From Acidobacteriota bacterium (lineage in GTDB: Bacteria; Acidobacteriota; Vicinamibacteria; Vicinamibacterales; UBA2999): a DNA stretch of 54,447 bases. The stretch's first letter is position 1, and each line of letters opens with the position of its first letter. The position numbers and the translations under genes were made by a program. The stretch spans positions 1-54,447 of the forward strand of contig JAUSDY010000099.1 of assembly GCA_030650395.1 (NCBI GenBank), read 5' to 3'. Positions 1 through 54,447 of this stretch are shown one piece after another. Below the pieces are notes generated by a model. That model made no database searches. It saw nothing but the letters and a program-made list of their open reading frames with translations, and had not been told where the DNA came from.

Positions 1-1005
1 ATCCCGATTGGCGCGTTCACGTCGATGGTGCACACTGTGTCGGGCATCGTGCTGCACCGCTTGCACCGGATGTTGAACGCCGGCGACGTGCCCTACGAAG
101 CCGCGATGGTGATTGGCGCGATGGTCGACCTCGTGAAGGAGGTCGACCCGATGTTCTTCGACAAGATCGGCCTCGACACGCTCGAGCGCGACACGCTGCC
201 CGAGTTGGCGTTCCCCGGCAGCCGCGCGTCGGGGGATGCCTACGCGGCTGAATTCGACCGCCGCCTCGGCGGCCGCGTCTCCCGCCTTCGCGACTGGTCC
301 GCCGGCGCCGAGCGCGTCGTTGCCGACGCGGTCCGCGCCACCTTCGGCCTGACGACCGCCGAACTGGACGATGCGGAGGCGATCGATCGGGTGATGAACC
401 CGGCGCGAAATCCGTATCGCGTGGACATGCTGGACGTCGCGTATCACTCGCCGATGATGCGCACGCTCAATCACGCCACCTACGTGTTCGAGAAGCGCTT
501 GAGCCACACCGCCGACTCGCAGGATCAGCGGCATCGCATGGTCCCCGCGTCGCGGCCCATGATGACGCTCGCCGATACGACCGCACCCGACTACGTGACG
601 CCGCGCCTGCTCCGCCAGAACGCGGCGGCGCTGGCCGTCTACGAACAGGCGATGGCCGACGCGTGGACGGCCAAGAACCGTCTGCTCGCGCTCGGCGTGC
701 CGCTCGAGCACGCGTTGTATGTGCTCCCGAATTCCAAGGCGCTTCGCCTGGTCGAATCGGGATCGTTCATCGCGTTGCAGCATAAGTGGACGCTCCGGAC
801 CTGCTTCAATGCGCAGGAAGAAATCTACCTGGCGTCGATGGATGAGATCAGCCAGGTGCAGGCGATCCATCCGCAGCTTGGGCGGTACCTGGGCCCGCCC
901 TGCGTTCTGAGAAACCAGATCGTGTCGCCGCGCTGCACCGAGGGCACGCACTTTTGCGGCGTGCCGGTGTGGCAGTCGTTCCCCAACGTCGAGCGCCGCC
1001 TCTAG
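1..1005 (+). CDS. thyX: FAD-dependent thymidylate synthase family protein (ThyX-like), 5' end missing
   Basis: The reading frame is open to the left edge, so the start lies outside the window; the ATG at 25 is internal. ThyX enzymes methylate dUMP to dTMP with methylenetetrahydrofolate, FAD and NADPH in the cytoplasm. A ThyX-type signature RHRMVPASRP is visible, followed by the family-like segment RTCFNAQEEI. More than 335 residues exceed a single ThyX domain (about 220), which fits the two-domain ThyX-like form; the first domain is partly cut off. The stop TAG lies 11 bases before the next gene. The family call is good. Whether this long form is the housekeeping enzyme cannot be told from sequence. 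Confidence 0.75.
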   Translation: MPIGAFTSMVHTVSGIVLHRLHRMLNAGDVPYEAAMVIGAMVDLVKEVDPMFFDKIGLDTLERDTLPELAFPGSRASGDAYAAEFDRRLGGRVSRLRDWSAGAERVVADAVRATFGLTTAELDDAEAIDRVMNPARNPYRVDMLDVAYHSPMMRTLNHATYVFEKRLSHTADSQDQRHRMVPASRPMMTLADTTAPDYVTPRLLRQNAAALAVYEQAMADAWTAKNRLLALGVPLEHALYVLPNSKALRLVESGSFIALQHKWTLRTCFNAQEEIYLASMDEISQVQAIHPQLGRYLGPPCVLRNQIVSPRCTEGTHFCGVPVWQSFPNVERRL

Positions 1006-1016
1006 ACTATAGACTA

Positions 1017-1733
1017 GTGGCCTGGATCGCGCACCTCTACACCGCCCTCGGCGCCGTCATGGCGCTTGCCGCCACCGTCGCCATTTTCGCCAACGACTTT
1101 CGAACGGCGTTCCTGGCGCTCGTGGCGACCGTGTTCATCGACTCCACCGATGGCCTGCTGGCGCGGGCGCTGCGGGTCAAGGATCGCCTTCCGCACTACG
1201 ACGGCGCGCGCCTCGACGACATCGTCGACTACCTCACGTATGTGTTCGTCCCCGTCCTGCTGATCTGGCGGGCCGGCCTGCTTCCCGACGGTTCGGTGTT
1301 GTGGGTAGGAGGGGCAGTGCTGCTCGCGAGCGCGTATGGGTTCGGCCAGGCCGAAGCGAAGGTGGTGATCGACACACCTGAAGCGGCGTTACGCAGGGGA
1401 GGCAAGCCGCCCGATCATTTCTTCACCGGTTTTCCGTCGTACTGGAACATCGTGGCTGTCTATTTGTTTGTGCTGGGGCTCGCGCCGATGACCAACGCGG
1501 CGATCCTCGTCGTGTTGTCGGTGCTCGTGTTCGTGCCGATCCGCTATGTGTATCCGTCGCGCACGATCACGCTGCAGGCGGTCACGAATGTCCTCGGCGC
1601 GATATGGGCCGTGCTGATCCTGGTCATCGTCTGGAGGTTACCGGCCACCGACGGTCCGTGGCTGGCGCTCTCGTTCGTGTTCCCCATGTACTACACACTG
1701 TTGTCGCTCTGGCTGCACGCGCGCTCGCGATGA
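1017..1733 (+). CDS. pcs: Phosphatidylcholine synthase (CDP-diacylglycerol-choline O-phosphatidyltransferase)
   Basis: An integral-membrane CDP-alcohol phosphatidyltransferase of 238 residues with several hydrophobic segments. The catalytic region reads DGLLARALRVK then DGARLDDIVDY, matching the family pattern DG..AR...G...D...D in the spaced form typical of Pcs. The later segment DHFFTGFPSYWNIV is also Pcs-like. The enzyme condenses choline with CDP-diacylglycerol to give phosphatidylcholine in one step. I chose GTG 1017 because the longer frame starting at 954 would overlap the upstream ThyX gene. The start lies 11 bases after that stop, so the two genes are probably co-transcribed. Confidence 0.8.
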   Translation: MAWIAHLYTALGAVMALAATVAIFANDFRTAFLALVATVFIDSTDGLLARALRVKDRLPHYDGARLDDIVDYLTYVFVPVLLIWRAGLLPDGSVLWVGGAVLLASAYGFGQAEAKVVIDTPEAALRRGGKPPDHFFTGFPSYWNIVAVYLFVLGLAPMTNAAILVVLSVLVFVPIRYVYPSRTITLQAVTNVLGAIWAVLILVIVWRLPATDGPWLALSFVFPMYYTLLSLWLHARSR

Positions 1734-1805
1734 CGTATCGTCTCATCCGACGTTGATGCTGCTGCTGGCGCTGTCCGCGTCGTTTGTCGGGCTGAGGTCG
1801 AAAGC

Positions 1806-2597
1806 GTGACTCCCACGCCGCTGCATGCCGGCAATCCGGGACCGTTCACCGGCGAGGGCAACTGGGCCTATTTGATCCACGGTCCGCAGCCGGTGTTGAT
1901 CGATGCCGGCGTCGGCCACGCGTCGCATCTCGATGCGATTGACGCGGCATCGCCTGGCGGCCCCGCGCGGGTGTTGGTCACGCACGCGCATAGCGATCAC
2001 GCCAGCGGCGCGCCCGCGATCCATGCGCGCTGGCCCGCTGCGCAGTTCTTGAAGATGCCATGGCCGGAACGGGATGCGAAGCATGCCGTGCCATGGCAGG
2101 TGATCCGGCCTGGCGATCGTTTGCCGACTGGCGAGGGCGACCTCGAGGCGATTCACACGCCGGGGCACTCGCCGGATCATCTGGCGTTCTGGCACGAAGC
2201 GTCGCGCGCCGTGTTCGTCGGCGACCTGCTGGTGGCCGGTACCACGGTATTCATCCCGGCCTCCGACGGCGGCAGCCTCACCGAGTACCTGCGATCGCTG
2301 CATCGGTTGCTCGAGCTCAAGCCGCTGCGCGCGTGGCCAGCGCATGGACCCGTGATCGACGATCCCGAAGCGCTGATCCGTCACTATCTCGATCATCGCC
2401 ACCAGCGTGAGTTGCAAGTGTTGGCGGCGCTCGAATCAGGACCGTTGACGGTGGAGCGGATCACCGAGGCGATCTACCAGCGCCTCACCGGTGCGCTGAC
2501 GCCGATGGCGAGAGAGAGCGTGCTCGCGCACCTGCGCAAGCTCGAAGACGAAGGACGCGCGCGCAGCGACGGATCGCAGTGGACGACCGGTCCGTAA
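1806..2597 (+). CDS. MBL-fold metallo-hydrolase, LACTB2-like
   Basis: 263 residues starting at GTG 1806. The dinuclear zinc motif HAHSDH is at residues 60-65, followed by GHSPDHLAFW and an FVGDLLV strand, as in glyoxalase II/beta-lactamase-fold hydrolases. The last 70 residues form a small winged-helix-like region (ESVLAHLRKLEDEGRARSDG). This combination is seen in LACTB2-type and RNase-Z-like relatives. The substrate cannot be read from the sequence; thioester or phosphodiester hydrolysis are possible. No signal peptide is seen, so it should be cytoplasmic. It lies 72 bases downstream of pcs, and the next gene starts 23 bases after its stop. Confidence 0.75.
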   Translation: MTPTPLHAGNPGPFTGEGNWAYLIHGPQPVLIDAGVGHASHLDAIDAASPGGPARVLVTHAHSDHASGAPAIHARWPAAQFLKMPWPERDAKHAVPWQVIRPGDRLPTGEGDLEAIHTPGHSPDHLAFWHEASRAVFVGDLLVAGTTVFIPASDGGSLTEYLRSLHRLLELKPLRAWPAHGPVIDDPEALIRHYLDHRHQRELQVLAALESGPLTVERITEAIYQRLTGALTPMARESVLAHLRKLEDEGRARSDGSQWTTGP

Positions 2598-2620
2598 ACG
2601 AGACGATATACTGTGGCCCC

Positions 2621-4834
2621 ATGGTCCGGACGGTAGGTCTCGCCGGGGGCGGCGTCCTGCTTGCCTATTCAATCCTGTCGATTGTGACGGGACAGCAGCT
2701 CGTGGCGCTCGGCGATCTCGGGCAGATGGTGCCGCCTCTTGCGTACGCGGCGCTGACCATGTCGCTCGCGCGCCGGTGCCGAGGGCAGGTCCGAATCTTC
2801 TGGAATCTCAACGCCGTGCACGGCGTCATGTGGGCCATCGGCCAGGCCGTGTGGACCTACTACGACTTGGCGCGCGGTGGCGTGCCGGTGATGTCGCCGG
2901 CCGACCCGCTCTTCTTCGTCTCCAGCATTCCGCTGGCCGCGGCCTTGTACGGCCGGCCGGAACGCGACCGGCCCCGATGGCTCTTCGACATCGTGCTGCT
3001 GGATCTCGTACTGATCGCGCTGTTCTCGGCATTCGCCTACATCTACTTCGTCGTGTCGATTGCGGCGATCGACGGGCCCGAGCAGCTCTATCACGACAAC
3101 CTCACTCAGCTGCTGAACGCGCGCAACCTCCTGCTCGCGTTGTGGGCCGCGGGCGTCTGGCGCACCTCGACCTCTCCTGCATGGCGGAAGATGCTGGGCG
3201 TGTACGCGGCGGGCCTGGCGCTGACCTTCGCCGGCGGACTCGTGTACGACTACGTCGACCGGTCGGGCCAGTACGTTGCAGGCGGACTGTGGGACCTCGC
3301 GTGGATGGTCCCGTACGTCGTGATGGCCCTGGCGGCCGGAATTGCGTATGACGAGAAACTGTTTGAGCCTGCTGAAGAAGCGCCACCGCTTGCGCGACTG
3401 CCGGTGGTCTCGCTGATCGCCACCACGCTGCTCGTGGCGATTCCGGCGATCGACGAGATCGCCCGGCGGCTCCTGGACGTGTCGCCCTCCATTGAGTTGC
3501 TGCGCACGCGCCTCGCGCTCGCGATGATGATCCCGTTCGGCTTTGTCGTCGTGGTGCGCGAGTTTTTCTCGAGGCGCGCCTTGATCCGCGCCGGGCAGGA
3601 GCTCGTCTCGACGCGCGAGCAGCTCGTGCTGGAGAAATTGGCGGCCGTGGGCCAGCTGGTGTCTGGCGTCGCGCACGAGCTGAACAATCCGCTGCAGGGG
3701 GTCCTGGGTTACGCCGAGTTGATGTTGGCGTCGAGGCCGTCGGCGCCGGAGTCCGAAGAGCTGCGCGCCATCCGCGACAACGCCAATCGCGCCGCCGGCA
3801 TCGTCCGCAACCTGTTGACCTTTGCCGGCCGCACTTCGTCCGCGCGCGGCTGGCAGCAGATGAACCGCGTGGTGCGAGACGCGGTGGCAGTACGCGAGGC
3901 GCAGCTGCACGAGTCCGACATCGACCTTCGCGTCGAGCTCGCGGAGCGCCTGCCGCTCGTCTACATCGATCACACCCGCCTCGAAGATGTGCTCGTCAAC
4001 CTGATCCAGAACGCCGAGAACGCGATCGCGGCGCGGCGGTCGGGCACCAGCATGCTGTCTGCGGTGCCCACGAGGGCGCGTGGCGAGATCACGGTGACCA
4101 CGAGTTTCCGTGGCGAGCCGGATCGCATTCTGGTCGAGGTGTTCGACAACGGCAGCGGTCTCAAGGAAGAGGATCTGAGTCGCGTTTTCGACCCGTTCTT
4201 CACGACGCGCGAAGTCGGGCAGGGAACCGGGCTGGGCCTCTCGGTGTGTTACGGGATCGTGCGCGAGCACGGCGGCCAGATCACCGCCCGCAATGCCGTG
4301 GGCGGGGGCGCGGCGTTTAGCATTGAGCTCCCCGTCATGGCAGAGTCGCTGGCGTCGGCAGCGGCGGCCTTCGCTGGAGCGCCGCCGCCCGCCGCCCCCT
4401 TCTCGTCCGTCCCCGTCCCCGACGACACCGTCGACGCTCCAGCAAAGCGGCCCAAGGCCCTGGTAGTGGACGACGAGGAATCCAATGCCGCGCTGGTGCG
4501 ACGCGTGCTGGCCGGCGCCGGCTACGACGTCGAGAGCACCACGCTGTCGCGGCGCGCGCTGGTCATGATCGAGCGGACCGCGTACGATGCCGTGATCGCC
4601 GACGTGAAGATGCCGGAGCTCAGCGGCCAGGAGCTCTACGGCCGGGTGTGCCAGATCCGTCCGGAAATGGCGCGCCGCTTCATCTTCATCACCGGCGACA
4701 TCGACGGAGAAGAGACGCGCGAGTTCCTCGACCAATCGCGCTGCAGTTATTTCATGAAGCCCTTCAACCTGGAGCGCCTGACCGCCGCGGTGGACATGCT
4801 GACCGGCTCGCGCGCCCCGGACAACCTTGGATAG
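2621..4834 (+). CDS. Membrane hybrid sensor histidine kinase with C-terminal receiver domain
   Basis: 737 residues from ATG 2621; an ATG at 2579 in the same frame would overlap the preceding gene. The N-terminal 320 residues carry about nine hydrophobic segments (7TM-type sensor). A HisKA domain follows with the phosphoacceptor His near residue 352 (SGVAHELNNPLQG), then an HATPase domain with N box NLIQNAENAI, G1 DNGSGL and G2 GQGTGLGLSV. A proline/alanine-rich linker leads to a receiver domain with phosphoacceptor Asp near residue 661 (DVKMPELSG), conserved Thr (FITGD) and Lys (FMKPF). No output domain is fused, so phosphotransfer to a partner is expected. The ligand is unknown. Confidence 0.85.
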   Translation: MVRTVGLAGGGVLLAYSILSIVTGQQLVALGDLGQMVPPLAYAALTMSLARRCRGQVRIFWNLNAVHGVMWAIGQAVWTYYDLARGGVPVMSPADPLFFVSSIPLAAALYGRPERDRPRWLFDIVLLDLVLIALFSAFAYIYFVVSIAAIDGPEQLYHDNLTQLLNARNLLLALWAAGVWRTSTSPAWRKMLGVYAAGLALTFAGGLVYDYVDRSGQYVAGGLWDLAWMVPYVVMALAAGIAYDEKLFEPAEEAPPLARLPVVSLIATTLLVAIPAIDEIARRLLDVSPSIELLRTRLALAMMIPFGFVVVVREFFSRRALIRAGQELVSTREQLVLEKLAAVGQLVSGVAHELNNPLQGVLGYAELMLASRPSAPESEELRAIRDNANRAAGIVRNLLTFAGRTSSARGWQQMNRVVRDAVAVREAQLHESDIDLRVELAERLPLVYIDHTRLEDVLVNLIQNAENAIAARRSGTSMLSAVPTRARGEITVTTSFRGEPDRILVEVFDNGSGLKEEDLSRVFDPFFTTREVGQGTGLGLSVCYGIVREHGGQITARNAVGGGAAFSIELPVMAESLASAAAAFAGAPPPAAPFSSVPVPDDTVDAPAKRPKALVVDDEESNAALVRRVLAGAGYDVESTTLSRRALVMIERTAYDAVIADVKMPELSGQELYGRVCQIRPEMARRFIFITGDIDGEETREFLDQSRCSYFMKPFNLERLTAAVDMLTGSRAPDNLG

Positions 4835-4837
4835 ACC

Positions 4838-6208
4838 ATGGACAAGATTGTCGACTTCATCAACGTCAACCGCGATCGCTACATCGACGAGATGAAGCGC
4901 TACCTCGCCATCCCGAGCATCAGCGCGCTGCCCGAACACAAGGGTGACGTGCGCAAATGTGCTGAGTGGACCGCCGACGAAATGCGCCGCATCGGCCTGC
5001 AGAACGTCCGGCTGGAAGAGACGCCAGGCCACCCGGTGGTCTACGGCGAGTGGCTTGGCGCAGCCGGCGCGCCGACGGTTCTCTTCTACGGCCATTACGA
5101 CGTTCAACCGGTTGACCCGGTCAACCTGTGGACCTCGCCGCCCTTCGAGGCCACCATCCGCGATGGCGAGATCTACGCGCGCGGATCGGCCGACGACAAG
5201 GGCCAGGTCTTCATGCACTTCAAGGCCATCGAAGCGCACCTCAAGCAGAACGGCAGCCTGCCGGTCAACATGAAGATCCTGATCGAGGGCGAGGAAGAGG
5301 TCGGCAGCGCCAATCTCGATAACTTCATCAGCACGCACAAGGACCTGCTCAAGGCCGACGTCGTCGTCATCTCCGACTCGCCGATGTTCGATCGCGGCAT
5401 TCCCTCAATTTGTTACGGCCTTCGCGGCCTGACCTACTTCCAGATCGATCTGCGCGGCAGCAAGTCGGATTTGCATTCGGGATCGTTCGGCGGAGCGGTC
5501 GCGAACCCGGCAATGGTGCTCGCGCAAGTGCTCGCGCAAATGAAGGACAAGAGCGGGCGCGTCAAGATCGACGGCTTCTATGACGATGTGGTGGCGCTCA
5601 GGCCGGAAGAGCGCGCGGAGTGGGCGAAGCTGCCGTTCAACGAGAAGAAGTACAAGCAGGAGCTGGGTGCGCCGAAGCTGTTCGGCGAGACCGGCTACAC
5701 CACGCTCGAGCGGGTATGGGCGAGGCCGACGTTCGAGGTCAACGGCCTGCTGTCGGGATTCACGGGCGATGGCGCCAAGACCGTGCTGCCGGCGGTGGCG
5801 ATGGCGAAGGTGAGCATGCGGCTGGTACCGAACCAGGACCCGAAGACGATCGGCGACTTGTTCGAGGACTACGTCAGGAAGGTCACGCCGAAAACCGTCG
5901 AGCTCAAGATCACGCGCATGCACGGCGGCAAGCCGTGGATGACCGATTTCGACAACACGTTCGTGCAGGCCGCCGGCCGCGCCATCGAACAGGGCTTCGG
6001 CCAGCGCCCGGTGTTCAACCGCGAGGGCGGATCGATTCCGGTGGTGTCAACCTTCCAGGAGGAGCTCGGCGTGCCATGCGTATTGTTCGGCGTCGGCCTG
6101 CCGGATGAAAACGCCCACGCGCCCGACGAGAAGCTCGATCTCGGCAACTTTCATAACGGCGTGATCGCGTCGGCGTATTTGTATAGGGAAATCGGGCAGC
6201 TGAAATAA
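4838..6208 (+). CDS. M20 family metallopeptidase (dipeptidase/carboxypeptidase type)
   Basis: 456 residues starting 3 bases after the kinase stop. Zinc-ligand and catalytic motifs of the M20 family are present: GHYDVQP (His86, Asp88), SADDKGQ (Asp near 119) and EGEEEVGS (catalytic and metal Glu near 150-153). A lid/dimerisation domain follows, including GGSIPVV and a C-terminal DENAHAPDE segment with the last metal-binding His. Length and motif spacing agree with the cytosolic dipeptidase subgroup (CNDP-like). No signal peptide is seen. The TAA stop is part of a palindrome shared with the convergent gene. The exact substrate (dipeptide or acylated amino acid) is not determinable. Confidence 0.85.
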   Translation: MDKIVDFINVNRDRYIDEMKRYLAIPSISALPEHKGDVRKCAEWTADEMRRIGLQNVRLEETPGHPVVYGEWLGAAGAPTVLFYGHYDVQPVDPVNLWTSPPFEATIRDGEIYARGSADDKGQVFMHFKAIEAHLKQNGSLPVNMKILIEGEEEVGSANLDNFISTHKDLLKADVVVISDSPMFDRGIPSICYGLRGLTYFQIDLRGSKSDLHSGSFGGAVANPAMVLAQVLAQMKDKSGRVKIDGFYDDVVALRPEERAEWAKLPFNEKKYKQELGAPKLFGETGYTTLERVWARPTFEVNGLLSGFTGDGAKTVLPAVAMAKVSMRLVPNQDPKTIGDLFEDYVRKVTPKTVELKITRMHGGKPWMTDFDNTFVQAAGRAIEQGFGQRPVFNREGGSIPVVSTFQEELGVPCVLFGVGLPDENAHAPDEKLDLGNFHNGVIASAYLYREIGQLK

Positions 6209-6261
6209 GACGCCGGGTTCATTTTTTCAGTAACAGACTCAAAAATGAACCCGGCGTCTTA
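6206..6261. terminator. Bidirectional terminator-like hairpin joining two convergent genes
   Basis: Two perfect 21-bp arms (6206-6226 and 6241-6261; arm core GACGCCGGGTTCATTTTT) surround a 14-base loop. Each arm ends in a T run on its own strand, so either transcript would form a GC stem followed by U residues. Both stop codons, TAA of the M20 peptidase and TAA of the SirB1-like gene, are the outer three bases of the arms. The same element recurs at 21703-21760. Confidence 0.8.
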
Positions 6262-7137
6262 ATTCAGTTGCGCCACTCGGCGGCGGAGCGTTTTCACGTG
6301 CTCCCAGACCTGCTCGGTTTCTTTCCGCTCGTCTTCGTCCTGCTCCGACAGGCGCGCCAGCTTGAGGTATTCCTCGAGGTCCCGCAGCGCGCGTGAAAAA
6401 TCGTTCATATGATACGCGAGCAGTCCGCGATCGCGAAGGTCGGCGAGCGACGCGGGTTGTAGCGCCAGCAGCGCGTCGGTGGCAGACCGCGCCTGCGGAA
6501 ACGAATGCATCTTCACGTACAGCTTCTTCAGGTTGAGCAGCATCCGCACCACCACCTGGCGGCGGGTTGCGCCCGCAAGTAGCGCGGCCTCAAAGGCCGC
6601 GTCCTCTCCCATGTAACGATTGAGCAGCTGACGGCAGTCGGTCTCGTTCAGGATCGCGCCGCCGTGGAACGGGTCGACGATCAGCCCGTCATCGGGGTTG
6701 CCGGCATGCGGATCCGGCAACGCGCGCACCAGGAAGTGACCAGGAAAATTCACGCCCTCGGCGCGCACCCCGGCGCGGCGCGCGACCTCGATGTAGAGGA
6801 CCGCCATGGTGATCGGAATGCCCTTCTTCCGATCCATCACCTCGTTGAGGCAGCTGTTGCGCGGGTCGTCGTACTGTTCGCGGTTGCCGGCGAAGCCCAG
6901 CTCGCCAAAGAGGTAACGGTTGACCGCGTCGATGCGGGCGGCCAGAGGCGCGTCCTGTCCCGGGTCCTTCGCGACAAAATGAAACGCCTCGTCGCCGATG
7001 CGATCGAGCCGCTCAAGATACGGCGCCGGATCGAGCCGCGGGTATTCGATCCGCGCGACCAGCAGCGCCGCGGCAGCGAGGTCAGACCCCGGCCGGTCGG
7101 CGGCTTCCACGATCTGGTCGGCGAGCGTCTTCAACAC
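6259..7137 (-). CDS. SirB1-like transglutaminase-fold protein with TPR-like C-terminus
   Basis: About 292 residues from the GTG at 7137. The core segment NSCLNEVMDRKKGIPITMAV, then GVNFPGHFLVR and a VDPFHGG motif, match the SirB1/Transglut_core2 family. The last 90 residues look like a TPR hairpin (QARSATDALLALQP...YHMNDFSRALRDLEEYL). The function of the family is not established. A longer frame from 7260 would add 41 residues encoded by a duplicated 42-bp repeat inside the upstream HAD gene, so I reject that start. GTG 7137 lies 7 bases after the HAD stop, with TGAGG overlapping that stop as a likely ribosome binding site. It is probably translated with the HAD gene. Confidence 0.75.
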   Translation of the reverse strand: MLKTLADQIVEAADRPGSDLAAAALLVARIEYPRLDPAPYLERLDRIGDEAFHFVAKDPGQDAPLAARIDAVNRYLFGELGFAGNREQYDDPRNSCLNEVMDRKKGIPITMAVLYIEVARRAGVRAEGVNFPGHFLVRALPDPHAGNPDDGLIVDPFHGGAILNETDCRQLLNRYMGEDAAFEAALLAGATRRQVVVRMLLNLKKLYVKMHSFPQARSATDALLALQPASLADLRDRGLLAYHMNDFSRALRDLEEYLKLARLSEQDEDERKETEQVWEHVKTLRRRVAQLN

Positions 7138-7144
7138 CTCGGCC

Positions 7145-7918
7145 TCAGTCCGGGGCCCCCGCCACGTGGACTTTGCGTGGTGGGGTGGAGTCCGGGGCCC
7201 CCGCCACGCGGACTTTGCGTGGTGGGGTGGAGTCGGCACACAGCGCGTCCAGCGCGGCAAGGGTGAGCGCGTGCAGCCCCGGCACCACCAGCTCCGCGTT
7301 GGCGCGCAGCTCGGGTTCCGAGTAGGTGTTGGTCACGGCGACGCAGCGCAAGTCGGCGCCCCGCGCCGAGACAAGCCCCCACTTCGTGTCTTCGATGGCC
7401 ACCGTCCGCCAGGGGATGAGCTCGCGGCCGGTCACCGCGCGAAGGCGCGCCAACGCCGTCACGTAGGGATCGGAACTGGGTTTGCTGCGCTCGGTTTGAT
7501 CGGCGCCGACGATGACCGTAAACAGCGGGCGCAGGCCGGTTCGCTCGAGGACATCTTCGATCTCGTGGGTGAGAGAGCCCGAGGCGATCGCGATCGGCAC
7601 GGCCGCCGCGGCCGCGCGGATGAAATCGGCCGCGCCGGGAAACAGCATCTCACCGGCGGCAGACAGTTCTTCGTAGCGCCGGCCCTTTTCGGCGATGAGC
7701 GCCGTGACCCGGCCGTCGTCCATGGGCAGGTCCTGGTCCATGCCGATCGCCTTGAACACGCCGACATCGTCGTAGCCGAGATAGCGCTCGAAGTAATCGG
7801 CGGCCGACATCGTGATGCCCTTCGGCGTGAGGATGTCCTGGTAGGCGAGAAGGTGCAGGCGTTCGGTGTCGACAATCACCCCGTCGAAGTCGAACACAAT
7901 CGCCTGAAGCGCGTTCAT
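7145..7918 (-). CDS. HAD-superfamily hydrolase, beta-phosphoglucomutase/phosphatase type
   Basis: 257 residues from ATG 7918, two bases after the stop of the upstream DUF1684 gene. Motif I is DFDGVIVDT near the N-terminus with the nucleophile Asp and acid/base Asp. Motif II is IASGS, motif III is the Lys in KPSSDPY, and motif IV is AIEDTKWG. The spacing is that of HAD subfamily IA with a helical cap (beta-PGM or sugar-phosphate phosphatase-like). The last 30 residues are not part of the fold. They are a duplicated 14-residue peptide (STPPRKVRVAGAPD) encoded by two tandem copies of a 42-bp palindromic repeat, so the C-terminus has been extended by repeat insertion. Confidence 0.8.
   Translation of the reverse strand: MNALQAIVFDFDGVIVDTERLHLLAYQDILTPKGITMSAADYFERYLGYDDVGVFKAIGMDQDLPMDDGRVTALIAEKGRRYEELSAAGEMLFPGAADFIRAAAAAVPIAIASGSLTHEIEDVLERTGLRPLFTVIVGADQTERSKPSSDPYVTALARLRAVTGRELIPWRTVAIEDTKWGLVSARGADLRCVAVTNTYSEPELRANAELVVPGLHALTLAALDALCADSTPPRKVRVAGAPDSTPPRKVHVAGAPD
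7149..7232. repeat. Two tandem copies of a 42-bp REP-like palindromic repeat
   Basis: Units 7149-7190 and 7191-7232 differ at one base. Each can form a hairpin with stem CCGCCACGC / GCGTGGTGG around a 7-base loop. The 42-bp period keeps frame in the HAD gene, where the repeat encodes its C-terminal tail. Confidence 0.85.
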
Positions 7919-7920
7919 GC

Positions 7921-8544
7921 TCACGGTACGCTCGACGCAGCCTTCGGCAAACGCTCGCCGGCGCGGATCGGCGTCGTCAAGCGGTTCTCCGCCGGTGGAT
8001 ACGGGCAATTGAACTCAGGGCTGTAGTAGCAATACGGGTGATAGGCGCCGTTGAAGTCGACGACGTAGATGCCGGTGGGGGTGGGGTCGAGCTCCATGTA
8101 GCGGCCGGCCGTGTAAGTTTCGGCGCCGCTTGTCAGATCCGAGAACGGCACGAACAACCGGTTCGCCTTCGGGGTGTCGACGTCGATGAACGCCGTGAGT
8201 TTCAGGGGCTGCCCTTTGAGGGAGAACTTCAACGTGCCGACGCGCTCGAGGGCGCGGATCTCGCCGGTCGAGGTCGGCACCTGGATGCGGGTGCGCACGT
8301 CGGCTGGTTGCAGCGTGGCCGGCACGGCGTACCCTTCATCGATCGGAAAGTAGGCAAGCGGCAAGAGCTCGGCTTTCTTGTCCGGCGGCACCGGCGAATC
8401 CGGATCGCTCTTGAAGCCTTCGTCTTTGGCGGCGCGGGCGGCCGCGATCTTCCCGGCGTAGTCTTCGGGTTCCGACGTGCACGCCGCCGACGCGAAGCCA
8501 GCCGCGAGAACGGCCGCAAGTATCCGGCACTTCACGGTATTCAC
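7921..8544 (-). CDS. DUF1684 domain lipoprotein
   Basis: About 207 residues from GTG 8544; a second GTG at 8535 is also possible. A short hydrophobic N-terminus (RILAAVLAAGFASAAC) ends in a cysteine that could be lipidated, although the lipobox is weak. The body matches DUF1684: the segment TAFIDVDTPKANRLFVPFSDLTSG, then GRYMELDPTP and DFNGAYHPYCYYSPEFNCPYPPAENRL near the C-terminus with its Tyr/Cys/Pro-rich signature. The function is unknown. It heads a three-gene operon (DUF1684, HAD, SirB1-like) with gaps of 2 and 7 bases. It is divergent from the alpha/beta hydrolase across less than 40 bases. Confidence 0.75.
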   Translation of the reverse strand: MNTVKCRILAAVLAAGFASAACTSEPEDYAGKIAAARAAKDEGFKSDPDSPVPPDKKAELLPLAYFPIDEGYAVPATLQPADVRTRIQVPTSTGEIRALERVGTLKFSLKGQPLKLTAFIDVDTPKANRLFVPFSDLTSGAETYTAGRYMELDPTPTGIYVVDFNGAYHPYCYYSPEFNCPYPPAENRLTTPIRAGERLPKAASSVP

Positions 8545-8580
8545 TATGCCACGGGAGGTATGCTGCGTCACAGAGCGTCC

Positions 8581-9390
8581 ATGACGAAGCTTGCATTTGC
8601 CACCATCGCGATTGCGCTCATCGCCGGCGCCTATCTGGCTGTTTTCTATTTGGCCCAGCGCAGCCTGCTCTTTCCGGTCCCCCCGTATTCGCCCAACGCG
8701 AATCTGGGCCGCGCCGAGATCGTTCGCCTGCCGGTTAGCGGCGGAGAAGCGCAGGCCTTGTTCCTCGCGCCGTTGGCCTCGTTCGAAGGACCCGCACCGC
8801 TTCTGATCTTCATGCACGGCAACGCTGAACTCGCCGACCACTGGGTGCCGATGTTTGAAGAGGTCACCGCCTGGGGCATGGGCGCTCTTTTGCTCGAGTA
8901 CCCCGGTTACGGCCGCTCCGCAGGTAGTCCTTCGGAGCGGTCGATCAATGAAGCCGCAAATGCGGCTTACGATTGGGCGCTGAGTGATTCACGGATCGAT
9001 AGTAAGCGTATCGTGCCGTACGGCCGCTCCCTCGGCGGCGGCCCTGCGGTCCGGCTTGCGGTCGACCGCGATGCGGCGGCACTGATCCTGGAATCAGCGT
9101 TTACGAGTGTCGCGGATTTCGCGGCACAGTTCCTGGCGCCGGCCTTCCTCGTCAGCGATCGCTTTGACAGTCTCAAGACACTGTCGTCATACCGTGGACC
9201 GTTGCTCGTCGTCCATGGATCGCACGACCAAGTCGTGCCCATCGCTCATGGCCGCGCGCTGGCCGCCGCGGTTGCTGGCGCCAAGTTCTTCGAAGTGCCG
9301 TGCGGTCACAACGACTGCCCGCGGCCGTGGCCCCTGATCAGGACATTTCTTGACGAGAATGGCGTGACAGCGCCGCGCGCCGTTCGTTAG
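8581..9390 (+). CDS. Membrane-anchored alpha/beta hydrolase, BEM46-like
   Basis: 269 residues with an N-terminal hydrophobic anchor (FATIAIALIAGAYLAVFYLA). The HGN oxyanion loop (FMHGNAELADH) is followed by the nucleophile elbow GRSLGG, an acid at VHGSHDQVVP and the catalytic His in CGHNDCP. The order fits serine hydrolases of the BEM46/ABHD13 type; the substrate is unknown. The frame is open far upstream because of the DUF1684 gene on the other strand. The best starts are ATG 8581 or ATG 8560. GGGAGG at 8553-8558 is too close to 8560 and too far from 8581, so the start is uncertain. Confidence 0.75.
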   Translation: MTKLAFATIAIALIAGAYLAVFYLAQRSLLFPVPPYSPNANLGRAEIVRLPVSGGEAQALFLAPLASFEGPAPLLIFMHGNAELADHWVPMFEEVTAWGMGALLLEYPGYGRSAGSPSERSINEAANAAYDWALSDSRIDSKRIVPYGRSLGGGPAVRLAVDRDAAALILESAFTSVADFAAQFLAPAFLVSDRFDSLKTLSSYRGPLLVVHGSHDQVVPIAHGRALAAAVAGAKFFEVPCGHNDCPRPWPLIRTFLDENGVTAPRAVR

Positions 9391-9394
9391 GAGG

Positions 9395-9757
9395 TCAGTC
9401 GGCGCGCAGCGCGCGCTCCAGGAGATCTGCCACGTCGAGCACTGGTGCATTCCGGTGTAGATAGTCCCGATTCAACTGGGCCCCCTGCACGCGAACAATC
9501 CCCATGATGTCGCGCCACTGGCGGTCGGACACCTCGCCACCCTTGCGATACCAGCGCAGCTTTTGGAGGAGGATGTCCTCGGGCGGATGGACGTACAGGA
9601 TCCGGCCCGCGACTTCCACTCTGAGCCGCCGCGCGATTTGCTGGGAATCGAGCGGCGTGCCTCCTGCCACAAATAGGACCTGGCAGCAAAACGTCACTCG
9701 GAGCGCAACGCGAAGGTCCCCGGGGACTGCGGCCAGTTTCTTCATGGCGCCGCGCAT
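9395..9757 (-). pseudogene. Nucleotidyltransferase-like protein remnant (C-terminal part only)
   Basis: The segment RILYVHPPEDILLQKLRWYRKGGEVSDRQWRDIMGIVRVQG and the ending VADLLERAL resemble the C-terminal half of a common family of roughly 170-200 residue AbiEii/DUF6036-like nucleotidyltransferases. The N-terminal part that should carry the GGxxxxxxG...DVD nucleotidyl-transfer motif is missing. The first 30 residues look unrelated and may not be translated. The frame overlaps the start of the divergent DUF2071 gene by a few bases. I read it as a decayed 5'-truncated copy. A short functional protein cannot be excluded. Confidence 0.5.
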
Positions 9758-10517
9758 TGTAGCCGACTACAGTGAAATCGTGCACCCGTCGCTCGCGCAC
9801 CTGCATCATCGGCCCTGGCCGATGCCGTCGCGGCCGTGGATCGGACGGCAGACCTGGTGCGACCTGTTGTTCGCCCACTGGCCCGTGCCGGTCGCCAGCG
9901 TGCGTCACCTCGTCCCCGCCAGTCTCGACGTCGACGCCTTCGATCGGCAGACGTGGATTGGCATCGTCCCGTTCAGGATGGAAGGCGTGATGGTACGCGG
10001 CGTGCCGAGCGTGCCGTGGATTTCCGCCTTTCCCGAGCTGAACGTGCGTCTCTACGTGACTCGCGATGGCAAACCGGGGGTGTGGTTTCTCAGCCTCGAT
10101 GCGTCGAACCCTTTGGCGGTGTGGGCGGCCCGCCGCTTCTTTCATCTCCCTTACGAGCACGCGACGATGACGGTGGATGTGAGCCAGGCGGGTGTCGATT
10201 ACCGATCGCTGCGGCGCCCGACGCCGGTGGCATTCGAGGGGACGTACCGCGCCACCGATGCGCCGGACACCTCAAAGCCCGGCTCGCTCGAACACTGGCT
10301 GACCGAGCGGTATTGCCTCTACGCGCAGGATCCGCGTGGCCGCGTCCTGCGTTGCGAAGTGCATCACCGGCCGTGGCCGTTGCAACGCGCCGAGGCGGTG
10401 ATTCGCCGCAACGAGATGCTCAAGCCGCACGGCGTGTTGCTACCCGACATCAAACCGCTGTTGCATTTCGCAAAGCGGCTCGAGGTGATCGTCTGGGCGC
10501 CGAAGAGGGTGAGTTAG
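9744..10517 (+). CDS. DUF2071 (YqjF-like) protein
   Basis: 257 residues from ATG 9744; GTG 9780 and ATG 9822 are alternatives in frame, and the conserved part begins just after 9822 (RPWIGRQTWCDLLFAHWPVP). Characteristic DUF2071 segments follow: LVPASLDVDAFDRQTWIGIVPF, then SAFPELNVRLYV and a GVWFLSLDASN strand. The family has no experimentally fixed role that I know of. No signal peptide or membrane segment is seen. It is convergent with the VWA gene, with stops 17 bases apart and no clear terminator between them. Confidence 0.7.
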   Translation: MAPRIVADYSEIVHPSLAHLHHRPWPMPSRPWIGRQTWCDLLFAHWPVPVASVRHLVPASLDVDAFDRQTWIGIVPFRMEGVMVRGVPSVPWISAFPELNVRLYVTRDGKPGVWFLSLDASNPLAVWAARRFFHLPYEHATMTVDVSQAGVDYRSLRRPTPVAFEGTYRATDAPDTSKPGSLEHWLTERYCLYAQDPRGRVLRCEVHHRPWPLQRAEAVIRRNEMLKPHGVLLPDIKPLLHFAKRLEVIVWAPKRVS

Positions 10518-10534
10518 GACCTCAGAAAATAGCG

Positions 10535-11623
10535 TCAGAAAATCGCGGTGACGAAAATGAAGACGGCGGTCGCTGCGGACAACTGCAGTGCAAGCGCAAC
10601 ACGATCGCGCAGGAACAACACTCCAAGTCCGAGGAAGCCCGCGGCCGCGTAGAGGAAGTTCCAATAGAGATCGCGCGTGCCTTCCTGCAATCCCCGCGTG
10701 CCGGCCTGGCGCCGCGTCTGCTCGATGATGGTGTTGGCGATATCGCGATCGCTTTCGCGATCGAGCTCGAAGTAGCGGCCGCCGCCGGCCGTCGCCAGCC
10801 GAGACAGCTCGGCACGGTTGAGGAACGAGCGGATCGCCGGTTGTCCCTGCCCGCGCAGCGGATCCGGGATGATGCCGCCCACTGTGGTGCCGACGCCGAT
10901 CGCATTCAGCGGCACGCCTTTCTCCTGCGACAGGGCCAGCGACTTCGCGACCTCGCCGCTCCACGACTGCCCGTCAGAGATCAGGATGAACGCGCGCGCG
11001 TTGTCGTCTTCCGGCGCCGCTTTGTGCGCGGGATTGTTGCGCCGAATCTCTTCGTCCTTCTCGATCAACCGCAGCCCCCAGTAGATGCCGCGCTCGGTAT
11101 TGGTGTCCCAGGTGCCGTCGTCTTCGAGGCGAAACGGCGATGTTTCCTGAAGGTGATCGAGAAAGAAAAAATACGTGTTGGGATCCTTCGTCAGCCGAAT
11201 CTGCGGCGTCGCCAGGTGCGCGAACAGCGCCATCGCGACGCGATCGTTCTCCCACCGCAACGATTCGCCGAGTGTTCGGAGAAACTTCATCGAGCGCTGC
11301 CAGCGGTTGCCGCGGACGTCGGTGACGTGCATGGACGACGAGCCGTCCTGCAGGATGACGAGGTCGACGCCGGCGGTGCGGATCAGCGACGTCACGGCGG
11401 TCGGCCGCGCCAGCGCGAGGATCGCGGAGGTGGCCGCGGCGAGCAGGAAAAACCAGAACAACAGCTCGCCAAAAAACGGCACGCGCTCGTGCACCGGCAC
11501 ACGGCGGCCCTGCAAGAACGCGCGCGCGTCGGCCCGCCGGCGCCAGACCTGCCAGAACCAGAGCAGCAGCAGGACGCCGGGAACGGCGAGCAGCGGCAGA
11601 AATCCGGGTGCGCCGAAATTCAC
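10535..11623 (-). CDS. VWA-domain membrane protein, MxaL-like (BatA/BatB type)
   Basis: 362 residues. An N-terminal pair of hydrophobic segments (FLPLLAVPGVLLLLWFW and LLFWFFLLAAATSAILALA) precedes a von Willebrand A domain with an intact MIDAS (DGSSSM), a conserved Thr in the GTWDTNTERG region and the late ISDGQSW strand. A C-terminal hydrophobic hairpin follows. It is the last gene of a six-gene minus-strand cluster. Its ATG is one base after the stop of the small MxaK-like gene. In methylotrophs MxaL works with MxaA, MxaC and MxaK in maturation (calcium insertion) of methanol dehydrogenase. Assignment to MxaL rests mostly on gene order; a Bat-type VWA is the alternative. Confidence 0.7.
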   Translation of the reverse strand: MNFGAPGFLPLLAVPGVLLLLWFWQVWRRRADARAFLQGRRVPVHERVPFFGELLFWFFLLAAATSAILALARPTAVTSLIRTAGVDLVILQDGSSSMHVTDVRGNRWQRSMKFLRTLGESLRWENDRVAMALFAHLATPQIRLTKDPNTYFFFLDHLQETSPFRLEDDGTWDTNTERGIYWGLRLIEKDEEIRRNNPAHKAAPEDDNARAFILISDGQSWSGEVAKSLALSQEKGVPLNAIGVGTTVGGIIPDPLRGQGQPAIRSFLNRAELSRLATAGGGRYFELDRESDRDIANTIIEQTRRQAGTRGLQEGTRDLYWNFLYAAAGFLGLGVLFLRDRVALALQLSAATAVFIFVTAIF

Positions 11624-11624
11624 C

Positions 11625-12281
11625 CTATCCCTTTCTTACCTTCGTGGTTCCCTTGCCGGCCTTCTCGGCTTCGAGCCGCTCGTCGGGACGCATCGGGACG
11701 ATCATCTTGAACTTCTTCATGTCCGACGCTTCGGGAGGAGCGCCCGCAAATCCGTGGATGCTGAGGTTCGCCTTCATCATGTCCAGCGATGCCACCGGCT
11801 GCCTGCGTGCGGCAATCACCGCGCGAAGACGGACGGCGTATTCGTAATTGAACGCGGCCTCGGTGTTGTTGGGGTCTTCGCGCAGGATTTCCGCGTAGCT
11901 CTTCACGACCTGATCGAGCCGGCCGACCACCGCCTGCCAGGTGCCGCCTTCGCGGCGCAGCGTCCGGTACGCCGCGTTGGCGCCGAGCAGCTTCGCCTGC
12001 GGATTACTGGCGACCGTGTTGTAGTCGCCCGTCCAGTACGCCGCCGTTGCCTCGAGCGTTGCCGCGTCGGCGACCGTCCGGCTCTCGCCGGGCAGCAGCG
12101 CCGCCAGCCGGCTCGGGGCCTCGGCGGCGGTTGCCGCCGCGCTGTCGTAGCGCAGCGTGACGAGGTCACGTTCGGCCGCCGCGACGCGCTGCTCGAGCTC
12201 GCCTGCCCGCCACAGGATCGCACCACCGGCCAACAGCAATATCGCCGCCAGCCCCTGCCCAAACCAAGACGTCGATGTCAT
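11625..12281 (-). CDS. MxaK-like membrane-anchored helical repeat protein
   Basis: 218 residues with one N-terminal membrane anchor (GLAAILLLAGGAILW). A helical, alanine-rich periplasmic region follows with TPR-like character (YDSAAATAAEAPSRLAAL, ATAAYWTGDYNTV, YAEILREDPNNTEAAFNYEYAVRL). It sits between two VWA genes exactly where mxaK lies in mxaRSACKL clusters, and its size and architecture fit that role. No catalytic motif is visible. A 26-bp REP-like hairpin separates it from the upstream VWA gene; downstream the spacing is one base. The name is an inference from position. Confidence 0.6.
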   Translation of the reverse strand: MTSTSWFGQGLAAILLLAGGAILWRAGELEQRVAAAERDLVTLRYDSAAATAAEAPSRLAALLPGESRTVADAATLEATAAYWTGDYNTVASNPQAKLLGANAAYRTLRREGGTWQAVVGRLDQVVKSYAEILREDPNNTEAAFNYEYAVRLRAVIAARRQPVASLDMMKANLSIHGFAGAPPEASDMKKFKMIVPMRPDERLEAEKAGKGTTKVRKG

Positions 12282-12292
12282 GTCTTCTCCTC

Positions 12293-12318
12293 AGGCGGGT
12301 CTAAAGACCCGCCTCTAC
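12293..12318 (-). repeat. REP-like element: GTAG plus hairpin (GCGGGTCTTTAGACCCGC type)
   Basis: On the minus strand the tetranucleotide GTAG is followed directly by an 11-bp-arm palindrome with centre CTTTAG. It begins one base after the VWA stop codon. An identical 26-bp copy in the same orientation lies at 13437-13462. Confidence 0.85.
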
Positions 12319-12319
12319 A

Positions 12320-13423
12320 CTACGGAAACGTTTGAAACGTCGGCACCGTGAACCGCACTAGCAAGGCGAGGCACCAGAACGCCGCGCCCGTCAGCGCGAA
12401 CGGCGCATAACGCGGCCGCTCGGTGCTGTACTGCTTCAACTCGATTTTCCCCGGTGACGAGCGATCGATCGCGCGGATCGACTCGACGATCATCTGCTCG
12501 TCCGCGCCGGAAAAAAACTTGCCGCCGGTCTTCTGCACGGCGTTGATCCACAAGTCGTCGGCGACGCTGCGCTTGTTGGCGATGTTGCCGCCGATCTTGA
12601 TCAGGTAGACCGGGATCTTTGCGCGCATCGCTTCGCCCAGCACATCGTCCACCGTCTTGCCGTTCTCCAGCACGTCGGCGTCGGCGCCGTCGGTGAAGAT
12701 CACCATCAGGTTGCCCGCCGAGTCGAGATAGTCGAACGCCTGGAAGAGCCCGACCGACTGCTCCACGGCCCTGGCCACCACCGTTCCCTGGTCGGGAAAT
12801 GCCATGAACTCGTTCCAATCGCCGATCAGGCTGGTGCTCAGCAGGATGTTCTCGTAATCGGTCGTAAACGGCGTGATGACGTAGGCGTTGTCGCCGAATT
12901 CGATCAGCGACATCAGGTCGCGGTACTTGCCCTGCATGCGGCGCTCGATGAAGAACCGCGCCGCGCCGACGGTAGTGAAAAACGCGGCGTTATTGGGCGC
13001 CCCTTTTGCCAGGCGCGCCGATGGCAGCGCCGACAGCATGCTGGACGATGCGTCGATCAGCAGGCTGATGCGGCGGCCGGGATACGTCGTTTCGGAGCGC
13101 GTCAACGCCGTTCGCGGATCGGCCAGCGCGAGGATGAAGAAGGGCAGGCCGGCGAGCGCGAGCAGCAGCGCGCCGTGCCGCGACAGCGACGCGCGCGACC
13201 AGCCGGCGCGCGTGACGATGGCCGGCAGCGCCATCCGGTGCTGGCCGGGATTCCGTGCGCCGAAGGAGCGGATCACGATGAAGATGATCGAGACGCCGAT
13301 CAAAAGGATCACGGCCTGCCGGGCGGTGGAGCTTTGGGCAAACAGCAGCCGCTCGAGACGAAGATCTCCCCACTCGGCCCACGTGGCCTCGAGAAGAACT
13401 CTGAGATCTCGAAACATCTCCAT
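12320..13423 (-). CDS. VWA-domain membrane protein, MxaC-like
   Basis: 367 residues. Two N-terminal hydrophobic segments (VILLIGVSIIFIVI and LLLALAGLPFFILALA) are followed by a VWA domain with MIDAS DASSSM and the strand VIFTDGADADV. A final membrane segment (FALTGAAFWCLALLVRFTV) lies near the C-terminus. This is the BatA/BatB/MxaC topology with the VWA domain on the periplasmic side. In the cluster it occupies the mxaC position, after the MxaA-like gene and before MxaK-like. MoxR AAA proteins are thought to act with such VWA proteins as chaperone systems. The gene is bounded on both sides by identical 26-bp REP-like elements. Confidence 0.7.
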   Translation of the reverse strand: MEMFRDLRVLLEATWAEWGDLRLERLLFAQSSTARQAVILLIGVSIIFIVIRSFGARNPGQHRMALPAIVTRAGWSRASLSRHGALLLALAGLPFFILALADPRTALTRSETTYPGRRISLLIDASSSMLSALPSARLAKGAPNNAAFFTTVGAARFFIERRMQGKYRDLMSLIEFGDNAYVITPFTTDYENILLSTSLIGDWNEFMAFPDQGTVVARAVEQSVGLFQAFDYLDSAGNLMVIFTDGADADVLENGKTVDDVLGEAMRAKIPVYLIKIGGNIANKRSVADDLWINAVQKTGGKFFSGADEQMIVESIRAIDRSSPGKIELKQYSTERPRYAPFALTGAAFWCLALLVRFTVPTFQTFP

Positions 13424-13436
13424 AAGCGTTAGCGCC

Positions 13437-13462
13437 AGGCGGGTCTAAAGACCCGCCTCTAC
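13437..13462 (-). repeat. REP-like element, second copy flanking the VWA gene
   Basis: Same 26 bases as 12293-12318, same orientation (GTAG at the 5' foot on the minus strand). It lies in the 50-base gap between the MxaA-like stop and the VWA start. Confidence 0.85.
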
Positions 13463-13473
13463 GTCGACATGAA

Positions 13474-14628
13474 CTACGACCAGACTTTTTTCCGCAGGTC
13501 GACCAACGATTGAACGAACGCGTTCGACCATTCCGAGATCAGCGAATGCGCCGAGCGTTGCTGCTTCGTGATGCGAATCGCGGTCTCGACCGCTTCGTCG
13601 CACGTCGAGCCGATCTGTTCGACTCGGCCATAGCGGGCGATCGTGAGGGCGCGCAGCGCATCGGCCAGTCCAGGCGCTCTGCTCTCGGGCGCTGACTCGG
13701 GCGTGACCGACCCCGACACCAGCGCCTTCGAACGGCCGATGCCGCGGCTGACGAGCAGCTCGCCTTCGACCGCGGTGTCCATTCCCTTGACGGGCCGCTG
13801 TCCGACGGCGCGGCCGGTGGCGAAACTGCCGGCGATGCGCAGCGCCGACAACGCGCGGCCGGCCAGTTCGGCCGTCCATCCGCCGCGGCTGGCCCGCTGC
13901 ACGTTGGCCAGCTCACCCGCGACGGCGCCGAGAATCGTGCGCGGTCCGACCCGGACCCTCGCCGCTTCGCTGATTGGCGTCTTGCGGCGCAACATCCCGA
14001 ACAACATCAGCAACACCAGCAGGCCGGCGAGCGCGAACAGGACGCCGGCGATGGTGCGAAACAGATTGGCGCGCGAGAGCCGGGACTCGATCGCCGAAAA
14101 CGGCGCCGCCGCCGCTTCACGGATGTCGTTGGTGTCGTCGGGCACGAGCGAGATCAGCCGAATTGCGGCACGCGGCAGCGCGTAGCTCTGGTCGCGGCCC
14201 TGCACCGACTCGCCGCCGGCCACCTTGCTCTCGACGCGATAGCTCACCTCGAGCGGCGGCACGGCGACGTCGTCACCGAAGGCGTCTTCGGCAAGAAGAC
14301 GAAGCCGGTAGTCGAACTGAAAGAACCGCTTACCGGTCGTCACGAGGTCGCCGGGGTGCGTGCCGCCGAGCACCTCGAACGGCGGCAGCTGCACCACGTT
14401 GGCCTCGAGCTTCGAGAAATCCGGGACGATCTTGGTCGCCTCGGTCTCGAGCACCGAGCAGGTCAGCGTGAGCCCGAACGGCTCGCCGGTCCTGATCGCG
14501 CTGGTGCTGGTCCGCCACCAGCACGTGATCGGCTCGACCTCCACCATGTCGGTCCCGGTCTGCGCGTATGCCACAGCGGGAGCAAGCAAGCCGGCGAGCA
14601 GGGCAACAATGAGGGTCTGTGTCTTCAT
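13474..14628 (-). CDS. MxaA-like exported protein with central membrane segment
   Basis: 384 residues with a clear signal peptide (LIVALLAGLLAPAVAYAQ). A beta-rich periplasmic domain of about 190 residues follows (TGEPFGLTLTCSVLETEATKI, LPPFEVLGG, FFQFDYRLRLL). One membrane segment (TIAGVLFALAGLLVLLMLFG) leads to a helical cytoplasmic tail of about 150 residues. BatD-like proteins have a similar plan, but the order MoxR, DUF58, this gene, VWA, K, VWA points to MxaA. MxaA is needed for calcium insertion into methanol dehydrogenase in methylotrophs. No Cys or metal motif is evident. The call is by context and topology rather than by a recognised motif. Confidence 0.55.
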   Translation of the reverse strand: MKTQTLIVALLAGLLAPAVAYAQTGTDMVEVEPITCWWRTSTSAIRTGEPFGLTLTCSVLETEATKIVPDFSKLEANVVQLPPFEVLGGTHPGDLVTTGKRFFQFDYRLRLLAEDAFGDDVAVPPLEVSYRVESKVAGGESVQGRDQSYALPRAAIRLISLVPDDTNDIREAAAAPFSAIESRLSRANLFRTIAGVLFALAGLLVLLMLFGMLRRKTPISEAARVRVGPRTILGAVAGELANVQRASRGGWTAELAGRALSALRIAGSFATGRAVGQRPVKGMDTAVEGELLVSRGIGRSKALVSGSVTPESAPESRAPGLADALRALTIARYGRVEQIGSTCDEAVETAIRITKQQRSAHSLISEWSNAFVQSLVDLRKKVWS

Positions 14629-14640
14629 GTTGTTAGGGGC

Positions 14641-14675
14641 TCTGAACTCTGAACTCTGAACTCTGAACTCTGAAC
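14641..14675. repeat. Five tandem heptamers TCTGAAC
   Basis: Five exact 7-bp units between the DUF58 stop and the MxaA-like start. This belongs to the class of short tandem arrays found at several gene borders in this window. Confidence 0.9.
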
Positions 14676-15643
14676 TACTTGCGGCGCCGAAGGCGCCGCT
14701 CCGCTACCCATTCAACGAGAGCGACGTCGAATTTCACTTGATCAATTCCGAGGCGGATCACATCGAGGTCGACCTGCTTGGCTTGTCGGGTGACTTCGTC
14801 TTGCCAGGCGCGAACCCGCGCGCTCTGACGGCTGAGCTCGCCGCGCGACATCATGCGCGTCTTACCCGTTTCGACGTCGAAGACTTCGATCCAGCCGGCC
14901 GAGACCTTCGGCAGGTCGAAGGCAAACGAGGCATCCACCATCATGATGAACACGTCGTGCACGTTGTCGACCTGCGACAGCTCCCGGACGAACTCCTCCG
15001 CATCGTCGAACAGGAAGTCCGAGATCACCGGCATCATCGAGGTCTTGCGCGAAAAGCCGCTCAGCGTGGCGTTGAGGTTGCTGGTGTGCCGCAGGTCCTG
15101 CAGCCCGTGCCCGTGCTGGTAGGCCTCGAGGCAGTGGATCACCTGGCCCTTGCCGATGCGCGGCCGCACCGCGCTGAGGTTGCGAAAGCCTTCGTCGAAG
15201 GTGACGAGGCCGATCGAGTCCTGAAAAAAAACAGCGGACATGCCGATGGTCGCAATCGCGCGTGCGATCAGCGTAGCGATCTGCAAGCCGGCCTGGTCGG
15301 ACCCGCCCGCGTCGACGCCGCAGCGCGTGGAGGCGGAGCGGTCGGCCACGATCACGACGCCGGACGTGGTCGGCTGCTCGAACTCGCGGACGATCAGCGG
15401 GCTGAAGTTGGTGAGCGACGACTGCGCCCAGTCGATCGCTTCGAAGCGATCGCCGGCCTGCCAGTCGCGCAACCCGACGAAGTCGAAGCCAGTGCCGTGG
15501 AACAAGCTCGAGTGCTCGCCGATCGTGAACTCGCGCCTCCGCTTGAGGATGAGTAGCTCGACCTCCGTGATCTCGGAGAGATCGATGAGCGGCTCGGCCC
15601 CGCGCTCCTCAGGCGTGTAGCCCGTTGAAGGCCGCGTCCTCAT
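14675..15643 (-). CDS. DUF58 family protein, MxaS-like
   Basis: 322 residues from ATG 15643. The DUF58 signature (GDFVxxRxYxxGDxxRxIDW in most members) appears here as HGTGFDFVGLRDWQAGDRFEAIDWAQS. A VWA-like strand VVIVADRSAST follows with a modified MIDAS (DRSAS). No membrane segment is present, so it should be cytoplasmic. The ATG overlaps the MoxR stop in an ATGA arrangement, implying translational coupling. DUF58 proteins regularly accompany MoxR ATPases. In this gene order the counterpart is MxaS. The exact biochemical role of the family is not known. Confidence 0.75.
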   Translation of the reverse strand: MRTRPSTGYTPEERGAEPLIDLSEITEVELLILKRRREFTIGEHSSLFHGTGFDFVGLRDWQAGDRFEAIDWAQSSLTNFSPLIVREFEQPTTSGVVIVADRSASTRCGVDAGGSDQAGLQIATLIARAIATIGMSAVFFQDSIGLVTFDEGFRNLSAVRPRIGKGQVIHCLEAYQHGHGLQDLRHTSNLNATLSGFSRKTSMMPVISDFLFDDAEEFVRELSQVDNVHDVFIMMVDASFAFDLPKVSAGWIEVFDVETGKTRMMSRGELSRQSARVRAWQDEVTRQAKQVDLDVIRLGIDQVKFDVALVEWVAERRLRRRK

Positions 15644-16680
15644 GGAATGGGCGTGCGCTCGATGACGTCCTTGATCACCGCGTCGGTGGTCAGGCCGTGG
15701 CTGGCGGCGTGCGGTCCGAGCCAGAGGCGGTGGCCCAGCACGTAGGTGGCGAGGTCCTGGATGTCTTCGGGATAGACCTCGTCGCGGCGGCGGACCAGCA
15801 GCGCCCAGACCTTGGCGAGACGGCCCCACACGATGATCGCGCGCGGCGACGCGCCGAGGTCAACGCCGGTTTCAACCAGCTCCGACGGTGAATGACGCAG
15901 CCAATCGGTGTCGGGGTTGTAGGGGCGCGTATGCGAGACGAGGCGCTGAATGTAATCGCCGAGCCGCTCGTGCAGAAACACGTGTTCGGTGATCGCGGCG
16001 CGCAGCTCGATGATCCGCTCCTTGCGCATCAGCGGGTTGAGGCGGACCTGCTTGAAATCGAAGTGCACCAGCTTGCGCTCTTCTTCGGGCGGCAGGTAGC
16101 CGATGTTCACCATGATCGCGAAGCGATCGGTGGCCGCTTCCGAGAGCGGAAATGTGCCCTGGCCCAGCTCGATCGGGTTCATCGTGGCGATCGCGAAGTT
16201 GAACGCCGGCAGCTCGTAGGTGGTCTTGCCCACCGTCACGGTGCGATCCTGCAGGCCTTCGAGAAACGCGCTCTGCGACTTGAGCGGGATGCGGTTGATC
16301 TCGTCGAGCAGGATCACTTCGGCTTCGGCCAGCGGCCCCATCTCGGTGGTGAGCACGCCGGTGGCCGGGTTGATCATCTGGAAGCCGACCACCTCGGTCG
16401 GCTGCAGGTCGGCGCGGCCCTGGATGCGCGCGAACTTGGCGTTGCTGATCGCCGCCAGGATCACGCCGAAGAAGGTCTTGCCGACGCCCGGCACGCCTCG
16501 CAGCAGGAGGTTGCCCGAGCTGACCTGGCGCTGCTCCTTCTTGTCGTAGGTCGTCGGAATCTCCGACAGCAGCACGATGTTGGCCAGAATCTTCGGCTGG
16601 GTGTAACCGACAAGGGCCTTGCTGCCTTCGGCGAGGATGGCCTCGTGGAAGGTGATCGCGTCTAAGAGGTCAGGATGCAC
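15640..16680 (-). CDS. MoxR-family AAA+ ATPase, MxaR-like
   Basis: 346 residues from GTG 16680, with AAGGCGG shortly upstream. Walker A is GVPGVGKT (near residues 62-69), Walker B is ILLDEINR (near 123-130), and sensor 1 lies in FAIATMNPIE, followed by the MoxR segment GTFPLSEAATDRF and a C-terminal helical lid with GASPRA. MoxR proteins are chaperone-like ATPases that work with VWA proteins. This is the first gene of the MoxR-DUF58-MxaA-VWA-MxaK-VWA cluster. It is divergent from the aldo/keto reductase across 63 bases. The upstream extension of the frame to 17199 overlaps that gene and is not coding. Confidence 0.85.
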   Translation of the reverse strand: MHPDLLDAITFHEAILAEGSKALVGYTQPKILANIVLLSEIPTTYDKKEQRQVSSGNLLLRGVPGVGKTFFGVILAAISNAKFARIQGRADLQPTEVVGFQMINPATGVLTTEMGPLAEAEVILLDEINRIPLKSQSAFLEGLQDRTVTVGKTTYELPAFNFAIATMNPIELGQGTFPLSEAATDRFAIMVNIGYLPPEEERKLVHFDFKQVRLNPLMRKERIIELRAAITEHVFLHERLGDYIQRLVSHTRPYNPDTDWLRHSPSELVETGVDLGASPRAIIVWGRLAKVWALLVRRRDEVYPEDIQDLATYVLGHRLWLGPHAASHGLTTDAVIKDVIERTPIP

Positions 16681-16743
16681 GGGTCCGCCTTGAAAACGCC
16701 AATCGTATCCGATGCGGACAACTGGCGCTAGAATCCTTCGCAC

Positions 16744-17670
<927 letters not shown>

Positions 17671-17764
17671 ATCCTGCAACTTTCAAGGAAATCGCTCGTG
17701 TGACCCCTTCGCTGTTACAATTAGAGCCCTCGGCACCAAGAGATTTTCCGAAGGAGAGTGTGTG

Positions 17765-19231
17765 ATGGCGGTTGGAAAGAACGTTGGCTGGGCCCTGACT
17801 ATTGGGATCGCGATGCTGACCGCGGGCGCAGTCGGCATGGTGGCGCCACTCGGTCTCGAAGCCCAACAGGCCGCGCCTGCGCCCGAGGTGACCTTCACCA
17901 GGGACATCGCGCCGATCCTGCAGCGCAGCTGCCAGAACTGCCATCGGGCCGGCCAGGTCGCCCCAATGTCGCTGGTCACCTACGAGGAGACGCGGCCCTG
18001 GGCGCGCTCCATGAAGGCGCGCACCGCGATTCGCGACAAGTTCGGCACGATGCCGCCGTGGTACGTCGAGAAGAACATCGGCATCCAGCATTACAAGAAC
18101 GATCCATCGCTCAGCGATGAAGAGGTCGCGAAGATCGCGAAGTGGGCCGACACCGGCGCCCCGCGCGGCAACGTGGCCGACATGCCCGCCCCGCGCGTGT
18201 TCCCAGACGGGGCGTCCTGGCACTCCGGCCAGCCCGACTTGATCGTCGAGAGCCCGGAGATCACGGTCAAGGCCAACACGCCCGACTGGTGGGGCGAGTT
18301 CGAGCCCACGAAAATCCCGGTCACCGAGGATCGCTACGTCAAGTCGGTGGAGATTCGCGAGGTCAACAACTTCACGACTGAATCCGGTCGACAGACGGTC
18401 GGCCAGCGCTACGTGTGGCACCACCTGATCTGGGCCACCGCCGAGTTCAACGGAGAGGGCGACGCGATCGACGCGTCGCTGACCGAGGGTGCGGTGGGCT
18501 GGCCGGTGCACGAGGTCGGCCGCAACGCCGATGTGTTCGAGCCGAATGCCGGCCGGCTGCTCAAGGCCAACTCCAGCATCATTTACCAGTCGGCGCACCT
18601 CCATGCGGGCGGCCTTGACGTGAAGTCAAAGCTGCTGTTCGGCTTCCGGTTCCACCCGAAGGGCTACAAGCCGGCCCGCCGCAGCACGCTGCGCGCCCTC
18701 GGTAACGGCCTCGACATCGACATCAAGCCGAACGAGGCGAACCAGCAGCTGCACGCCTACCTCGTGCTGCAGCAGCCGACCAAGATCGCGACCTTCGAGC
18801 CGCACCTGCACGCGCCCGGTCAGCGCATGTGCCTCGAGGCCATCTGGGGCATCAACATCCAGACGCTGACCTGTTCCGGTTACGATCACAACTGGGTCCG
18901 TCAGTACGAATACGACGACGACCACGCGCCGTTGCTGCCGCGCGGCACCATCCTCCACATCATCGGCTACATGGACAACACGCCGAATAACAAGAACATT
19001 CCCGACCCGCGCAACTGGCAGGGCTCGGGCAACCGCTCGATCGCCAACATGTTCATCGACCTCGGTCAGTCGGTGCCGCTGACCGACGACGAGTTCCAGC
19101 AGGAGATGGCGGAACGCCGCAGAAAACTCGGGCCGAATCGGCCCGACGTCATCGTCGGCTGTCCGCTCTGTAACGTGGTGCCGCCGCCCGCTAAGCCGAC
19201 AACCACGGCCAAGCCCGGGCAGCAGCAATAA
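17765..19231 (+). CDS. Secreted cytochrome c / copper-monooxygenase-like protein
   Basis: 488 residues from ATG 17765, with AAGGAGAG a few bases upstream. An N-terminal export segment (WALTIGIAMLTAGAVGMVAPLG) leads to FTRDIAPILQRSCQNCHRAG with a single CXXCH haem-binding motif at residues 56-60 and a possible distal Met in VAPMSL. Then comes MPPWYVEKNIG. The remaining 370 residues contain His-rich strands like those of copper type II monooxygenases (WHHLIWAT, SAHLHAGG, EPHLHAPGQRM) and a C-terminal GCPLCN. A second protein of the same plan is at 27078-28469. The substrate is unknown; a periplasmic oxidative role is likely. Confidence 0.65.
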   Translation: MAVGKNVGWALTIGIAMLTAGAVGMVAPLGLEAQQAAPAPEVTFTRDIAPILQRSCQNCHRAGQVAPMSLVTYEETRPWARSMKARTAIRDKFGTMPPWYVEKNIGIQHYKNDPSLSDEEVAKIAKWADTGAPRGNVADMPAPRVFPDGASWHSGQPDLIVESPEITVKANTPDWWGEFEPTKIPVTEDRYVKSVEIREVNNFTTESGRQTVGQRYVWHHLIWATAEFNGEGDAIDASLTEGAVGWPVHEVGRNADVFEPNAGRLLKANSSIIYQSAHLHAGGLDVKSKLLFGFRFHPKGYKPARRSTLRALGNGLDIDIKPNEANQQLHAYLVLQQPTKIATFEPHLHAPGQRMCLEAIWGINIQTLTCSGYDHNWVRQYEYDDDHAPLLPRGTILHIIGYMDNTPNNKNIPDPRNWQGSGNRSIANMFIDLGQSVPLTDDEFQQEMAERRRKLGPNRPDVIVGCPLCNVVPPPAKPTTTAKPGQQQ

Positions 19232-19232
19232 C

Positions 19233-19253
19233 AGTTAAGAGTTAACAGTTAAG
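19233..19253. repeat. Three tandem heptamers AGTTAAG/C
   Basis: AGTTAAG, AGTTAAC, AGTTAAG in direct succession between the stop of the cytochrome gene and the start of the following secreted protein. Confidence 0.8.
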
Positions 19254-19272
19254 AGGTCGGAGTCAACGGACA

Positions 19273-20313
19273 ATGAAGCGATCAATATACGTGCGGCTTC
19301 TTCTCGCCGCACTCACGGTGGGGCTCGCCTATCAAACGGCGGGCACCCAGATGCTGTCGTACTCGCGCGGACAGAATGTCTCGCCCGCGTTCGAAGGCTG
19401 GGAGAAGAACGACGACGGGTCGTTCAACATGATGTTCGGGTACATGAACCGCAACTGGGAAGAGGAAGTCGACGTTCCGATCGGCGCCGACAACAGCATC
19501 TCGCCGGGCGTGCCCGATCAGGGCCAGCCCACGCACTTCCTGCCGCGTCGCAACCGCTTCCTGTTCAAGGTCCGCGTCCCCAAGGACTGGGGCAAGAAGG
19601 AGCTGGTCTGGACCCTCACCACCAGGGGCAAGACCGAGCGCGCGTTCGGCACGCTGCGTGAAGATTCGCTCGTCGACAACCTGGTGCAGGCATCCGAGCA
19701 GGGCGCGCTTGGTGCCGGCATCAGCAGCCCCGAGATTCGCGCCAACCAGCCGCCGGCGATCAGCATGGACGGCGGCGATCGCCGCGCGCAGGTCGGGCAG
19801 CCGCTCACCTTGATTGCGATCGCGAAGGACGACGGCGTGCCGAAGCCGCGCTATGGCCCCGATTCCCGCGAAGCGGCTGCGATCGCACGCGCGCGGGCCA
19901 GGGCGTTCGGTACCCTGTTTGGCAAGCCGTCCGGTAACGCGACGCCTCCCGCGACGCCTCCCCCTCCTGCTGTGACGACGCCTCGCGGAACGGTGGCGTT
20001 CGATCCGGCCGCGCAGCGGCCGCCCTCCGCGATTACGGTCGGGAGCCAGACAGGGCTGCGCCATTCGTGCTTCGTGTATCGGGGCGCCGGCAAAGTGACC
20101 TTCACCCCGACACAGGCGAAGGTGTGGGAAGACACCCGCGCGGGCGCCAACTCGCCGTGGGCGCCGCGCTGGATGGCGCCGGCGGTGCCGGCGGATGGCA
20201 AGTACACCGTCTCGGTGAGCTTTGCAGATCCGGGTGAGTACACCATCCGTTGCCTGGCATCCGACGGCGCGCTGAACACGCCAAAAGACATCGTCGTAAC
20301 TGTGACGAAGTGA
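19273..20313 (+). CDS. Secreted protein of unknown function, partner of the cytochrome/monooxygenase-like gene
   Basis: 346 residues with an N-terminal signal sequence (YVRLLLAALTVGLAYQTAG). I do not recognise a catalytic motif. The first third (SPAFEGWEKNDDGSFNMMFG, then YMNRNWEEEVDVPIG) and the C-terminal strand pattern KYTVSVSFADPGEYTIRCLASDG suggest beta-sandwich, Ig/PKD-like modules. A proline-rich linker (TPPATPPPPAVTTP) lies between. The gene follows the cytochrome gene by 41 bases with GGAG ahead of the start, so the two are probably one transcript and the proteins may act together outside the cytoplasm. A palindrome at 20320-20349 can terminate the unit. Confidence 0.6.
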   Translation: MKRSIYVRLLLAALTVGLAYQTAGTQMLSYSRGQNVSPAFEGWEKNDDGSFNMMFGYMNRNWEEEVDVPIGADNSISPGVPDQGQPTHFLPRRNRFLFKVRVPKDWGKKELVWTLTTRGKTERAFGTLREDSLVDNLVQASEQGALGAGISSPEIRANQPPAISMDGGDRRAQVGQPLTLIAIAKDDGVPKPRYGPDSREAAAIARARARAFGTLFGKPSGNATPPATPPPPAVTTPRGTVAFDPAAQRPPSAITVGSQTGLRHSCFVYRGAGKVTFTPTQAKVWEDTRAGANSPWAPRWMAPAVPADGKYTVSVSFADPGEYTIRCLASDGALNTPKDIVVTVTK

Positions 20314-20319
20314 CTATCT

Positions 20320-20349
20320 GTAGGGACAAACCTTAAGGTTTGTCCCTAC
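20320..20349. repeat. 30-bp perfect palindrome of the GTAG REP-like class, possible terminator
   Basis: GTAGGGACAAACC then TTAA then GGTTTGTCCCTAC is perfectly self-complementary. The outer GTAG/CTAC matches the other REP-like elements, with a different stem word. It lies 7 bases after the stop of the secreted protein gene, so it could also act as a transcript end. Confidence 0.8.
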
Positions 20350-20634
20350 GCATCACTGACAGCGGGGATGTCCAGCAAGCCGCCGATGGGGTCCTTAATC
20401 CGATCGCCGGGCGTGTCGTTGGTCAGCCGTACCAGGGTTTCGATCGGCCGGTACGGGGTAGTAGGTATTGGTCTGGAATTCGGCGCCGAGCTTGGCCCAG
20501 TCGGCCGAATTCACCCACAAATCCAGCCGTTGCAGGGTCTGGCTGCCAAAAAGGTCGTCGGCGGACTGCGCGCGGGCCGGCGAGACCCCGGCCCAAAGCA
20601 CGGCGAAAGCGAGTGTTAGGACGTATTTATGCAC
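20346..20634 (-). pseudogene. CotH-like secreted protein remnant
   Basis: From GTG 20634 the frame gives a signal peptide (VLTLAFAVLWAGVSPARAQ) and the segment DDLFGSQTLQRLDLWVNSADWAKLGAEFQTNTYYP. This resembles the N-terminus of bacterial CotH-kinase-family proteins, which are usually several hundred residues long. After the YYP the frame breaks. Another frame continues with ETLVRLTNDTPGDRIKDPIGG and ends at a TAG in the adjacent palindrome. Most of the gene is missing, so I read it as a deletion remnant. It is the main content of the 390-base gap between the flanking genes. Confidence 0.55.
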
Positions 20635-20703
20635 GGCCCACTAATATAAACGAGGTCTCCGCCAGACAGGTTTAACATTGCTCTAGGGATTCTCTAAAGA
20701 CAA

Positions 20704-21705
20704 ATGCCGCCCCCTTCGCCCCGCGCGTTCGGCCTCACCCTGGTCATTGGGTGTGCGGTGGCTACTGCGTGGTGCAGTGGCGGCGGCTCATCGACGTCGC
20801 CGGGACCCCCCGCGTCGGCGGTTTCACCTTCGCCCGTGACCCCTGTGGAGCCGCCGGTCAACGCGTCGCCGCCGGTGACGACGCCGACACCGCCGGTGAC
20901 GACGCCGACACCGCCGAGCTCGGGCACCACCAACTGGGTCAACATCGTCGGCGACACCGGCTTCTGCGGATCCCCGGCGATGGCGCAGCTGTCGCGCCTC
21001 ATTGCCGACCGCGGTGGCGACCTCCTGCTGGCCGGCGACATCGCCTATCCGAGCGGCACGGTCGACCAATACATGCGGTGCTTCGACCCTGAGCTCGGGC
21101 GTTTCAAATCGCGGTCGTGGGCTACGCCGGGCAATCACGAATACGAGACACCCGGCGCGACCGGTTACTTCACCTACTTTGGCGAGCGCGCGGGCCCCGA
21201 ACGGCGCGGCTATTACGCGATCCGCGAGGCGACCTGGCAAGTGCTGATGCTGAACTCGAACCTGCCCATGACCCGCAACTCGCCGCAGTACGAGTTTGCG
21301 CGCCAGCAGCTGCAGACCAATCCCGCGCGCTGCGCGATGGCGGTCATGCACCACCCATTTGACACGTCGGGACCGAACGGGCCGAATCCGAACCAACGCG
21401 ATCTCTGGGAGATGATGTACGGCCTCGGGCTGGATGTCGTCGTGGCGGGACACGATCACATTTACGAACGCCACGCCCCCCAGGATGCGAGCCAGCAGTC
21501 CGATCCTGCCAGGGGCATTCGGCTGTTCATCGCCGGCACCGGCGGGGCGCCGCCCTACCAGCGGGCCCGTCGCGCTGCGCGCTCGGAAGAGTTTCTCCCC
21601 ATTCACGGTTTGCTGCGCCTCAAGCTCGAACCGGCGCTCTACGAATGGGAGTTCCTGGACGTGAACGGCGGTGTCCGCGACCGCGGGCTGAATATCTGCC
21701 ACTAA
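20704..21705 (+). CDS. Lipoprotein metallophosphoesterase (calcineurin-like)
   Basis: 333 residues. A short hydrophobic N-terminus ending AVATAWCSGGG suggests a lipoprotein. A Pro/Thr linker (residues 35-73) contains a tandem 21-bp duplication (VTTPTPP twice). The phosphoesterase domain shows GDTGF (Asp84), GDIAYP (Asp112), GNHEYE (Asn144-His145), MHHPF and GHDHIYERH, the full dimetal set of purple-acid-phosphatase-like enzymes. The conserved Tyr of PAPs appears in AYPSG. Substrate specificity is unknown; extracytoplasmic phosphate release is plausible. It is convergent with the PQQ-propeller gene and shares a stop-containing hairpin with it. Confidence 0.8.
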   Translation: MPPPSPRAFGLTLVIGCAVATAWCSGGGSSTSPGPPASAVSPSPVTPVEPPVNASPPVTTPTPPVTTPTPPSSGTTNWVNIVGDTGFCGSPAMAQLSRLIADRGGDLLLAGDIAYPSGTVDQYMRCFDPELGRFKSRSWATPGNHEYETPGATGYFTYFGERAGPERRGYYAIREATWQVLMLNSNLPMTRNSPQYEFARQQLQTNPARCAMAVMHHPFDTSGPNGPNPNQRDLWEMMYGLGLDVVVAGHDHIYERHAPQDASQQSDPARGIRLFIAGTGGAPPYQRARRAARSEEFLPIHGLLRLKLEPALYEWEFLDVNGGVRDRGLNICH

Positions 21706-21760
21706 GACGCCGGGTTAATTTTTCGCCCGTCGTACTTCGAAAAATGAACCCGGCGTCCTA
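21703..21760. terminator. Bidirectional terminator-like hairpin, second copy
   Basis: Arms 21703-21723 and 21740-21760 are the same sequence as at 6206-6261, with two mismatches (core GACGCCGGGTT). Again the outer bases are the TAA and TAG stops of the two convergent genes. The loop is unrelated to that of the first copy. Confidence 0.75.
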
Positions 21761-22996
21761 GCGTCTCAAATCAAACGCCCGCAACTCGCGCTCGTTGCGA
21801 ACGTAGTAGCGAGCGTTGGCGAGCGCGGGGTAGGCGCGCACCATTCCTGGAATCACCTGCGCGCGTGACGCGTAGCGGAACGCCTTGGGCGATGCGGGCG
21901 CCAGCACCAGCTCACCCGACTCGCGCATGATCACCAGCGCTTCGCCCGCGATCAGTAGTGTGCCTGCCCCGAATCCGTCCGCGTTCCACATCACCTTCCC
22001 GGTGGCGAGCTCGATGCAGCGCAGGCTCTGTCCGAATTCCTGGCGGCCTTCGAATCCGTACAAGTAACCGTCCTTGTAGACGCTGGTCGAGTAGTGATTC
22101 GAGAGCGATTCGTCGCCCGACCACACCGGCTTGACGGCGTTGTTGGCGACCTGCAGCAACACGGCGCCGGTGCCATAACTCGCCGATAGGAAAATCTGAT
22201 CCTTCACGACGATTGGCGTCGCCGCATTCACCGACGCCGCCATCCGGGCGCGCCAGCGGAATTGGTAACGGACCGCGCCGTTGGCCGGATCGAGCGCCAC
22301 CAGGCCGGTGCGCGTGAAGAACACCGCCGTGTGTTGCCCGGCAATGTCCGCCATGATCGGAGCCGAGTAACTGGCCTCGTCGGTCGTCGACGTCCACAGC
22401 GTCTTGCCGCTCGCCGCGTCGAACGCCACGATGCCGCCGGTCTTGCCGCCGACGTTCACCATTACGCGATCGCCGTCGACCAGCGGCGACGACGCGACGC
22501 CGAAGTAGCCCTTCGGCGCCTGGAACACCTTGCGCGTCTCGACGGACCAGAGCAGTTTGCCCGAGGCGAAGTCGATGCCGCTCAGCACGCCGTCCGCGCC
22601 ATGCGTGAACACGCGGCCGCCGGCAATCACGGGCACCGCGCGCGGCCCCTCGTCGAACCCGAAGTCATCGCGATAGCTGGTGGGGTAGTCGACGGTCCAC
22701 ACCGTCTTGCCCGTGAGGGCATCCATCGCTTCCACGGTTTCGCGGTTGCTGACGCGGTGGAAGAGGATCAGCCGCCCGCCCGAGACGGCAGGACCGGAAA
22801 AACCGGCGCCGACGTCGCGCTTCCAGATCAGCGGCGGGCCCGAGCGCGGGAAGGAAGGAACGATTTCGGGTCCGGCGTAAATGCCGTTGCGTCCGGGCCC
22901 GAGTATTTGCGGCCAGTCTTGTGCTTGTGCAGCGAGTAGCGATTCAACGAAAAAAACAACCACGAAGACGCGAAGCACACGAAGACAAATTTGCAT
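21758..22996 (-). CDS. Exported PQQ-type beta-propeller repeat protein
   Basis: 412 residues. After a signal sequence (LRVLRVFVVVFFVESLLAAQ), WPQILGPGRNGIY is the usual opening of this group. Repeated propeller blades follow with motifs such as VEAMDALTGKTVWTV, SGIDFASGKLLWSV, VAFDAASGKTLWTS and IELATGKVMW. The full set of catalytic residues of PQQ dehydrogenases is not evident, so an assembly or binding role (BamB-like) or an outer-surface protein is as likely as an oxidoreductase. The signal peptide core is encoded by a short repeat (CTTCGTG-like units) that recurs inverted in the gap before the M28 gene. It is probably co-transcribed with that gene. Confidence 0.75.
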   Translation of the reverse strand: MQICLRVLRVFVVVFFVESLLAAQAQDWPQILGPGRNGIYAGPEIVPSFPRSGPPLIWKRDVGAGFSGPAVSGGRLILFHRVSNRETVEAMDALTGKTVWTVDYPTSYRDDFGFDEGPRAVPVIAGGRVFTHGADGVLSGIDFASGKLLWSVETRKVFQAPKGYFGVASSPLVDGDRVMVNVGGKTGGIVAFDAASGKTLWTSTTDEASYSAPIMADIAGQHTAVFFTRTGLVALDPANGAVRYQFRWRARMAASVNAATPIVVKDQIFLSASYGTGAVLLQVANNAVKPVWSGDESLSNHYSTSVYKDGYLYGFEGRQEFGQSLRCIELATGKVMWNADGFGAGTLLIAGEALVIMRESGELVLAPASPKAFRYASRAQVIPGMVRAYPALANARYYVRNERELRAFDLRR

Positions 22997-23036
22997 TTAG
23001 GTCTTAACCTTCGCGGCCTTCGTGTTCTTCGTGGTT
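22958..23036. repeat. Inverted short repeats ACCACGAAG / CTTCGTGGT around the propeller gene start
   Basis: Left part 22958-22985 (ACCACGAAG-ACGCGAAG-CACACGAAG) and right part 23008-23036 (CTTCGCGG-CCTTCGTGTT-CTTCGTGGT) are reverse complements with a spacer of about 22 bases. The left part lies inside the signal-peptide codons of the propeller gene. Confidence 0.7.
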
Positions 23037-23041
23037 TCTTT

Positions 23042-24514
23042 TTACTGCTTCGTGGTCGCTGGCTTCGGCGGCGCCGGGCGCGGGAACGTGCCGTCGCGCA
23101 TCGCCGCCTGGTAAATCACGGTCGCGATCACGACCGCGGCCTGCTTGAGATCGGCCGGATCGATGCGTTCGGCGAAGTCGACATTCGTGTGATGGGTGCG
23201 GACGTCGTAGTTGGCGTAATTCTGAACCGCCTGGAACCCCGGGATGCCGACCGCGAGGAACGAAAGGTGGTCGGTGGCGCCGATGCCTCCCGGCGACGGC
23301 ATGATCGCGCCGAGGCCGGCGACCGGCTTCAGCCACTCTTCCATGATCTTCCGCGCCGGGTCGTTGCCCTCCATGTAGAAGCCAGTGACCGGCGGGTAAC
23401 CGTTGTCGAAGTTGAAATAGACGGAGAGCTTGTCGCGCGCCGCCTTGTTCTTGTCACCCGCGAAGTGCTGATCGACGTAGGCCTTCGATCCGAGCAGGCC
23501 CTGTTCCTCGCCCGCCCATAACGCCAGCCGAATAGTCCGGCGCGGCCGCACGCCCAGGGCCTTCAGGATCCGCATCGCCTCCATCGTCGTGGCGATGCCG
23601 TCGGCGTTGTCGGTGGCGCCCGTTCCGGTGTGCCACGAGTCGAGGTGCGCGCCCAGCATCACGACCTCGTCTTTGAGCGCGTTGTCGGTGCCCGGAATCT
23701 CCGCGATCACGTTGTGCGTGTTGCGATCCTCGTCGTTGAAGCGGGCCTGCACTTCCACCGCGAGCTTGACCGGGATCTTCTGCTGCAGCATCCTCGCGAT
23801 CAGGTTGTAGTGCTCGGTGGCCAGCACGATCGACGGCACCGAGTTGGCGCCCATGTCGCGGCCGGTGACGAACACGGTGCCGTGCTCGCCGATGTTGGGC
23901 TCGATCGTGACGCCGACGCCTTCGGCCTTGAGCATGGCGAGCCGCTCGGCGTTCAGCTGCGGCGGACGCACGGGGGCCGGCTGCGGTCCCTTCAAATCGC
24001 CGGAGGCGACCGGGCGATCGGCCCTGATGGCGTAGGTCATCACCGGGCTCGTCATCACGATGGCGCCCTTGAGCCTGCCGGACTGCGCTTTGACCTCGTT
24101 GGCCTCGAGGGCGGGCAGCCACACCGGCGCGGCGACGATGCGTCCGGCTGTCGAAGGCGACCATCCTTTCGGATAGCCGATCATCGGCATGTAGCGCGGT
24201 TCGATCATCTCGACCGACACCTTGTCGAGCGTCCAGCCGCGCCCGAACGCGAAGGGCTCGGTATGGACCTCGCTCATGCCCCATGCCCTGAGCGTTTCCT
24301 GCGTCCACGCCACAGCGCGCTTATGAGCGGGCGAGTTGGTCAGCCGTGGCCCGATCGCGGTCACGAGGTGATCGAAGGTGTCGAGCACCTTCGACCGATC
24401 CAGGCCCTCCGCCTTGATCTTCTCGATCACGGAGAAATCGACCTTCTCCTGGGCGGCGCCGGGAACGGTGGCGGCAAGCACAGCGGTGATGGTGGCAAGA
24501 AAGAACGTTCTCAT
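23042..24514 (-). CDS. Secreted M28 family zinc peptidase
   Basis: 490 residues from ATG 24514 with a signal peptide (FFLATITAVLAATVPGAAQ). The peptidase domain lies in the second half. GAHLDSWHTGTGATDNADG carries the first zinc His-Asp and the bridging Asp, AGEEQGLLGS carries the catalytic and metal Glu, YFNFDNG carries a further Asp, and HHTNVDFAERID carries the last His. A PA-like insert precedes it (residues 120-230), including VPSIVLATEHYNLIARML. The order matches PA/M28 plasma glutamate carboxypeptidase-like enzymes, so aminopeptidase or carboxypeptidase activity outside the cytoplasm is expected. The following propeller gene is 45 bases downstream. Confidence 0.85.
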   Translation of the reverse strand: MRTFFLATITAVLAATVPGAAQEKVDFSVIEKIKAEGLDRSKVLDTFDHLVTAIGPRLTNSPAHKRAVAWTQETLRAWGMSEVHTEPFAFGRGWTLDKVSVEMIEPRYMPMIGYPKGWSPSTAGRIVAAPVWLPALEANEVKAQSGRLKGAIVMTSPVMTYAIRADRPVASGDLKGPQPAPVRPPQLNAERLAMLKAEGVGVTIEPNIGEHGTVFVTGRDMGANSVPSIVLATEHYNLIARMLQQKIPVKLAVEVQARFNDEDRNTHNVIAEIPGTDNALKDEVVMLGAHLDSWHTGTGATDNADGIATTMEAMRILKALGVRPRRTIRLALWAGEEQGLLGSKAYVDQHFAGDKNKAARDKLSVYFNFDNGYPPVTGFYMEGNDPARKIMEEWLKPVAGLGAIMPSPGGIGATDHLSFLAVGIPGFQAVQNYANYDVRTHHTNVDFAERIDPADLKQAAVVIATVIYQAAMRDGTFPRPAPPKPATTKQ

Positions 24515-24540
24515 GCCGCGAATTCTACTCCTGTCGGGCT

Positions 24541-24590
24541 CCCTTCGACTCGCGTCACGCCCGTCAGACTCGCGTGACACTCGCTCAGGG
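24541..24590. repeat. Palindromic intergenic repeat (CCCTTCGACTCG...CGCTCAGGG)
   Basis: Outer arms CCCTTCGACTCGCG and ACTCGCTCAGGG enclose an inner GTCACGC/GCGTGAC pair. It lies in the divergent gap between the M28 peptidase and the aminotransferase. Palindromes of this type are scattered widely in environmental bacterial genomes. Confidence 0.6.
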
Positions 24591-24637
24591 CAGGCCGTAA
24601 AAGCTCTATAATTCCCGCGATCGGGGAGGACACAGCA

Positions 24638-25930
24638 ATGAAGACCAATCGACGCTCGTTTCTGCGGATGACCGGCGCCCTGGGCGCGGGGGCTCTTGCC
24701 TTTGGCGACAACAGCATCGAGCTGGTGGCGCAGGCGTCGCGGGCGCTCGGCAACCGCACGGCAGACGACGTGGCCGCCGACGAGGGCTACTGGCGCGACA
24801 TCCAGAATGCCTTCACGTTGGATCGCTCGCTGATCAATCTCAACAACGGCAACAGCTGCCCGAGTCCGACGGTCGTGCACGAGGCATACAAGCGCTATCT
24901 GGATTACTCGAACCAGGCGCCGGTGTATCATCGCGGGCTGATCGAGCGGAACATCGAAGTGGTGCGCCGCCGCCTGGCCGCGGAGTTCGGCTGCGATACC
25001 GAGGAAATGGCGATCACGCGCAACTCGAGCGAGTCGCTGCAGATCGCGCAGAACGGCCTCGACCTCGAGCCGGGCGACGAAGTCGTGACGACCGAACAGG
25101 ATTACGGCCGCATGCTGACGACGTGGGACCAGCGCGCGCGCCGCCAGAAGATCAAGATCACCAAGATCAATTTCCCGGTGCCGACGACCGGCGAAGATCT
25201 GTACGCGCGGCTCGAAGGCGCGATTACGCCGCGCACGAAAGTGCTGCACTTCTGCCATATCACCAATCTGACCGGGCAGATCTTCCCGGTGCAGAACCTG
25301 GCGCGCATGGCGCGCTCGCGCGGCATCATCACGATCGTCGACGGCGCGCACGCGGTGGCGCATTTCCCGTTCAAGCTGCGCGACCTCGAGATGGATTACT
25401 ACGGCACCAGCCTGCACAAGTGGCTGCTCGCGCCCACCGGCACCGGCTTCCTCTACGTCCGGCGCGATCGCATCGCCAAGACCTGGCCGCTCCAGGCCGC
25501 GCCGGAGCGCAACGAGAACGACATCCGCAAGTTCGAGGAGATCGGCACCTCGCCGGCCGCCACCAAGGCGGCGATCAACGAGGCACTGGCCTTCCACCAG
25601 GCGATCGGCACCGAGCGCGTCGCCGCGCGGCTGCGCTACCTGACGCTGCGGTGGGCCAACAAGCTCAAGACCCAGCCGCGCGTGCTGATCCACACCGACC
25701 TCAACCAGGTCTACGGCGTGGCGTGCGTCGGCATCAAGGACATCCCAGCTGCGCGCATCAACGCGTTCATGTGGGACAAGTACCGCATCGTCACGACGGC
25801 GATCAGCCGTCCTGAATACAACGGCATCCGCGTCACGCCCAACATCTACACGCCGCTCGAGGAGATCGACACCTTCGTTGCGGCGATGGAAGATCTGCTC
25901 AAGAACGGCCTCCCGGCGCCGACGGCGTAG
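24638..25930 (+). CDS. Tat-exported class V aminotransferase-like PLP enzyme
   Basis: 430 residues with GGGAGG before the ATG. The N-terminus NRRSFLRMTGALGAGALAFG is a twin-arginine signal, so the folded, PLP-loaded enzyme would be exported. The aminotransferase V domain shows INLNNGNSCPSP, ITRNSSESLQIA, the PLP-binding Asp/His segment IVDGAHAVAHFPF and the Schiff-base Lys in YGTSLHKWLLAPTGTGF. The closest known activities are isopenicillin-N-epimerase-like and cysteine-desulfurase-like enzymes; the substrate is unknown. It is divergent from the M28 peptidase. Downstream is a 456-base gap containing a large structured repeat. Confidence 0.8.
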   Translation: MKTNRRSFLRMTGALGAGALAFGDNSIELVAQASRALGNRTADDVAADEGYWRDIQNAFTLDRSLINLNNGNSCPSPTVVHEAYKRYLDYSNQAPVYHRGLIERNIEVVRRRLAAEFGCDTEEMAITRNSSESLQIAQNGLDLEPGDEVVTTEQDYGRMLTTWDQRARRQKIKITKINFPVPTTGEDLYARLEGAITPRTKVLHFCHITNLTGQIFPVQNLARMARSRGIITIVDGAHAVAHFPFKLRDLEMDYYGTSLHKWLLAPTGTGFLYVRRDRIAKTWPLQAAPERNENDIRKFEEIGTSPAATKAAINEALAFHQAIGTERVAARLRYLTLRWANKLKTQPRVLIHTDLNQVYGVACVGIKDIPAARINAFMWDKYRIVTTAISRPEYNGIRVTPNIYTPLEEIDTFVAAMEDLLKNGLPAPTA

Positions 25931-25959
25931 TGAGTGGCTTCTTCAGTCACCGTCGCATC

Positions 25960-26334
25960 GCGCCCGTCCGCCGAGATGCACCGGCCCGCGCTCGCTCTCG
26001 TTCGCCGGACAAATGTCGCTCAGCACATTAAGCGCGTAGCGATGGACGTCTAATTCCGCACGGCGCCAGCGTAGCTTCCGCTCCATTTGTCTCTCGGCTC
26101 ACTCGAACGCTCGCGCGGGCCGGTGCCTCTCGGCGGCCGGGCGCACAGCGGAGAGAGGCCGTTCCGGCGTGAGCGTTCGAACGAGGCGACAACAAGAATC
26201 CACGCGTCAAATCGACTGGAGCCTACGCAGGCGCCTTGCCGTCTTTGGCGCGTCCATCGCTGGGGCGATTAATGTGGCGAAGGAGAGTTGACCGCCGAGT
26301 GAGAGCGAACGCCGGGACGGCCTCTCTCCGCGCG
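25960..26334. repeat. Large structured dispersed element, copy A (about 375 bp, two long hairpins)
   Basis: This fills most of the gap 25931-26386. It is about 90% identical to the reverse complement of 48247-48614. Hairpin 1 has arms 25968-25991 and 26113-26136 (23 of 24 paired). Hairpin 2 has arms 26150-26170 and 26309-26329 (one G-T wobble). The loops of the two hairpins contain complementary words: CACATTAA plus AGCGATGGACG at 26024-26048, and CGTCCATCGCT plus TTAATGTG at 26251-26276. No convincing protein is encoded. A MITE-like element and a structured RNA are both possible. Confidence 0.85.
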
Positions 26335-26386
26335 ATCGGCCGCTCCGCACGCCGGCCCTCAAGCCTCAAGCCTTGAGAACTGCGTA

Positions 26387-26845
26387 ATGCCGACCGCGAT
26401 TCATCGACAGGTTGATCTCGCGCGCCGCGGGGAGTTCGCGCGCGTAATCAAGCGAATGCCGTCCGGATGGGCGGTGCTCGGCGACCCGCAGATCACGCCC
26501 GGGTACTGCCTGCTGCTTCCCGACCCGGTCGTGGCGGATTTGAACGCGCTGACCGGCGCGGCCCGGCTGCAATTCCTCGACGACATGGCGCGCCTTGGCG
26601 ATGCCGTGCTCGCGGTGACCGGCGCCGAGCGCATCAACTACGAAATTCTCGGCAACGTGGAACCGGCGCTGCATGCGCACGTGATTCCGCGCCACGCGTC
26701 GGAGGATCCCGAGCTCAGGACGAAGCCGGTGTGGCTGCACGATTGGACACGCGCGGCGCCCTTTGATCCCGCGCGCCATCGCGAACTGGCGGGGTTGCTG
26801 GCTGCTATGCTTTCGGCCCCGGTTGTTCCCTGCAGCCGGCGGTGA
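26387..26845 (+). CDS. HIT-family hydrolase-like protein
   Basis: 152 residues. The histidine-triad signature is present as LHAHVIPRH (H-x-H-x-x-x-R form, divergent from HxHxHxx), preceded by PGYCLLLPDPVV and the helix RLQFLDDMARLGDAVLAVTGAERINYEILGN, which is the usual HIT layout. HIT proteins hydrolyse nucleotide-phosphoramidate or dinucleotide bonds. The third His is replaced, so catalysis may differ. The stop overlaps a GTG-started frame of 53 codons (26842-27003). Confidence 0.7.
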   Translation: MPTAIHRQVDLARRGEFARVIKRMPSGWAVLGDPQITPGYCLLLPDPVVADLNALTGAARLQFLDDMARLGDAVLAVTGAERINYEILGNVEPALHAHVIPRHASEDPELRTKPVWLHDWTRAAPFDPARHRELAGLLAAMLSAPVVPCSRR

Positions 26846-27003
26846 TCGAAATTGCACAGCACCTCTCTCGGCGGAGTGCCGCCCACTACTCGGCCGTTAC
26901 AGGGTGGTCGAACGTATCGGTCATCAGCGAAGACGGGCTGCCGGTCAAGGAACTGGCCGAAGCACGGCTGCAGGCGCTCCAGCGGCGCCCCGGCGCACAG
27001 TAG
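26842..27003 (+). CDS. Possible small ORF of 53 residues coupled to the HIT gene
   Basis: GTG 26842 overlaps the HIT stop as GTGA. The product begins VIEIAQHLSRRSAAHYSAVT and ends LQALQRRPGAQ. It has no family I recognise. The overlap is the only evidence for translation. It could equally be the frameshifted tail of the HIT gene. Confidence 0.25.
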   Translation: MIEIAQHLSRRSAAHYSAVTGWSNVSVISEDGLPVKELAEARLQALQRRPGAQ

Positions 27004-27035
27004 TAGAATTGACGGGCCCCACGTGTCGAGCGGAT

Positions 27036-27058
27036 GTAGAGCGGAACTTTAGTTCCGC
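27036..27058 (+). repeat. REP-like element, GTAG plus GCGGAACTTTAGTTCCGC
   Basis: GTAG, one base, then a perfect 18-bp palindrome centred on CTTTAG. It lies 20 bases ahead of the second cytochrome gene. The same stem word occurs at 47330-47353. Confidence 0.85.
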
Positions 27059-27077
27059 TATTGGAGTCGAATTACAG

Positions 27078-28469
27078 ATGACCATCAAACAGGCAGTAGC
27101 GGTTCTCGCGGTTCTCGCGGGCGCGTCGTCTGCGTCGGCGCAGACGGCCGCGGCACCTGGCCCGGTGCCGACCTTCAGCAAGGACATCGCCCCGATTTTC
27201 TTCGCTAATTGCACGTCGTGTCACCGGCCCGGCGAAATTGCGCCGATGTCGCTGCTGACCTACAAGGATGCGCGGCCGTGGGCGCGATCGATTGCCTCGA
27301 AGGTGGCCGACGGCGTGATGCCGCCATGGCACGCCGACCCGGCACACGGATCGTTTTCCAACGCGCGGCGCCTGACCGCCGCGGAGAAGACCATCATCGC
27401 GCGCTGGACCAGCGGCGGCGCGCCGGAGGGCAAGGCCGCCGATCTGCCTGCGGCGCCGGTTTACAGCGACGGCTGGAATATCGGACAGCCCGATGTCGTG
27501 CTCTCGATGCAGGAGGACTATCCGATTCCTGCGACCGGCACGGTGCCGTACCAGTACCTCGAGATTCCCGCGAACTTCCCTGAAGACCGCTGGATCCAGG
27601 CGTGGGAGATCAAGCCGGGCGACCGCACCGCCGTGCATCACATCATCGTGTCGACGAAGGCGCCGCCGGCGCCTCCGACCGCTCAGCCGCCGCAGGCTCG
27701 TCCGCCCGCGGCTCCAGGCGCGCCGCGTCCGTTGCCGCTCTTCAGCTTCGCGGGCGGAACGGAAATTCCTGCCGGCCAGACCGGTGGTGAACCGCTTCCT
27801 GCGGATAAGCGCCCCGCCGTAAGCCCGAACGATCGACCGCGGCCGCGCGGCACGGGTCCGTCAATCGGCGGATACGTGCCCGGCAACTCGATTCGCCGCT
27901 TCCCCGAGGGCATGGCGATGCGCCTGCCGGCCGGCCACTCGCTCGTGCTGCAGATGCACTACACGCCGATGGGCAAGGCGACGACCGACCGCACAAAAAT
28001 TGCGTTGAAGTTCGCGCCGGGTCCGCCGAAGACGGCGCTGCTGACGGCGTCGCTGATCAACGGCGGCCTGCTCATTCCGGCCCGCACCGCCAACCACCAG
28101 GTCGATGCCGAGATGACGATCAACCGCGACATCACGCTCTACAGCATGGTGCCGCACACGCACGTCCGCGGCATCCGCTGGCACTACGAGATGGTGTATC
28201 CGGATGGTCGCAAGGAAGTCATCCTGTCGGTGCCGAAGTACGACTTCAACTGGCAGCACGAGTACGTGTTCAAGGACCCGCTGAAGATCCCCGCCGGCAC
28301 GAAGCTGCAGGCCAAGGCGTGGTACGACAATTCCGCTGCGAACAAGTCGAATCCCGACCCGACCAAGGACGTGCGGTGGGGCGATCAGACGTGGGAAGAG
28401 ATGATGTACACGAGCCTGACCTTCAGCCTGGCGCCCCCGACGGCGCCGACAGCGGGTCAGCAGCGCTAG
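27078..28469 (+). CDS. Secreted cytochrome c / copper type II monooxygenase-like protein (second paralogue)
   Basis: 463 residues from ATG 27078 with a signal peptide (AVAVLAVLAGASSASAQ). FSKDIAPIFFANCTSCHRPG has one CXXCH at residues 45-49 with EIAPMSL after it, then MPPWHADP. The C-terminal region carries the His pattern of peptidylglycine/dopamine monooxygenases: AVHHIIVST, LQMHYTPMGK and VPHTHVRGI, with a Pro-rich insert (residues about 205-270) between. Compared with 17765-19231 the His motifs are more canonical, so copper binding is better supported here. A haem-to-copper electron path within one chain is an inference. Confidence 0.75.
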   Translation: MTIKQAVAVLAVLAGASSASAQTAAAPGPVPTFSKDIAPIFFANCTSCHRPGEIAPMSLLTYKDARPWARSIASKVADGVMPPWHADPAHGSFSNARRLTAAEKTIIARWTSGGAPEGKAADLPAAPVYSDGWNIGQPDVVLSMQEDYPIPATGTVPYQYLEIPANFPEDRWIQAWEIKPGDRTAVHHIIVSTKAPPAPPTAQPPQARPPAAPGAPRPLPLFSFAGGTEIPAGQTGGEPLPADKRPAVSPNDRPRPRGTGPSIGGYVPGNSIRRFPEGMAMRLPAGHSLVLQMHYTPMGKATTDRTKIALKFAPGPPKTALLTASLINGGLLIPARTANHQVDAEMTINRDITLYSMVPHTHVRGIRWHYEMVYPDGRKEVILSVPKYDFNWQHEYVFKDPLKIPAGTKLQAKAWYDNSAANKSNPDPTKDVRWGDQTWEEMMYTSLTFSLAPPTAPTAGQQR

Positions 28470-28909
28470 TCGCCGGCAGAGGACGGACGGTCGACCAGGA
28501 CAAAGCCTTCCTTCCGCGCCGCGGCCGCCAGTCGATCGTCGAGGGTCACGAGCTCGAGCGACGACGGTTGCCGGTCGGCGGCGATAAAGGCTGCGGCCAA
28601 CTGCAGCGCATCGGCGGCGCGCAGGGGGTGCACCCGGAGAAACCTGATCGCCGCCTCGCGGATGGCGTCGCCGGCCTCGACCTCGTGCCAGCCGGCGGCG
28701 ATCTGTTTCAGCCGGTCGAACGCCGCCGCGGCTGGCGCCTCATCGAGTGCGCCGTCACGCTCGAGGCGGGCGATAGCTGACGCGCATTCCACCTGGCTGG
28801 CCCACCACACGAGCATGCCGGCATCCCTGGCGGCGAGCGCCTGCATGCCGACGGTGGCCGGCTCCTTCAGGAGTAGCGGCACGATCGCTGACGAGTCCCA
28901 GAACTTCAT
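28466..28909 (-). CDS. vapC: VapC-type PIN-domain toxin
   Basis: 147 residues from ATG 28909. PIN motifs: DSSAI near the N-terminus (first Asp), VECASAIARLERDG (Glu), RAADALQLAAA (Asp) and LVTLDDRLAAAA (last Asp). All four acidic residues expected for the Mg-dependent RNase site are present. The start overlaps the stop of the upstream antitoxin frame as ATGA, the usual arrangement. The longer frame to 29149 overlaps the antitoxin and is not used. Its stop overlaps the stop of the cytochrome gene on the other strand. Confidence 0.85.
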   Translation of the reverse strand: MKFWDSSAIVPLLLKEPATVGMQALAARDAGMLVWWASQVECASAIARLERDGALDEAPAAAAFDRLKQIAAGWHEVEAGDAIREAAIRFLRVHPLRAADALQLAAAFIAADRQPSSLELVTLDDRLAAAARKEGFVLVDRPSSAGD

Positions 28910-29202
28910 CGACCGTCCCGACGTTCGTCGAGGAGTGCCCGTATGCCGGACGCGCCTCTCTTCGGCGCCGGCGGCGGCGTGGCGATGAGGCCCCGCGGCA
29001 CGGCACGACGAGCGGGCCGGACCAGGCCGTCTCGCACGAGCTGGGCGAGCCGGCCGCTGTCGCTGCCGGCCAGGGCGTCCACCGGCTCGAGGCGGGCGAC
29101 CGGACGGCCGCGATCGACGATGAGCACCGCCGCGCCGGCCTTGACCCAATCGATCAGGGCGCTGAAGCCGTTCTTCGCTTCGGTGATGCTGGCCTTTTTA
29201 AT
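28906..29202 (-). CDS. vapB: Phd/YefM-type antitoxin, apparent ATT start
   Basis: 98 residues if read from ATT 29202: KKASITEAKNGFSALIDWVK, then AVLIVDRGRPVARLEPV, a typical Phd/YefM DNA-binding fold. A Pro/Arg-rich tail follows that would wrap the toxin. No ATG, GTG or TTG exists in the conserved part. Relatives usually begin with a Met before KKASITEAK, and a TAA stop lies 15 bases further upstream. GTG 29127 would remove the first 25 residues and most of the fold. Either ATT is used, or the start codon is damaged. An operator-like palindrome overlaps the region just upstream. Confidence 0.65.
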   Translation of the reverse strand: MKKASITEAKNGFSALIDWVKAGAAVLIVDRGRPVARLEPVDALAGSDSGRLAQLVRDGLVRPARRAVPRGLIATPPPAPKRGASGIRALLDERRDGR

Positions 29203-29222
29203 ATGGCTATAATAGCCTTAAT
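29200..29222 (-). promoter_or_regulatory. Operator-like palindrome upstream of the VapBC-type pair
   Basis: AT-rich in an otherwise GC-rich window: TTAAGGCTATTATAGCCATA on the minus strand, with the near-perfect inverted pair GGCTAT/ATAGCC. Antitoxins of this class bind such sites to repress their own operon. Autoregulation is inferred. Confidence 0.5.
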
Positions 29223-29283
29223 AACAAAGCTGTTCAAGTCTTAAGCCAGCGGCCGGAGCCCGGAGGCCCGAGCCCGGCGCCCG

Positions 29284-30381
29284 CTACTTGACCTTGCCAT
29301 CGAGCAACTCGTAAGCCCGCCGCATCCCGTGATTCGGCGTGATGCCTGCGGTGCGAATGCCCGGATAGTTGACGGCGTTGCCGCGAAGGTCGACTTGCTT
29401 CGCCGCTTCTTCCCACGGCACGCCCGCCATGTGAAACTTCTGTGCCTGCGCCCAGAAGTCGCGCAGGTACGCCTGCCAGTGATCGAGCTTGGTCTTGCCG
29501 GTGAATGCCCGGCCGTGCCCGGGCAGCACCGTGTCGAAGTCAACCTGCTTCAGCGCCTCGATCGTCTGGATCCACTCGGTGAAGAACGCGTCGCCCATGT
29601 ACGACGTGGCCTCGACCAGCAGGTCGCCGGTGGCGATGATTCGCTCCTTGGGCAGATAGACGATCACATCGCCGGCGGTGTGGCCGCGGCCGAGGAAGAG
29701 CAGGCGGATCTCGCGCGCGCCGCGATGCAGCGTCATGGTGTGCGTCAGCGTCATCGTCGGGGGTGTCGGCCTGACGGCCTTGGTCCCTTCGAGATGGTTG
29801 CGCTGCACGTCGAGTTGGGCCTGGATGGTGGCGCGCTCCTTGTCGTCGGTGGCCGCGGCCAGCCGTTTTTCGAGGCCCTGAATCTGGGCCGGCACGCCGC
29901 CGACGAAGAATTCGAGCGCCGGTGAATCGAGCGACTTGCCGGCGAGGATCTGTTGGCGCGCGAACTCGTGGCCGATGATCTCGACCTCCGGGCCGTAGAC
30001 CTGGTTGCCGTGCGAATGATCGAAGTGATAGTGCGAGTTCACCACCCAGCGGATCGGCTTGGGCGTGATGGCGTTGAGCTCCTCCCGCAGCGCCCACGCG
30101 CCGCCCGGCGTGACGTGCGAATCGACGACCAGGACGTCGCGGTCGCCTTCGACGATGGTCGCGTTCGACATCACCACGAGGCTGCCGGTGCCGACCGCGT
30201 GGTAGACACCTTCCTGGATCTTGTTGAAGGTGAAGGCCGGGCCCTTGTAATTGGTACCCGGCGGGCGGGTGGCGGCAGGCGCGCCCTGCCCGGCGCCCAC
30301 CGAAGGACTGCGGCCGAGCGCCAACGCCCCGGCGCCAAGGAAAACGATGAACAGCAGGAGCAGGGGTCGTTGACGTGTCAT
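29284..30381 (-). CDS. Secreted MBL-fold metallo-hydrolase
   Basis: 365 residues with a signal peptide (PLLLLFIVFLGAGALALG). The zinc motif HYHFDHSHGN follows NATIVEGDRDVLVVDSHV. Later ligands are in LGRGHTAGD, IIATGDLL and LPGHGRAF. A helical insert (residues about 150-200) separates the first and second metal clusters, seen in periplasmic MBL proteins of Acidobacteria-like genomes. The substrate is unknown. It begins 13 bases after the FadE-like stop and may be transcribed with the beta-oxidation genes, although its export makes a direct role there unlikely. Confidence 0.75.
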   Translation of the reverse strand: MTRQRPLLLLFIVFLGAGALALGRSPSVGAGQGAPAATRPPGTNYKGPAFTFNKIQEGVYHAVGTGSLVVMSNATIVEGDRDVLVVDSHVTPGGAWALREELNAITPKPIRWVVNSHYHFDHSHGNQVYGPEVEIIGHEFARQQILAGKSLDSPALEFFVGGVPAQIQGLEKRLAAATDDKERATIQAQLDVQRNHLEGTKAVRPTPPTMTLTHTMTLHRGAREIRLLFLGRGHTAGDVIVYLPKERIIATGDLLVEATSYMGDAFFTEWIQTIEALKQVDFDTVLPGHGRAFTGKTKLDHWQAYLRDFWAQAQKFHMAGVPWEEAAKQVDLRGNAVNYPGIRTAGITPNHGMRRAYELLDGKVK

Positions 30382-30394
30382 GGTAGCCGCGATT

Positions 30395-32182
<1,788 letters not shown>

Positions 32183-32193
32183 ATCAGACTCCT

Positions 32194-32230
32194 TGAACCC
32201 CTGAACCTCTGAACCCGTGAACCGCTGAAC

Positions 32231-32233
<3 letters not shown>
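32194..32233. repeat. Five tandem octamers TGAACCNN
   Basis: TGAACCCC, TGAACCTC, TGAACCCG, TGAACCGC, TGAACCTA in direct succession between the FadA-like and FadE-like genes; the last unit includes the thiolase stop. The first six bases of each unit are invariant and the last two vary. Confidence 0.9.
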
Positions 32234-33418
<1,185 letters not shown>

Positions 33419-33420
33419 GG

Positions 33421-34059
33421 TTATGTCCTGACCGTAAAATCGGCGAGCAATTCCTCGATCGCATCGCCCACGAGGGTCGTCTTGGTTTCGAACAGATGGT
33501 TGGCGTGCTCGATGGTGACGAGCTCTTTCGGCTCGGGTATCTGCGCGTAGAACTTGCGCACGTCCTTGATCGAAATGAGCTCGTCTTCTTCGCCGTGGAT
33601 GATGAACTTCGGCAGCGTGCACGTTTTCAGCACGTCGAAGTCGTAGCGATCGACCGGCGGCGCGATCCCGACCAGCACCGACACCCGCGCGTCTTCAGCG
33701 CCCGTCGTCATCGCAATCCACGCGCCGAAAGACATGCCGACCGCCCAGATTGGCAAGTCGGGGTAACGCCCGGAAGCGAATGTGACGGCAGCCTCAAAGT
33801 CGTCCTTCTCGCCTGGGCCCGCGTCGAATTCTCCCGCGCTGCGGCCGACGCCGCGAAAATTGAACCGCAGTGCGGCCACGCCGATGCGCGTCATCGCCTT
33901 GGCGGCTTGATAGACCGCCTTGGTGTGCATGGTCCCGCCCTCGGTCGGCAGCGGATGGCTGAACACCGCGACGGCGCGCGGCTCGCCCTTCGGCAAGTCG
34001 AGCAGCGCTTCGAGCGGACCCTTCGGGCCCGGGATCTCACGCAGGAATTCGGTCGGCAT
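33421..34059 (-). CDS. Alpha/beta hydrolase (dienelactone hydrolase-like / KANL3-Tex30 type)
   Basis: 212 residues from ATG 34059; a TTG at 34074 is less likely. Motifs: HPLPTEGGTMHTK, FNFRGVGRSAGEFD, the nucleophile elbow GMSFGA, an acid in IIHGEEDELIS and the catalytic His in IEHANHLF. This is the layout of small cytosolic serine hydrolases of the YcjY/KANL3 kind. It overlaps the upstream hydrolase gene by 23 bases and ends 2 bases before the thiolase, so it is inside the beta-oxidation operon. A role in acyl-CoA or ester turnover is possible but not shown. Confidence 0.78.
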   Translation of the reverse strand: MPTEFLREIPGPKGPLEALLDLPKGEPRAVAVFSHPLPTEGGTMHTKAVYQAAKAMTRIGVAALRFNFRGVGRSAGEFDAGPGEKDDFEAAVTFASGRYPDLPIWAVGMSFGAWIAMTTGAEDARVSVLVGIAPPVDRYDFDVLKTCTLPKFIIHGEEDELISIKDVRKFYAQIPEPKELVTIEHANHLFETKTTLVGDAIEELLADFTVRT

Positions 34060-34819
34060 CGAGAAATTTTCCAATGATTTCGGCGAACAAATCGGGCCGC
34101 GTCACGATCCCGATGTGTCCGGTGCGCTCCAGCACGACGTGCTGTGCTGATTGCAGTTCCGCCACGTAACGCTCGGTAATCGCGACCGGCACCACCTTGT
34201 CGAGCGCCCGCTCGCCCGTGACGACCAGCGTGCGCGAGGTGATGGCGCACAGATCCGCAAACCGATGCGTCGAGGCCCACTCGATGCGCCGCGCCATTTT
34301 GGCCGGCGAGGTCGGTGCCATCGCAACGCGGACGCCGTGCGCGGCCATGAATCGCAGCCGCGCGCCTACACCCGGAAACGCAGCGGTCATCTCCGGCCGC
34401 ATCCGTCCGGGCGCGGTCGCCACAAACAGCGGGCTCATCAACCACGGCGACTTCAGATACTGCCGCTGTTGGCTGTTCGGCTGCCAGGCGGTATGCAGCG
34501 CCGACGCCAGCACCAGCGCGGTGACCCGATCCGGGTGCCTGGCTGCGAACTCACTCGCAATCAGGCCGCCGTACGAGACGCCGGCGATCGTCGCCTTCTC
34601 AATGCCGGCGCGATCCATCGCCGCGAGAGTTTGATCGATGTAGTTCTCAAAACCCCGTTCCGTCACGCACGGGAACGGACTGCTGCGCTCGTCACACAGC
34701 GAGAACGACAGCACGCGGTTCCGCTTCGCCATGGCCTCGACAGCCGGACGCATCCATTCCCAGCGGCCTTGCAGGCCGGGAATCAACACGACGGGAGTGC
34801 CGGAACCGATATCAATCAT
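34037..34819 (-). CDS. Alpha/beta hydrolase (proline-iminopeptidase/esterase-like)
   Basis: 260 residues from ATG 34819. The fold signatures are VVLIPGLQGRWEWM (oxyanion loop), AGVSYGG (nucleophile), TLVVTGERALDKVVPV (acid strand) and ERTGHIGIVTRP (His). The frame extends 19 residues further (RACLPAVALAKAGG), but that part is encoded by a REP palindrome at 34836-34861 and is not part of the protein. It lies between the FadN-like gene and a second hydrolase, with tight spacing, so it is part of the same operon. The substrate is unknown. Confidence 0.78.
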   Translation of the reverse strand: MIDIGSGTPVVLIPGLQGRWEWMRPAVEAMAKRNRVLSFSLCDERSSPFPCVTERGFENYIDQTLAAMDRAGIEKATIAGVSYGGLIASEFAARHPDRVTALVLASALHTAWQPNSQQRQYLKSPWLMSPLFVATAPGRMRPEMTAAFPGVGARLRFMAAHGVRVAMAPTSPAKMARRIEWASTHRFADLCAITSRTLVVTGERALDKVVPVAITERYVAELQSAQHVVLERTGHIGIVTRPDLFAEIIGKFLDADRIPA

Positions 34820-34835
34820 GAAATCCTCAAGCCCT

Positions 34836-34861
34836 CCCGCCTTCGCCAAGGCTACGGCGGG
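34836..34861. repeat. REP-type palindrome CCCGCCTTCGCCAAGGCTACGGCGGG
   Basis: CCCGCC and GGCGGG arms enclose TTCGCCAAGGCTAC, with CAAGCCCTC words on each side. Translated by accident, this repeat gives FAKATAGK or RQGYGGQ peptides, a known artefact in predicted proteins of several phyla. It lies between the FadN-like and hydrolase genes. Confidence 0.75.
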
Positions 34862-34880
34862 CAAGCAAGCCCTCAAGCCC

Positions 34881-37193
34881 TCAGTTTCTGAGAGGCTTCC
34901 CCGTCTTGAGAGTGTGCTGAATCCGTTCGAGCGTCTTGCGCTCGCCGAGCAGGCTCATGAACGCTTCGCGCTCGAGGTCGAGCAAGTACTGTTCGGTCAC
35001 CGTGGTGGCGTGCGGCAGGTTGCCGCCGCCAAAAATGTGCGCGAGCTTGCGGCCGATCAGCGCGTCGTGATCACTCGCCCTACCGGCCCGCCACGCCAGG
35101 TGCACGCCGAGCTTGAGCGCCGCGGTCACCGATTCGCCGCCGACCGGTATCGCGGTTCGGGGCGCGGGCGGATGGTAGCCCTCGCGCACCCGCTCGAGGG
35201 CTTTGGCCTTCGCGTCGGCGATCAGGCGCTCGCGGTTCATCGTGAAACTGTCGGTCGGCGCCAGGTAACCGAGCCGCAATGCATCAGGCCCGCTGGCCGA
35301 GACCTTCGCCAGCGCCACGGTTTCAAACGCTTGCTGCACGTAGGGCAGCGGGTCGCTCTGTGGCGTGGGCAGCCTGGCCATCGCGCGCGCGGTCATTTCC
35401 TTGGTGCCGCCGCCGCCGGGGATCAGGCCGACACCGACCTCGACCAGACCCAGGTAGGTTTCGGCGGCCGCCTGCACGCGATCCGCATGCAGCGCGATTT
35501 CCGCGCCGCCGCCGAGCGTGAGTCCCGCGGGCGCGACCACCACCGGCACCGGGCTGTAGCGCAAGGCCATCGTCGCCTGCTGGAACGCGCGGATCATCAT
35601 GTCGATCTCGTCCCAGTTACCTTCCTGTGCCTCGAGCAGCACCAGCATCAGGTTGGCGCCGGCAGAGAAGTTGGGCGCGTCGTTGCCGACGACCAGCGCT
35701 TGCGCGCTCTTGGCCGCTTCCTTAACGCCGGCGTTCAACATCTGCACGGTGTCGCCGCCGATGGCGTTCATCTTCGAGTGGAACTCGACACAGATCACTC
35801 CGTCGCCGAGATCGACCAGGCTGGCGCCTGCGTTCTTCTTGATGACGCGGCCGGCTTCTTTCGAGCGGCGCAGGATCTGCAGGTCCGGCGCCGCCGGCGG
35901 GACCAGGCCTTCACGAAAGCGGGTGAGGCCGCCCTCGAGCATCGACTGCACCATCGGCGGGATGCCGGCCGCCATCGCGTGGCCGCCCACGGCCTGGGCC
36001 GCCGCCACCACTTCGCGGACGCCGAGCACGTCGAACAGCTCGAACGGGCCGAGGTCCCAGCCGAACCCCCACCGCATCACCCGGTCGACATCGTCTATCG
36101 AATGCGCGATCTCCGGCGTCACGCGCGCGGTGTAGATCAGCGTCGGCGCCAGCGTGGTGCGCAGGAACTCGCCGGCCTTGTCTTTGGCGTTGAACAGCAT
36201 CCGCACGCGCTCGGGCAGGTCGTCGATCGCTCGGCCGGCTTCAATCGACGGGATGCGTACCGACTGCTTCGGGCGGTACTCCATCGTCGCCGGGTCGAGC
36301 GTCCAGATTTCGGATTCGTTGGCCGCGTTCTTGCGCCGCTGGTAGAATCCCTTGCCCGTCTTCTCGCCCAGCCAGCCGCGCTTGAGCATCTCGTCGATCA
36401 GAGGTGGCACGGCGAATGCGGCGCGATCAGCCTGGTTGGGCAGACGCTCGTTCAGGTTGCGCATCACGTGCGCCAGGACATCGATGCCGGCGATGTCCAT
36501 CGTGCGGAACGTCGCGCTGCCGGGCCGGCCGAGCGCGGGACCGGTGATCGCGTCGACCTCTTCGATCGTGTACTTCACGGTCGCCAGCGCTTCGAGCGTA
36601 CGTGCGACGCCGTACAGGGCGATGTGGTTGCCGATGAAGTTCGGCGTGTCTTTGGCGACGACCACGCCCTTGCCGAGCACGTGATCGCCAAGATGCGTGA
36701 TGGCCGCCACCACTGCTGGATCGGTCTCCGCGGTCGGGATGATCTCGAGCAGCCGCAGGTAGCGCGGCGGGTTGAAGAAGTGGGTGCCGAGCCAATGGCG
36801 CCGGAAGTCGTCGGAGCGGCCTTCGGCAAGCGCCGCAATGGGGATGCCCGAGGTGTTCGAGCTGACGATCGATCCGGGCTTGCGCTTGTCGTCGACGCGG
36901 GCGAGCAGTTGCTGCTTGATGTCGAGCCGCTCGACGATGGCTTCGAGGATCCAATCGCACCCGGCGATGAGGTCGATGTGCGTGTCGAAGCCGCCGGTGG
37001 TGACGAGCGTGTAGGCGTCGGGCGTGAACTGCGGATCGGGCTTGAGCTTGCGCGCCTTCTCGAGTCCCTGCTTCGCCTGCTCGGCTGTGAGATCGAGCAG
37101 TAGCGAAGGGATGCCGGCATGGGCGCAGTGCAGCGCGATCTGCGCGCCCATCGTGCCGGCGCCCAGCACGGCGACAGAATTAATCGCGATCAT
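34881..37193 (-). CDS. fadN: 3-hydroxyacyl-CoA dehydrogenase / enoyl-CoA hydratase, FadN-like
   Basis: 770 residues. The N-terminal NAD-binding 3HCDH domain starts VAVLGAGTMGAQIALHCAHAG (GxGxxG) and contains SSNTSGIPIAALAEG and LGTHFFNPPRYLRLLEIIP. The second 3HCDH domain follows, then a C-terminal crotonase domain with VVGNDAPNFSAGANL and EVGVGLIPGGGGTKEM. The dehydrogenase-first order is that of FadN (Bacillus YusL), not the hydratase-first order of FadB/FadJ. It carries out the middle two beta-oxidation steps. Its ATG overlaps the TetR stop as ATGA. It is followed by two hydrolases, FadA-like and FadE-like genes. Confidence 0.88.
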   Translation of the reverse strand: MIAINSVAVLGAGTMGAQIALHCAHAGIPSLLLDLTAEQAKQGLEKARKLKPDPQFTPDAYTLVTTGGFDTHIDLIAGCDWILEAIVERLDIKQQLLARVDDKRKPGSIVSSNTSGIPIAALAEGRSDDFRRHWLGTHFFNPPRYLRLLEIIPTAETDPAVVAAITHLGDHVLGKGVVVAKDTPNFIGNHIALYGVARTLEALATVKYTIEEVDAITGPALGRPGSATFRTMDIAGIDVLAHVMRNLNERLPNQADRAAFAVPPLIDEMLKRGWLGEKTGKGFYQRRKNAANESEIWTLDPATMEYRPKQSVRIPSIEAGRAIDDLPERVRMLFNAKDKAGEFLRTTLAPTLIYTARVTPEIAHSIDDVDRVMRWGFGWDLGPFELFDVLGVREVVAAAQAVGGHAMAAGIPPMVQSMLEGGLTRFREGLVPPAAPDLQILRRSKEAGRVIKKNAGASLVDLGDGVICVEFHSKMNAIGGDTVQMLNAGVKEAAKSAQALVVGNDAPNFSAGANLMLVLLEAQEGNWDEIDMMIRAFQQATMALRYSPVPVVVAPAGLTLGGGAEIALHADRVQAAAETYLGLVEVGVGLIPGGGGTKEMTARAMARLPTPQSDPLPYVQQAFETVALAKVSASGPDALRLGYLAPTDSFTMNRERLIADAKAKALERVREGYHPPAPRTAIPVGGESVTAALKLGVHLAWRAGRASDHDALIGRKLAHIFGGGNLPHATTVTEQYLLDLEREAFMSLLGERKTLERIQHTLKTGKPLRN

Positions 37194-37840
37194 CGTCGCC
37201 CGACTCCATTGATAAAAAGGTCGACGACGGCGTCGGCTTCAGCGGTGAGCGCATACTTGCGCCGGCTCAGCATCCAGTTGGTCGCCATCTCGTCGAGCGC
37301 TCCGAAAAAGATCTTGGTGGCCGTAGTCGCATTGATGTCTTTGCGGAAGGCGCCGCTCTGTTGCCCGTCAGCTATCGTGCCTCGGATCAGTTTGAAGTAG
37401 TCCTGCAGGAAGGTTTCCGAGAAGCGCTCCATGAACTTCACCGACTGGCGCAGCTCGACCTGGAAGACCACGGCGAGGTTTTTGTCCTTGCCGAGGCGTC
37501 CGAGGTGTAAGTGGGCGATCCGGCGCAGCCGCTCGGCGGGGTCCGAGACGCCCTCGAGCGCGGTGCGCCCTTCGGCGATGACCTCGCCCATCGAGCGCTC
37601 GAAGATCGAGACGAGCAGGTCGTCTTTGCTCTTGAAATACAGGTAGACGGTGCCCGCCGCCACGCCCGCGACACGGGCGACATCAGCCACTTGAGACTGG
37701 AAGTAGCCGTTCTGGGCGAACACCTTGGTCGCGGCGCGAAGGATGGCGTCGCGTTTATCGCCGGTCGGAACGGTCTGCTTCACGACCGAGAGGCGGCGGG
37801 CCGCTACCGGCATGCCATCACCGACTGAATGAACATTCAT
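37190..37840 (-). CDS. fadR: TetR-family regulator, FadR-like
   Basis: 216 residues. The helix-turn-helix is ILRAATKVFAQNGYFQSQVADVARVAGVAAGTVYLYFKSKDDLL, close to FadR of Bacillus/Thermus. The ligand domain begins SIFERSMGEVIAEG. It stands first in the beta-oxidation operon, coupled by a 4-base overlap to the FadN-like gene. AAGGAG lies 5 bases before ATG 37840, which supports this start. An 18-bp palindrome (37826-37843) covers the start codon, so the protein probably represses its own operon until long-chain acyl-CoA binds. ATG 37813 is a weaker alternative that would place the operator wholly upstream. Confidence 0.85.
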   Translation of the reverse strand: MNVHSVGDGMPVAARRLSVVKQTVPTGDKRDAILRAATKVFAQNGYFQSQVADVARVAGVAAGTVYLYFKSKDDLLVSIFERSMGEVIAEGRTALEGVSDPAERLRRIAHLHLGRLGKDKNLAVVFQVELRQSVKFMERFSETFLQDYFKLIRGTIADGQQSGAFRKDINATTATKIFFGALDEMATNWMLSRRKYALTAEADAVVDLFINGVGRR

Positions 37841-37843
37841 TCA
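37826..37843 (-). promoter_or_regulatory. FadR-type operator overlapping the regulator start codon
   Basis: TGAATGAA-TG-TTCATTCA, with perfect 8-bp arms, closely follows the consensus of TetR-type FadR sites (TGAATGA...TCATTCA). An extra AATGA unit extends it upstream. Confidence 0.8.
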
Positions 37844-37913
37844 TTCTCCTTCTGTCCCTCGGCGCGTGTCAACCACGGTTGCCTCGCGTGCAACCACAGT
37901 TACCGCCCCTGTC

Positions 37914-37975
37914 GGTTCAGGGGTTCAGAGGTTCAGAAGTTCACGGAAATTTGATGGTTCAGAGGTTCACTGCCA
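37914..37975. repeat. Octamer array GGTTCAGR, left of the S23-type gene
   Basis: Four units at an exact 8-bp period from 37914, then two more around 37955-37970. It is the reverse complement of the word at 38415-38462, so the two arrays face each other across the four-helix gene. Confidence 0.85.
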
Positions 37976-38011
37976 CGGTGCAGCTGGCATTGGCCTTGCT
38001 GGCTGAGCCGC

Positions 38012-38425
38012 ATGGCCAAAGACTTCACAGAACTCGTCGCTTGGCAGCTTGCAGTGAAACTGGAAGACTTCGTCATCAACATGACGCGCCGACCGGCGCT
38101 GACGCGCGATCGCGTGTTCTGTGCGCAAGCAAACGACGCGGCCCAATCTGCTCCGCGAAATATCGCTGAAGGCTTCGGGCGGTTTGCGCCCAAAGAATTC
38201 GCTCAATACATTCGCATTGCTATCGGCTCCGAACTTGAAACGCGAAACCAAATCCTCGAAGCCGCTCGAAAAGGTGCGATCACACCCGCGGAGCGTGATG
38301 AAGGCGTACTCCTGACGAGAAGGGCGGTCACCGCGGCGTTGAGACTGCGTCGTTACCTCCGCTCATCTCGGGCCCGGGCAAATGCAGAGCGAATCGAGAA
38401 CTCCCGGAACGCAGAGAACCCCTGA
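38012..38425 (+). CDS. S23-type four-helix-bundle protein (23S rRNA intervening-sequence family)
   Basis: 137 residues. Family signatures are DFTELVAWQLAVKLEDFVI at the start, QANDAAQSAPRNIAEGFGRF and EFAQYIRIAIGSELETRNQI. This is the family encoded by 23S rRNA intervening sequences and by many free-standing genes of unknown function; a helical homopentamer is known structurally. The last 10 residues (NSRNAENP) run into a tandem octamer array. The gene is bracketed by inverted arrays (37914-37975 and 38415-38462), which sets it apart from its neighbours on the opposite strand and suggests it arrived as a unit. Confidence 0.8.
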   Translation: MAKDFTELVAWQLAVKLEDFVINMTRRPALTRDRVFCAQANDAAQSAPRNIAEGFGRFAPKEFAQYIRIAIGSELETRNQILEAARKGAITPAERDEGVLLTRRAVTAALRLRRYLRSSRARANAERIENSRNAENP

Positions 38426-38462
38426 ACCCCTGAACCTCTGAACCCCTGAACCCCTGAACCTG
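38415..38462. repeat. Octamer array TGAACCCC, right of the S23-type gene
   Basis: Six units (one variant AGAACCCC) at a strict 8-bp period, ending 2 bases before the stop of the ABC permease gene on the other strand. Confidence 0.88.
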
Positions 38463-38464
38463 TG

Positions 38465-39295
38465 TCACTTCCATCTCATGAGGATGGTCTCCCTCTGAAA
38501 CACCTGAACGCCGACCCAGAGCAGCACGGCGTTCAGCAGGAGACATCCGAACGAGCCAAGTAGAAGAACAGTCGGCCCGACGATGAAAGCGCCCATCAGT
38601 TGGGCGACGAAGACCGCGGTGATTGGCAGGATCAGGAGTGAGGTCAGCTGTTGAGCGGACCGCGGGTCGTTGGCTCGTGACGACACGATCACTGATAACT
38701 GCAGCGCAGCCAGCTCGACCAGCGGGCCCAGCACGCACAGCATCAGGAACGTGCGCACCCCGAGCAGCGCGCGCCACACACCGGGCTCGCTGACCAGCCA
38801 TACGCCGCCGATGAACAACGCGGCGGCAATCCACGTGAGCGCGAGGGCGAATACGAACGGGGTCAGCGTCTTGGCGGCCAGCAACTCGATCGTCGACAGC
38901 GGCGTGGCCAGCAGTGGTTCGAGCGCCTTCGATTGCTTTTCTCCGATCACCGAATGCGTGGCGAGCGCCATCGCACCGACTACCGGAACGAGCAGCAACA
39001 GCAGCGTGAACTGGTGAAACAGGAAGGCCTGGATCAGGCCGTCGCCGCTCAATCCCGCCAGCTCGGGGATCTGGCCGACCGCGGCCCGCGCTTCTTCGCT
39101 GAACTGGCCCGACGCCTCGAGGCCCCGGCCGGCAATCATCGGCGCGCCGACGACCACAAAGAAGGCGGGGAACAGCGAGCCGGCCACCATCGCGACCGCC
39201 GGCAGGATCGCGCCGGGGTTGCGCGCGAGCTCCGCGGCGTCTTTCCGCGCAATCGCGCTGATGCGTTGCCACGACGATCCGGTGACAGCCGTCAT
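38465..39295 (-). CDS. ABC-2 type transporter permease
   Basis: 276 residues. Six hydrophobic segments are visible (VAMVAGSLFPAFFVVVGA, FTLLLLLVPVVGAMAL, LTPFVFALALTWIAAALFIGGV, FLMLCVLGPLVELAALQL, LLILPITAVFVAQLMGAF, VLLLGSFGCLLLNAVLLW). A large extracytoplasmic loop follows the first, and the cytoplasmic segment EKQSKALEPLLATPLSTIELLAAK is the usual ABC-2 coupling region. Its start overlaps the ATPase stop by 4 bases. Together they form a one-ATPase one-permease exporter; the substrate is unknown. Confidence 0.82.
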   Translation of the reverse strand: MTAVTGSSWQRISAIARKDAAELARNPGAILPAVAMVAGSLFPAFFVVVGAPMIAGRGLEASGQFSEEARAAVGQIPELAGLSGDGLIQAFLFHQFTLLLLLVPVVGAMALATHSVIGEKQSKALEPLLATPLSTIELLAAKTLTPFVFALALTWIAAALFIGGVWLVSEPGVWRALLGVRTFLMLCVLGPLVELAALQLSVIVSSRANDPRSAQQLTSLLILPITAVFVAQLMGAFIVGPTVLLLGSFGCLLLNAVLLWVGVQVFQRETILMRWK

Positions 39296-40221
39296 GGCTC
39301 GGCCCCGACCAGCTCGAGATACACCTCTTCAAGCGTGCGTTGATCGGGCGCCACGCGCACGATCCGGGCACCAGTCGACACGAGAGCGGCGACGAGATCG
39401 GGAACCGCAGATAGATCGGGAACCGTGACGCTCAGGCGTGAACCCGCTGCCGCCGCAGCGCCGCCGAAGGTGATTGCCGCCGCGGACCAGCGTGCCGCAT
39501 CTCCTTCAACATCGATGTGGACCTTGGCGCCCGCCATGCTCGCGCGCAGTGCGGCTGGCGCATCGAGCGCGAGCAGGCGCGTCTTGAGCACCGCAATTCG
39601 ATCTGACAGCTCTTCTGCTTCAGCGAGGTTGTGCGTGGAGACCAGTACCGCGCGCTGGTCCTCGCGCAGCTTCAGGATGAGGTCCCGGATGTGACGCGCG
39701 CTGGCGGGATCGAGGCCCGACGTCGGCTCGTCCAGCAGCACCACCGGTGGCCGGTGGATCAACGCGCGCGCGATCGCCAGCCGCTGCTTCAGGCCCTTCG
39801 ACAGCTTGCCCGCGAGATCGCCCGCACGGTCCGACAGTTCAACGAGATCCAGCGCCGCCGCGACCTGACGCTCCGGATCCGGCAAGCCATGCAAGCGCGC
39901 GTAGGTCAGCAGGTTCAAGCGCACCGTCAGCCGCTCCCACAGCCCCGGCGCTTCGGTGAGCAGGCCAATGGCACGCCGTGCGCCATCAGCCGTCGCGGAG
40001 GAAACCTGGATTTGGTTGATGGCAATGCGGCCGGAGGTTGGCAGGAGCAATCCCGCCAGCATCCGCATCGTCGTCGTCTTCCCGGCGCCGTTGGGGCCGA
40101 GCAGCGTGACGATTTCGCCGGCGTTCACCGAAAGGGAAAGATCGCTGACAGCCACGCGCGAGTCGAACGTCCGCGTCAGGCGGTCGGCGATGAGCAAGGC
40201 GCCCCGCATGACGCTATTCAT
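39292..40221 (-). CDS. ABC transporter ATPase subunit
   Basis: 309 residues from ATG 40221, overlapping the GNAT stop by 8 bases; ATG 40209 is possible. Walker A is GPNGAGKTTT, Q-loop near IGLLTEAPGL, signature LSKGLKQRLAIA (usual LSGGQ replaced by LSKGL, common in the ABC-2 exporter class), Walker B VVLLDEPTSGLD and H-loop VSTHNL. The C-terminal 90 residues form a regulatory extension. It pairs with the permease immediately downstream. Confidence 0.88.
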   Translation of the reverse strand: MNSVMRGALLIADRLTRTFDSRVAVSDLSLSVNAGEIVTLLGPNGAGKTTTMRMLAGLLLPTSGRIAINQIQVSSATADGARRAIGLLTEAPGLWERLTVRLNLLTYARLHGLPDPERQVAAALDLVELSDRAGDLAGKLSKGLKQRLAIARALIHRPPVVLLDEPTSGLDPASARHIRDLILKLREDQRAVLVSTHNLAEAEELSDRIAVLKTRLLALDAPAALRASMAGAKVHIDVEGDAARWSAAAITFGGAAAAAGSRLSVTVPDLSAVPDLVAALVSTGARIVRVAPDQRTLEEVYLELVGAEP

Positions 40222-40717
40222 CCGCAAACTCTGACCGGTACCGAACCAGGCCGGCCACTCCCGCGAGAGCACCCACATTGAGCTCGAGAGCCATGAACGC
40301 TTCCGGTGGCACCGGAAACTCGCATTCCAGGCCTTTGGTGTGCCCAGGCACAAATCCAAATCTCGGATAGAACTCGGGATGGCCAACAAGAACAACGGCG
40401 GCATACCCGCGCCGGCGACATTCATCCAGGCCAGCCCGTACCAGCTCGCTGCCGATACCGGCGCGCTGATGCTCGGGACGCACCGACATCGGCGCCAAAC
40501 CCGCAACGCGGGCAGCCGTGGCCGGCTCGATGCTGACAGGCGTAAAGAGAATGTGGCCAATGACGCGATCGCTGATGGTCGCCACAAGGGAGATGCAGTC
40601 GGACGAGTCTCGTAACCGGTCTAGGCGAGCTTCTGTCGCTGCGCCAAATGCCTGTTCGTTGGTTTCGCGAACAGCAACCACGTCGCCCAACCGTTCGAGT
40701 CGAATCTGGACTCTCAT
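40214..40717 (-). CDS. GNAT N-acetyltransferase, YhbS-like
   Basis: 167 residues from ATG 40717. The acetyl-CoA-binding motif is in LAPMSVRPEHQRAGIGSELVRAGLD (V..E.QR.GIG), followed by VVLVGHPEFYPRFGFVPG, which is typical of YhbS-type acetyltransferases. The N-terminal strand RIRLERLGDVVAVRETNEQAFG-like portion fits alpha1-alpha2. The acceptor is unknown. It precedes the ABC ATPase with an 8-base overlap, so it is co-translated with the exporter, which may hint at a substrate modified before transport; this is only inference. Confidence 0.82.
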   Translation of the reverse strand: MRVQIRLERLGDVVAVRETNEQAFGAATEARLDRLRDSSDCISLVATISDRVIGHILFTPVSIEPATAARVAGLAPMSVRPEHQRAGIGSELVRAGLDECRRRGYAAVVLVGHPEFYPRFGFVPGHTKGLECEFPVPPEAFMALELNVGALAGVAGLVRYRSEFADE

Positions 40718-40759
40718 GCCCCCATCACCCTGTCGATCGCGCAGTGTGCCCGTCATTAT

Positions 40760-41845
40760 CTAACGAGGGCCGACTAGCCCGGACGACAACAGATCTTGTC
40801 GCGTGCTGCCGGGACCGAGTCCCGCGCCGTAGACGGATCGGATAGCCGCCAGCTCAACTGACGAGAGCCTGGTAACTCCGCGAATTGCGCTGGTCCCCAT
40901 CAGGGTGAACTCACCCATGATGGGAGACGCGATGTGGCAAAGGCCAACAGCGTGACTGAGTTCGTGTGCAATGACCGCCTCAGTCGAATTGCCAAACACC
41001 GCGTCGGTTCGCTGGGCGATCACAAAGGCGTTCTGGAACAGGGCGGTCGTGGCGCGAGGCGCCAATCTCCCCCCGCCACAACCCAGGGTGCCGCAAAAGG
41101 GCTGTCCGTCGGCCACGTCCAGGATCACCAGCTCGTTGGTTCCGCAAAACTCGTTCCTCCGAAACGCCGCCTCCATGTAATTGCGGTCATCAGAAAAATT
41201 ACGCATGACCTGCAGACTTCCCATCGTCGCAGCGGTCATGTCATCGAATAACCTGGCCGCCGCTTGTTTGTGAGGCTCGGGGAGCGAATTCGACAGAAGC
41301 GCCGTGACGGTCGTGCCACGGCTGAACCCTTCGACCACGTCAGGGAAGAGCGAAGTAAATTGACAAATGGGTTGATGATCAGGCGATCGCAGCGCACCGG
41401 TCGAGAGAAACAATGCTTCAATAACGTCTCGCTGATCCTCGATGCGAAACTCATTGCTCGGATCGCCTAGACCGCCGGCGTTCCTGGCGCGCACCCTGAC
41501 AAAAACCGGTCCCCTGTGCTGCGTCGTAAGAGAGTAAGTAGTCGCACTTGATGGTGCCTCAAACACCCCGATGTCTGAGGCCCTGGTCGACGAACCCACT
41601 TCCACCGCGAAAGGCGTAACGGAACCGGACGGAGCGGTCCAACGGAGTTCGTAGATGCTGCCCTGCGAGTTGCGTTGCTGAGGCACGACCACCAGATTGC
41701 TGGGCGGTCCAGCGATCGGTTGGGGAGCCGTCGGACCGGTTGGGGACGCGGTGCCAGCCGTTGGGGTCCCAGGCTTGCCGCCGCAGGAGGTGCTGGAGAG
41801 CAAGACCAACCAGAACAGCAGCTGGATGCAGAAGTGTGATCTCAT
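40760..41845 (-). CDS. Lipoprotein with fibronectin-like domain and matrixin-type zinc protease domain
   Basis: 361 residues from ATG 41845, with GGGAGG 8-9 bases upstream. A lipoprotein signal (FWLVLLSSTSCGG) leads to a Pro/Thr linker. An FN3-like module follows (PSNLVVVPQ, YELRWTAPSGSVTPFAVEVG, PVFVRVRARNAGGLGDPSNEF). The C-terminal domain contains HELSHAVGLCH, the HExxHxxGxxH zinc motif of metzincins, followed by GEFTLMGTSAI with a candidate Met-turn. The substrate is unknown; surface proteolysis is likely. It is followed by the GNAT-ABC unit on the same strand, 42 bases away. Confidence 0.78.
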   Translation of the reverse strand: MRSHFCIQLLFWLVLLSSTSCGGKPGTPTAGTASPTGPTAPQPIAGPPSNLVVVPQQRNSQGSIYELRWTAPSGSVTPFAVEVGSSTRASDIGVFEAPSSATTYSLTTQHRGPVFVRVRARNAGGLGDPSNEFRIEDQRDVIEALFLSTGALRSPDHQPICQFTSLFPDVVEGFSRGTTVTALLSNSLPEPHKQAAARLFDDMTAATMGSLQVMRNFSDDRNYMEAAFRRNEFCGTNELVILDVADGQPFCGTLGCGGGRLAPRATTALFQNAFVIAQRTDAVFGNSTEAVIAHELSHAVGLCHIASPIMGEFTLMGTSAIRGVTRLSSVELAAIRSVYGAGLGPGSTRQDLLSSGLVGPR

Positions 41846-41873
41846 GCGCGCAGCCTCCCTACCCGGGATCAGA

Positions 41874-43322
41874 CTAGCGCATGCGCTGCCCGGGGGTGAG
41901 GGCAATCAGCCGGTCAAATAGCGGTTCGGTTGGCACCACCGTGAGACGGTGTGCCTCCGCTTCCCTGGTGAGATCCGCCACGATGTCTGGATGAGCAGCG
42001 GCGACGTTGAAACGCTCGCCCGGATCTTGCGCGAGGTCGAACAACAGCGGCGGCGTGTGCACGGTGCGGGGCTCGCCCTCGCCGTACGCGCCACTGGTGA
42101 TGAAGTGGGCCTTGTAGTTGCCCTTGCGAATTGCGCGAAGCTCGCTGTCCCAGTAGTAGAAGAGCTTGTCGCGCGGACCAGGACCTGACCCGCGCAGGAC
42201 CGCGCTGAGGTCGACGCCGTCCAGGACTCGATCGCGCGGCAGCGTCGCGCCGGCAAGGGCCGCAGCCGTCACGATAAGGTCCAGGCCCGATCCCATATCT
42301 GTTACGGCCCCTGGACGGACGGTGCCGGGCCACCAGAAGATGGCCGGCGCTCGAACGCCGCCCTCCCAGGTGGTTCCCTTGCCTTCTTTCAGGGGGCCGC
42401 TGGAGCCGCCGTGGGTTCGAAAGGGTAGCCAGGGGCCGTTGTCACTGGTGAAAACGACCAGCGTTCTTCGATCGATGCCGGTCTTCCGAAGCGCGTCGAT
42501 CACCTGGCCCGTGCTCCAGTCGATCTCCTCGACCGCGTCTCCGTACATTCCACCCGCGCTGTGGCCAACGAACGCGTCCGACCTCGCGAGCGGAATATGG
42601 GGGAGGGAATGCGCGAGATACAGGAAAAAGGGGCGGGCCCTGTTCGCGGTGATGAACCGGACCGCCTCTTCCGTATACCGCTTGGTCAACGTGCGATGGT
42701 CGACGGGCCGCTCGATCACGTCGTTGTTGCGCATCAACGGAACGTCCCAATACTCCGGCTTCGGCTGGTAGTAGGCGTCGGTCTGCAGGCCCTTGTCGCG
42801 CGGGACGGTCATGCGCATGTCATGCGAAAACGGCAGGCCCAACCACGAATCAAACCCCTGGCGCATCGGCAAGAATTCAGTCCGCTGGCCCAGGTGCCAT
42901 TTCCCAACCATGCCGGTGGCATAGCCTCTCGACTTGAGGACTTCGGCGATCGTGAATTCCTCCGGTGGCAGTCCCGCGGCTGCATTGTCACGAAACACTT
43001 TCGGCGCGGTGCCGCCGGGCGTGCCGAACATGCCATTTCGAACAGGCAGCCGGCCCGTCAGCAGCGCCGCGCGGCTTGGCGAACAGACGGGCTGCACGTA
43101 GAAACTGGTCCACTTCTGGCCTTCCGCAGCCATCGCGTCGAGTCGTGGCGTGCGGATGCTCGGGGCGCCGAACACACCGAGGTCGCCGTAGCCAAGATCA
43201 TCAGCAAAGATGATCACGATGTTCGGCGGTGCTCCAGCCTGCGCGACGAGGCCATCAACGGTGGCGGCAAGCACGGCGACCGCCAGGAGGAGCCCGCTCA
43301 CAATGATCGACAGGATCGTCAT
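41874..43322 (-). CDS. Exported arylsulfatase (type I sulfatase)
   Basis: 482 residues from ATG 43322; GTG 43331 is an alternative. A signal peptide (IIVSGLLLAVAVLAATVDGLVAQ) leads to PNIVIIFADDLGYGDLG with the first calcium Asp pair. The formylglycine motif CSPSRAALLTGR has Cys80 in place for modification. Further motifs are GMVGKWHLG, SHDMRM, FFLYLAHSLPHIPL and TSDNGPW. The enzyme needs a formylglycine-generating enzyme elsewhere in the genome. It would hydrolyse sulfate esters in the periplasm. It starts 11 bases after the propeller gene stop. Confidence 0.88.
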   Translation of the reverse strand: MTILSIIVSGLLLAVAVLAATVDGLVAQAGAPPNIVIIFADDLGYGDLGVFGAPSIRTPRLDAMAAEGQKWTSFYVQPVCSPSRAALLTGRLPVRNGMFGTPGGTAPKVFRDNAAAGLPPEEFTIAEVLKSRGYATGMVGKWHLGQRTEFLPMRQGFDSWLGLPFSHDMRMTVPRDKGLQTDAYYQPKPEYWDVPLMRNNDVIERPVDHRTLTKRYTEEAVRFITANRARPFFLYLAHSLPHIPLARSDAFVGHSAGGMYGDAVEEIDWSTGQVIDALRKTGIDRRTLVVFTSDNGPWLPFRTHGGSSGPLKEGKGTTWEGGVRAPAIFWWPGTVRPGAVTDMGSGLDLIVTAAALAGATLPRDRVLDGVDLSAVLRGSGPGPRDKLFYYWDSELRAIRKGNYKAHFITSGAYGEGEPRTVHTPPLLFDLAQDPGERFNVAAAHPDIVADLTREAEAHRLTVVPTEPLFDRLIALTPGQRMR

Positions 43323-43332
43323 CTTGAACACC

Positions 43333-44382
43333 CTATCCCGGCACGAACTCGTAGCAACCGGGCGTGACCAGCAATCGGCCGCGGGTGGTAAACGACAAGC
43401 TCGAAGGCGCGACGACACCGGCGCCGCGGAACTGCACCGTCCGGATCTTCTCACCATCGTCGTCATAGACATAGGTGAAGGGGACGACGAATGAAATCCA
43501 CAGGCGTCCCGCCGGATCCACGGCCGCGGTCCGAATCGTCGGCGTGACGAGAGGCACCTCGCCGCCGCCACTCGCACGGCGCGGCCAGCGGTTCGGAATG
43601 GCGGCGACCACCGAATCGATCTCGCGGCCTTGAATGGCGCGTTCGTAGACCAGCTCGCCATCCGCGTCGTACTTGCGGAATGCAGGCGGACCGGCCATGA
43701 ACACGAAATAAAAGCCGCCCTTCGAGTCTGGAATCGGAATGCCCGCATTCAACGCGACGTGCAATTCGCGATCGCTCTCGTGCCCGGTTGCGCGGAGCTG
43801 CCCGACCGATCGAATCGGCGTGCCGGCCAGTCCGTATTCACTCAACAACCAGCCCGACTCGGGGTGACTCATCACCAGCGTGCGCCCAGTGAAAGTCAGC
43901 GTGCCGACGCCGTTCAACGAGAGCGAGCCCAGCACGATACGCGATGCGCCACGCCCGGGCAGCAGGAATCCGCCCGTGCGTACGCCAGTGGCGTCGAACA
44001 ACTGGATGCGCTCGCGCCCGTTGGGAGCATCGGCCACCGCAAAACTGCCGTTGGCCGCGACGTCGAAGGCGCTCGGCTCGATCACCCGCCCGTCTTCCGC
44101 GCCGATCTGCACCAGCTTGCGGCTCGCCGCGCCGTTCTCATCGACGCTGTACACCGTATGGCCGCGCCGATCGAAGACGAAGTAGTCGCCGATCGCGGTC
44201 TGCTTGAAGCCGATGGGTTCGCGAAACAAACCCACGATCGCCGGCGGCAGCGATCCGACCGCTTTCAATACTTCGAGGTTGCCGGGGGAGCGGGTTTGGA
44301 AGGCCGTCAAAGGCAGAAGGCAAAGGGCAGAAGGCAAAAGGCAGAAGGCAGAAGGTAGAAACAGGAATGCCGCTACGACCAT
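43333..44382 (-). CDS. Exported beta-propeller protein (NHL/6-bladed type) with repeat-encoded signal peptide
   Basis: 349 residues from ATG 44382; GTG 44400 would add MPLRSA. After the signal sequence the protein shows blades such as IGDYFVFDRRGHTVYSVDENG, FAVADAPNGRERIQLFDATG, FYFVFMAGPPAFRKYDADGELVYE and LWISFVVPFTYVYDDDGEKI, typical of the 6-bladed TolB/NHL class. No enzymatic motif is apparent. Residues 9-25 (LPSAFCLLPSALCLLPL) are encoded by seven tandem heptamers of the intergenic array class. It is followed at 11 bases by the sulfatase gene. Confidence 0.65.
   Translation of the reverse strand: MVVAAFLFLPSAFCLLPSALCLLPLTAFQTRSPGNLEVLKAVGSLPPAIVGLFREPIGFKQTAIGDYFVFDRRGHTVYSVDENGAASRKLVQIGAEDGRVIEPSAFDVAANGSFAVADAPNGRERIQLFDATGVRTGGFLLPGRGASRIVLGSLSLNGVGTLTFTGRTLVMSHPESGWLLSEYGLAGTPIRSVGQLRATGHESDRELHVALNAGIPIPDSKGGFYFVFMAGPPAFRKYDADGELVYERAIQGREIDSVVAAIPNRWPRRASGGGEVPLVTPTIRTAAVDPAGRLWISFVVPFTYVYDDDGEKIRTVQFRGAGVVAPSSLSFTTRGRLLVTPGCYEFVPG
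44310..44358. repeat. Seven tandem heptamers AAGGCAG inside the propeller gene signal peptide
   Basis: Exact 7-bp period, units AAGGCAG/AAGGCAA/AGGGCAG/AAGGTAG. Read on the minus strand it encodes the hydrophobic core of the signal peptide. It faces the inverted array at 44409-44436. Confidence 0.9.
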
Positions 44383-44408
44383 CGCGGATCGCAGCGGCAC
44401 TTTGTTTT

Positions 44409-44436
44409 CTGCCTTTTGCCTTTTGCCTTCTGCCTT
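44409..44436. repeat. Four tandem heptamers CTGCCTT, inverted partner array
   Basis: CTGCCTT, TTGCCTT, TTGCCTT, CTGCCTT, reverse complement of the 44310-44358 word, 50 bases away. It ends one base before the E1 stop. Confidence 0.88.
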
Positions 44437-44437
44437 A

Positions 44438-46591
44438 TCAGTACTCTGCAAGGCTTTTGATTGCGGCCAGTACGTCCGCTGCCTGCGGGAGGATCTCTTC
44501 CTCGAGATTTGGGCTGTAGGCCACCGGGCAATCCATGGCCGCGACCCGCTTGACAGGCGCATCGAGGAACTCGAACAGCTCGTCGCCAATGCGCGCGGCA
44601 ATCTCGGCGCCGAAGCCGGCGGTCAGTTGATCTTCATGCGCGATGATGACGCGGTTGGTTCGCTTGACGAGCGCCGCGATCCCGGCCCAGTCGTACGGAA
44701 TGATGGTGCGCAGGTCGAACACCGCAACGCTGACGCCGTCTTTTTCCGCCTGCTGAGCCGCCAGGATCGAACGCTGCACCAGCGCGCCCCACGTCAGCAC
44801 GACCATGTCGGTGCCGTCGCGGCGAAGGGCGCCCTTGCCCATCGGGATCATGAAGTCGGCGCCGGGATAGGTGCCCTTGTTGTAGGTCTGCCGGTAGAGG
44901 TGTTTGTGCTCGAGATACAACACTGGGTCGTCGCAACGGATCGAAGTGCGCAGCAGGCCGGCCGCGTCAATCGCATTACTCGGGAACACGATCCGCACGC
45001 CGGGGCAGTGCGCGAAAATGCTGACGCCCGACTGACTGTGGTACGGGGCGCCGCCGCGGAGGTAGCCGCCGATCGGCACGCGCACCACCATCGGACACGA
45101 CCAGTTGTTGCCCGATCGATAGCGCAGCATCGACATCTCGTCCTTGAGCTGCATCATTGCCGGCCAGATGTAATCGAAGAACTGGATCTCGACGACCGGC
45201 TTGATGCCGCGCGTCGCCATGCCGACCGCGCGTCCGACGATGTTGGCTTCGGCGAGCGGCGAGTTGAACACGCGCTCCGCGCCGTAGGCCTTCTGCAGGC
45301 CGTGCGTGACCTTGAAGACGCCGCCCTTGCCGGGAACGTTGCCGAGCGCCGACGTCTTGCTGGCATCTGCCACGTCTTCGCCGAACACGACGATGCGCGG
45401 GTTGCGCGCCATTTCGTCTTTCAGGGTGCGGTTGATGGCCGACACCATCGTGTCGGCCTTGCCCTCGGGCCGCTCGGTCGTCTCGAATGCGGATGATGTC
45501 GGGTCGACGTCGGGTGAGAACACATACCAGCCGGCGGTTTCGTTGGCCGGCTTGGCGGCCTTCAGCGCGGTATCGGTCGCCTCCGCGATCTCGCGATCAA
45601 CGGACGTGGCGATGGCCTCGAGGTCGCCCTCCGACGCAAGTTTTTCGGCGGCGAAAAACGCGCGCATCTTGGTCAGCGGATCGCGCAGCGACTCGGACTT
45701 CCGCTCGTCCGTCGTCTTGTACAACCGCTCGTCGTCCGACAGCGAGTGCGAGTAGGGCCGGATCACCTTGGCGTGGACGAAGGCGGGCTTGCGCTCGCGC
45801 CGCACCCACGACACGGCTTCGCCCAGCGTGCGATAACTTTCGAGGAAATCCGTGCCGTCGCAGCGCCACAGTTTCAGATTCGGAAACGATTCCACCAGCT
45901 TCGAAATGTCGCCGCCGGGCGTTTGCACTTCGACAGGAACAGAAATCGCGTAGCCGTTGTCTTCGATCAGGTAAAGGGCCGGCACCGGGCGGGTGCACGC
46001 GGTGTTGAGCGATTCCCAGAATTCCCCCTCGCTCGTGGCGCCCTCGCCGATCGAGACGTAGGTCACTTCGTCGCTGTGGAACCGTTCTTCGCGTCCCGGG
46101 ATCGACGTGACGCGCTCGTAGAGCATGCCCGCCTCGCCGGCGCCGATGGCGTGCAGGCACTGCGTTCCGGTGGGGCTGCCCTGCGAGGGAATATTGAGGG
46201 CGGTGTGCCCCCAGTGCGACGGCATCTGCCGGCCGCCAGAACACGGATCGTCTTTCGCGCCCACCGCGCTCAGCAGCATCTCGAGCGGCGTCATGCCGAG
46301 CGTGAGGCACAACGCGCGATCGCGATAGTACGGGTAGAACCAGTCGTAGCCGGCGCGCAGGTGCAGGCCCGCAGCGGTGAGCACGGCTTCGTGGCCGGCG
46401 CCGCTGATCTGAAAGAAGATTTGGCTCTGGTTCTTGAGCTGGATCTCTTTGTCGTCGAGGCGGCGCGACAGCAGCATGATGCGGTAGGCCCGCAGCAGAT
46501 CGTCGCGCGTGAGGCCGTCCCAACGGGCGCCGCCGTCGTCTGCCGGAGCAGTGCGGGCGTCGGGTCTGGATACCAGCGTCGAAGCCTTCAT
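44438..46591 (-). CDS. Branched-chain 2-oxoacid dehydrogenase E1, alpha and beta subunits fused
   Basis: 717 residues. The alpha part (1-370) shows [28 protein letters not shown] and the thiamin-diphosphate segment [19 protein letters not shown] with [10 protein letters not shown]. The beta part (from about 375) shows [45 protein letters not shown] and the final [18 protein letters not shown] linker at 350-380 joins subunits that are separate in most bacteria. It feeds branched-chain or other 2-oxoacids into acyl-CoA metabolism. E2 and E3 are not in the window. Its ATG is 10 bases downstream of a TATAAT box, so the transcript may be nearly leaderless. Confidence 0.88.
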
Positions 46592-46600
46592 GTCGGCAAA

Positions 46601-46628
46601 ATTATACCATCCGGCCGGATGCTATAAT
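46601..46628. promoter_or_regulatory. Symmetric divergent promoter/operator between E1 and cupin genes
   Basis: ATTATA-CCATCCGGCCGGATGC-TATAAT is palindromic over 28 bases apart from one pair. TATAAT lies on both strands, each about the right distance from its gene. The central CATCCGGCCGGATG is a 14-bp perfect palindrome and a likely operator. Confidence 0.6.
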
Positions 46629-46651
46629 CCGCGCGAAACGAGAGCATAAGC

Positions 46652-47023
46652 ATGAATTCCCGACTCGTTCGCCTCTACCGCTGGGACGAAATCGCGCTCG
46701 AAAAAGTGACGGAAATGATCTCGAGAAAGATCATCACCGGCGAGCGCGAGATGGTGACGCAGATCTACCTCAAGCGCGGCGCCCTGGTGCCGATGCACTC
46801 GCACGAGAGCGAGCAAATGACGTACGTGCTGCAGGGCGGCCTTCGCTTTTTGATCAACGGTGAAGAGATCACCGTGCGCGAGGGCGAGGTGTTGCACATC
46901 CCGTCATGGCTGCCGCACCAGGCCGAAGCGATCAACGACACGTTCGAGATGGACATCTTCAGCCCGATCAGGCGGGACTGGCTCGACGGCACCGATAGTT
47001 ATTTTCACGATAAAAAATCGTGA
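46652..47023 (+). CDS. Small cupin-domain protein
   Basis: 123 residues, a single cupin_2 barrel. The metal-binding motif 1 is PMHSHESEQMTYVLQGGLRF (H-x-H-x(4)-E-like form), and motif 2 is EGEVLHIPSWLPHQAEA with the last His. No signal peptide is seen. It is divergently transcribed from the fused E1 gene through a symmetrical promoter, so a ligand-sensing or small-molecule role linked to that locus is possible. The function cannot be fixed from the sequence. Confidence 0.8.
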   Translation: MNSRLVRLYRWDEIALEKVTEMISRKIITGEREMVTQIYLKRGALVPMHSHESEQMTYVLQGGLRFLINGEEITVREGEVLHIPSWLPHQAEAINDTFEMDIFSPIRRDWLDGTDSYFHDKKS

Positions 47024-47055
47024 GGGCTTGGGGGCTTACGGGCTTGAGGGCTTGA
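47024..47055. repeat. Four tandem octamers GGGCTTGA, left of the LemA-like gene
   Basis: GGGCTTGG, GGGCTTAC, GGGCTTGA, GGGCTTGA at an exact 8-bp period. It ends just before GTG 47059, so the TTGAGGG word may serve as the ribosome binding site. Confidence 0.88.
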
Positions 47056-47058
47056 GGG

Positions 47059-47340
47059 GTGAGCGTTCTCTTCACGCTGGTCGTGCTCGCCGTCGCGGGG
47101 TTGTGGGGCGTGGCGGTTTACACGCGCCTCATCAGCCTTCGCGGCCGGGTCACAGGTGCGTGGAAACTTCTCGATGCGCAGTTGAAAGCAGGCGGCGAAC
47201 CGCCGACGACCGACGCCGCACGACGGGTCTACAACGACGCCGTCATCAACTACAACGAAGCGTTGCAGGCGTTTCCGGCGAACATCATCGCCGGCCTGTC
47301 AGGCTTCCAAGCGGCGAAGCCGTTTGACTCGCGGAACTAA
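47059..47340 (+). CDS. Miniature LemA-like membrane protein
   Basis: 93 residues from GTG 47059. One membrane anchor (LFTLVVLAVAGLWGVAVY) precedes ISLRGRVTGAWKLLDAQL, matching the first LemA helix. It then passes almost directly to ARRVYNDAVINYNEALQAFPANIIAGLSGFQAAKPF, the last LemA helix and tail. Ordinary LemA proteins are about 180-190 residues; the central helices are missing without a frame break. The stop TAA belongs to the REP-like palindrome 47330-47353. Octamer arrays in opposite orientation flank the gene. It may be a deletion derivative or a distinct short form. Confidence 0.6.
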   Translation: MSVLFTLVVLAVAGLWGVAVYTRLISLRGRVTGAWKLLDAQLKAGGEPPTTDAARRVYNDAVINYNEALQAFPANIIAGLSGFQAAKPFDSRN

Positions 47341-47353
47341 AGTTCCGCGCTAC
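47330..47353 (-). repeat. REP-like element at the end of the LemA-like gene
   Basis: CGCGGAACT-AA-AGTTCCGCG followed by CTAC; on the minus strand this is GTAG plus the hairpin. It supplies the final codons and TAA stop of the LemA-like frame. Its inner stem matches 27036-27058. Confidence 0.85.
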
Positions 47354-47358
47354 GAACT

Positions 47359-47406
47359 GCCCTCAAGCCCCCAAGCCCCCAAGCCCCCAAGCCCTCAAGC
47401 CCGCGA
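47359..47406. repeat. Six tandem octamers GCCCYCAA, right of the LemA-like gene
   Basis: Units GCCCTCAA/GCCCCCAA at an exact 8-bp period; reverse complement of the word at 47024-47055. It ends 3 bases before the rhomboid stop. Confidence 0.88.
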
Positions 47407-47409
47407 GAC

Positions 47410-48162
47410 TCAGTGAATATGCTTCTTCCAGTCGCTCTTCCAGTCGTCTTCTGAAGAGCGGCCGCCGGAATACACGTCGAAGCGGTTGCGGGCCCGGCCC
47501 ATCTTCCATCGCAGCCAGCGGTACTTGATCTCGTCGAAGGGCCGCGCCCTCAGACCCTTCAAGTACAGGTAGCCAACGATCAGGCCGCCGAGGTGCGCGG
47601 TGTGGGCGACGCCGCCGCCCGGCCCGCCGAGCGCCGACAGGAACGCGATGGCGCCGACGATCATCACGAAGTACTTCGCCGGCATCGGGAAGACAAAATA
47701 GAGATAGATCGGCCGGTTGGGAAAATACATCCCGTAACCGAGCAGCAACCCGTAGATCGCGCCGGACGCGCCGACCGTGACCGTGTAATAGATGTCGTCG
47801 ATGAAGAGCGAGAGGATCAGGCTGGTCGCCGCGGCGCCGATGCCCGTGACGAAGTAATACTTGGTGAAGAACCGCGTGCCCCAGGTGCGCTCCAGCTCGG
47901 TGCCGAACATCCAGAGCGACAACATGTTGATCAGGATGTGCCCCACGCCCCCGGTGTCGTGCAGGAACATGTAGGTGACCGGCTGCCAGAGCGCGAACTG
48001 CTCGAACACCGCCTGCGGCTGCAAGCCGAGCCGCAGCGTCATCAGCGGCACGATCAGGTTCAACAGGAACATGACGACGTTGACGATGACGAGCAGCTTC
48101 ACCGCGGGCGTCATGCGTCCCGGGCCGAAGGACGCCGCGGTGGTCGAAGGGTAACGTGCCAT
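47410..48162 (-). CDS. Rhomboid-family intramembrane serine protease
   Basis: 250 residues from ATG 48162. Six membrane segments are visible. Rhomboid motifs: GHILINMLSLWMFG (HxxxN of TM2), TVTVGASGAIYGLLLGYG (GxSG with the nucleophile Ser, TM4) and GVAHTAHLGGLIVGYLYLKG (catalytic His, TM6). The C-terminal 40 residues are charged (KYRWLRWKMGRARNRFDVY...DDWKSDWKKH). It would cleave membrane proteins within the lipid bilayer; the substrate is unknown. Confidence 0.85.
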   Translation of the reverse strand: MARYPSTTAASFGPGRMTPAVKLLVIVNVVMFLLNLIVPLMTLRLGLQPQAVFEQFALWQPVTYMFLHDTGGVGHILINMLSLWMFGTELERTWGTRFFTKYYFVTGIGAAATSLILSLFIDDIYYTVTVGASGAIYGLLLGYGMYFPNRPIYLYFVFPMPAKYFVMIVGAIAFLSALGGPGGGVAHTAHLGGLIVGYLYLKGLRARPFDEIKYRWLRWKMGRARNRFDVYSGGRSSEDDWKSDWKKHIH

Positions 48163-48246
48163 TGCTCTGCGCCGAATCGTACTACGAGTGACCCTCCTCA
48201 GAAACTGCGAGCTACGCAGGCGCCCTGAGTACACGCGGGCAGAGCG

Positions 48247-48614
48247 CGCGGAGAGAGGCCGTCCCGTCGTTCGCTCTCACTCGGCGGTCAAATCTCCTTC
48301 GCCACATTAATCACCCCAGCTATGGACGCGCCAAAGACGGCAAGACGGCTGCGTGGGCTCCAGTCGATTTGACAGCCAGACTCTTGTCGTCGCCTCGTTC
48401 GAACGCTCACGCCGGAACGGCCTCTCTCCGCTGTGCGCCCGTCCGAGAGACACCGGCCCGAGCGAGCGTTCGAGTGAGCCGAGAGACAAATGGAGCGGAA
48501 GCTACGCTGGCGCCATGCGGGTTTAGACGTCCATCGCTTCAGCGCTTAATGCGCTGAGCGACATTTGTCCGGCGAACGAGAGCGAGCTCGGGCCGGTGTC
48601 TCTCGGCGGGCGCC
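48247..48614. repeat. Large structured dispersed element, copy B (about 368 bp, inverted relative to copy A)
   Basis: This fills most of the gap 48163-48657 between the rhomboid and MFS genes. Hairpin 1 arms 48586-48606 and 48443-48463 are complementary over 21 of 21 bases. Hairpin 2 arms are 48250-48270 and 48409-48429. Compared with copy A two pairs in hairpin 1 have changed on both sides (A-T to C-G and A-T to G-C). An inner stem CAGCGC/GCGCTG is perfect here but broken in copy A. No convincing gene lies within it. Confidence 0.85.
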
Positions 48615-48657
48615 CTCGACAGGAGGCCGAGTGCGACGCGACCGTAAGATGCAAGAG

Positions 48658-49887
48658 CTATAAGGAAACGCCAGAATCCAGAGCCGGAGTAGCAGCGGCC
48701 GAACCGATCGAACCTGGCGAACCTGACGAACCCGACGAACCCGAACCGCGAGGCAACCACCAAGCGAGCGCGGCGGCGAGGAGCGGGATGAAGGCGAGCA
48801 CCGTGAGCGTCTGCTCGATACCGAAGCGATCGGCGCCCGCGCCGATTAGCGGCACGGCCAGGCTACCCATTCCCCACGCAAACCCCATCATCAGCGACGA
48901 CACGGTGGCCGCTCCGCCCTTGACGAACGTCTGGGCGAACGTGACGCTGATTGGCAGCGTCGATTGAAGCAGCAGACCGCCAATCGCGAGCATGGCCGTG
49001 AACCCGACGGGCGGCAGGCGCGGCGCCATTGCCATGAACGGCACCGCGGCGACGAGCGACCACAGAATTACTCGCCGCGGGCCGACCCGGTCCGAGAGCG
49101 GGCCGCCGATCAGTCCGCCGATGCCGCTGGCAAACAGATACAGCGACACCGCCGAGCTCGCCTCAGCGATCGACAGGCCCTGATGCGTGAGCAGTGTCGG
49201 TGCATAGGTCATGAACCCGTACGAAGTCGCGGTTCGCAGCACGATGGTGAAGTACAGCAGCGTGAGGGGAACCGCGGCCGGCCGCAAGCTCGCCCACGTC
49301 GACCGTTCGTGCGCCTTCGGCAGTTCGATCGCGGGCACTTGTCTCAGCGTCCACGACAAGGCGATGAGGCCGGGGATCATAATGAGCGGCGACCACTGCA
49401 GCCCCATGTAGGCGATGAACGGCGCGAACAGGATCGGCGCAGCCGAAAAGCCGAGCGAGCCGCCCGATAAGTGGGCCGACATCGCCAACCCCTTCCGATG
49501 ATCGGCGAGCTTGTAAACCAGTGCGGCCGCCGGCGGATGGAACGCGGCGCCGCCAAGGCCGCCCGCAACCAGGATCAGCCCCAATGTCAGCGGCGAGTGT
49601 GCCCACCCAACGAAGCTCAACCCGATTACCGCCAGCAGCGGCCCCATCACCACCAATGCGCGTGGCCGCCAGCGGTCCGCGAGTGCGCCAAACCCGAGCT
49701 GTGACACGGAATTGGCCATCTGAAAACACATCGCCACGATCCCGGCCGTCTTCAGCGACAGATTGAGATGCGGAATCAGCAGCGGCAGCAGCGGCGCGTA
49801 GATGTTCGTATACGCGTCGACGATCACATGCGTGGATGCGATCTTCCAGATCGACGTATGCAGCCCGAACCAGCCGCGCTCGGTCAC
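48658..49887 (-). CDS. MFS transporter, Fsr (fosmidomycin-resistance)-like
   Basis: 409 residues with twelve predicted membrane segments. The start SIWKIASTHVIVDAYTNIYAPLLPLLIPHL and the motif GALADRWRPRALVVMGPLLA (motif A), with AGGLGGAAFHPPAAAL, are characteristic of the Fsr/YnfM subgroup of the major facilitator superfamily. The C-terminal tail SGSSGSSGSPGSIGS is encoded by five 9-bp tandem units (48701-48745). Its ATG overlaps the murJ stop by 4 bases. The transported compound is unknown. Confidence 0.82.
   Translation of the reverse strand: MTERGWFGLHTSIWKIASTHVIVDAYTNIYAPLLPLLIPHLNLSLKTAGIVAMCFQMANSVSQLGFGALADRWRPRALVVMGPLLAVIGLSFVGWAHSPLTLGLILVAGGLGGAAFHPPAAALVYKLADHRKGLAMSAHLSGGSLGFSAAPILFAPFIAYMGLQWSPLIMIPGLIALSWTLRQVPAIELPKAHERSTWASLRPAAVPLTLLYFTIVLRTATSYGFMTYAPTLLTHQGLSIAEASSAVSLYLFASGIGGLIGGPLSDRVGPRRVILWSLVAAVPFMAMAPRLPPVGFTAMLAIGGLLLQSTLPISVTFAQTFVKGGAATVSSLMMGFAWGMGSLAVPLIGAGADRFGIEQTLTVLAFIPLLAAALAWWLPRGSGSSGSSGSPGSIGSAAATPALDSGVSL
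48701..48745. repeat. Five tandem nonamers GAACCYGRC coding the MFS C-terminal tail
   Basis: GAACCGATC, GAACCTGGC, GAACCTGAC, GAACCCGAC, GAACCCGAA at an exact 9-bp (three-codon) period. On the minus strand it reads Gly/Ser-rich. Confidence 0.85.
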
Positions 49888-51476
49888 CCGATCATCCTTC
49901 GAACGCGGCCGACGATCAGGTCCCGCGCTTCACCGAACTCGCGAATGCGAAGCAGCTGCGCGGCGCCGGCCAGCACCATCAGCGCGATCCCGATGCTCAC
50001 CGTCAGCCGCACGAGTTGGGGGAGCAGTCCCGATCCGGGCAACAGACCGGCCATCAGCGCATCCGTGCCCCATGCCGCGGCCGCCATCAGCAGCGCAGCG
50101 ACGACGACGCGTGCGGCGGTGGAGGCGATGCGCCCGCCCTCGATGCCGTGAATCTCGCGTCGCAACAGCCATAGCTGCACCGACGCGTTGAGCAGCGCCG
50201 TGATCGATGTGCCGAGCGCGAGGCCCCGATACCCAAGCACGCGGACCAGGGCGAGGTTGAGCGCCACGTTGATCAATACCGATCCCGCGCTCACCATGAC
50301 GGGAATGCGGCTGCGCCGCAGCGCGTAAAAGGTCGGCGACACAATCCGGACAATCGAGTAACCGACCAGGCCGATGGCGTAGAACTGGAGCGCGGCGGCC
50401 GTCGCATCGGTATCAGTCGCGGTGAAGCTGCCGCGCTCGAAGATCACCGAGACGATCGGGCGCGCCAGCACCATCAACCCAAGCATCGCCGGAATATTCA
50501 GCAGCATCATCAACCCGATCGCGCTCGCCATCGTCGATCGAATCCTGCCGAGGTCGCCTTCCGCGACCATTCGCGATACCGCGGGCGTCGCCGCTGTCGC
50601 GATCGAAACGCCGAACAGGCCGATCGGCAGGTACATCAACCGGAATGCGAAATCGAGCCACGACACCGCGCCGGTGCCTTCGCGGGTGGCGAGCACGGTG
50701 TTGACGAAGACGTTGATCTGCGTCGCCGCCATCCCAATCGTGCCCGGCCCCATCAGCAGCAAGACGTGGCGGAGGCCTTCGTCGCGGAAGTCGAGGACCG
50801 GCTTATAGCGAAAGCCTTCGCGCCGCAGCGGCGGCCACTGGATCACGAGCTGCCCGACGCCGCCGACCAGCGCGCCGATGGCGACGATGGTGATCGGCTG
50901 GACGCCGAGCGACGGCGCCAGCGGAATGAACGTGACCGCGATCACGATGCTGGCCACGTTGAACATCGCCGGCGAGAGCGCCGGGATGAAAAAGTGACCG
51001 AGCGAATTGAGCATCCCCATTAATGCCGCCGCGACAGCTACCAGCGTGAGGAACGGAAACACGATCCGGGTGAGGTGCACCGTCAGCTCGAACTTGCCGG
51101 GCACCGTGGCGAACTCCGCCGCGAAGAGGCGCACCAGCGGTTCGGCGAACACGATGCCCGCAATCACGATCACGCCGGTGACGATCAACAGGGCATTCAG
51201 CACCGAGCTGGCGAGGTGCCACGCGCGTTCGCGGCCGTGCAACGTGAGTTGACGCGTGAAGGTCGGCACGAAGGCCGCGCTCATGGCGCCTTCGGCGAAC
51301 AAATCGCGGACGAGGTTGGGGACGCGGGAGGCGACGCGAAACGCGTCGGCGGCGTTGCCGGCCCCGAAGTAGTAGGCCAGCACCTGATCCCGCACGAGCC
51401 CCAGAATGCGGCTCGTGATTGTCGCCAGCCCGAAGACCCCGGCGGACCGGGCCAGGCGTGGTTGGGAGTCGGGCAT
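49884..51476 (-). CDS. murJ: MurJ lipid II flippase
   Basis: 530 residues with fourteen membrane segments, the MOP-superfamily architecture. Conserved starts: SAGVFGLATITSRILGLVRDQVLAYYFGAG, then DAFRVASRVPNLVRDLFAEGAMSAAFVPTF, the signature of MurJ/MviN. Later GAVSWLDFAFRLMYLPIGLFGVSIATAATPAVSR and FERGSFTATDTDATAAAL are also typical. It moves undecaprenyl-pyrophosphoryl-MurNAc-pentapeptide-GlcNAc across the inner membrane for peptidoglycan synthesis. The gene order murJ-MFS with a 4-base overlap suggests one transcript. Confidence 0.92.
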   Translation of the reverse strand: MPDSQPRLARSAGVFGLATITSRILGLVRDQVLAYYFGAGNAADAFRVASRVPNLVRDLFAEGAMSAAFVPTFTRQLTLHGRERAWHLASSVLNALLIVTGVIVIAGIVFAEPLVRLFAAEFATVPGKFELTVHLTRIVFPFLTLVAVAAALMGMLNSLGHFFIPALSPAMFNVASIVIAVTFIPLAPSLGVQPITIVAIGALVGGVGQLVIQWPPLRREGFRYKPVLDFRDEGLRHVLLLMGPGTIGMAATQINVFVNTVLATREGTGAVSWLDFAFRLMYLPIGLFGVSIATAATPAVSRMVAEGDLGRIRSTMASAIGLMMLLNIPAMLGLMVLARPIVSVIFERGSFTATDTDATAAALQFYAIGLVGYSIVRIVSPTFYALRRSRIPVMVSAGSVLINVALNLALVRVLGYRGLALGTSITALLNASVQLWLLRREIHGIEGGRIASTAARVVVAALLMAAAAWGTDALMAGLLPGSGLLPQLVRLTVSIGIALMVLAGAAQLLRIREFGEARDLIVGRVRRMIG

Positions 51477-51565
51477 CAGTCAGCCGACAGCGTAGCACGG
51501 GCCTTCGGATGCCCCGGACCGTCCCGATGGCGGAACAACGTCCCGGCAATGAACAGACTTCAGAG

Positions 51566-51600
51566 CAAAAAACAGGGCTCGAACCGTTCGGCTCGAGCCC
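51566..51600 (-). terminator. Rho-independent terminator downstream of yqeY
   Basis: On the minus strand GGGCTCGA, a 10-base loop, TCGAGCCC, then TGTTTTTT. It is 75 bases beyond the YqeY stop and 90 bases before murJ. Nothing else is seen in the gap 51477-51675. Confidence 0.7.
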
Positions 51601-51675
51601 TAAGGAGGATGGTGAGAGGCTGACTAGGCCTTTCAAACATATAGACGGGCCAGACCCCCAAAATGTTTGCTCCGG

Positions 51676-52122
51676 TCAGCCCAGTATCTTGCGGACGGCT
51701 TCGTTCACCTTTTTGCCATCAACGGTCTTGCCCGCCAGGGCGGCCATCACAGCTTTCATCACTCGGCCCATGTCTTTCTGGCTGGCCGCGCCCGTTTCTG
51801 TAATCGCGGCCACCACCGCCGCCCCGATCTCGTCGTCTGACGCCGACGGCGGAAGGTAGGTGTCGAGGATCACAATTTCGGCTTGTTCCTTGTCGGCCAG
51901 GTCCTTGCGCCCGCCCTTGGTGAACTGGTCGATCGAGTCGCGGCGCTGCTTCACGAGCTGCGATACGACCTGCAACTCCTCGGCCGCTTCCAGCGCGCGG
52001 CCTTTCTCGATGCTCTTGTTGGTGAGCGCCGTCTTGAGCATGCGCAACGGCGTCAAACGCGCCGCATCCTTGGCCTTCATGGCGGTCACGATATCGGTAG
52101 TCAACGACTGTTCTAGTGACAT
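51676..52122 (-). CDS. YqeY/GatB-like domain protein
   Basis: 148 residues from ATG 52122, with GGAGG 8 bases upstream. The sequence MSLEQSLTTDIVTAMKAKDAARLTPLRMLKTAL and the segments RRDSIDQFTKGGRKDLADKEQAEIVILDTYLP and DMGRVMKAVMAALAGKTVDGKKVNEAVRKIL match the YqeY family, whose C-terminal part resembles the tail domain of the GatB amidotransferase subunit. Its role is not established; tRNA-related work is suspected. A heptamer array CAACTTT lies just ahead of the start. Confidence 0.88.
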   Translation of the reverse strand: MSLEQSLTTDIVTAMKAKDAARLTPLRMLKTALTNKSIEKGRALEAAEELQVVSQLVKQRRDSIDQFTKGGRKDLADKEQAEIVILDTYLPPSASDDEIGAAVVAAITETGAASQKDMGRVMKAVMAALAGKTVDGKKVNEAVRKILG

Positions 52123-52134
52123 GTCCAAAACCTC

Positions 52135-52162
52135 CAACTTTCAACTTTCAACTTTCAAGTTA
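52135..52162. repeat. Heptamer array CAACTTT between GNAT and yqeY
   Basis: Three exact CAACTTT units and a variant CAAGTTA that includes the GNAT stop codon. Confidence 0.85.
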
Positions 52163-53197
52163 GTGATCGAGATCACCATCGCCGAGCGTGAAGTGCCAAT
52201 CGTCTGGCGCCGAGTAGAAATCCTTGGGCACGCCGACCGCATTGACCTTCACGGTGATGTCGACGCCTGACTTCACCACGAAATACCCCGAGCGCCTGAG
52301 GACCCGGCGAATCGACGCGTGCGTGGCGTAACACCGGATCTTGTCCGAGTCGGCGGCGCGCGCTTCGCGATCGATCCACCGGGCCAGCGTCTTCAGCCCG
52401 CGCTCGTCGGACGGATCCGCCAGCAGATCGACGATCTGGGTGACGCGGCCCTGCGGCTCGCGCAAGTGGCGATAGACCACGTAGCCGTCGACCTCTTCGC
52501 CGCGCCGCAGCAGCGCCGCCGTGTAGCGCACGTGCGGCGGCTCGATGAACTTCCAATTGAGGTAGCGTGCATCCCGACGGACCGCGATCGCGAACCGGCC
52601 GGCGAGCCGATCCCACAACCGGTCGACGCTCAGATCGAACCGCCGGATCATTTCCACTTCTTCCTTCAACGGCTGCGATCGTGACACGACGCGGACGACA
52701 GGGAGCGTGAGTGCGGAGATGAGGCGATTGATCGCGACCGGCCAGGTCGGAATGCGAAACGCGCGACGGCTGATCGGTTTCACCAGGCAGGTGAGCGGCT
52801 GGGCCTTCGGCCATCGCATCTCATCCAGCCGTGTTCGCGTGGCGCTCGACAACGCCGCGCCAAGCGCGACGCCGGTGCCGCGATCCCACGCGCGCAGCAG
52901 CGCGCCCCCAAGCCCCTGTCGCTGCCGCTCGGGGATGACGAGCGGATCCGCGCTCCACGTTCCCGCCACCTCGGCGCCCGCCACCACGACGCGGACGGGC
53001 GTCAGCGGGATGGCGGCGATGATCGTCGGGCCTTCGCGCACGACCCAGAACGGAGGCTCGACGCCGCCTGCCGGGTTCTTGCGCTCCCAATCCCAGCGCA
53101 AGCGCACGCGATCGGCGGCCTCGGTACCGAAGGTGCGCCGGTACAACTGCTCGACGCCGCGTCGATCGTCTGGGGTGTAGCGCTCGATGTCGGACAT
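52160..53197 (-). CDS. GNAT-type acetyltransferase with duplicated fold
   Basis: 345 residues. The N-terminal half has a GNAT acetyl-CoA motif (VAGTWSADPLVIPERQRQGLGGALLRAWDRG) and an AVGAALSS-like turn. The second half (RRDARYLNWKFIEPPHVRYTAALLRRG, VDGYVVYRHLREPQGRVTQIVDLLADP) looks like a second, motif-poor GNAT domain. This tandem arrangement occurs in Eis/FemX-like and polysaccharide-locus acetyltransferases. Acceptor unknown. A DegT-family aminotransferase lies nearby but is separated by another gene. Confidence 0.72.
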   Translation of the reverse strand: MSDIERYTPDDRRGVEQLYRRTFGTEAADRVRLRWDWERKNPAGGVEPPFWVVREGPTIIAAIPLTPVRVVVAGAEVAGTWSADPLVIPERQRQGLGGALLRAWDRGTGVALGAALSSATRTRLDEMRWPKAQPLTCLVKPISRRAFRIPTWPVAINRLISALTLPVVRVVSRSQPLKEEVEMIRRFDLSVDRLWDRLAGRFAIAVRRDARYLNWKFIEPPHVRYTAALLRRGEEVDGYVVYRHLREPQGRVTQIVDLLADPSDERGLKTLARWIDREARAADSDKIRCYATHASIRRVLRRSGYFVVKSGVDITVKVNAVGVPKDFYSAPDDWHFTLGDGDLDH

Positions 53198-53268
53198 GTA
53201 CGCAAAACGGGCGGGCGAACCGCGTTTGCGATCTGCCCGCCCTCGATTGTACGTCGGGGACTTGCGAC

Positions 53269-53293
53269 GGCCGGTCTAAAGACTCGCCTCTAC
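53269..53293 (-). repeat. Decayed REP-like element
   Basis: GGCCGGTCT-AA-AGACTCGCC then CTAC. The stem has mismatches, but the CTAAAG centre and CTAC/GTAG tag are kept. It lies 3 bases beyond the stop of the next gene. Confidence 0.65.
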
Positions 53294-53296
53294 GTC

Positions 53297-54067
53297 TTAG
53301 ACGCCGGGTGGCCTTACGACGGTGCCCGGTTGCGTCACGCCCGGTTGTACGACGGGCTGCTGAATCATGCCCGGCATCGTCGCGCCCGTGGTCCCGAAGG
53401 GCGTCGTCGGGCTTGTCGGAACCGACGAGGGATTAATCGTGATCGTTTGCGGCTGGTTCGGGTTGAAGCCCGCGCCGCCGGGGAACGCTCCGTTGGGCAT
53501 CGGCTGGCCGTTGAACGCGCCGGGTTGCGGGAAGACCTGCTGGCCGGGCTGCGGGAACGTGAAGACAGGCGGATTCGGCGGATTCGGATCCTCTTCTTCG
53601 TCTTCGTTCGGATCAGTCGGCTGTTGTTCCTGCCGGACCGGGCGCGACGGAATGAACCGCTGCGTGCCGTTGTTGGGATTGGCATTGTTGGCCGCCGGTC
53701 TCGACGCCGCTGCGGGTGCCGGACCCGAGCTCGTGGCCATCACGAGAATGCGATCGTACATCGATGCGCCAGCCACCGCGCCGCGCGGTGCGGCCATATA
53801 GCCGGCCACACTTCGCAGGATGATGTCGAGGGCCTGCGCTTCGGGCACATCGACGAGTTTCAGCGTCAACGGTGCGCCGGAGATGCGCTCGGCGCCGACG
53901 ACCTTGGTGCCACCGAGCTTGGCCCATTCATTGAGGATCGTCCGGACCGGTACTGCGGTGGCATCGACGCTGACGCGGCCCTGATTGAAGGAAAGCTTCA
54001 ACCCCTGGGCGCGCGCGGGCGTTGCCACAAAAACCGCCAGTGCAAGGATGAGAAGGGTTCGACGCAT
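53297..54067 (-). CDS. Secreted STN/secretin-N-like domain protein
   Basis: 256 residues with a signal peptide (LLILALAVFVATPARAQ). The segment LKLSFNQGRVSVDATAVPVRTILNEWAKLGGTKVVGAERISGAPLTLKLVDVPEAQALDIILRSVAGY is a secretin/TonB short N-terminal domain. A low-complexity half follows, rich in Pro, Asn, Gln and Thr with acidic DPNEDEEEDPNPPNPP. Such proteins may contribute to secretin or pilus assembly at the envelope, but no secretin is adjacent. Its tail has repeats of QPGV/QPGT type. Confidence 0.7.
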   Translation of the reverse strand: MRRTLLILALAVFVATPARAQGLKLSFNQGRVSVDATAVPVRTILNEWAKLGGTKVVGAERISGAPLTLKLVDVPEAQALDIILRSVAGYMAAPRGAVAGASMYDRILVMATSSGPAPAAASRPAANNANPNNGTQRFIPSRPVRQEQQPTDPNEDEEEDPNPPNPPVFTFPQPGQQVFPQPGAFNGQPMPNGAFPGGAGFNPNQPQTITINPSSVPTSPTTPFGTTGATMPGMIQQPVVQPGVTQPGTVVRPPGV

Positions 54068-54123
54068 TCAAAACGCCATAGCCAGTATAACCCTTCAGAC
54101 GGCGGGGACCGTTACCTGGCTTG

Positions 54124-54159
54124 CCATCCGAAGCTCGTCCGGACGCGAGCGAAGGATGG
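54124..54159. repeat. Palindromic repeat CCATCC-GAA-GCTCG...CGAGC-GAA-GGATGG
   Basis: Two stems (6 and 5 bp) are separated by a symmetric GAA/GAA internal loop, with TCCGGACG at the tip. It lies between the STN-domain protein and the aminotransferase gene. It is a REP-like element without the GTAG tag. Confidence 0.65.
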
Positions 54160-54170
54160 CCGGACAGGAT

Positions 54171-54447
54171 TTAGCGCCTGAAAGAGGCCGCCGCCGAGGC
54201 TACGGCCGAGATGTCGGCGTCGCGCAGGCCCGGATACAGCGGCAGCGACACGACTTCGGTGCAAATGCGGTTGGCAGCCGGGCAGTTGGCCGGGGCGAAC
54301 GCCGCTAGAGCTGGCTGCTGCGGAATCGGCACGGGATAGTGAATCAGCGTCTCGATGCCGCGTTCCGACATGTGCGCCATGAAGGCGTCGCGATGCGGCG
54401 TCAGCACGGGAAACAGGTGATAGACGTGGCCGGCGTCGAATTCGCGC
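54171..54447 (-). CDS. DegT/DnrJ/EryC1/StrS aminotransferase, 3' end only
   Basis: The frame is open to the right edge, so only the last 91 residues are present: REFDAGHVYHLFPVLTPHRDAF, then GIETLIHYPVPIPQQPAL and SLPLYPGLRDADISAVA. These are the C-terminal motifs of sugar-aminotransferase-type PLP enzymes (H-Y-P-x-P-x-H region and LPLYPxL). Such enzymes act in nucleotide-sugar and exopolysaccharide pathways. The catalytic Lys lies outside the window. Confidence 0.88.
   Translation of the reverse strand, partial: REFDAGHVYHLFPVLTPHRDAFMAHMSERGIETLIHYPVPIPQQPALAAFAPANCPAANRICTEVVSLPLYPGLRDADISAVASAAASFRR

Follow-up and report, generated by a model that had tools for sequence, protein, structure and literature searches.

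A genus-restricted family of long, covarying hairpin repeats in a Vicinamibacterales bacterium and its relatives

The double hairpin of the window and its family

The window, a stretch of 54,447 nucleotides, is contig 76 in the 5.41-Mb, 180-contig genome assembly (G000) of an uncultured Acidobacteriota bacterium, and two of its intergenic gaps hold the same double element. Copy A (25958..26341, no strand assigned; delimited by self-comparison, genome search and model) lies between the genes for a class-V aminotransferase (24638-25930, plus strand) and a HIT-domain protein (26387-26845, plus strand). Copy B (48238..48619, no strand assigned; delimited by window self-comparison), the same double inverted in the window, lies between those for a rhomboid protein (47410-48114, minus strand) and an MFS transporter (48658-49887, minus strand). 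The copies are about 92% identical overall, with inverted matches at 26134-26341/48238-48445 (92%), 26038-26133/48443-48538 (95%) and 25958-26035/48542-48619 (90%). Each consists of two 181-nt units placed back to back and pointing outward. The half-1 unit of copy A (25970..26134, minus strand) matches our covariance model at 148 bits, and its outer stem reaches about 25960-26144; the half-2 unit (26148..26331, plus strand) scores 195 bits. The half-2 and half-1 units of copy B (48248..48431, minus strand, and 48442..48607, plus strand) score 190 and 151 bits, respectively, and both half-2 units belong to the training alignment of the model. Gene calls from our home-made codon-usage caller, whose positions are approximate, overlap each of the four units by at most 50 nt, if at all; mechanical open reading frames, such as 48596-48967, touch the edge of the window units. 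Folded as single-stranded DNA, copy A reaches -122.9 kcal/mol versus -92.4 +/- 4.2 kcal/mol in 100 shuffles (z -7.2, 0/100 as low).

The original prediction described two near-identical, inverted, intergenic copies of a 370-bp element, and the copies, their inversion and their intergenic position were all borne out. Its first hairpin is also real and corresponds to half 1, whereas the single 370-bp element resolves into two units, half 2 (26148-26331) being a second hairpin of the same family, which we call U. The idea of a two-copy element was mistaken: the copy A query gave 87 nucleotide matches in G000, resolving into units of about 181 nt, and a covariance model (R1) built on 25 units (alignment A1) gave 81 matches at E<=0.01, 19 of which read as antisense of the same palindromes. 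Two other repeats of the window are separate observations: a tandem, G+C-rich 42-bp repeat in two copies, 98% identical (7147-7230), which is distinct from the hairpin units, and arrays of an 8-bp unit (TGAACCCC-like) at 32178-32240 and 38399-38477.

Searched against 66 sequence sources, R1 gave 153 matches, 91 of which were kept by hand; the 62 that were dropped are antisense matches to retained units plus, at contig C101, one member of an overlapping pair. The antisense of a unit also scores in the model because the unit is a near-palindrome (25.8 to 58.9 bits, with kept units at 32 to 214 bits), and a unit scores far above its own antisense (for example, 214 versus 49 bits). The 91 listed units are distributed over G000 (63), its sister species G001 (20), G007 (3), G006 (2), G004 and G005 (1 each) and G062, with one weak match. 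The remaining three of the nine genomes of the genus, G002, G003 and G008, gave no R1 match in the 43-genome search, whose stricter filters can lose weak matches. With the same proviso, 7 of the 43 genomes of the taxonomic family match R1, the window's own included, six of them within the genus and one, G062, marginally outside it. A nucleotide search likewise found matches in 6 of 60 genomes, own included, all within the genus. Since the most similar units are 96% identical, there are no very young copies. Contigs end inside U units at G000:C152:1, C120:73013 and C125:71004, at G001:C171:1 and C258:10343, and at G006:C283:4348; the assemblies thus break there, and the copy numbers may be underestimates.

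The family matches no named element in the libraries searched, as had been predicted. Of the 4227 Rfam 15 families, none reached its gathering score in the window, and six loci gave no match at E<=1, so that a known RNA family is ruled out. The plasmid search gave no match, a strict two-part pattern found none in viral contigs, and single-base indels among the A1 units speak against a coding sequence. No title or abstract describing U was found in the open-access literature on palindromic or repetitive elements combined with Acidobacteria, Yersinia/YPAL, Vicinamibacter, bcr1 or template switching.

Fold, covariation and strand bias

The unit forms one long, irregular hairpin, modelled without a branch, in which a fast-changing outer stem is followed by short helices between conserved purine-rich internal loops and by a conserved top. 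The model gives the outer stem (helix 1) 23 pairs, and in many units this helix runs on into the flanks. The internal loops include two places in which G-A faces G-A in back-to-back mismatches, read from the sequence as GCGAGG on the 5' arm and CCGAGC on the 3' arm. Three alignments were chosen by hand, namely A1 (25 units), A2 (11 units) and A4 (18 units), and the last was aligned and left out of the counts. In A1, 96.8% of the cells are paired, and 18 of 53 pairs have changed on both sides, in 63 cells; such changes are confined to helices 1-4, with none in helices 5-6. None of 500 shuffles, which leave relatedness in, reached any of five measures, and sliding the structure by 1-3 columns left 30-50% of cells paired and 3-5 pairs with both sides changed, a comparison that is favoured by the derivation of the structure from these same sequences.

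In the half-1 alignment of 11 units, 14 of 54 pairs have changed on both sides. The two compensated stem pairs by which the original prediction had distinguished copies A and B reappear there as columns: at the first, the C-G of copy A corresponds to A-U in copy B; at the second, copy B is the only one of 11 rows with A-U, the remaining 10 having G-C, and copy A shows an extra G-A mismatch beside this pair. As a rule, the stems are kept in other copies, and a few units have decayed; for example, among the copies at sites shared between species, long matched arms are predicted in all but L080:2974, which has lost its 3' arm. Covariation far above the shuffle and slide controls, its recurrence in other copies and species, and the strand-specific bias described below all support the proposal that these changes reflect selection for a folded form or copying through one.

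If a fold is selected equally on both strands, G.U and A.C mispairs should be equally frequent, and if selection acts on RNA or on one particular DNA strand, they should not. In the model-fitted alignment of all 91 units there are 261 G.U and 46 A.C cells, an alignment that itself favours G.U. A neutral alignment of the 5' half against the 3' half gave 124 G.U versus 38 A.C, with 55 units richer in G.U and 6 richer in A.C. In the outer part of the main subset of 74 units, from which 17 weak, cut or atypical units had been excluded, the count was 49 versus 12. Counted as distinct sequence contexts, which are not fully independent, the mispairs number 80 G.U versus 29 A.C (binomial p about 1e-6). 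Given these strand-biased mispairs and the conserved loops, it seems to be the fold of one strand that matters.

How the pairs changed was followed in the outer stem. Below 10% divergence, one-sided changes through G.U (31) outnumber double changes (11), with 19 breaks, and the reverse holds above 10% divergence, with double changes the more frequent kind; from these counts, both stepwise and block-like change are possible. Between L127 and L129, whose unpaired sites diverge by 6.8%, three pairs are compensated and there is a single mismatch. Template switching, in place of selection, may account for some of the covariation.

Arrangement, shared loci and neighbouring hairpins

Almost all units (89 of 91) overlap no gene call; the two that do are L147:2286, a low-scoring unit, and L136:2710, at the 3' end of a real-looking gene. 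Genes flank 76 of the 91 units on both sides, with 45 units in co-directional, 22 in convergent and 9 in divergent gaps. Within co-directional gaps, 23 units point with the genes and 22 against them, and the balance is 14 versus 14 among the 49 units outside opposite-strand close pairs; the 42 units in such pairs were left out of the latter count because these pairs balance by themselves. Counting every gap once, units occupy 38 co-directional, 15 convergent and 8 divergent gaps, and the unit-free gaps of at least 20 nt in the same stretches number 111, 25 and 26, which indicates no clear preference for a gap type; a suspected avoidance of divergent gaps (8 of 61 with units versus 26 of 162 without) was dropped. 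Some units are aimed at gene starts, as at 26387 in the window and at a fumarate hydratase and permease locus, which had suggested a cis-regulatory 5' leader; as a general rule, this is ruled out by the random orientation.

Where two units lie within 3.5 kb of each other, 20 pairs are outward, 5 tandem and none inward. Thirteen of the outward pairs are tight doubles (less than 60 nt apart), with a spacing of 6-54 nt, and the other seven are spaced, with 0.3-2.9 kb between the units. Of the genes between spaced pairs, four were searched in Pfam and gave an IS1-like remnant, which is the sole transposase-like one, an AbiJ/DUF7014 protein and two without a match; no intact transposase was among them. 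The second of these, a protein with AbiJ_NTD4 and DUF7014 domains of the abortive-infection type, is at L126:4527-5450 (G000:C125), between outward units 2.9 kb apart.

Several loci are common to more than one species. A unit precedes the gene for a BMC shell protein in G000, G001 and G005, in the same orientation; between a TPR protein and an ExbD cluster, G007 has a tight double, G000 a pair with 510 nt between its units and G001 one unit; and a unit at the C138 locus is common to G000 and G001. The locus of fumarate hydratase and a MacB/FtsX-type permease has outward units in both G000 and G001. The DNA that separates them is not the same: in G000 it holds an HNH endonuclease reading frame (L150:2717-3166), in G001 an IS1 transposase remnant (L178:4743-5204). 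When the first two copies of each of eight shared sites were aligned with 40-nt flanks, identity was 72-80% at six sites, 66% at mnmE-mnmG and 51% at UPF0102/YraN, where the unit is inverted. Among the nine genomes, the mnmE-mnmG gap holds a unit only in G000 and G006, which may be two independent insertions. The same gap carries another inverted repeat (GGGACTCG.../CGAGTCCC...) in G001 (L199), at the place of the U unit of G000 and G006, and short repeats of the GGTTCAA type in G004 and G008.

Two further hairpin repeats accompany U. Family B, often directly 5' of U and adjoining many single units in G000, has CGACGAGAGGTTGCTTTGAG... arms and a GCTCATGAAGCGC centre (L138:1413-1580; G000 loci L221, L223, L225, L227, L229, L231, L233 and L235). 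Its matches number 36 in G000 and 13 in G001, a count in which each palindrome can appear on both strands; the seven other genomes of the genus gave none. Family P (L162:4178-4420; L207, L212, L214 and L217), a repeat of about 190-200 nt in G004-G008 with matching arms specific to each copy, is the 5' neighbour of the U units L161-L164 (G004-G007) and is 71-85% alike between loci, among the matches listed; seven matches lie in G008, a genome in which no U was found. Distinct G.U versus A.C mispairs number 5 versus 10 in P, taken in the direction of its U neighbour, and 2 versus 7 in B, too few events for a bias to be read from them. Five P or B loci gave only sub-threshold matches in Rfam. In two B-U composites of contig C125, U is inverted with respect to B, which, together with the differing neighbours, suggests partner exchange and inversion of inner parts.

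No target-site duplication was seen by eye in the flanks that were read, and the empty sites looked at were too diverged for the element ends to show. Y1_Tnp (PF01797), the sole transposase family searched, does not track the units, with one gene for 63 units in G000 and 13 genes for 3 units in G007; none of its matches across the genus lies beside a unit, and the G000 gene, on C1, is some 69 kb away from the closest unit of our list.

Origin and significance of U

Many dispersed intergenic copies without an internal transposase gene, together with a conserved long stem-loop, are MITE-like features, and known hairpin repeats of other bacteria offer comparisons. The Yersinia palindromic sequence YPAL/RU-2 (168 bp) is reported to have targets in or beside dyad symmetry (PMC2229807); U resembles it in its length, its palindromic fold, in being not A+T-rich and in being non-autonomous, and its hairpin neighbours recall the YPAL targets. 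YPAL differs in its reported target duplications of 3-26 bp, its filled and empty sites and its lineage, and we set the two apart by description. ERIC (IRU/RU-1, 127 bp), like U, is intergenic and predicted to form a single long stem-loop (PMC2267715), and an effect of its RNA on neighbouring transcripts is reported (PMC2229807). It is described with terminal repeats of 7 bp, TA ends and duplications (PMC2229807); the termini of U are its most variable part, and U is often an outward double. The Efa-1 and Pae-1 repeats also contain two adjacent stem-loops (PMC2267715), but both hairpins of a U double belong to one family and lie in opposite orientation, a comparison made by description and not by sequence. 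REP/REPIN hairpins likewise occur singly and in pairs, and recombinant RAYT recognises single-stranded REP DNA (PMC3733652). However, REPs are 20-40 bp long with a GTAG or CGTC tag (PMC3733652), and a U unit has 181 nt, a foot that is variable by eye and no such tagged hairpin; a RAYT/REPIN origin was ruled out on gene linkage.

We consider it probable, with moderate confidence, that U is an old, non-autonomous, genus-restricted MITE-like long-hairpin repeat of the ERIC/YPAL kind, recognised as a folded strand by an enzyme acting in trans. An origin as a repeat that was once mobile agrees with the copy number, the scatter, the intergenic position and the random orientation, and the outward pairs suggest that the complete element is probably the outward pair of two hairpins. 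On this view, a single unit would be what is left where the partner decayed, gave way to another hairpin repeat or was pushed off by insertions. The putative enzyme, recognising the folded strand, would have multiplied U in two lineages, and some loci would afterwards have been inherited across species of the genus. We are more doubtful of a bolder version, which we think rather unlikely, in which U represents a new class of mobile elements made of hairpins: two 180-nt hairpins facing outward, one specific single strand of which is read through its conserved tandem G-A loops by a non-RAYT enzyme, with the U, P and B families built on a similar plan, each with matched copy-specific arms, and swapping partners.

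Between structured RNA and MITE-type DNA, both of which the original prediction had left open, the copy number, intergenic scatter, random orientation and paired ends fit the latter, which we take to be the more probable. A functional RNA would require that the units be transcribed in sense and that the hairpin work in mRNA stability or processing in cis, or as a multicopy small RNA, with retention at shared loci reflecting function. The strand-specific G.U bias, the conserved internal loops and copies kept in place and orientation in two or three species, as at the BMC shell-protein and fumarate hydratase/MacB/FtsX-type permease genes, agree with this; yet the units show no preferred orientation to genes, their numbers range from 63 to 0 across the nine genomes, and the short spacing within tight doubles leaves little room for promoters, which makes this explanation unlikely in our judgement. 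An RNA effect is possible by analogy with ERIC, in that read-through transcripts could carry the hairpin as RNA and affect neighbouring mRNAs.

The mutational account, to which we assign a lower probability still and which we regard as improbable, needs no selection on the fold: template switching would homogenise near-palindromes and flip their inner part between the arms, and the covariation would be largely its product. This process is reported to create and maintain hairpin stems and to be able to explain asymmetric base-pair frequencies (PMC8794818), and a further paper deals with spacer inversion by template switching (PMC8604942). The block-like change between the close relatives L127 and L129, the excess of double changes in the outer stem at higher divergence and the flipped units on C125 fit this account, but the excess of one-sided G.U changes at low divergence is what stepwise change predicts, the predominance of G.U over A.C demands a strand-specific cause, and the inner helices and mismatch loops are conserved and not levelled to perfect palindromes. 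Finally, the units might be terminal inverted repeats of a larger transposon with variable cargo, in which case outward pairs 0.3-2.9 kb apart would be the element and solitary units its relics. The seven spaced pairs, the different DNA between units at one locus common to two species and the cargo-like genes (the HNH reading frame and the AbiJ/DUF7014 protein) recommend it; however, most outward pairs are tight, and the TPR/ExbD pair, tight in G007 and spaced in G000, and the IS1-like remnant at the G001 fumarate hydratase locus look as if insertions had split old doubles, and we hold this explanation to be very improbable. The MITE-like, functional-RNA and template-switching readings can also act together.

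U is a large hairpin repeat family with strong covariation, and the open-access literature searched yielded nothing comparable for this phylum. The roughly 90 units in six species of a single genus, together with the several loci that species share, make it well suited to testing the current question of whether matched arms of long hairpins are kept by selection on RNA or single-stranded DNA or by template switching. It is also a warning that covariation in itself is no proof of a functional RNA. Overall, U looks like a new, lineage-specific member of the small hairpin repeats, such as ERIC and YPAL, that are known in other bacteria.
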